Position numbers and translations under genes: made by a program. From IMG/VR virus record IMGVR_UViG_3300046804_000754, positions 1 to 25,739 of that record: DNA of 25,739 nt, one strand, 5' to 3'. This DNA comes from a virus. Positions 1 through 25,739 of the stretch are shown here, piece after piece. The notes below the pieces were generated by a model, which worked only from the letters and a program-made list of their open reading frames with translations, made no database searches and had not been told where the DNA came from. Position 1 is the first letter of the stretch; each line of letters begins with the position of its first letter.

Positions 1-765
1 GATAAGAATAGCGTGCTGGCATTGATGGCAGTAGCCCAAGCGGAAGGGTTACATCCAGCCACAGCAGCTCGTGACTTTCATATTATCCAGGGCAGACCCG
101 CATTGAAAGCTGATGCGATGCTGGCTCGTTTTCAAAATGCGGGCGGTAAAGTCGATTGGAAGGATTACACCGATGAAAAAGTTACAGGCTTATTTAGTCA
201 CCCCAACGGTGGAGAGCTTGCCGTTACCTGGACAATCGAGCAAGCAACCAAGATCGGGCTTGTCAAACCAGGTTCAGGCTGGCAGAAGTTCCCCAGAGCC
301 ATGCTCAGATCCCGATGCATTTCAGAGGGTATACGAAGCGTGTTTCCTGGCTCAGTTACAGGGTTCTACTCTCCTGAAGAAGTGGCAGACTTTGAACCAG
401 CAAAGCATGATAAGACGATCACAATTGAGGAACTCAAAAGCGATGATCTAACCGTTGATGTGGATAGCGGGGAAGTTACATTTACACCCCCAAAGTCAAA
501 TATTGGTGGCTTGATCCATAAGTTGCCACTCTATATTCCAGACAACCCAGAACCGTATGCAACCTATTTGAACCTGGAAGATTGGGTTAATGGGTTTGTC
601 GATCTATACGCCAAGATTAAGAACTCGAAGCTCGATGCCAAAGAAAAGACATTGAAGTACAACCGTTTACGAGCTGCAAATGATGCCTTTACAAAGACCT
701 GGAATGGTAATCAGATGGCAAAGTTTTTATCCAAGATAGCTGAACAAGGAGGATTAAATGGCTAA
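1..765 (+). CDS. recT: RecT-family ssDNA-annealing recombinase, 5'-truncated
   Basis: The frame is open to the first base of the window (it reads D-K-N-S-V-L-A-L-M before any obvious start), so the N terminus lies outside. The part seen, 254 residues, has the RecT-type core: a GLHPATAARDFHII segment, a KADAMLARFQNAGGKVDW segment, and further on FPRAMLRSRCISEGIR followed by GFYSPEEV. These match the annealing-protein family (RecT/Bet type) that pairs complementary single strands during phage recombination and replication. The C-terminal ~100 residues are lysine-rich and not recognisable. Its stop overlaps the next start by 8 bases, and that neighbour looks like a single-strand DNA-binding protein, a pairing that fits. 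The GTG at 13 could serve as a start, but conserved-looking sequence continues upstream of it. Family call is fairly sure; exact subfamily is not. Confidence 0.85.
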   Translation, partial: DKNSVLALMAVAQAEGLHPATAARDFHIIQGRPALKADAMLARFQNAGGKVDWKDYTDEKVTGLFSHPNGGELAVTWTIEQATKIGLVKPGSGWQKFPRAMLRSRCISEGIRSVFPGSVTGFYSPEEVADFEPAKHDKTITIEELKSDDLTVDVDSGEVTFTPPKSNIGGLIHKLPLYIPDNPEPYATYLNLEDWVNGFVDLYAKIKNSKLDAKEKTLKYNRLRAANDAFTKTWNGNQMAKFLSKIAEQGGLNG

Positions 766-1024
766 TGGACATATCGCCCAGATGGGCAAGGGAGTGTTGT
801 TTCAGAACACAGATCGCAAGCATGAGAAGTCACCTGATTGGAAAGGCACGATCCTCCTCTCAGAAGATTACAAGGCGGGTCAAACCTTAAAGATTGCTGG
901 CTGGACTAAGAACACCCCAAAAGGGCAGCTCATTAGTTTGTCGGAGGATAACTGGAAACCCCAGAATACTCAGCAGTATCCGAAAGAAGTCAACCGAGTT
1001 GATGATGGTGAAGTACCCTTTTAA
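758..1024 (+). CDS. Small SSB-like protein with acidic C-terminal tip
   Basis: This is an 88-residue protein with a strong ribosome binding site (AAGGAGG at 747-753) and a start overlapping the RecT-like stop. The N-terminal ~65 residues are rich in beta-prone segments (GKGVLFQNT, DWKGTILL, LKIAGWTKNT, GQLISLSED), the look of a compact OB-like or DUF736-like fold. The last seven residues are D-D-G-E-V-P-F, very close to the acidic D-D-D-I-P-F tip that bacterial SSB uses to recruit partner proteins. With RecT upstream and RusA downstream, a role in binding single-stranded DNA or handing it to the annealing protein is the best inference. It is much shorter than cellular SSB (about 170 residues) and no standard SSB domain was identified with certainty, so the function stays putative. 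Confidence 0.7.
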   Translation: MANGHIAQMGKGVLFQNTDRKHEKSPDWKGTILLSEDYKAGQTLKIAGWTKNTPKGQLISLSEDNWKPQNTQQYPKEVNRVDDGEVPF

Positions 1025-1034
1025 GGAGATGAGC

Positions 1035-1184
1035 ATGAAAAAATTAGTTATCGCTTATGTAATAACTTTACTGTGCATGGTCGGATATGCTAATGCGCAA
1101 GTGAAGTGCGTGCCTGATGGCAAAGGCGGTATGTGCTGTTGGGATGTAGGCACACAAGGACCGTTTAGACCTATTGGCTGTTGA
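1035..1184 (+). CDS. Small secreted cysteine-rich peptide (signal peptide)
   Basis: This 49-residue protein starts at the ATG at 1035, chosen because AAGGAG (1023-1028) lies six bases upstream; the ATG at 1029 directly abuts that site and would be poorly spaced. It begins M-K-K, then a hydrophobic run LVIAYVITLLCMVGY, and A-N-A at 19-21 followed by Gln, a good signal peptidase I site. The mature part would be about 28 residues with four cysteines (25, 34, 35, 49) and Gly-rich spacing, so it could be disulfide-bonded in the periplasm. A lipoprotein reading is weak because the residue before Cys14 is Leu. Its stop overlaps the RusA start (TGATG). I do not recognise a family; periplasmic function, for example in superinfection exclusion or host modification, is only a guess. 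Confidence 0.7.
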   Translation: MKKLVIAYVITLLCMVGYANAQVKCVPDGKGGMCCWDVGTQGPFRPIGC

Positions 1185-1561
1185 TGATTTGCTTAGACCT
1201 ACCTTACCCACCCTCGATCAATAATTACTGGATTGCGAGTGGGCATCGTAGGTTTATCAGTAAGCGTGGTCAGGAGTTTAGGCAAGAGGTTATTGTTGCG
1301 TGTTTACAACGGAGAGTACCGAAATTGGGTTCACAGTCGCTAATGGTTCATATTATTTTGCAGCCAAGAAACAAGAAGATGATGGATATTGATAACTGCG
1401 CCAAAGCGATTTTAGATAGCCTAGAACACGCTGGAATCTTTGATTCGGATGTTCAGGTGCAAAAGCTATTGATTGAGCGTGGAGAGCCGATTAAAGGCGG
1501 TGGCTGCCAGGTGATGATTGAAGTAATCCCCTCTAGCTCAAAAGAGAATCCGCAAGGATAG
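1184..1561 (+). CDS. rusA: RusA-family Holliday junction resolvase
   Basis: The product has 125 residues, close to the usual ~120 of RusA. It opens with a hydrophobic strand followed by PYPPSINNYW (8-17), the family N-terminal motif. The catalytic block is M-D-I-D-N-C-A-K-A-I-L-D-S-L (67-80) followed by GIFDSDVQV (84-92). Asp68, Asp70, Lys74 and Asp89 correspond to the metal-binding and catalytic residues of E. coli RusA (D70, D72, K76, D91). The enzyme cuts four-way DNA junctions symmetrically, here resolving recombination intermediates made by the RecT-like protein or debranching DNA before packaging. The ATG at 1184 overlaps the previous stop and lacks a clear ribosome binding site, so translation is probably coupled; a TTG at 1181 is an alternative start one codon upstream. 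Confidence 0.93.
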   Translation: MICLDLPYPPSINNYWIASGHRRFISKRGQEFRQEVIVACLQRRVPKLGSQSLMVHIILQPRNKKMMDIDNCAKAILDSLEHAGIFDSDVQVQKLLIERGEPIKGGGCQVMIEVIPSSSKENPQG

Positions 1562-1607
1562 TTAGGTAAGGTGCGCCAGCCACCTTTTTGAGCAGCTGGC
1601 ATCTAAC
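1561..1607 (+). promoter_or_regulatory. Candidate H-type RNA pseudoknot between rusA and the next gene
   Basis: Stem 1 pairs AAGGTG (1568-1573) with CACCTT (1581-1586). Its loop contains GCCAGC (1575-1580), which is fully complementary to GCTGGC (1595-1600), giving stem 2. The linkers are 1, 0 and 8 bases, the classical geometry of an H-type pseudoknot. An outer pair GTTAG (1561-1565) with CTAAC (1603-1607) competes with or encloses it. The next gene's ribosome binding site (GGGGAG, 1608-1613) begins at the following base. The T-run at 1585-1589 could also make stem 1 a weak terminator. Possible roles are mRNA processing or stability, attenuation, or control of downstream translation. All pairings were read by eye and no folding energy was computed. 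Confidence 0.4.
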
Positions 1608-1618
1608 GGGGAGATTAT

Positions 1619-1930
1619 ATGAACGCATACGAATTAGCAGATATTGTAGATAGATGGGCATATAAAGAAAGTGCGGAATATTTAACAGATGCCGCAAATA
1701 TGCTTCGCCAACAAGCAGACCGCATAGCGCATTTAGAAATGTTACTTGCAAATAGAAATGAAATTATTGATAAATTAGACTTAACCACATCACAAATAAA
1801 ACAGTTAAGTGATGAGGAAATAACGGAAGTGTTGAATGACGAAAACATTGCTGAATACCACCAAGGTAATTGGCTTGTTTTGCCATATGCTTTTGCTAGA
1901 GCAATACTAAAGAAAGCGAGTGAAAAATGA
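1619..1930 (+). CDS. Phage protein of unknown function, coiled-coil region
   Basis: This is a 103-residue acidic protein with a good ribosome binding site (GGGGAG, 1608-1613). Residues ~25-65 (AANMLRQQADRIAHLEMLL and onward to DLTTSQIKQL) form a likely heptad-containing helix, followed by a region with TEVLNDENIAEYHQGNWLVLPYAFARAILKK that may be a small globular end. I do not recognise a named family. Base composition is clearly more AT-rich than in the resolvase before it and the glycosyltransferase after it, and this carries on through the next two genes, so the three may have been acquired together. Its stop overlaps the next short gene by four bases (ATGA). Confidence 0.75.
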   Translation: MNAYELADIVDRWAYKESAEYLTDAANMLRQQADRIAHLEMLLANRNEIIDKLDLTTSQIKQLSDEEITEVLNDENIAEYHQGNWLVLPYAFARAILKKASEK

Positions 1931-2007
1931 AAGATGTGACTTATGAAATTGTTGGTTTTTTACCGAATGGCAAAGTCATCATAAGGATCGTTCCAGATCA
2001 TTTATGA
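1927..2007 (+). CDS. 26-residue coupled small ORF
   Basis: The reading frame ATG 1927 to TGA 2007 encodes 26 residues (M-K-D-V-T-Y-E-I-V-G-F-L-P-N-G-K-V-I-I-R-I-V-P-D-H-L). It overlaps both neighbours by four bases in ATGA arrangement, which is the main argument that it is translated: the spacing would leave an otherwise unexplained 73-base gap in a tightly packed operon. The peptide looks like a beta-hairpin (TYEIVGFL, then NGK, then VIIRIV). No ribosome binding site is obvious, so expression would depend on termination-reinitiation. Function unknown; it could also be only a coupling device. Confidence 0.5.
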   Translation: MKDVTYEIVGFLPNGKVIIRIVPDHL

Positions 2008-2495
2008 ATAACAATTCTAATCCAACAAATCAAATGAATATTCCGTTGGAAACAGGAATGAATCGTTATCAAGATTGGCAAATCGAAGAAGATTTGGCTA
2101 ATCAAGAATTAACACGCAGCTATTTAGAAAGCCTACTAAATATCAAAGTTGAGCCACAACCAGAGTTGAGCATTTGGGATTGGGAGTTTCGGATTAATGA
2201 CCGTTTACTAGGTATTGGGGAATATCGCAGACGATTTAATAAGTTTGGTTTTTATCCTGATTTTCGTTTTAGCAAGAAAAAGTTTGATGCCATGAAGAAA
2301 AAGGCAAAAGATGAAAATATTATTGCTTTAATGTTTGTTCAATTTAACGATCAATTTTTATATTTCAAAATTGAGGGTAAACCATTAACAGAAATTTTAA
2401 GAAGAAACCACGAGGTAAGAACTGAGGAATGTGTTTGTATTCCTAATAATTGGTTCAAGCCATTAAACGATTTAGAAGTCGAATTATTGTTTTAA
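2004..2495 (+). CDS. Phage protein of unknown function, possible PD-(D/E)XK-like fold
   Basis: This is a 163-residue protein starting inside the stop of the preceding small ORF. A central part reads I-W-D-W-E-F-R-I-N (57-65), then G-I-G-E-Y-R-R-R (70-77), then YPDFRFSKKKFDAMKKKAKD and a hydrophobic strand (IIALMFVQFNDQFLYFKI, 106-123). An acidic strand followed by E-x-R/K and a basic helix is the general layout of restriction-endonuclease-like folds, with Asp59 and Glu73/Arg75 as candidate active-site positions. This is a structural hint, not a recognised family, and a nuclease role is unproven. The gene is AT-rich like the two before it. The first 20 residues are Asn-rich and probably disordered. 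Confidence 0.75.
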   Translation: MNNNSNPTNQMNIPLETGMNRYQDWQIEEDLANQELTRSYLESLLNIKVEPQPELSIWDWEFRINDRLLGIGEYRRRFNKFGFYPDFRFSKKKFDAMKKKAKDENIIALMFVQFNDQFLYFKIEGKPLTEILRRNHEVRTEECVCIPNNWFKPLNDLEVELLF

Positions 2496-2508
2496 CAAGG
2501 AAAATTAA

Positions 2509-3249
2509 ATGACTAAATTATTTGTAGCAACACCGATGTATGGTGGGATGTGCGCTGGTTACTATATGCAATCGGTGATCCAGCTCATGACCACTTGCCA
2601 GGCTAATGGCGTGGATGTTCATTTTAGCTTTATGTTTAATGAGAGTTTGATTACCAGAGCCAGAAACTCATTGGCATTAACCTTTTTGAAAACCGAGTGT
2701 ACGCATCTCATGTTTATTGATTCGGACATCCGCTTTCGTGCCGAGGATGTGATCCACATGATTCGGGCTGATAAGGATGTTCTGTGCGGGATCTATCCTA
2801 AGAAAGAAATTAACTGGTATTCGGTCAAGGGTGCGATGGATCGGGGTGTGCCATTCGATCAGCTCAAAAGCCATACGGGTAGCTTTGTAGTGAATTTGGT
2901 GGATTATGCGGGTGAGGTGACTGTACCGATGAATATGCCTGTCGAGATTTTTAATGGCGGTACGGGCTTTATGTTGATTAAGCGAGAGGTCTTTGAAAAG
3001 ATGGCTGAGGTCGTACCAAGCTATTCCAATGATGTAATTGATCTAGGTGGCATGATGAAGCAATCTGAGCCAATTAAGGAATACTTTACGACTTCGATTG
3101 AGCCTGGCACAAACCGTTTGCTTTCCGAGGACTACCATTTTTGCCGTACTTGGCGGGAAATGGGTGGCAAGGTGTACGCAGCTCCTTGGTGTCAATTAGC
3201 CCATATCGGCACTTATGCCTTTGAAGGTCAACTACTACAAACGGAGTAA
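2509..3249 (+). CDS. GT-A fold glycosyltransferase (GT2-like)
   Basis: The 246-residue protein starts KLFVATPMYGGM, the nucleotide-binding first strand of GT-A glycosyltransferases. It has E-S-L-I-T-R-A-R-N-S (45-54), and then H-L-M-F-I-D-S-D-I (66-74), where D-S-D is the metal- and nucleotide-sugar-binding DXD motif. Further on come NGGTGFMLIKREVFE and, near the C terminus, S-E-D-Y-H-F-C (206-212), the usual acidic catalytic-base region, and A-H-I-G (231-234), a probable late metal ligand. It would transfer a sugar from a nucleotide-sugar donor to an unknown acceptor. The ribosome binding site is AAGGA at 2498-2502. The gene ends two bases before the FkbM-like methyltransferase, so the two are likely one functional unit, modifying host surface glycan, virion protein or DNA. 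Confidence 0.85.
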   Translation: MTKLFVATPMYGGMCAGYYMQSVIQLMTTCQANGVDVHFSFMFNESLITRARNSLALTFLKTECTHLMFIDSDIRFRAEDVIHMIRADKDVLCGIYPKKEINWYSVKGAMDRGVPFDQLKSHTGSFVVNLVDYAGEVTVPMNMPVEIFNGGTGFMLIKREVFEKMAEVVPSYSNDVIDLGGMMKQSEPIKEYFTTSIEPGTNRLLSEDYHFCRTWREMGGKVYAAPWCQLAHIGTYAFEGQLLQTE

Positions 3250-3251
3250 TT

Positions 3252-3986
3252 ATGGAAATTCAAGACATTCGCTTAGAAGTTAATCCTGGCAATCCCATTC
3301 CACAGTATCAGCACAAGCACAAGCTCTATGACCGTTTCTTGCCGTTCTTAGGTAAGTACATTGATGGCACAGTCATTGATGTTGGTGCGAACTGCGGGTT
3401 GCTGATGGCATCGATGATGGCAAACAATCCCGCACTATCCTTTGTGTGTGTGGAAGCTGAGGACAATATCTTTAAGTACCTCGCCCGTAATTACGATAAT
3501 GTCAAACAAGTGTTTCCAAACAATAAGGTGCAGCTGGTCAAAGGCAAGGTCGGCACAGTCGGTATTCCGTTAGATACGGTGATTCGGGAATATGAGGTGG
3601 ATGATCTGTCGCTCATTAAGATTGACACCGATGGTTACGACTGGGATGTGATTGCCAGCTGCTCGTTTGAAAAGAAGCCATTAATCTACTATGAAGCAGA
3701 CTTTAGGACACCAGAGCAGTATTACAAGTTCTCAAAAGTACCGATTCAGCTATTAGCCAAAGGGTATAGTCAATTCTATGTCTTTGATAATTTTGGGGAA
3801 TTTGTAACGCAGACCAACGATCCTGAACAGATGTTGCATTTAATGAACTACATCTGGCGTATGAAGGAAGGTCATAGCGACATAACGATTTGGTACTTTG
3901 ACATTCTGGTTGCAACACCAGAGCAAGAAGAACTGTGCAATCAGGTCACTAGCGACTACTGCGTTTCTTCCTTTTCGCAGTCTTAG
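3252..3986 (+). CDS. FkbM-family SAM-dependent methyltransferase
   Basis: This 244-residue Rossmann-fold methyltransferase carries the SAM-binding loop V-I-D-V-G-A-N-C-G (41-49), an acidic strand end V-C-V-E-A-E (65-70) for the ribose hydroxyls, and the family signature L-I-K-I-D-T-D-G-Y-D-W-D-V-I (121-134), followed by PLIYYEAD (143-150). FkbM-type enzymes usually methylate hydroxyls of sugars or polyketides. Placed directly behind a glycosyltransferase, O-methylation of the transferred sugar is the natural inference. The start codon sits two bases after the previous stop, with CGGAG inside the end of that gene as ribosome binding site. The last 38 bases overlap the end of a convergent gene on the other strand. 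It is the last gene of the rightward operon. Confidence 0.88.
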   Translation: MEIQDIRLEVNPGNPIPQYQHKHKLYDRFLPFLGKYIDGTVIDVGANCGLLMASMMANNPALSFVCVEAEDNIFKYLARNYDNVKQVFPNNKVQLVKGKVGTVGIPLDTVIREYEVDDLSLIKIDTDGYDWDVIASCSFEKKPLIYYEADFRTPEQYYKFSKVPIQLLAKGYSQFYVFDNFGEFVTQTNDPEQMLHLMNYIWRMKEGHSDITIWYFDILVATPEQEELCNQVTSDYCVSSFSQS

Positions 3987-4110
3987 CGGATTTACGAAAT
4001 GCTGATTCCGTTGGCGCACCTTTACTCCCAGGCTTTCTCATGCGCTCTCCAGAGCCAGCTTTTATACGCCTACGCTTGGCGTGAATATTTGCGTATAGTC
4101 CAGGCTTCAT
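3949..4110 (-). CDS. Small basic phage protein (53 aa, GLYANIHAKR type)
   Basis: The frame from ATG at 4110 to TAG at 3949 encodes 53 residues. It begins M-K-P-G-L-Y-A-N-I-H-A-K-R-R-R, continues IKAGSGERMRKPGSKGAPT and ends with a Lys/Arg-rich tail. Nineteen residues are Lys or Arg and only two are acidic. I recall near-identical short proteins in many uncultured phage genomes, with no known function. The start overlaps the stop of the gene before it in ATGA form, so it is the last cistron of the leftward late operon. Its 3' end overlaps the methyltransferase gene on the opposite strand by 38 bases. Charge suggests nucleic-acid binding, which is inference. Confidence 0.82.
   Translation of the reverse strand: MKPGLYANIHAKRRRIKAGSGERMRKPGSKGAPTESAFRKSAKTAKRKKRSSR
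3958..3981. repeat. Inverted repeat in the convergent gene overlap
   Basis: ACTGCG (3958-3963) and CGCAGT (3976-3981) form a perfect six-base inverted repeat around a 12-base pyrimidine-rich loop on the + strand. It falls exactly inside the 38 bases shared by the two convergent genes. Neither side is followed by a T-run, so it does not look like a standard intrinsic terminator; it might slow polymerases or limit readthrough between the arms, or be fortuitous. Confidence 0.35.
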
Positions 4111-4337
4111 CTGCACCCCCATCTCCGTCTAGCTGCTTTACCCCGTTCACCTTTCCAATGTTTCGATCTGGCACAAAATGAGCGATGCCGACTACCTGAT
4201 TTTTGGGGTGCTTTTAAGTTTGATCCTGTGGCTCGGTTATATTTGGCTCGCCCTTTCGCAGTCAAACCACCGCCAGCGGAAACGGAGAGCTTCTCGCCAC
4301 GACCAACCGAAAGACTAGGACCTTTTTTGCGAGCCAT
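4107..4337 (-). CDS. Small basic phage protein, DUF6321-like
   Basis: This is a 76-residue protein with two parts that I recognise from a recurring phage family (DUF6321-like): an N-terminal segment with SVGRGEKLSVSAGGGLTAKG, then RAKYNRATGSNLKAP, and a C-terminal S-F-C-A-R-S-K-H-W-K-G-E-R-G-K-A-A-R-R-R-W. It is strongly basic, with two cysteines (Cys55 in SFCAR, Cys75 in WGCR). Function is unknown. It sits in a run of three tiny basic genes behind the endolysin, separated from the gene before it by two bases and overlapping the next by four. Packing against DNA or RNA, or ribosome-directed activity, are possible readings. The + strand open frame covering most of the same bases lacks family features and is considered a shadow. 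Confidence 0.82.
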   Translation of the reverse strand: MARKKGPSLSVGRGEKLSVSAGGGLTAKGRAKYNRATGSNLKAPQKSGSRHRSFCARSKHWKGERGKAARRRWGCR

Positions 4338-4339
4338 CT

Positions 4340-4480
4340 TTATCTTTTTCCTCTGCGCTTTCCTTTGCGTGCTGATGATAGGCTTGCTGCTACTGCTTGT
4401 TTTTGCGGGTAACCTTCTCGCATCATTTTTCTAATATTTTTTGAGATGGTTTTCTTACTACTTCCTTTTTTAAGTGGCAT
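4340..4480 (-). CDS. Small basic phage protein (46 aa, MPLKKGSS type)
   Basis: The frame from ATG at 4480 to TAA at 4340 encodes 46 residues that begin [16 protein letters not shown] and include [13 protein letters not shown] (23-35) before an Arg/Lys/Gly tail. Sixteen of 46 residues are basic and one is acidic. I recall this pattern (a KKTISKNI block followed by PQKQAVAIAL) from many phage and some bacterial small proteins of unknown role. A ribosome binding site AAGGAG lies inside the end of the endolysin gene (4490-4495 on the minus strand), and the endolysin stop overlaps the start by one base (TAATG), which supports translation. Confidence 0.82.
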
Positions 4481-4899
4481 TACGCAATCTCCTTACCCGC
4501 TTTCAAATCAGCCAAAGTTAACCCGCCTGTGTACTGGAAGTGCGCTAACTCTTTAAACGAGTGCCACCGACCAGCCCACTCCAATCCCGCTTGTTCGCCT
4601 AATTCACCAATAGTTTGCCAAATCGGATCAGATCCATCCCAGTTGGGCTTGCCATTAACGAGAGGAACAACATCAACAGCACAACGATAATTGTGCCAAG
4701 ATTCTCCTGGCTTGGCGTTTGTGACAACTTTTCCAGGTTTTGTTCTTCCTTGTTCATAAAGTTCTCCTTGAGATTCATGATCTCTAAAAGTAGAAGTTAC
4801 GAGTAAGTCTATACCCTGTTCATGGCAAAGCGCAATAAAGCGCTCAACACGCTCTTTGGCTTGTGGAATTAAATCTTCAAGTTTGCGGCTGTTTATCAT
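4480..4899 (-). CDS. Endolysin, M15-family peptidase (L-Ala-D-Glu / D-Ala carboxypeptidase-like)
   Basis: This 139-residue single-domain lytic enzyme is of the usual M15 phage endolysin length. The zinc site is visible as [10 protein letters not shown] (67-76), giving His69 and Asp76, and E-L-A-H-F-Q (117-122), giving Glu117 as catalytic base and His120 as third ligand. The Gly normally found between His and Ala in the first motif is replaced by Arg72. Residues 30-40 ([11 protein letters not shown]) are the substrate-loop strand typical of the family. It cleaves peptide bonds in the peptidoglycan stem after the holin opens the membrane. There is no signal peptide, so it is holin-dependent. 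It overlaps the holin gene by 23 bases and has a weak ribosome binding site, so the two are probably co-translated. Confidence 0.92.
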
Positions 4900-5293
4900 T
4901 TTTCGACTTCATGTCCATAATTTTTTCAAGGGTGCGACCACCAAAATACGCACTCATGATTAACATTCCCCATTGACCAAGTAAGTTTACATACGATTCT
5001 TTAGCATCGTAACCAAATGCAGACATCATGGCAAACAAGAAATAACCAGCAAAAATAGCCACCAATGACATTGGTCTTATGTTTTTAGAGAGCCAAGAAT
5101 CACTAGCAAGATCCGCTTTCCAACGCTCAGAGATATTGTTCTGTTCGTTCATGTCAGCATTTAACTCTGCCAAGCGACCTTCTTGTTGCATTTTAAGAAG
5201 CTCTTGTTGAGCTTTAGCTTTAGCTTCTGGATCTGGGATGAACTTGTCTAGGACTTTCATGCCCACATCAAATAGCGCCATTAATGGAATCAT
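4877..5293 (-). CDS. Holin, GTA-type multi-TM holin-like
   Basis: The 138-residue protein has an amphipathic N-terminal helix (ALFDVGMKVLDKFIPDP), a charged helix with many Gln/Glu (25-60), then S-E-R-W-K-A-D (55-61) and two membrane segments: residues ~73-94 (RPMSLVAIFAGYFLFAMM) and ~101-117 (YVNLLGQWGMLIMSAYF), ending in a basic tail. The layout of a soluble helical N-terminus, a W-L-S-K-N-I-R-P motif before the first membrane helix, and GGRTLEK after the last, matches the holin family described for gene transfer agents and many phages. It lies immediately before the M15 endolysin and overlaps it, so it is the best candidate for the lysis-timing pore. The start overlaps the previous stop by four bases. 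Confidence 0.85.
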   Translation of the reverse strand: MIPLMALFDVGMKVLDKFIPDPEAKAKAQQELLKMQQEGRLAELNADMNEQNNISERWKADLASDSWLSKNIRPMSLVAIFAGYFLFAMMSAFGYDAKESYVNLLGQWGMLIMSAYFGGRTLEKIMDMKSKNDKQPQT

Positions 5294-5742
5294 TTTTTAC
5301 CACCCCACACAATGAAATAAGCTATATATCCCGCAACCAAAAAACACCAGAACTGCACCCATCTTACTTTTGACAGCTCGGCATCAAAGTAATCTTTGTC
5401 TGCCTTTTCTAACTTCTCAATCTCTGCCTTTATATCTAAAACCTTTTGCCACTCTTTTGTACCATGCTGCTTAATAAAATCCACCCTTAATTTGTATTCC
5501 TCATCCGATATTTTCTTTCGGTGTCGGTATTCCTCAAGAGCTTTAAATATTGCTCGTTCTTTTCTAAACTCGGCTTCTCTGCGTTCCCGTATCTTTTGGT
5601 TCGCTTTTTGCCTTGCTAAATCAATTGCTTCTTTTTGAACATCCTCGATGTTCTTTGCTATCTCCTTGCCAGCTTCTCGCCCAGTCTTAAACCCTTCGCT
5701 GATGCCTTTAGCACCAGCGGATAACCCCAGATCGTCTGACAT
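5290..5742 (-). CDS. Tail-anchored coiled-coil protein in the lysis cassette
   Basis: This is a 150-residue protein. The N-terminal part (GLSAGAKGISEGFKTGREAG) is Gly-rich. Residues ~30-115 are a long, highly charged helix (Lys, Arg, Glu and Gln dominate) likely to be coiled coil. The last 25 residues are one membrane segment (VQFWCFLVAGYIAYFIVW) followed by GGKK. Its position just before the holin suggests a lysis role, but topology is not that of a standard i-spanin, which has its membrane anchor at the N terminus. It could instead be an antiholin-like partner or a virion protein that contacts the membrane. I recall similar proteins in related phages without a known function. Confidence 0.75.
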   Translation of the reverse strand: MSDDLGLSAGAKGISEGFKTGREAGKEIAKNIEDVQKEAIDLARQKANQKIRERREAEFRKERAIFKALEEYRHRKKISDEEYKLRVDFIKQHGTKEWQKVLDIKAEIEKLEKADKDYFDAELSKVRWVQFWCFLVAGYIAYFIVWGGKK

Positions 5743-5748
5743 ACATCA

Positions 5749-6093
5749 TTACAAACCTTCGCCTGGAGTGACATAAACAGTTGGTGTGCCAGAAGCAGCA
5801 ATAAAACTAATAAACACATTACCCGTTGAATTAGGACCACTTAAAACGATTGAGCTAGCGGGTCGAATCGGTATGCCATATTGTGAAGTTGTCGCATTTG
5901 CGATCGCAGCAGCATTACCCGTTGATGGCGAAATACGCACATACACAGGCTGACCACTAGATTCCTTTTCGTGGTTGACAAACAAGTATTGGCTTACAGG
6001 GCTATCGGCAGTAATGGTTGCCGTCTGACTAGTCGTGTTTGCTACTAGTGCATGAGTTTTACCCATCGGCTGAAAGGCTGTAATATTTGACAT
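5749..6093 (-). CDS. Beta-rich phage protein ending in TPGEGL (paralogue of 13224-13550)
   Basis: This 114-residue protein is rich in Ser, Thr, Ala and Val, with alternating short strands (THALVANTTSQTATITA, QYLFVNHEKES, VYVRISPSTGNAAAIANATT, SIVLSGPNSTGNVFISFIAAS). It ends T-V-Y-V-T-P-G-E-G-L. The gene at 13224-13550 ends V-V-Y-I-T-P-G-D-G-V and has the same overall plan (NTT near the start, a strand-turn middle, and a closing TPG), so the two are probably distant paralogues. A small virion or decoration beta-sandwich is likely; location near lysis genes is not informative. The ribosome binding site is AAGGA ahead of the ATG. Confidence 0.72.
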   Translation of the reverse strand: MSNITAFQPMGKTHALVANTTSQTATITADSPVSQYLFVNHEKESSGQPVYVRISPSTGNAAAIANATTSQYGIPIRPASSIVLSGPNSTGNVFISFIAASGTPTVYVTPGEGL

Positions 6094-6308
6094 TAGATGA
6101 TGTCCTTCCCACCAGCATTGCCAGGCTTAGAGGTTGGCGAATTCTTGGGGTTTGTACCGTCAAATTGAAATACAGACCGAAACCCACCATTGGGTAACTG
6201 ACCTGATTTCCAGGCTACACCGCCACCAGTCGTATCAGATGGTACTTGTGGTCGGCAAGCATAAGTGTAGTCATAGCCTTTATTCGGTTTGGATGTTGGT
6301 GCTTTCAT
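6093..6308 (-). CDS. Small Gly/Pro-rich phage protein
   Basis: The 71-residue protein is low in hydrophobics, with GYDYTYACRPQVPSDTTGGGVAWKSGQLPNGGF and a tail of Asn, Ser, Pro, Gly and Lys. It is probably disordered or a small linker. A ribosome binding site (AGAGAG) precedes the ATG, and its stop shares a base with the next start. No function can be assigned. It overlaps the end of the preceding membrane-protein gene by 29 bases. Confidence 0.6.
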   Translation of the reverse strand: MKAPTSKPNKGYDYTYACRPQVPSDTTGGGVAWKSGQLPNGGFRSVFQFDGTNPKNSPTSKPGNAGGKDII

Positions 6309-6501
6309 GGGTTTCTCTCTTTCTGGTGTTGAGTAGAAGATAACTGAAAATGCTGAAAAAAGCCATTGTCCCTAGGCGTTCCAGTTGTGGATCGTACATG
6401 GTCCAGCACGCTAGAGAAAACGATAGAGCGAGTGCCAAAATCACCAGCAAGCGGTCGGAGATGACCTTTAACGCTAGGCGAATGAGTGCGATTGCTTCCA
6501 T
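6280..6501 (-). CDS. Small two-helix membrane protein, possible holin or antiholin
   Basis: This is a 73-residue protein with two hydrophobic segments: residues ~15-33 (ISDRLLVILALALSFSLAC) and ~45-58 (MAFFSIFSYLLLN), separated by W-T-M-Y-D-P-Q-L-E-R-L-G and followed by a charged tail. Short two-helix proteins in the lysis region are often second holins, antiholins or holin regulators. An overlapping open frame (6305-6532) gives a Ser/Arg-rich sequence without such features, so the present frame was preferred. The ribosome binding site is AGGGGAT upstream of the start. Specific function is not proven. Confidence 0.72.
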   Translation of the reverse strand: MEAIALIRLALKVISDRLLVILALALSFSLACWTMYDPQLERLGTMAFFSIFSYLLLNTRKRETHESTNIQTE

Positions 6502-6535
6502 AAATATCCCCTGAAAAAGTTAAACAATTCATAGT

Positions 6536-6742
6536 TTAACCTTCCTCATCCTCAGTAGCAATAAACCCACTACCCCATTCATCATCACTAATCTTCTGCT
6601 TGAGCTTTTCCACATTGATTGCTCGGTCTAATACCTTGCACTTGTCGGTTAAGGATGCCATTGGGTCAGACATGACATCGGCTAGCAACTTCTCAATTGC
6701 TCCTTCCAGTTCGGGGTTTAAGCCTTTGTTTTTCTTACTCAT
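6536..6742 (-). CDS. Small acidic helical phage protein
   Basis: The 68-residue protein starts with a basic M-S-K-K-N-K, has two probable helices (ELEGAIEKLLADVMSD and LTDKCKVLDRAINVEKLKQK), and an acidic tail (SDDEWGSGFIATEDEEG). The start overlaps the stop of the 468-residue gene by eight bases. I recall proteins of this type in related phage late operons but not a function. It resembles small terminase-like or chaperone-like helical subunits only in general terms, and no DNA-binding motif is clear. Confidence 0.7.
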   Translation of the reverse strand: MSKKNKGLNPELEGAIEKLLADVMSDPMASLTDKCKVLDRAINVEKLKQKISDDEWGSGFIATEDEEG

Positions 6743-8141
6743 TTGGTTCTTCTCTTGGAAGCATTGCTCCAGCGCCAGTTATAGCACCTACACCCTCTGC
6801 TGGTGTAACAGGCTTTCTTGCCAACGCTCTTTGCGCTTTACGAGCAGTAGCGGATCGCAAACCAGTTAGACTTGCCAAACTGCCCATTGTCGTTCCTAGA
6901 GCCTTTTTAAGCACATCTGCGCTTGGAGTTTCAGCAGCTCCTACTTCTTGCCACCTTGCACGCAAACGCAGTTCACGACCTAATTCTCCTAATTCGTCAA
7001 TGTCTTGGGCAGTTCTTCTGACGGCATCCCGTTTGCCACGCAACATATCGCCTAACATTTCAAGGCTAATGTTTCCTTGGCGAATACCGCCTTTACGGTA
7101 CAAATCTTCCAAAATGATGGAGTTTCTGTAAAGCGGTCTTAATTCAGATAATTTTGCCGTAACCGCTGGATTAAATGTGCCAACAGCGTTATCGATAACA
7201 TCTACCAACTCATAAATCTCATGAGCGTTACCTCGGCTTGCAGTTGACCTAGCACTTTGTGTCATCGCATTACGCAAACGCTGTAAATCGTCACCTTGAA
7301 CAACATAAGTGCCAGCAGCTTGAATATTATCAAGCATACTTTGGGCAGCTTGCCTTACCGATGAAACTCCAGCAAATCCAAGCTCGCTTTCTCTAGCAAT
7401 AATGTTATTAAGTGTGCCAACAATACTAGAATCAACCGCAAAGGTTTTTCCTTTGTAAACATTGTCAAATTCTTTACCTAAGTCTTTTAAGCGTTTGCCA
7501 ATAAATTCAGGAGTAATTTCAGTTGTAGCCTTACCCGTTCCTTCTGTGGCTAACTTGTTTGCCAATGTTTGATTGGTTTGTGCAGCTCCAGTCGCTCCTT
7601 TAGCTGAGATCGGCACATCCTGGCGTACTTGGGCGGGAGATAATTTAAACCCTAAATCCTCCGCTTTTCGTGCAGTTGCTTCGCTAACCCTAGATGGTGT
7701 TCCTAATAAAGCTCGTGTGCCTGTTTTGGCAAGGGATGGCAAGGCTGTGCCTAAACCACCAACGATTTCACCAGCAGTTTCGTATCCACGATATTGTTCT
7801 TTTGGTCGCTCAACGCCAACTTTAGACAGTCCTTTACGAACTTCCTCAGTTGTTGGAAAAATGGTTTCCCGACCCATTAATTGATCACGCTCACCTTTTT
7901 CCCGCAAACCAAAAAACTCAGGAACATCGTATGCACCAAATTTTTCAAGTTCTCCAAAAGAGCCTAGCAATCCTGTAACTGCACCGTATCCCATGGTGGC
8001 AGCCCTTTTACCAGTTTCGGCAAATTCGCTACCAAGGGTTGGTCTTTTTGGTTCTGGTTCTGGCGGTTTGGGAGGATCGGATTCTGCTAGTAAATTGCGA
8101 CCTTGAGTTTGGGTATCCCCTAATAGGTTTCTACCGTTCAT
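6735..8141 (-). CDS. Putative internal virion (ejection) protein, 468 aa
   Basis: The protein begins with a duplicated G-R-N-L-L motif (residues 3-7 and 14-18) and a Pro-rich linker. An Ala/Gly-rich region follows (GAVTGLLGSFGELEKFG, AGEIVGGLGTALPSLAKTG), which could insert in membranes, then a long helical, mostly hydrophilic body with LTPAQV-like segments (KLSPAQVRQDVP) and an Arg-rich C-terminal third (LGRELRLRARWQEVG, SATARKAQRALARKP). No catalytic motif is seen. As the last of a run of large helical genes behind the tail-fibre block in a phage without a tape measure, it fits an ejection protein of the podovirus type, released into the host envelope with the DNA. Function is inferred from size, composition and order. 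Confidence 0.78.
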   Translation of the reverse strand: MNGRNLLGDTQTQGRNLLAESDPPKPPEPEPKRPTLGSEFAETGKRAATMGYGAVTGLLGSFGELEKFGAYDVPEFFGLREKGERDQLMGRETIFPTTEEVRKGLSKVGVERPKEQYRGYETAGEIVGGLGTALPSLAKTGTRALLGTPSRVSEATARKAEDLGFKLSPAQVRQDVPISAKGATGAAQTNQTLANKLATEGTGKATTEITPEFIGKRLKDLGKEFDNVYKGKTFAVDSSIVGTLNNIIARESELGFAGVSSVRQAAQSMLDNIQAAGTYVVQGDDLQRLRNAMTQSARSTASRGNAHEIYELVDVIDNAVGTFNPAVTAKLSELRPLYRNSIILEDLYRKGGIRQGNISLEMLGDMLRGKRDAVRRTAQDIDELGELGRELRLRARWQEVGAAETPSADVLKKALGTTMGSLASLTGLRSATARKAQRALARKPVTPAEGVGAITGAGAMLPREEPNE

Positions 8142-9610
8142 TATTGCTCTCCCTCAATAGTCCAACCTTTTGCTTTTAATCGGCTTTTTGCTTCTTCTAC
8201 CGAAATATTATTTGCATTAGCCGTAGTAACAATATCAGCTTGAGTTGCTATTTTTGCGGTTGCTGGCGCTGTGGGAGATGTGCTTGGAGCAACTGGCAAA
8301 GGCATCCTAGATGGAGCGTTAACTATTTTTTCTGATTGTTGCGAAATGCTTTCTCTTGTTCTTCGTTTAGTTGCAATTACATCAGATACATTGAATGGAA
8401 TAGCTTGGTTCATAGCATCCATGTAATCATTCATTTGCTGAACATAACCCTCTGTAGATCCTGGATGTGCGCTAAACGCTTTAGCCAAAATACCCAATTC
8501 TTGTTTGACACGAGCAAGGAATATAGCCGTTACAATAGGTGAATCGCCAGCTTTAGGAACTTGTTGTTTGTATATATCAATCATATACTTAGCTCCAGAC
8601 TGAGCATAACCACCGCCTAATGCTCTAGACATATTAGCTTCTAGACCGCTTACAATCACTTGCATAATCCGTTCATCTTCTTTGGTCAACTTACGGCTAA
8701 GAGTGCTGCTTAATGATTGGGTAAACGAATCGCCAGATTTACCAGCCATATCAGCAAACATACCCAATACTGTGCCTTTTGGCATTTGTGCCACATTTAA
8801 CACATCGGTTGCAGCCTGACCAAAAGATTCTGCAATGTTAAAGGCATAACGAGCGTTAGCAGCTCCACCCTTAGTCATTTGAGATTTATCTTTAGCCATA
8901 TTAGCTTTGTTGGCTATTTCCTCTGCTTTTTGAATACTTTTGCCAAGGTCATCAATAATTTTGTAAGTAGCTTCCGCACCTTGTTTTTGATAAACAGCAG
9001 TTAATAAAGGGCTGCTAGCCTTTGCTAAAGCTACTTCCATATCTTGTCTAGATTTAGCAAGGTCATAAGGCATTTTTTTTATTGCAGCTTCAAATTCTTT
9101 TTGGATCTGTTCTTGCTTGGCTTTCATTGCATTAAAGTTTTTTTCAAACTCTAATTGCTGCACCCGCATATAGTCTTTTTTGCCCTGTTGATAACCAGCC
9201 ATCATGCCAGACATGGCATTAATAGAGTTAAGAGCAGATTGTTTACCACCAGTATTTCCTAAAGTTTGACCGATTAAACCAATCAGACTTCCTAAAGTAG
9301 CCATACCAACCAAAGTATCTTCATTTGGTCTAAATTCAGGCAATGGAGCTTCTTCTAGCTTCTTTTTGCGTGTAATATCAGCTTCTTTATATAATTCAGC
9401 TTCTTTTTGAGCGTAATCACCTTTAATACGAGCTTCTTCAATAGGCTTTTGCGTTGCAGCAACCCTTTCTTGTTCAAGCGCTTGAATTTTTTGTTTACCA
9501 GCTTCAGTTAGCAGTTCACGAGCTTGCGTGCCAGTCTTAGCTTGACCAGCCCTAGAAAGAATATCTGTGGAATCAGTTTTAATTCCAAGAGCCTTATCAA
9601 GTTCAGCCAT
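8141..9610 (-). CDS. Putative internal virion protein, 489 aa, coiled coil
   Basis: Residues 1-90 are highly charged helix (KQKIQALEQERVAATQKPIEEAR, AQKEAELYKEA). A glycine-rich hydrophobic part around 100-145 (LVGMATLGSLIGLIGQTLG and AMSGMMAGYQQG) could cross or touch a membrane. Residues 145-240 are again long charged helix (VQQLEFEKNFNAMKAKQEQ). A more globular stretch follows, and the C-terminal 35 residues after a Pro/Ala/Thr linker (ADIVTTANANNISVEEAKSRL, ending KGWTIEGEQ) look like a small three-helix module. It starts one base into the previous stop (ATAATG). By size and neighbours it is an ejection or inner-core protein of the virion; no enzyme motif such as a lytic transglycosylase was found. 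Confidence 0.78.
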   Translation of the reverse strand: MAELDKALGIKTDSTDILSRAGQAKTGTQARELLTEAGKQKIQALEQERVAATQKPIEEARIKGDYAQKEAELYKEADITRKKKLEEAPLPEFRPNEDTLVGMATLGSLIGLIGQTLGNTGGKQSALNSINAMSGMMAGYQQGKKDYMRVQQLEFEKNFNAMKAKQEQIQKEFEAAIKKMPYDLAKSRQDMEVALAKASSPLLTAVYQKQGAEATYKIIDDLGKSIQKAEEIANKANMAKDKSQMTKGGAANARYAFNIAESFGQAATDVLNVAQMPKGTVLGMFADMAGKSGDSFTQSLSSTLSRKLTKEDERIMQVIVSGLEANMSRALGGGYAQSGAKYMIDIYKQQVPKAGDSPIVTAIFLARVKQELGILAKAFSAHPGSTEGYVQQMNDYMDAMNQAIPFNVSDVIATKRRTRESISQQSEKIVNAPSRMPLPVAPSTSPTAPATAKIATQADIVTTANANNISVEEAKSRLKAKGWTIEGEQ

Positions 9611-10725
9611 TATGTAGTCCTTACATTGGGTGTTGGTGATGAAGCTCCAGTAATGAATGGAGCAAGCAATTGAGCTAATTGACCATAGAATTGTTGATTA
9701 GCCGTTCCAATTGCTCGATCTGCTTCCATGCCTGATTTAATAGCGCCCATTGCGTAATTGTCACCAATTTGAGCAACTTTTAATCCAAAGTTATATTGAT
9801 TTTCAAGCAATAAATTGCGTAATCCAGCCAATTGAGTTTGCATTTGAGCAGCGCCCACGCCACCACGAGTAGCCACACCTTGCGCCATTTGAGCTTGAGC
9901 AGCTTGCAATGCCTGTTGACTAGCTGGAGTTAGTTCTCCACGCTGCGCTGCACCCGTTAACTGTGCGCCAGCTTCTTGATAAGGTTTACCAATCGCAGCC
10001 ATTTCACCACGAGCAGCTTGAGCTTGTTGACCAGCTTGGCGAGTACGAGCAATGTTTTGTGCTGTTAGACCACCCGCCAATGTTGCTCCCAATCCAAGGC
10101 GAACAGCATCTTTAGGAGATATTCCTAATTTTTCTAAAATCGATTTTTCAGCTTGGGGAGGGGTTACTACTCCTGGAGATACTGGTGAAACACCAGCAGC
10201 CGCAGCTTCGTAAGAATCAATACCTCTAGTTAGTTGCGGTTGAGTTGATGCAAGACCTCTTGCAAATTCTTCTGCTGTTGGTGCTGCACCGCCATACCTA
10301 CCCTCTAATTCTCCAGTTTCACCAAAAGCAGCACTTCTTTGTTGCATATAAGGATCAGCGTATTCAGCTCTTACTGCTTGACCTGGATAAAACACCGCCT
10401 GTTCTTTAGTCAATCTTGGAGCTTCACCAAAACGATATTGGTAATCACCTCCAACATCACCTTGAGATGGAGGATAATATTCTGGAAACTGAGCGATTGT
10501 TGCCGTTTCCGAACCAACATCAGGCACATCAAAAGTATAATCTTCAAATTCAGGCAAACCCGTTTCTGGATTGGTAGTTCCTGATCCACCACGCTTTTTA
10601 AGTAGGGCAGCTTCTTTAGGGGTAATGTGTGCAAGGACTGTATCTCTGCCACGCCCTTGAGAACGGATTAATTCTGCCAATGCTGGCAAATCCGCTTTTA
10701 AGGTTTTCATTAATAGTTTGCTCAT
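9610..10725 (-). CDS. Putative internal virion protein, 371 aa, Ala/Gln-rich
   Basis: The start is set at the ATG at 10725, although the frame stays open to 10839. This start has GGGAG nine bases upstream, begins two bases after the previous stop, and gives the N terminus M-S-K-L-L-M-K-T-L-K-A-D-L-P-A-L that I recall from related phage proteins. The segment RGRDTVLAHITPKEAALLKKRGGSG follows, then an acidic region with many aromatic residues. The C-terminal 180 residues are dominated by Ala, Gln and Gly helices (QAGQQAQAARGEMAAIGK, QQALQAAQAQMAQGVATRGG) and end with IGTANQQFYGQLAQLLAPF. Such a composition is typical of inner virion proteins. It belongs to the ejection-protein set, with function inferred. 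Confidence 0.78.
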   Translation of the reverse strand: MSKLLMKTLKADLPALAELIRSQGRGRDTVLAHITPKEAALLKKRGGSGTTNPETGLPEFEDYTFDVPDVGSETATIAQFPEYYPPSQGDVGGDYQYRFGEAPRLTKEQAVFYPGQAVRAEYADPYMQQRSAAFGETGELEGRYGGAAPTAEEFARGLASTQPQLTRGIDSYEAAAAGVSPVSPGVVTPPQAEKSILEKLGISPKDAVRLGLGATLAGGLTAQNIARTRQAGQQAQAARGEMAAIGKPYQEAGAQLTGAAQRGELTPASQQALQAAQAQMAQGVATRGGVGAAQMQTQLAGLRNLLLENQYNFGLKVAQIGDNYAMGAIKSGMEADRAIGTANQQFYGQLAQLLAPFITGASSPTPNVRTT

Positions 10726-10726
10726 A

Positions 10727-11536
10727 TTAACTCCCAGTTTCGTCTTTAACCCGTAATGATGCAATATTCCATACTGGTCTGGTTGCTGATTCACCACCAC
10801 CAGGGCTTTCAATGGGTGCGCCTGGCTCACCACTACCAATTCGCAATGCTTGACCTAAAGCAGCCGATCCTGGTGCGCCAATGCCTAATGTTGGTTCGCC
10901 AATGGGCTGTGTGCTTGGTCCGCCCGTTGTCGGTTGGTAAGTTGCACCCCTACCACCGCTAGTATCAGTTAGCTCTCTAGCTGCAAATTGACCAGCAACA
11001 CGACCACCCGTTGAAGCAATAAAGCGTTGTAGTTCAGGATTGATTAATGGTTCATTTACACCTTTTTCACCATAGAATCCACCTTCTTGCGCTTCCACAT
11101 CACCGATATTTGGATCAGCAAACGCTTCAGTAATACCTCCTGTAACACCACCCGCTACACCGCCCACGATAGCGCCTGTAACTGGATCACGCTTATTCAA
11201 TAAAGCGCTTGTTGCACCACTTGTTGAACCAGATGCGATGCCACGACCTACCGCTTCTCCAGCGGGTACTTGAGCGCCTACATAGCCACCAGCAGCTCCA
11301 GAAGCAGCGCCTTTTGCACCCGCTTCTAAGATGCCATTAACATCTTTTCCGTTAATTGCAGCGTTAACTGCGTTTGTTGACCCTGAAATAGCTGCGCCAC
11401 CAACCGCAGCAGTAGTAGCTGCGGAAGCTCCTGTAACGCCCATTCCTTCTAAAATTGCAGCACCGACTTGTGGTCCAGCATAAATACTGGCTACAACGGC
11501 TACAACGGTAATAACAACTGGTGCTGCCTTACCCAT
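10727..11536 (-). CDS. Gly/Ala-rich membrane-active virion protein, 269 aa
   Basis: The N-terminal ~30 residues are hydrophobic (APVVITVVAVVASIYAG and onward), followed by repeated Gly/Ala/Ser/Thr stretches (VTGASAATTAAVGGAAISGS, AGAKGAASGAAGGYVGAQ, TGAIVGGVAGGVTGGIT). The C-terminal 100 residues are Pro/Gly-rich and probably disordered. Glycine-zipper-like hydrophobic helices are common in phage proteins that enter the host envelope during DNA ejection. The start overlaps the previous stop (TAATG) with GGAG upstream. I do not know a named family; an ejection role is inferred from its neighbours. Confidence 0.72.
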   Translation of the reverse strand: MGKAAPVVITVVAVVASIYAGPQVGAAILEGMGVTGASAATTAAVGGAAISGSTNAVNAAINGKDVNGILEAGAKGAASGAAGGYVGAQVPAGEAVGRGIASGSTSGATSALLNKRDPVTGAIVGGVAGGVTGGITEAFADPNIGDVEAQEGGFYGEKGVNEPLINPELQRFIASTGGRVAGQFAARELTDTSGGRGATYQPTTGGPSTQPIGEPTLGIGAPGSAALGQALRIGSGEPGAPIESPGGGESATRPVWNIASLRVKDETGS

Positions 11537-11922
11537 TAGAGCGCTCCCTCATCAAGTAATTCTTGGGTTAACTTTCCAGCAGTAATACCCGCTGCTAAGA
11601 GCTTGTAATTAATGCCACCTGGTTCTATGTCACTCTCTGAGATCAGATTTTCCTTAATTGCCATTTGAATAGCAACTGGATACATCGCTGGATCACGCAA
11701 TGCCCGTTCAGCATATTGACCCGCTAAAACGATTCTTTGTGGATCAATGCCGACTTGTTGAATGATTCTGCGTAGATCGTTCTTAGCTTTTTTGACTTCA
11801 GGCGTTTGTTCTACGGGTGACGGTTGACCTTTACGCTGAATAAGAGCCATCACATCTGCATCTTGTTGCGGTGCAGTAAAATCCGTTTTTTCTTGGAGGG
11901 GGGAAAGGGGTTTTTGATCCAT
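11536..11922 (-). CDS. Small helical phage protein, 128 aa
   Basis: Residues 1-40 are Pro/Gln-rich. The rest is helical and contains KKAKNDLRRIIQQVGIDPQRIVLAGQYAERALRDP (44-78), then PVAIQMAIKENLISESD and GITAGKLTQELLDEGAL. I recall similar sequences (a DPQ...LGxxAExAL pattern followed by YPMAIQMA) between fibre and internal-protein genes of related phages, with unknown role. It may be an assembly or core protein. No strong ribosome binding site is visible, and the three-base gap behind the previous gene suggests coupling. Confidence 0.7.
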   Translation of the reverse strand: MDQKPLSPLQEKTDFTAPQQDADVMALIQRKGQPSPVEQTPEVKKAKNDLRRIIQQVGIDPQRIVLAGQYAERALRDPAMYPVAIQMAIKENLISESDIEPGGINYKLLAAGITAGKLTQELLDEGAL

Positions 11923-11925
11923 AAT

Positions 11926-12264
11926 CTATAGTCCTAAGCCAGCAGCAATTTGTTGATGAATATAGAGGTGAGAAGCGATCCAATCGTAGAAATCTTCCTC
12001 GTTATTCCAGTCCACATCGAGCATATTAAAGGGGTTATTTAGCCCTAAAAGACCCGCAAAAGACTGGTGTTCGACCTGGTGGGCGAGTAACCAATCGTCT
12101 AAGTTGTCCGTTGATGCGTCTGTAATGGGAAAAATGGGTACAGAGATACCTTGATCCATAAATGTTTCCTGAAACAGCTTATGTTGCGTACCATTCTCAA
12201 AAAGAAAGTCTTGTAAGGAGTCAATATCTCCAAATTTGACGATGGATAAGGTTTCAAAGTTCAT
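11926..12264 (-). CDS. Acidic protein with a motif repeated three times
   Basis: This is a 112-residue acidic protein built of three related helical segments: residues 17-35, 55-73 and 92-110. Each has L or F, then D-[FW]-[LI]-x-x-[NH]-x-x-x-H with exactly nine residues between the Asp and the last His (D19-H28, D57-H66, D94-H103), followed by a hydrophobic half (KLFQETF, QSFAGLLGL, QQIAAGLGL). Repeats two and three also share an additional His (62 and 99). The conserved Asp/His pattern might bind metal or stack helices. No known family was recognised. It lies between an XhlA-like membrane protein and the internal virion set. Confidence 0.75.
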   Translation of the reverse strand: MNFETLSIVKFGDIDSLQDFLFENGTQHKLFQETFMDQGISVPIFPITDASTDNLDDWLLAHQVEHQSFAGLLGLNNPFNMLDVDWNNEEDFYDWIASHLYIHQQIAAGLGL

Positions 12265-12266
12265 TT

Positions 12267-12446
12267 TTAGTGGATTTTGAACGCAATCGTAATTAAAGAA
12301 GCAATAATAAAAGCTGCTGAACCAATCAAAATCTGTTCAATTCGCTTTAAGCGGGCGCAAATGCTGTCATAGCGAATCTCACACACCGCTTCATGGGTGT
12401 TGAGCTTGGCTCGTGTTTCGTCAATCAATAAACTAGTGCTATCCAT
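12267..12446 (-). CDS. XhlA-like small membrane protein (59 aa)
   Basis: The frame from ATG 12446 to TAA 12267 encodes 59 residues that fill an otherwise empty gap between two genes. The N-terminal ~40 residues are a charged helix (LIDETRAKLNTHEAVCEIR, DSICARLKRIEQIL) and are followed by one membrane helix (IGSAAFIIASLITIAFKI, 41-58). That arrangement, a short coiled coil ending in a single C-terminal membrane segment, is characteristic of XhlA/hemolysin-type phage accessory lysis proteins. It starts on the base after the previous stop. It is ~7 kb from the holin and endolysin, so a virion or envelope-contact role is also possible. Confidence 0.75.
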   Translation of the reverse strand: MDSTSLLIDETRAKLNTHEAVCEIRYDSICARLKRIEQILIGSAAFIIASLITIAFKIH

Positions 12447-13220
12447 TTATACTCCGTAATAGGGTATTTTCTTTGCTGATCCGTTTACATTAACGGTGAT
12501 ATATCCTTCAGGCACTAGCATCATGCTAGCGTTAGCAAAAGTCGCTGTAACAGTTGAAGTACCCGATAAATTAGCGTTTGCAAGAGTTAGATTACCTACG
12601 GATGTGGTTGTGCTACCTAATGTTAAAGTAGCATTTCCCAGGGTAGTAGTGGAGTTAGCCAGATAGCTATTAGGAAAGGTAGCAGCAACGGAAGTAATAT
12701 TAGCATTGGCAAAAGTTCCCCCTGAATGAGCAACAGAATTAATCGTGCCGCCTGTAATGGCAACACTATTGGCGTTTTGTACGGACATCGTACCCAAGCC
12801 AGATACCGCAGAATTAGATATAGCAATCGCTACATTGGCTGCTGTGGTTACTCTGCCTTTTGCGTCAATCGTAACTTGTGCAACAGTTGTTGCATTGCCG
12901 TAGATACCCGCAACAACCCCAGAAGTGTTGAGCGTAGGATTAGGATAAGTACCAGTAAGATCACCGCCAGCAGCGCCACCAGGAGCAGTACCACTAATCG
13001 TAACATTAGCCGCATTTGTAATTTGTCCTTGAGCATTGACCGTTACTTGAGCGACAGTTGTTGCGTTGCCATAAATTCCAGCCGTTACTGTGGTATTTGC
13101 AAGCGCAACAGTACCCGTAGTGGTGATTGGACCACCCGTTAACCCAGTACCCGTATCGACCTGAGTTACTGTGCCTGTACCGCCACCGCCCGTTCCGCTT
13201 GTAACGACCTTGAGAACCAT
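12447..13220 (-). CDS. Repeat-rich tail fibre protein, 257 aa
   Basis: The N-terminal part has [21 protein letters not shown], a common trimeric fibre sequence. It is followed by two copies of a 26-residue repeat ([14 protein letters not shown]..., residues 48-73 and 105-130) separated by [20 protein letters not shown]. This pattern occurs in many phage fibres and forms thin beta-structured shafts. The second half holds short strands and a [13 protein letters not shown] segment (201-213) also found in the fibre gene at 16505-17101. The C-terminal end ([20 protein letters not shown]) resembles closing domains of small fibre or collar spikes. It probably assembles as a trimer and is part of the host-contact apparatus. 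Confidence 0.82.
12831..13079 (-). repeat. Two-copy coding repeat in tail fibre
   Basis: The bases 13002-13079 and 12831-12908 encode two copies of a 26-residue unit ([13 protein letters not shown] followed by [VI][ND]A[QK]G[QR][IV]T[NT]AANV), with period 57 residues. Protein conservation is higher than base conservation, as synonymous differences are frequent, so the duplication is old and kept by selection on the fibre fold. Confidence 0.8.
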
Positions 13221-13223
13221 GTT

Positions 13224-13550
13224 TTACACTCCATCGCCAGGTGTGATGTAAACAACTGCATTTGCTGTGCTTGTACCAGTAAAATACGCATTGGGTACAA
13301 AAGTCAAGATTTCGTCTGTGCCAGCCAATAAAGGAAAAGCAGCACCGCTACTAGTGACATTGGCTGATGCAGAAGTCGCTTCGGCAGCCGTTGTGCCATA
13401 GCCTAGAAAAACTACGCTTGTTCCAGCATTAATGATCCGATATTGGTTACCGCCAATTGTGGTATTAGTAACCTGAACTGGAGTAGGCGCAGATACCGCA
13501 GCTGTAAAGGTGACGGTATTACCCGTTTTGGTAAAGGCATTAATTCCCAT
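13224..13550 (-). CDS. Beta-rich phage protein ending in TPGDGV
   Basis: The 108-residue protein has N-terminal strands (NTVTFTAAVSAPTPVQVTNTT), a turn GGNQYRIINAGTSVVFLGYG, an Ala/Ser-rich middle (TTAAEATSASANVTSSGAA) and a closing AVVYITPGDGV. The same plan is seen in the gene at 5749-6093. A small beta-sandwich accessory to the fibres or head is likely. Its start overlaps the previous gene's end by 11 bases, with GGAGG as ribosome binding site. Confidence 0.72.
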   Translation of the reverse strand: MGINAFTKTGNTVTFTAAVSAPTPVQVTNTTIGGNQYRIINAGTSVVFLGYGTTAAEATSASANVTSSGAAFPLLAGTDEILTFVPNAYFTGTSTANAVVYITPGDGV

Positions 13551-14073
13551 CTTGCACCTCCAAAGCGACTTGCGCTGGTGATTTAGCCCATTGGATATTG
13601 CTCATAATGGTTTGCACCGCAGCAACATCGGCAGCACCCGTCACCGCAGTTCTGGTTTGATCGGCAGTAGCCCGAATCGATGCTCTCCAAGTATTCCAGT
13701 CTGGATTAATTGGTGTGCTAGTTTCTACGGATTTGACCACCATCCAATCGCTTGGAAAAAGAATGGTGTACGCAGTTTGATTAATTTGGTTAAATGCGTT
13801 GGATTTAATCTGTGTTAAATCTTTTGGTGTGCAAGTAAAGCTAATATCCACCTGATTGGTTTGTGCGTTATAAACAGGTGCGTTTTGTTGAACCCAATAG
13901 TATTGATCGTTTTCTTGTGGACCATACACCACATCGCAAATACCGATTGCATTTCTTTGCTGTTGGTCGGCTAACTGAATCCAATTACCAGGATAATCAA
14001 CCCCATTCCAGCTAAACGGCACTCCAGGATTTATTAAAAATTGAATAATTCCGTTTTGAACTAAAGCAAACAT
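13540..14073 (-). CDS. Tail-fibre-associated protein, possible fibre assembly chaperone
   Basis: This 177-residue protein starts with MFALVQNGIIQFL, then a strand-rich, aromatic N-terminal half (FSWNGVDYPGNWIQLAD, DQYYWVQQNAP). It has a helical C-terminal half with KDLTQIKSNAFNQINQTAY, then FPSDWMVVKSVETSTPINPDW, then TWRASIRATADQ. The N-terminal strand region followed by a helix with 'DW..vk' and 'W..yr..lR' segments is reminiscent of tail fibre assembly or DUF4376-like proteins encoded directly behind adhesins. Here it follows the 807-residue adhesin, consistent with a fibre chaperone or cap. Ribosome binding site AGGAG. Role inferred from order. Confidence 0.7.
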   Translation of the reverse strand: MFALVQNGIIQFLINPGVPFSWNGVDYPGNWIQLADQQQRNAIGICDVVYGPQENDQYYWVQQNAPVYNAQTNQVDISFTCTPKDLTQIKSNAFNQINQTAYTILFPSDWMVVKSVETSTPINPDWNTWRASIRATADQTRTAVTGAADVAAVQTIMSNIQWAKSPAQVALEVQDGN

Positions 14074-14081
14074 AATTTCTC

Positions 14082-16505
14082 CTATCGTGCGTTAGCGTAT
14101 TTAAAGGGTGACTCGGCAAATGCCACAAAAATGTAAGTAGCTCCGTTTGCATTTTGTCCTGAAGATGTGTTTTTTATTTTAAAACCATTAGAAACAATGT
14201 CACACATATCAGGTGCAGAACCTTCGGCATTACTTAAGTTTGCATATAAAACATTTGAAACAATATTGTATGGGTCTCGACTTGTGTCATACATTCTCCA
14301 ATCTGCATTACCGCCTTGAGAACTGCTTGAGCATTTCACCATCACAAACTTAGGTCTAAACCCTGTATATACAAAAGGACCATCAGTAGAACCATTACCT
14401 GTATAGCTACCAAACGCAGAGTATCCAACGATTGGTGCAAAGCAGTAAGCTACAAACTTATCGCCACTTTTGTTTACATTTAAGAATGTGCCAAGACTAA
14501 ATACAGTTGATGTTGGTGCTGTGCTATTCCAAGTTCCTGAATTAGTTCCACCATTATTTTCTGCATCGGTTGTATTTAAATATAGCTTTAATGTTGTTGG
14601 GCTAGATAGACTTGCATGATAGACATTCCAATCATAACCGCCATTATCTCTATCTTTAATAATAATCATGCTAGGTGCTACACCTAATCCATGACCCACA
14701 GTAGCGGCAGCACCGCTACCTGTATAAGTAACAATACTAAATCCAGCACTTGTATTAGCACTTACTGTAGATGTAATAGAGCCATTTGTATTGGATGAGC
14801 CTGAGCCATTGGCTTTCCATTGCCAACCAACAAAAGTGGCACCTGGAGCATTTGTTCCCTGATTTGTTGTGCCATTATCTTGAACAGTAAAACCATTGGA
14901 ATTGAAAGCTGTCATTCCAGTTCTATTGGCTTCAGCCAAAGTATCATTGGAAAATAATGGTTTATTTACACCTCTAATAATATCAAACAGTTCATTGTAA
15001 TAAGCACCACTTCTTGATTTAATCCAAACAAAATCAGGTGCAAAACTACCAGCATTTACAATATTTTGAGCAGTTGTTCCTGTTCCTGTATATAGAGTTG
15101 CATCCATATACTTATTAGCCTGTGTAGATGCAGTTGCACCAATAGTAGGAGTTGGTAGGTTATAAGTATTTAGTGCTTTGTAGGTACTTGGAACTGATTG
15201 TGCAAAAGGTTGCTGACCAAAATTGATGGTGTAAGTTGATGTTGAGCCTGAACTATCAGAACCACATCCAAAGTAATATGAAACTCCAGTAGTAGATGCA
15301 GTTAAAGTTCCTTGGCTTGTTCCATTTTTATAGAATGTAATTTGATTGGTGCTTGAATCAAAAGCCATGCCAATTACATCACCTGTAGTAAAGCTAGACC
15401 AAGTAGAGCCAGCAGAACCATCTACTTGAGTAGCACCATCACTTCTGTATTGCATTCTTGGATTAAATGTAGTTGAATTACCAAAAGCACCTACAGTCCA
15501 ATATGTTCCTGATTTTGTGCCAATAGTAACTTCGCAATACCATTTACCTGTTGAAGTAATATCAAAAGTAGATAATGCAAACCTTCCATCAGTAGTAGCT
15601 GAAACCCATTTTAAATTTCCATCTGAGTAAGTTCCACCAGTAGGATTTAATGGGTTTAAAGTTGCATAGTTAGCTGTTGTAGCACTTGTCAGCGTAGGCA
15701 CATCGGTCATACTGTCATAAGTAGAGCCTGATGTAATGCTGATATTGTTTGTAGTCCAATAGTTTGCGTTGCCTGAGAAGTCTTTTCCTAGTCCCACATT
15801 CGATGATGTAGTCAGAGCAGAGTTATCGGTAAATGGTAAATAGAATCCATTAGTGCCGTATGTTCCTGTGTATTTAATCGGTTGCCATACACCAGTTGTA
15901 GAGGATGTAGAACCAAATGAAGATGGGGTTAGGGCTTGACCATCAATGAAGTTTATCTCGGTCATGTAGCCATCGTGGAAAAGGTTAATTCCTGAGAAAC
16001 TACTTGCACCAATGTAATGAACTACATTGTTGTTTACCATCAAATTTGCATTTTGTGATGGATAAGATGCAGTTCCAAATGATGTTATTTGGCTTCCATT
16101 TAAATAAACTTTTATTCTATTTGAAGATGTTGCTTGAGTAGTATCTACCGAAACTATTAAATGATACCAAGCAGATACATCTCGCAATACTTGTGTGCTA
16201 ATTAAATTACAAGTTGTTGAGCCACCAGCTACATCAAATATATAAAAAGTATTAGAAACTGAATTGTTATTAGTATAGAAAAATGTTCTATTACTATCGT
16301 TTGAGTATGCGCCAAATATTGCATTCCATCCGCTTGATGGACTAAGTAAACCTAGTTTAACCCATCCACTCCATGTCCATTTTTGCCTATCGCCAGCACT
16401 AGCTGGAGTTCTATTTAGATAAGCAGAAGCACTAGACCGAAAGCGTAGGGAGTTGGTTAGGTTATAGGCATTACTAGCCGAACCAGTTTTGCGTGAGCTA
16501 AACAT
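14082..16505 (-). CDS. Multidomain adhesin with LamG-like and SPRY-like domains (receptor-binding protein)
   Basis: This is the largest protein in the window, 807 residues. A LamG/concanavalin-like domain covers about residues 20-200 (WTWSGWVK at 43-50, AWYHLIVSVDTT at 112-123, IKVYLNGSQI at 131-140). A SPRY-like domain covers about 295-435 (GKWYCEVTIG, then GDVIGMAFDSSTNQITFYKNG and INFGQQPFA). The C-terminal ~350 residues contain strand motifs DFVWIKSRSG, HGLGVAPSMIIIKDR, KFVAYCFAPIVGYS and a closing DGPFVYTGFRPKFVMVK...VAFAESPF, which I recall from a DUF7483-like module of phage proteins. Lectin-type domains point to carbohydrate binding on the host surface. Start is coupled (TAATG) to the short fibre upstream. 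Best candidate for the host-range determinant. Confidence 0.85.
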   Translation of the reverse strand: MFSSRKTGSASNAYNLTNSLRFRSSASAYLNRTPASAGDRQKWTWSGWVKLGLLSPSSGWNAIFGAYSNDSNRTFFYTNNNSVSNTFYIFDVAGGSTTCNLISTQVLRDVSAWYHLIVSVDTTQATSSNRIKVYLNGSQITSFGTASYPSQNANLMVNNNVVHYIGASSFSGINLFHDGYMTEINFIDGQALTPSSFGSTSSTTGVWQPIKYTGTYGTNGFYLPFTDNSALTTSSNVGLGKDFSGNANYWTTNNISITSGSTYDSMTDVPTLTSATTANYATLNPLNPTGGTYSDGNLKWVSATTDGRFALSTFDITSTGKWYCEVTIGTKSGTYWTVGAFGNSTTFNPRMQYRSDGATQVDGSAGSTWSSFTTGDVIGMAFDSSTNQITFYKNGTSQGTLTASTTGVSYYFGCGSDSSGSTSTYTINFGQQPFAQSVPSTYKALNTYNLPTPTIGATASTQANKYMDATLYTGTGTTAQNIVNAGSFAPDFVWIKSRSGAYYNELFDIIRGVNKPLFSNDTLAEANRTGMTAFNSNGFTVQDNGTTNQGTNAPGATFVGWQWKANGSGSSNTNGSITSTVSANTSAGFSIVTYTGSGAAATVGHGLGVAPSMIIIKDRDNGGYDWNVYHASLSSPTTLKLYLNTTDAENNGGTNSGTWNSTAPTSTVFSLGTFLNVNKSGDKFVAYCFAPIVGYSAFGSYTGNGSTDGPFVYTGFRPKFVMVKCSSSSQGGNADWRMYDTSRDPYNIVSNVLYANLSNAEGSAPDMCDIVSNGFKIKNTSSGQNANGATYIFVAFAESPFKYANAR

Positions 16506-17101
16506 TAGAAGTTTTGTCCGTAAACTGCGCCATAGGTAACATTACCGTCTTGGTAAAAGTTGAAAATATCGACTTTTCCAGAGGTTGCTGTAGGTGTCGG
16601 TGCGGTGTTTCCAGCCCATTTTAGGGATGTGCCACCAGCCCAAGAGAAGCTATTATTAGCAGTGTAATAAGTTTGAACGGTGAAACTCTTACCCGCTACA
16701 GAAGAAGGCAAGGTAATCGTGATCGTAGCGTTAACATTGACATTTTGATAAGTGCCGTTAGCCAAGCTAATCGTCACATTGCCACCAGAGGAGTTGCTTA
16801 ATGTTTCGGTGTAATTAGTAACCGTTGTATTGGTTAAGGTTAAGTTTCCAACAGTAGTCGCTGTGTTTCCTAGCCCAACAGTCGTATTACCAATGGTGAC
16901 ATTGCCAGATAAACTAACGGCAGAATTGATTGTTCCGCTATTGATAGTGACATTGTTTAGGGTTAAGTTTCCGACAGCAGTAGTGGTATTCCCTAATCCA
17001 ACCGATGCGTTACCAAGCGTTGCTACGGTGTTAAAGTTGGCATCAAGATTTGTTAACGGGATAGCTGCCGTTGCATTACCAAATACATACGGAACTGGCA
17101 T
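16505..17101 (-). CDS. Tail fibre or spike base protein, 198 aa
   Basis: The N-terminal MPVPYVFGNATAAIPLTNLD is a common attachment segment of phage fibres (a 'PLTNLDANFN' motif usual at the start of fibres). Two near-copies of GNxxVGLGNTxTxVGNLTL follow (30-53 and 71-94). The C-terminal 80 residues (TITITLPSSVAGKSFTVQT, SLKWAGNTAPTPTATSGKVD) form the end domain seen in many phage and prophage tail proteins. It likely anchors the large adhesin encoded directly behind, with which it overlaps by one base. Confidence 0.8.
   Translation of the reverse strand: MPVPYVFGNATAAIPLTNLDANFNTVATLGNASVGLGNTTTAVGNLTLNNVTINSGTINSAVSLSGNVTIGNTTVGLGNTATTVGNLTLTNTTVTNYTETLSNSSGGNVTISLANGTYQNVNVNATITITLPSSVAGKSFTVQTYYTANNSFSWAGGTSLKWAGNTAPTPTATSGKVDIFNFYQDGNVTYGAVYGQNF
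16820..17014 (-). repeat. Two-copy coding repeat shared with a second fibre gene
   Basis: This stretch encodes two copies of LGN-T-[TA]-T-[AT]-V-G-N-L-T-L with period 41 residues. A third related copy ([13 protein letters not shown]) lies in the fibre gene at 12447-13220, suggesting exchange or duplication of a shaft module between the two fibres. Confidence 0.75.
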
Positions 17102-17102
17102 A

Positions 17103-19103
17103 TTAGAACCTCACTCTCAATTCATGTTCAAATTCAAATGTGTTATACACAAAACCAGCATTACTCGAAGTGCTGGTTAACCCTAAGTATTTACCCCATT
17201 GCATAGCATCGGACTTATACAATTGATAGCCTGTGCCATATCCACCTACCCAAGATATTACTGTAGAACTGTTATTTATCCAAGGGATCGTAGTATTGCT
17301 ACTGTTGTACCAGGTGATAAAGTTTCCAAGGGTGTAAGTCGGGCTAGAACCATATTCCGAATCCACCGTAACGCTTAATGCAGCTCCTTGAGTAAGCGTG
17401 GCTTCAATGCCAAATTTTAAGGCTTGCTTGGTGCGGATTGGATCGGTGAGTGGCAATAATGCCGTTTGCACCCGACTAGTAATACCGCTAGTGGTGTCGT
17501 TATAGAGCTTGTAAAGACCGTTGCCTGATACCCCATACAAGACAATCCGACCACCTTCGGGTATGGAAGTAATGTATTTAAGACTATTGCCTTGGCTGGT
17601 TATAAACCATTTTTTCTCAAAAAAGACCGCTTGGATATAACGGTAACTTTGGGTAAAAGTAGCATCGTAATAACGGAAATTAAAGGCTGCACAAAGGATA
17701 TTGTTAAGTAATACCTGACCCGCATAAACGGGCGAGGTAAAGTCAATATTAGGGAAAATACCATCTAGGCTGTCCGATAGCTTGGAAGTAGTTGATCCGA
17801 CCAAGGCATACACCCCATAATCGTTCATAAATAGGACTGAACGGAAGTACGGAAAGATGGCGTGGGATAGTTTAGAACCAACGGAAGCGCTCACATTGGT
17901 ATTGGTAAACAGGGTTGTTCCTTGAGTTGTCACCCGAACATCGGAAAAGACATTGATAGAATCGTCACCAAAAATGTACAAAAAGTTGTTGGCTGATAGG
18001 AGTTGAACAATGTTGCCATGCAAGGTACTGTCGGTTAGGGTAATTGATCCCGCAGAAACCGTTGTAAAGTCGCTATACGACCCCGCAGCGCTATAAGACA
18101 CATTGCGACCCGCTGCAATCCATACTCGCCCAGAAAAGGTCGCTATACCCACATTTTGATCGCTATTGACGATTGCCTTTAATACTGCGCCTGAACCACC
18201 GCCACCCGATACCGTTGCTGTCACATTGGCTACATTGGTATAGCCACTTCCCGCATTGGTCATGATGACCTGAGTAACCACATTGCCCGCCACAATCGCT
18301 TTTGCCGATGCGCCTGAGCCACCACCGCCAGAAATGCTAATGGTTACATTGGCTGCGTTGGTATAACCAGAGCCACCATTAACCACCACCAGGCTTAGAG
18401 TACCCGTCTTAAAGTTCAATAACGATGCTACGGCAGTTGCGTTTGATCCAGCTCCACCGCTAAAGGTTACGGTCAGATTGGCTGCATTGGTGTATCCCGT
18501 ACCCGCATTGGAAAGCGTTACGGCTGTGACCGCACCCGCAGCAATGGTCGCTGTGGCATTGGCTTGCACCCCACCCACCTCATCTGGTCCACTAATTACC
18601 ACGCTTGGCGCAGAGGTGTACCCAGATCCTCCATTGGTAATTCCTATCAATCCGACAGATCCGATAGATACAACATTATTGCCATCCCAAGTCGAGTAAC
18701 CTTTGTCTGGATCAAGAATGAGCATCCTCTCATTGTTCCATTGGGTAACATTGATGCCAGAACTTGAGAAAGTGCTAGCCGATGCAATGTTTCCTGACAG
18801 ATCATCAGTAATATCAAAATATTGCGCTGCGCCATTTTCCTCAAATGCCACCACATAATCTTTAACCCCAATGTTAATCGAGGATAAATAACTAACCGTA
18901 TTGGCAAAAGTAACGGCTACATTGCTAATGTCTTTAGCAGTTGTTTCTGCTGGCGTAATCTTTAGGTTGCCATAACCAATCGGTTGAGCGTTTTCCACCC
19001 AACTAAACTCATCTTCCCCGATGGCGGTGCGGTTGGCTTTGGTGTTTAGCCCTTTGAATTGCTTGATGACTTGGTAGGACTTTTTCTGTTCCGCAGCAGC
19101 CAT
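17103..19103 (-). CDS. Packaged-DNA stabilisation / tail hub protein (P22 gp10-like) with inserted GSGYT repeats
   Basis: The 666-residue protein opens with FKGLNTKANRTAIGEDEFSWVENAQP (17-42), a characteristic start of neck or tail hub proteins of short-tailed phages. Residues 125-140 (ERMLILDPDKGYSTWD) and 322-346 (TFSGRVWIAAGRNVSYSAAG and onward) are typical beta-propeller segments of this family. Between them, at about 151-312, lie four tandem units each containing [AG]G[ST]GYT (158, 200, 243, 284), which look inserted. The C-terminal part (PTYTLGNFITWYN, QLYKSDAMQWGKYLGL) is strand-rich and ends in FEFEHELRVRF. It would close the portal channel behind the adaptor. Start has AGGA upstream. 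Confidence 0.82.
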   Translation of the reverse strand: MAAAEQKKSYQVIKQFKGLNTKANRTAIGEDEFSWVENAQPIGYGNLKITPAETTAKDISNVAVTFANTVSYLSSINIGVKDYVVAFEENGAAQYFDITDDLSGNIASASTFSSSGINVTQWNNERMLILDPDKGYSTWDGNNVVSIGSVGLIGITNGGSGYTSAPSVVISGPDEVGGVQANATATIAAGAVTAVTLSNAGTGYTNAANLTVTFSGGAGSNATAVASLLNFKTGTLSLVVVNGGSGYTNAANVTISISGGGGSGASAKAIVAGNVVTQVIMTNAGSGYTNVANVTATVSGGGGSGAVLKAIVNSDQNVGIATFSGRVWIAAGRNVSYSAAGSYSDFTTVSAGSITLTDSTLHGNIVQLLSANNFLYIFGDDSINVFSDVRVTTQGTTLFTNTNVSASVGSKLSHAIFPYFRSVLFMNDYGVYALVGSTTSKLSDSLDGIFPNIDFTSPVYAGQVLLNNILCAAFNFRYYDATFTQSYRYIQAVFFEKKWFITSQGNSLKYITSIPEGGRIVLYGVSGNGLYKLYNDTTSGITSRVQTALLPLTDPIRTKQALKFGIEATLTQGAALSVTVDSEYGSSPTYTLGNFITWYNSSNTTIPWINNSSTVISWVGGYGTGYQLYKSDAMQWGKYLGLTSTSSNAGFVYNTFEFEHELRVRF
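18168..18653 (-). repeat. Four tandem GSGYT units inserted in the hub protein
   Basis: The translated segment holds four units of 41-43 residues, each with [AG]G[ST]GYT followed by a strand ([TN]A[AP].[LV][TV][VI]) and, in three of four, a Gly-rich turn (SGGGGSGA or SGGAGSNA) and an Ala/Val strand. Units are diverged at base level. GSGYT-type repeats occur as extensions in several phage tail proteins; here they interrupt the propeller-like core. Confidence 0.8.
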
Positions 19104-19105
19104 GT

Positions 19106-20023
19106 TTAGAATCCTGAACTATATGGGCTTGGAATCCTACGGGTAAATACGCTATTGAGGATAGAATTAACTTGTTTAGCGTACTCTTGTTTGTAAATTT
19201 CTGATTCGCCATAGCTTTGTTCGTAGAACTTAGCTAGGTAAGCAGCATAAAATTTGACCGCAGAGGTGTATGGATCGTTAATTACATCTGTTGCATTGGG
19301 TGTATTGGTGCTTAATGGCAAGGGCAATACTACGCAATCGACCTCTAATTGGTAAACCTCATCGGGTACTGGACCTATAAAGATCTGTTGTTGCCCGTAA
19401 ATGCTAAAAGCAAGCGGTCTGCCAATGTAGTTTTGCCAAAAACGCAAGCGGGTATTAAAGTCTGACCAAGACAAATAGTCCATTGGTACACGAGTATTAC
19501 CCCAATACAGGTTGATATTGATGACATCCAATACCGTAGTACCCGTAGAAGGTGCAAGTGGACTAGAGCCAACAAGGTAAGTTAAGGCTGCATAGCTGAT
19601 ATTTTCGCAATTACCCACATAAGTTAGTCCGCAAGTACCGTTAAAAAACTCAGTAGAGGGTGGATAGTTGTTGTAATTGTTTTGACTAGCCTGTGGATAC
19701 GGTGGTGCAGTATCGCTGGTTGTGCCAGCCGTAGTGACTTGATAAATGTAAATGTTGCTAAAAATGAATTGACCAGCGGTGTAAGCGGTGCTTGCAACCC
19801 AATTAGTCGGGTATGCGGGGGTAGCGCCACCAATGGTTGCGCCAGGTGCGACCATGCAAGGCGTTTGAGTGACAACGATTTCACGCAAGCAGCCAGTATC
19901 TCGAACTGTGCGCTCACGAGAAGAATTAATGTAGTCGGTTAACTGACTGTCGCTGTAAAAATTCCCGTTAGCATCGTGCAGTAACCTACGAACCTCAGTA
20001 ATGTAGGTGGATAGTGTAGCCAC
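19106..20023 (-). CDS. Head-tail adaptor protein with CBM5/12-like insertion
   Basis: A 305-residue protein with a GTG start at 20023 (GGGAA nearby), giving MATLSTYITEVRRLLHD, then DSQLTDYINSSRERTVRDTG. This N-terminal helix pair is typical of podovirus adaptors that bind under the portal. Later segments FWQNYIGRPLAFSIYGQQQIFIGPVPD (~211-237) and DPYTSAVKFYAAYLAKFYEQSYGE are also typical. An extra strand-rich segment at about residues 72-110 has W75-x-A-S-T-x-Y-T-x-G, then I-Y-x-Y-Q and T-x-P-P-Y, the layout of small CBM5/12-like carbohydrate modules, and is followed by an Asn/Tyr-rich loop. It follows a small neck-region gene and precedes the stabiliser, as expected. Confidence 0.82.
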   Translation of the reverse strand: MATLSTYITEVRRLLHDANGNFYSDSQLTDYINSSRERTVRDTGCLREIVVTQTPCMVAPGATIGGATPAYPTNWVASTAYTAGQFIFSNIYIYQVTTAGTTSDTAPPYPQASQNNYNNYPPSTEFFNGTCGLTYVGNCENISYAALTYLVGSSPLAPSTGTTVLDVININLYWGNTRVPMDYLSWSDFNTRLRFWQNYIGRPLAFSIYGQQQIFIGPVPDEVYQLEVDCVVLPLPLSTNTPNATDVINDPYTSAVKFYAAYLAKFYEQSYGESEIYKQEYAKQVNSILNSVFTRRIPSPYSSGF

Positions 20024-20040
20024 TTATTAGTTCCCATAGA

Positions 20041-20373
20041 TCATGCTGCCACCGATAAGACTTTTCCCCCGCCCTTCTTTTGGGAAGGGAGAGGTACTCG
20101 TTCTACCAACGGGGATAACGATTGGTTCTTTTTAGGCAGTTGTGTGGATAAATCCCATTGGGCTAAACGCTCTAAACCAGCTTGCATCTCGCTTGAGTTT
20201 TTTACCCACCCTAACCTTGCCAAGTAAGGCGCTTTATTGGGATCGTTGTAACCAAATATGTGCTTTGCAACTTCTTCAGGTACTTCGACTGTTTTACCTG
20301 GGAGAAAGTCATAAAAGACACCACCAAAGCCATCATTGAGGGGTTCTTGGGTGTTGTTGGTTACATAAATCAT
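20041..20373 (-). CDS. Small head/neck-region protein, 110 aa
   Basis: The protein begins MIYVTNNTQEPLNDGFGGV, then FLPGKTVEVPEEVAKHIFGY, then PYLARLGWVK, a pattern I recall in many phage genomes next to capsid and adaptor genes. The C-terminal ~40 residues (LPKKNQSLSPLVERVPLPSQ and KKGGG) are basic and probably flexible. A role in head completion is likely from position. The start is one base within the previous stop. Confidence 0.75.
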   Translation of the reverse strand: MIYVTNNTQEPLNDGFGGVFYDFLPGKTVEVPEEVAKHIFGYNDPNKAPYLARLGWVKNSSEMQAGLERLAQWDLSTQLPKKNQSLSPLVERVPLPSQKKGGGKVLSVAA

Positions 20374-20834
20374 TAGAAGCTCACTACTTGTCCATAAACA
20401 ACAATATCTACGGTGTTTGAATTACCAGAAGCGGTATTCACATTCACATAAAGTGCCTGTGTTTGACTTCCAGAAATTTCCGTATTTGCTGGATAAGCAA
20501 CCGTCAAATCTTGGTATTTACCAGCAGCGCTAACAGACGATAAGGTCACATTAGCCACTACCACATTACTTGCGCCCATGTTTCCAGCGCTTGAAATAGT
20601 AATACCAATATCTGCACTAGCAACAGATCCAGTAGGATTTTGAACGGTAATTTGCCGAACAATAACCCCACCAGAGTTTGCAACTGCTCCGCTGTTGGTT
20701 AACCCGCCTGACAACAAAGGAATCTTAATTTGCGCAGTACCCGTTGTTGCTAAGGACTGAGCAGATAATTTTCCAAGTACGCCATATCCAAAGCTATCAA
20801 GATATAGCGCACCGACACGATTCGAGTTAGCCAT
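20373..20834 (-). CDS. Putative capsid decoration or accessory virion protein, 153 aa
   Basis: This Ser/Thr/Val/Ala-rich all-beta protein has strands GALYLDSFGYGVLGKLSAQ, TAQIKIPLLSGGLT, GVIVRQITVQNPTGSVASADIGITI, NVVVANVTLSS, YQDLTVA and NTVDIVVYGQVVSF. Such proteins between the major capsid and neck genes are commonly capsid decorations or head fibres. No signature for a named family was recognised. RBS AAGGAGA precedes the ATG. Confidence 0.72.
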   Translation of the reverse strand: MANSNRVGALYLDSFGYGVLGKLSAQSLATTGTAQIKIPLLSGGLTNSGAVANSGGVIVRQITVQNPTGSVASADIGITISSAGNMGASNVVVANVTLSSVSAAGKYQDLTVAYPANTEISGSQTQALYVNVNTASGNSNTVDIVVYGQVVSF

Positions 20835-20845
20835 TTCTGTTCTCC

Positions 20846-21184
20846 TTAACTATTGTAAGTGCCAGAAACATCTTGACCACCGTTGACAGTAGCCAGGGTA
20901 ACCGTAGCGTTTGTGGTTGCCAATAAACGGACATTCACACCATCAGAGATTACAACGCCACCCACATTAATTGCGCCCACATTGGACCATGTTGCGGTAC
21001 TTGTGGTTGTATTGTAAGCCGATACTGCTTGGATAATCACATTGGCGGTTGCAAATGCAATATAAGTTCCAGCGGGTACGACATTACCAGCGGTGGTTGC
21101 GCTAATGGTTGTAAGCTGCCAATACGCACCAGGTGTATTAGCGTTGCTACCTGAAATCAGGATTTTATTTAAGCCGAGTGCCAT
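20846..21184 (-). CDS. Putative capsid decoration protein, 112 aa
   Basis: This all-beta, Thr/Val/Ala-rich protein (MALGLNKILISGSNANTPGAYWQL, then TYIAFATANVIIQAVSAYN, then GAINVGGVVISDGVNVRLLA and ATVTLATVNGGQD) is encoded directly after the major capsid gene, the usual location for a decoration protein. Composition is like the following gene, and the two may be related beta-sandwiches. RBS AAGGAGA precedes the ATG. Confidence 0.72.
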   Translation of the reverse strand: MALGLNKILISGSNANTPGAYWQLTTISATTAGNVVPAGTYIAFATANVIIQAVSAYNTTTSTATWSNVGAINVGGVVISDGVNVRLLATTNATVTLATVNGGQDVSGTYNS

Positions 21185-21196
21185 GACTAGTTCTCC

Positions 21197-22207
21197 TTAT
21201 AGACTAATAGAGTTGTAGCCAGAAACTCTGGTCATTGACTTCGGCTTGGTGCTTACTAATTCAGCAATCATCAAGACAGCGCCAACATAACCAATCTGCC
21301 AGTTTGGTAGAGTGCTTTCAAATCCAGTAAACACGAAGCTGCCTTGGTCATGGATGTACAAGCTCAAGTAGTTCGAGTTAATGAAATAGACAGTACCCTC
21401 TGGGCAATAAGGATCTGGATAAATAGGTACACCAGCGACCATCAAGGCTCTAAACGCAGCTTGAGGACCGTTAGCATCGCCATCAAATCCGCTACCTGGA
21501 GTAATCACATATTGCTCTTGACCGACATAATCTTGAGCTAAAAGTGTCCAAGTACCGAATCCGCAAACGCCAAAAGTAGGCACTTCTGCACCGTTTTTCA
21601 CAGTTCCAGAAATATACTGAAGGACATTCTGACGAGTTGGGTTTACACCGCCAGCAGCATAAACCTTCGACTTCCACCATGTGTAGGTAGAACGGTTGAT
21701 GTTACCGTAAGTGGGTAGATTTGTACCATCGTCAATTGCGCCTGGCAAACCAATAAACTGCTGAGTATTGGTGTAGTTGGTGTACAAAGCTGTAGCCATT
21801 GCATCCATCATTACATTGGTTGCATCGTTCATACGAGCTTCAATCAATGGAATAATGGCATAGTCTTGCTGTACAGCACCTTCCATACCGAGAAACGGTA
21901 CAGGAGCAATCATCAGCTTGAGGTTGAACTCAGCGTTGTAAGCACCTTGCTGAACCGCTGGTTGCGTAAAGCTACCAGAGTAGTCAGACCATTGTGCGTT
22001 AACAAATTGAGCGCCTTGAACTGGTACAGTTACTTGGGATACACCACCAGAAGCCTGTTGACTATTTGCAATCAACGCAGCCATCAAGGGTGTGCTGTTA
22101 TAAAGTTGTACGACCAGCTTGGGGATAAACGCTCTACGAGTTACATAAGTAAGTTCGTTATATTGCGATGTACCCGATGCTGGAAGAATACCGCCACCTA
22201 TAGGCAT
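21197..22207 (-). CDS. Major capsid protein
   Basis: The 336-residue protein is the size of an HK97-fold coat protein without a prohead protease domain. It begins ILPASGTSQYNELTYVTRRAFIPKLV, then LYNSTPLMAALIANSQQASGG, and includes SQVTVPVQGAQFVNAQWSD (56-75), the beta-strand and loop area of the coat. Near the C terminus it has GVPIYPDPYCPEGTVYFINSN and NWQIGYVGAVLMIAELVSTKP, typical of the closing A-domain and P-domain strands. Gene order (scaffold upstream, decoration and adaptor downstream) strongly supports the call. RBS GGAG precedes the ATG. The exact capsid family was not determined. Confidence 0.88.
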   Translation of the reverse strand: MPIGGGILPASGTSQYNELTYVTRRAFIPKLVVQLYNSTPLMAALIANSQQASGGVSQVTVPVQGAQFVNAQWSDYSGSFTQPAVQQGAYNAEFNLKLMIAPVPFLGMEGAVQQDYAIIPLIEARMNDATNVMMDAMATALYTNYTNTQQFIGLPGAIDDGTNLPTYGNINRSTYTWWKSKVYAAGGVNPTRQNVLQYISGTVKNGAEVPTFGVCGFGTWTLLAQDYVGQEQYVITPGSGFDGDANGPQAAFRALMVAGVPIYPDPYCPEGTVYFINSNYLSLYIHDQGSFVFTGFESTLPNWQIGYVGAVLMIAELVSTKPKSMTRVSGYNSISL

Positions 22208-22253
22208 AGTTTATCTCCAAACAAAATTCAAATATCCCCTTGTACTGCGTACT

Positions 22254-22781
22254 TCAAATACCAATTGGTCGAGTGTTTTTACGCAACTCTTGCAATGCTT
22301 TTGCTGCTTCATTCCTTGCACCTTGGACTGGGTTCTTCCAATACTCATTTAAATTAAAGCCTTTGAGTGGGCTTGGGCTATAGCCAGTCGGTGTGGGTTG
22401 GGCAGCTTGTTTCATCCAGTCAAAATACTCAGCAGCCGTTTCGTGATCGGATATTTTCTTCTCAAGCATAATTTTCTCGATTTCCTCAATATCTTCTTCC
22501 GAAGCAAGACCTTTTTTAATTAATCGATCTCTGCGCTTTTGTAATTCTTCCAACGATTCTTTTTCCTTGAGCTTGGCTTCCAATTGGGCTACCCGATCTT
22601 CGGCTTGCGTCACTTTCTTTTCGGTGTAATCCTCAAGCTCTAGTTCAGGAATAGGCAAATTGGGTCTAACCTTTTTGGTTAAACGCAAGGCTTCTTTGCG
22701 AGTAGCGGGATTTTCAGCTAGCTCTTTCATGAGCATTGCCAATTCATCCCGTTGCTCTAAGCTAATATCTTCTAAGCTCAT
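22254..22781 (-). CDS. Scaffolding protein
   Basis: The 175-residue acidic and helical protein sits immediately before the coat gene, the canonical place for a scaffold. Residues ~48-125 are strongly charged helix (EKKVTQAEDRVAQLEAKLKE, LASEEDIEEIEKIMLEKK) and likely coiled coil, followed by E-Y-F-D-W-M and a Pro-rich linker. The C-terminal basic helix (NPVQGARNEAAKALQELRKN) matches the coat-binding tail of many scaffolds. It would direct assembly of the procapsid and leave or be degraded afterwards. RBS AAGGGG upstream. Confidence 0.85.
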   Translation of the reverse strand: MSLEDISLEQRDELAMLMKELAENPATRKEALRLTKKVRPNLPIPELELEDYTEKKVTQAEDRVAQLEAKLKEKESLEELQKRRDRLIKKGLASEEDIEEIEKIMLEKKISDHETAAEYFDWMKQAAQPTPTGYSPSPLKGFNLNEYWKNPVQGARNEAAKALQELRKNTRPIGI

Positions 22782-22801
22782 CTTTTATCCCCTTAATTAA
22801 T

Positions 22802-22987
22802 TTAGATGACTTTTTTAGTATCACCAGGTTGGCTCATGGACATCATGTTTTTATAGCCAGCCTTGTTAGCAGCACTCAAGCCACCGAACTCAGAATAACG
22901 AGGAGTGTTAATCACTTGACCGTTTTTCTGATTGTTGTCTGTTGGTTTGCGTGGTTGACTTGCACCACGAGGTTTAAAGAGTTCCAT
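22802..22987 (-). CDS. Small basic head-region protein, 61 aa
   Basis: This 61-residue protein is rich in Pro, Asn, Lys and Gly (MELFKPRGASQPRKPTDNNQ) with a conserved-looking second half R-Y-S-E-F-G-G-L-S-A-A-N-K-A-G-Y (30-45). It is likely disordered at the N terminus. The ribosome binding site AAAGGA overlaps the stop region of the gene before. Function unknown; its place between the Pro/Met-rich protein and the scaffold suggests a part in procapsid assembly. Confidence 0.72.
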   Translation of the reverse strand: MELFKPRGASQPRKPTDNNQKNGQVINTPRYSEFGGLSAANKAGYKNMMSMSQPGDTKKVI

Positions 22988-22997
22988 TTTTGATCCT

Positions 22998-23477
22998 TTA
23001 CATGGGTTGAGGTGAAGGAGTGGCTACAGGCGATGGTGCTGGAGCAGCCATTCCAGGAATTGCTGGCGCTTGTGACATTGCCTTACCTTCAGGCGTAGCG
23101 CCACCAGCTTGAGGTAAGGTTTGTAACATCTGTAATATTTCGCTTGATTGCAAGGCGCTGGCTTGATCTTGTTTTGGACCAAGTACGCCAGTAACCATGC
23201 GAATTGCGCTTAAAAGTTTTTTGCCTTCTTCGGAGTCTGCACCGATAGCTGGCAAGGCTTGTTTTAACAAATCCATTGCCATTGACAAATTGACCATTGC
23301 ACCTTCTCGATTACCCATCTTCGGTTCTGGCGTGGACATGGGTGCGCTCATGGGCGGTGAACTTGCATCGGACATACCAGGCAAAGGCGATTCTGGTGCG
23401 GGAGGTACACCAGAGGGAGTAGCAGAATCCCGTTGGCTTCTAATCATTTCCATTAGTTTGTCTGGTGCTACTGCCAT
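22998..23477 (-). CDS. Pro/Met/Ala-rich head-region protein, 159 aa
   Basis: The N-terminal MAVAPDKLMEMIRSQRD helix is followed by a Pro/Ser/Met-rich flexible part (GVPPAPESPLPGM, PPMSAPMSTPEP). A helical core reads GAMVNLSMAMDLLKQALPAIG, then SEEGKKLLSAIRMVTGVLG and SSEILQMLQTLPQAGG, and a second Pro/Ala-rich tail follows. I recall similar proteins between portal and scaffold genes of related phages, but not the function. It follows a candidate promoter and may be the first large gene of a capsid transcription unit; RBS AGGG upstream. Confidence 0.75.
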   Translation of the reverse strand: MAVAPDKLMEMIRSQRDSATPSGVPPAPESPLPGMSDASSPPMSAPMSTPEPKMGNREGAMVNLSMAMDLLKQALPAIGADSEEGKKLLSAIRMVTGVLGPKQDQASALQSSEILQMLQTLPQAGGATPEGKAMSQAPAIPGMAAPAPSPVATPSPQPM

Positions 23478-23502
23478 AAAATTTCCCTATCAAATTACTG
23501 CA

Positions 23503-23532
23503 TAGATTAAACCTAATCTACTTGTTGTCAAG
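23503..23532. repeat. Two adjoining palindromes, operator-like
   Basis: TAGATTA-aacc-TAATCTA (23503-23520) is a perfect seven-base inverted repeat, directly joined to CTTG-ttgt-CAAG (23521-23532). Together they cover the -10, spacer and -35 of the candidate promoter. A transcription factor site is a reasonable reading; an RNA hairpin in the leader is less likely because most of it would lie upstream of the transcript start. Confidence 0.45.
23504..23531 (-). promoter_or_regulatory. Candidate sigma70-type promoter upstream of the capsid genes
   Basis: On the minus strand TTGACA (23531-23526) is a perfect -35 box, followed after 16 bases by TAATCT (23509-23504), a weak -10 (three of six consensus positions). 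Transcripts would start about 20 bases before the ATG at 23477. Position between the portal block and the capsid block is suitable for a secondary late promoter. The -10 match is poor, so the call is tentative. Confidence 0.35.
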
Positions 23533-23600
23533 TGGGGGGTATTATTTTTGCTTCCCTCCCCCCAAGGGAGGTTATCGGTCACCCGAATAATCCTTGCGGA

Positions 23601-23642
23601 TTACTTGCGAGCTTTACGACCTTTGCGAGCTTTGCGTGCCAT
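23601..23642 (-). CDS. Micro-ORF, 13-residue Arg/Lys-rich peptide
   Basis: ATG at 23642 to TAA at 23601 encodes M-A-R-K-A-R-K-G-R-K-A-R-K. Eight of 13 residues are basic. A GGAG ribosome binding site lies eight bases before the start (23651-23654). It is in the only region of about 300 bases here without a large gene (23478-23783). The same region has a second such micro-ORF in the same orientation, each with its own ribosome binding site. I infer DNA- or RNA-binding or packaging-related roles; it may also not be translated. Confidence 0.5.
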   Translation of the reverse strand: MARKARKGRKARK

Positions 23643-23722
23643 TTTGATTTCTCCAATGAGCAGCGGTCACCTATTTCAAAGGGAAGGCAGCCACACCCTT
23701 GTTTTCACCCTCACAGTGAAAC

Positions 23723-23767
23723 TTATCTGCGGGTCTTACGACCACGCTTCATCTTTTTGCCGTACAT
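23723..23767 (-). CDS. Micro-ORF, 14-residue Arg/Lys-rich peptide
   Basis: ATG at 23767 to TAA at 23723 encodes M-Y-G-K-K-M-K-R-G-R-K-T-R-R. Eight of 14 residues are basic. GGAG (23774-23777) lies six bases before the start, and the ORF begins 16 bases after the stop of the preceding gene. The downstream 80 bases before the second micro-ORF contain a short hairpin (TTTCAC/GTGAAA, 23703-23708 with 23716-23721) and nothing else recognisable. Confidence 0.5.
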   Translation of the reverse strand: MYGKKMKRGRKTRR

Positions 23768-23783
23768 AGCGCTCTCCAGTTAA

Positions 23784-23948
23784 CTATCCCCTAACTTGCC
23801 GACCCATAGTCCTTGTTTTTGGACTACGACCATAACTCTGTATGTTGGTAACACGATACTCCAAACTAGCGGGTTTTTCACCACGCTTGAGGTTTTCAGT
23901 CCGAACAAGCGGTTGATCCGCTTTTGGTGCAATGTTTTGACTAGCCAA
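23784..23948 (-). CDS. Small basic protein with probable TTG start, 54 aa
   Basis: The frame extends upstream to an ATG at 24014, but that would overlap the portal gene by 74 bases with an Arg/Ser/Asn-rich sequence. TTG at 23948 has GGGAG seven bases upstream and overlaps the portal stop by only eight bases. From it the protein reads M-A-S-Q-N-I-A-P-K-A-D-Q-P-L-V-R, then NLKRGEKPASLEYRVTNIQS and a basic tail (SPKTRTMGRQVRG). Function unknown; it follows the portal and precedes the micro-ORFs. Confidence 0.62.
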   Translation of the reverse strand: MASQNIAPKADQPLVRTENLKRGEKPASLEYRVTNIQSYGRSPKTRTMGRQVRG

Positions 23949-25575
23949 CTTGTTGCTCCCGTTTTGGTAACTTGATCGGTTGCGCTCCACCCGACTGCGG
24001 TGCTGCGCCACCACCCTCTTTTTCTTGACGCTTTAACTTGTCTTTCAACAATTGTTTCATTGGCGGTTCAAGTAAGTCAAGTAGGGATTCTTTGTCAATC
24101 GCTTGCGCCTTAAACAAATTAAACGCCAATTGCTTGAGATCCTCGGTAAAGATTGGGCTATTGCTGTGCGCATCGACTTTGACCACATAGTCTTTGGTAA
24201 ATTGCTCGGCAATAAACTCTTTGCCTTCGGTGTCCACAAAATGCGTTGGATCATAGGCTTGCATGAGTTTGAGATACAAAGTAGCCATCTTTTCTAAGCT
24301 ATCTTCAACGACCAACGCTCGCTTTTTGGCTCTGGAGCTACCAAGTCTAGCAAGCTGGCTAGCGTGTCCTTGGGAGCGAACACCTGATTCGCCACGCCCA
24401 GAAAGAACATTGCTAATCCCCGAAACCTCGGAGAACATTGCATCAATTTCACGCAATACCTCAAATAGATCGGTAGGCATATTGGGTGCTAAGCGATCTA
24501 CCTTGGCGTTTGGCATATCGGTTGCCAATAAACCACCAGCTCGGTTCAGAGCAAAGTTCTTCTCATCCAATATACCAGTAAAGCCTACAAGGGCGGTAGG
24601 AGGACTAACTTGTTTAGACAATAGGTCTAGCACCTCGTTCATGCGTTGGTTGCGGAGTTGCTGCAACATGATGAGTTTTTGGCACTCGGATTCCCCCCAA
24701 TAGTAGTCGTACAAGGGGTTCGGGCAAACCTGAACAAACGGACATTCGCCTTTGAGGAACAGACTAGCGCCTGAACGGTCATAAATAATGACTTTCGGAC
24801 TTGCAATGGTTACCACTTGGTAATCTTCGGTTTCGTCATTCCACACCCATAGCTCGTGCATTTCAACCGTATCTTCGGCTACTCGTGGGATGTACTTCAT
24901 CTCGCCATACAAATCCAAATTAACATTACCGTAAATGGTCGGATTGGTTTGGCTTGTAATAATGCGGTTTACGGCATTGGGCATCTCCGATTCTTTGGGA
25001 GATACCATGGTGGAGAGTTTGCTGACAATTTCCTCTCGTTTTGGGTGGGAATACAGACGGGCGTAAAGGTCCGACTTCGTAATGTAGTATGTCTGAATTA
25101 GTGCTTCTTGCCTGTCTGTATAAGGGGTATCCTCACGCAGTACGCCCATTGCAGCAGCTTCGACCATGTAAGGATGAATACCATTGTTCATAACGAGCTT
25201 AACAAAACTAGTGTTGTACACCAATGACCAATTGAGCGCCTGTGAAAACACTTGATCGGCATTGGAGTTTAGCCATTCGTCATTTAGTGCTTGGGTAAGC
25301 GAAGGGGTTTTGCGGTGTTCAATCGGGTTAACCGATGCGCCTAAACCAATCGAAAATCGGGTGGTTTCGGCTGAATACAAAAAGGATGAGAGTTGATCGA
25401 GGTGCGGATTAATTTTATTAAAGTAAGCTGGCACTTCTTCAGGACCAGAACCAAATAAATAATACGAGCGTAGTGTAGTGTAATCTCCCCGTCTTTCTTC
25501 TTTGGACACCATGCACTTTTGCATAATGTCTAAATAAAAATCTTCTCGGTCTGCGTTATTTGACGGGATTCTCAT
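23941..25575 (-). CDS. Portal protein
   Basis: The 544-residue protein starts MRIPSNNADREDFYLDIM and has typical portal features: DYTTLRSYYLFGSGPEE then INPHLDQLSSFLYSAETTRF (an N-terminal wing region), LNWSLVYNTSFVKLVMNNG (113-131), and the stem/crown area VQVCPNPLYDYYWGESECQK, then LLSKQVSPPTALVGFTG, then FSEVSGISNVLSGRGESGVRSQGHASQLARLGSSRAKK. The C-terminal helix (EPPMKQLLKDKLKRQEKEG) and a Gly/Gln-rich tail follow. It forms the dodecameric ring through which DNA is packaged and released. The start overlaps the stop of the small gene ahead (ATGA). Size is in the range of podovirus portals. Confidence 0.9.
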   Translation of the reverse strand: MRIPSNNADREDFYLDIMQKCMVSKEERRGDYTTLRSYYLFGSGPEEVPAYFNKINPHLDQLSSFLYSAETTRFSIGLGASVNPIEHRKTPSLTQALNDEWLNSNADQVFSQALNWSLVYNTSFVKLVMNNGIHPYMVEAAAMGVLREDTPYTDRQEALIQTYYITKSDLYARLYSHPKREEIVSKLSTMVSPKESEMPNAVNRIITSQTNPTIYGNVNLDLYGEMKYIPRVAEDTVEMHELWVWNDETEDYQVVTIASPKVIIYDRSGASLFLKGECPFVQVCPNPLYDYYWGESECQKLIMLQQLRNQRMNEVLDLLSKQVSPPTALVGFTGILDEKNFALNRAGGLLATDMPNAKVDRLAPNMPTDLFEVLREIDAMFSEVSGISNVLSGRGESGVRSQGHASQLARLGSSRAKKRALVVEDSLEKMATLYLKLMQAYDPTHFVDTEGKEFIAEQFTKDYVVKVDAHSNSPIFTEDLKQLAFNLFKAQAIDKESLLDLLEPPMKQLLKDKLKRQEKEGGGAAPQSGGAQPIKLPKREQQVG

Positions 25576-25721
25576 GTCTTAATCTTTAGATTATCAGGAT
25601 CTCTCAAAGTTGATTTTGGATCTATTCTAGGTCCTGAGTTTATACCAGCCTGAGATGGTGTCAAGCCCACCGCTTCACCTTTAACGGATTGAATCGCACG
25701 ACCCGCTAACAAGGATTGCAT
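25572..25721 (-). CDS. Small protein ahead of portal, 49 aa
   Basis: ATG at 25721 to TGA at 25572 encodes 49 residues (MQSLLAGRAIQSVKGEAVG, then TPSQAGINSGPRIDPKSTLR and a polar tail). AAGGA lies seven bases upstream and the stop overlaps the portal start in ATGA form, both good signs of translation. A TAA at 25724-25726 shows that another leftward gene may end just before it; gene order would make that the large terminase, but only five codons are in the window. Function unknown. Confidence 0.7.
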   Translation of the reverse strand: MQSLLAGRAIQSVKGEAVGLTPSQAGINSGPRIDPKSTLRDPDNLKIKT

Positions 25722-25739
25722 ATTTAGTCCTTGGAATCC

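Follow-up and report, generated by a model that had tools for sequence, protein, structure and literature searches.

A gap between the portal and major capsid genes of a virus record of 25,739 bases, the whole of which is called the window here, may be a compact late-gene cassette. According to this reading, which is given a probability of about one half for all its parts taken jointly, two very small genes on the minus strand (micro1 and micro2) would encode cationic microproteins that bind nucleic acid in the assembly of the head or the packaging of DNA, and an RNA pseudoknot (PK1) would set the translation of micro2. The carriers of the cassette are a group of freshwater bacterial viruses with one to three such tiny basic genes between their head genes. 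A search of the open-licence PMC literature returned no description of these peptides or of the RNA of PK1 and a second pseudoknot, PK2.

On the minus strand, the operon runs in the order portal gene, 54-aa gene (p54), gap, genes of 159, 61 and 175 aa, and major capsid protein gene. Its landmarks are:

23941 to 25575, minus strand: portal protein gene, 5' of the gap (PHROG portal, 2.1e-9)
23784 to 23948, minus strand: p54, a conserved 54-aa gene overlapping the portal stop codon, with a TTG start here (ORF list; tblastn)
22998 to 23477, minus strand: 159-aa gene, 3' of the gap (ORF list)
21197 to 22207, minus strand: major capsid protein gene (PHROG major head protein, 6.6e-36)

The initial annotation had singled out this gap, which is real, and all the features described in it are present at their positions. 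Its proposal of a control point between the portal and capsid genes is supported by a conserved promoter and two covarying RNA pseudoknots; the folded RNA of PK1 had escaped it. The p54 gene has tblastn matches at the equivalent place in relatives, and PHROG searches with p54 and with the 159-aa product gave no match. The C-terminus of p54 is basic, and its start codon, TTG in the window, is an ATG overlapping the portal stop codon in most relatives read. Elsewhere in the window, two adjoining ORFs of 246 and 244 aa (2509 to 3986) resemble by eye a glycosyltransferase and a methyltransferase.

The two micro-ORFs and their Shine-Dalgarno sites were read from the sequence as follows:

23723 to 23767, minus strand: micro1, 14 aa, MYGKKMKRGRKTRR, 8 of 14 residues K/R (57%)
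23774 to 23777, minus strand: Shine-Dalgarno GGAG of micro1
23601 to 23642, minus strand: micro2, 13 aa, MARKARKGRKARK, 8 of 13 residues K/R (62%)
23651 to 23654, minus strand: Shine-Dalgarno GGAG of micro2

For a chance test, ORFs were counted that start with ATG, carry GGAG, GAGG or AGGA, and encode 12–15 aa with at least 50% K/R. On both strands of the window, micro1 and micro2 are the only such ORFs. Dinucleotide shuffling of the window, repeated 100 times, produced none, and not one gap shuffle out of 5000 contained two. Relatives were then gathered without regard to the content of the gap, by a portal search of IMG/VR (best 80 of 511) and by a portal-profile search that added 74 further loci with a portal identity to the nearest query down to about 52%. 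Thus, the initial observation of two micro-ORFs, each more than half Arg/Lys and equipped with GGAG, has held: they are present, exceed chance in the shuffles and are conserved. Portal-selected loci of sufficient length gave 118 distinct gaps, and 116 of these contain at least one ORF of 9–16 aa with at least 50% K/R. The two exceptions are L260, which has a different gene there, and L276, from which a basic micro-ORF is truly absent. These gaps hold 200 micro-ORFs, encoding 96 distinct peptides, in one, two or three copies per gap. A strict Shine-Dalgarno sequence (GGAG, AGGA or GAGG), which was not a search criterion, accompanies 190 of the 200. An empty gap (L095) and the window itself (L083) were excluded from later counts.

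The cassette was also found by other routes. A scan of IMG/VR DNA for the peptide pattern MARKARKGRK[AS]RK returned at least 119 stretches, with 118 new loci among the matches listed, and all 79 loci checked for context (L084–L162) lie at the same portal/head-gene site. Two betaproteobacterial MAG contigs found via the capsid protein (L202 and L203) also carry micro-ORFs and may be binned phage DNA. The GenBank records MW202753.1 (L001, 6397–6695) and MW202825.1 (L002, 5346–5606) contain the same cassette with both micro-ORFs, which are unannotated; opposite-strand hypothetical ORFs are annotated over it instead. One relative, L220, has three successive basic micro-ORFs (15, 11 and 10 aa) and PK2, and PK1 was not found in it. 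In L242/L243, L140 and L133, the portals are only about 50–55% identical, yet PK1 and a basic micro-ORF are retained. Their downstream layout is different; in L242, for example, the capsid gene is about 2.9 kb away.

Micro1 and micro2 behave as genuine minus-strand genes. The 13-aa micro2 set, which is partly peptide-selected, comprises 98 copies with 49 distinct DNA sequences. Because 31 distinct DNA spellings give the identical 13-mer MARKARKGRKARK, micro2 is judged to be under strong selection at the protein level. Pairwise differences among the 49 DNAs number 1365, 1014 and 5630 at codon positions 1, 2 and 3, and one-base codon differences are synonymous in 4471 cases and non-synonymous in 302 (2967 and 410 for 13-aa micro1), where all pairwise counts treat related sequences as separate, so that the pairs are not independent. 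The micro2 sequence is more conserved than that of micro1. In micro1 and distant homologues, K and R are swapped and the spacer residues (A, S, T, G) vary, while the basic character is kept. The peptides of L242/L243 (portal of L242 at 52%), MARRSRRAKRASKK and MARKHMRAKRKSKR, are likewise still basic despite their changed sequence. The stop codon of micro2 is TAA in all 49 distinct 13-aa genes; readthrough into the following hairpins was considered and rejected on this count, and because the length of the next stem does not vary by threes.

Ahead of micro2 lies a conserved RNA structure that probably controls the amount of peptide:

23665 to 23700, minus strand: PK1, an H-type pseudoknot (covariation, shuffles, whole-helix variants in distant relatives)
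23696 to 23700 with 23679 to 23683, minus strand: PK1 helix S1 (covariation)
23684 to 23692 with 23665 to 23674, minus strand: PK1 helix S2, with one bulged U (covariation)

Alignment A1 comprised 43 non-redundant micro1–micro2 intervals, and all 3081 usable column pairs were ranked by covariation. The top four belong to S1 (41-54 and 38-57) and S2 (53-66 and 51-69), two helices that cross. In the named structure, 92.0% of cells are paired, compared with 82.9% in shuffles, and 52 cells show changes on both sides, compared with 14.1; none of 500 shuffles equals the structure in any of five measures. The signal is lost when the partner is shifted by 1–3 columns. One S2 pair, 47-73, is unpaired in 23 of the 43 intervals. 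More distant relatives replace the helix as a whole: L242 keeps it as GGCTGTGTT/AACGTGGCC, and variants recognised by eye include CCTGCTC/GAGTAGG in L006 and GGCTGACTT/AAGTTGGCC in L097. A further 7-aa ORF within PK1 (MAAFPLK) was discarded, since the close relative L003 has a stop there while the stem is kept by compensation.

PK1 accompanies micro2 rather than micro-ORFs in general. Counted over distinct upstream DNA, a regular expression for PK1 matches in front of 70 of the 82 micro-ORFs that end in K and 1 of the 92 that end in R, and before 7 of the 12 unmatched K-ending ORFs (L208, L209, L210, L212, L226, L266 and L269) it had missed PK1 variants that are visible by eye. Where micro2 is lost (the L005 group), PK1 is lost too; where micro1 is lost (L029 and L045), PK1 stays, and micro1 itself has no such pseudoknot in front. 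Scanning the collection with the PK1 RNA pattern alone led to 29 sites, each followed by a basic ORF of 11–15 aa that starts 18–22 nt on. Loose half-sites in 2.23 million bases of loci precede a basic ORF in 141 of 152 cases, the other 11 being read as chance matches in other genes. PK1 and PK2 are both absent from L206 and L218. From the 3' end of PK1 to the start codon, the distance is 19–24 nt in 60 of 61 measured cases, close to where the 5' edge of a ribosome sitting on that codon would be. Since PK1 is tied to micro2, keeps a fixed distance from it and is nearly absent elsewhere, it most likely acts on the translation of micro2; its ligand may be the micro2 peptide, a different phage protein or the ribosome itself.

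If the peptide itself is the ligand, its main task could be regulation. The micro-peptide would then be an RNA-binding regulator that binds PK1, and perhaps PK2, in its own mRNA and represses or balances translation, with a role in the head that is secondary or absent. The restriction of PK1 to micro2 and the stronger conservation of micro2 fit such an autoregulator, and, in part of PMC3014915, known pseudoknot operators precede genes of nucleic-acid-binding proteins, namely T4 gp32 and E. coli S15. However, the L242 peptide is much altered while the PK1 core (GGGUAUGGCUG..UUCCC..GUGGCC) has stayed, and micro1 manages without such a pseudoknot. A mainly regulatory peptide is a minority possibility and rather unlikely.

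Further structures, one after micro1 and the others after micro2, and a promoter-like region are found in the gap:

23703 to 23721, minus strand: stem-loop after micro1 (window fold and alignment by eye; most relatives allow a stem here, with a different sequence)
23588 to 23603, minus strand: stem A, TAATCC-gcaa-GGATTA, overlapping the micro2 stop codon (fold; by eye in relatives)
23575 to 23587, minus strand: stem B, TTCGG-gtga-CCGA (covariation)
23534 to 23569, minus strand: PK2, an H-type pseudoknot with S1 TCCCT/AGGGA, S2 GGGGGG/CCCCCC and an A-rich loop 3 (descriptor and shuffles)
23526 to 23531, minus strand: -35 element TTGACA (TTGA[CT] in relatives)
23504 to 23509, minus strand: -10-like TAATCT after a 16-nt spacer (TANNNT at spacing 16–17)

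In stem B, 88.7% of cells are paired, and there are 23 both-side changes, compared with 5.7 in shuffles. Of 64 non-redundant relatives, 58 have a PK2 that scores at least 24 with an H-type descriptor and whose junction does not exceed 1 nt; a score of at least 24 is reached in 81 of 1280 shuffles. PK2 outscores all 20 of its own shuffles, a hard control given their G-richness, in 49 of the 64 relatives and fails to do so in 15. The 58 relatives display 29 distinct S2 and 22 distinct S1 helices, although a few of these cases (e.g. L123) are probably due to chance. Column covariation statistics for PK2 (alignment A2) gave no signal, which is read as MAFFT shifting G-runs between sequences. PK2 was not seen in L206, L218 and L276. 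Searches of Rfam gave no match at E ≤ 10 in 23400–24000 and none at the gathering score in the whole window. The hairpin CCTCCC/GGGAGG of the initial annotation is present in its letters, but it is an alternative register of PK2. Similarly, the repeated CGGTCACC exists, with one copy in PK1 and the other in a separate stem-loop, and relatives often lack any repeat; as it is split between two different structures, a functional repeat was dismissed.

PK1 and PK2 could also be switches, in which S1 and S2 form in turn and expose or hide the ribosome binding site. Covariation backs both helices and cannot separate a pseudoknot from two mutually exclusive hairpins, and the nested fold of the window favours the S2 helix of PK1. 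On the other hand, the loop lengths suit an H-type pseudoknot, the junction is 0–1 nt, and loop 3 of PK2 consists of 62% A over the 58 relatives; a short junction and an A-rich loop 3 are expected of a stacked pseudoknot. Such switching, which is improbable on balance, concerns only the RNA part and would be compatible with any reading of the peptides.

A predicted sigma70-like promoter precedes the 159-aa gene. The TTGACA element noted initially as promoter-like is conserved: among the 64 non-redundant relatives, 57 have TTGA[CT] 35–95 nt ahead of the gene that follows. TANNNT comes after it at a spacing of 16–17 nt in 36 of the 57, against 15% expected by shuffling. TTGA lies within 14 nt 3' of the 3' strand of PK2 S2 in 47 of 58 relatives. 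A transcript from this promoter would start after PK2, and therefore PK2 cannot act on it. In five relatives with short spacers (L106, L141, L146, L179 and L183), the PK2 candidate ends 15–21 nt before the next start codon, and TTGA[CT] is absent in the searched range.

The palindromes reported around the promoter did not fare as well. Failure of the micro-ORFs and palindromes to be conserved in the gaps of relatives had been set beforehand as a refutation; the micro-ORFs are conserved, but the palindromes are not. TAGATTA/TAATCTA (23503–23520) lies over the -10 region, and in the window segment it would arise by chance with a probability of about 0.07. Its sequence is not kept, and an inverted repeat with p ≤ 0.05 occurs at this site in only 9 of 57 relatives; a conserved palindromic operator at the promoter was accordingly rejected. 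As for CTTG/CAAG, it does no more than overlap the -35 element, which is conserved. A strong inverted repeat, GTTTGTAA-N4-TTACAAAC, is found near the promoter of the 159-aa gene in a single lineage (L171, L177 and L274), where it is possibly a repressor operator.

Since a span of about 200 nt holds several RNA structures that covary or recur, it might be only the RNA that is conserved, whether to stabilise the transcript, to stop exonucleases or to give ribosomes a standby site, with the peptides as a by-product. This is very improbable, as most changes inside the ORFs are synonymous, and the reading frame, both end codons and the Shine-Dalgarno sequence are kept where portals are about 50–55% identical. 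Weaker still is the early suggestion of leader peptides that sense the supply of arginine or lysine, here taken as attenuators of the genes that follow: the short Arg/Lys-rich ORFs followed by stem-loops have the look of it, but the conserved run of codons for the sensed residue that marks an attenuation leader is absent here (AGA/CGN family switches, K/R swaps and variable spacers), the copy number varies from 1 to 3, and the genes that follow are served by a promoter of their own and continue into the capsid and other head genes.

The reading as a head or packaging cassette comes down to two steps of function. Cationic peptides would be made in quantity alongside the head proteins and would bind or neutralise nucleic acid while heads are assembled or DNA is packaged, like J/VP8 of microviruses; and PK1 would set the translation of micro2, probably as an operator or a ribosome-access element, like the pseudoknot before T4 gene 32. 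The peptides fit abundant cationic nucleic-acid binders because their composition is kept, their copy number varies and their site is among head genes. Small DNA-binding or packaging peptides had already been proposed, and the basic composition agrees with this putative role. Against the joint reading stand L276, which lacks any micro-ORF, and L206 and L218, which lack both pseudoknots.

The cassette belongs to neither of these two systems, which are its nearest precedents. In animal viruses, a short Arg-rich peptide is exemplified by the adenovirus core peptide mu/X, which condenses packaged DNA and is made from a precursor. J/VP8 of Microviridae, a peptide of the phage head, shares with the peptides predicted here a very small size and a richness in Arg/Lys, and part of PMC11281519 describes VP8 as arginine-lysine-rich and important for DNA packaging. 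According to the same part, VP8 of SpV4 has 38 residues, with its C-terminal Phe38 buried in the capsid, whereas the peptides here have 9–16 aa, with R or K as the last residue in almost every relative, and lack a hydrophobic or aromatic C-terminal anchor. Furthermore, J/VP8 is encoded by one gene of an icosahedral ssDNA phage, in contrast to one to three genes of a portal-bearing phage.

The gene 32 operator of T4, T2 and RB69 is also a leader RNA pseudoknot of a phage gene for a nucleic-acid-binding protein, as covered in parts of PMC3014915 and PMC535899. Two crossing helices in an mRNA leader, which characterise it, are found in PK1 by covariation, a measure that does not extend to their coexistence. 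The T4 pseudoknot, as described in those parts, lies 67 nt upstream with A+U-rich repeats (UUAA) in between, whereas PK1 ends 19–24 nt from the start codon. There, gp32 is a full-size ssDNA-binding protein with demonstrated autogenous control; micro2 has 13 aa, and its control is one that we infer. Structured leaders before short ORFs of unknown function with synonymous changes are likewise seen in the downstream-peptide and glnA motifs (RF01704 and RF01739), which part of PMC2864571 presents as cyanobacterial with ORFs of 17–100 aa; the gap, in contrast, has no Rfam match even at E 10. Phage small proteins as a subject are treated in part of PMC11323111.

A bolder version of the head or packaging reading, which is doubtful, holds that the 13-residue peptide both represses its own translation via the leader pseudoknot and neutralises head DNA. 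If true, micro2 would be a self-limiting gene for a packaging counter-ion, about as small as genes get, and pseudoknot operators would extend to a second lineage of phages, beside the T4-type gene 32. The length cut-off of common gene-finding programs is well above 13 residues, so that conserved phage microproteins may be overlooked as an entire class, and both GenBank records bearing the micro-ORFs leave them unannotated. Counter-ion-like peptides combined with a pseudoknot leader offer a small model of how a phage might supply and meter a cationic peptide.
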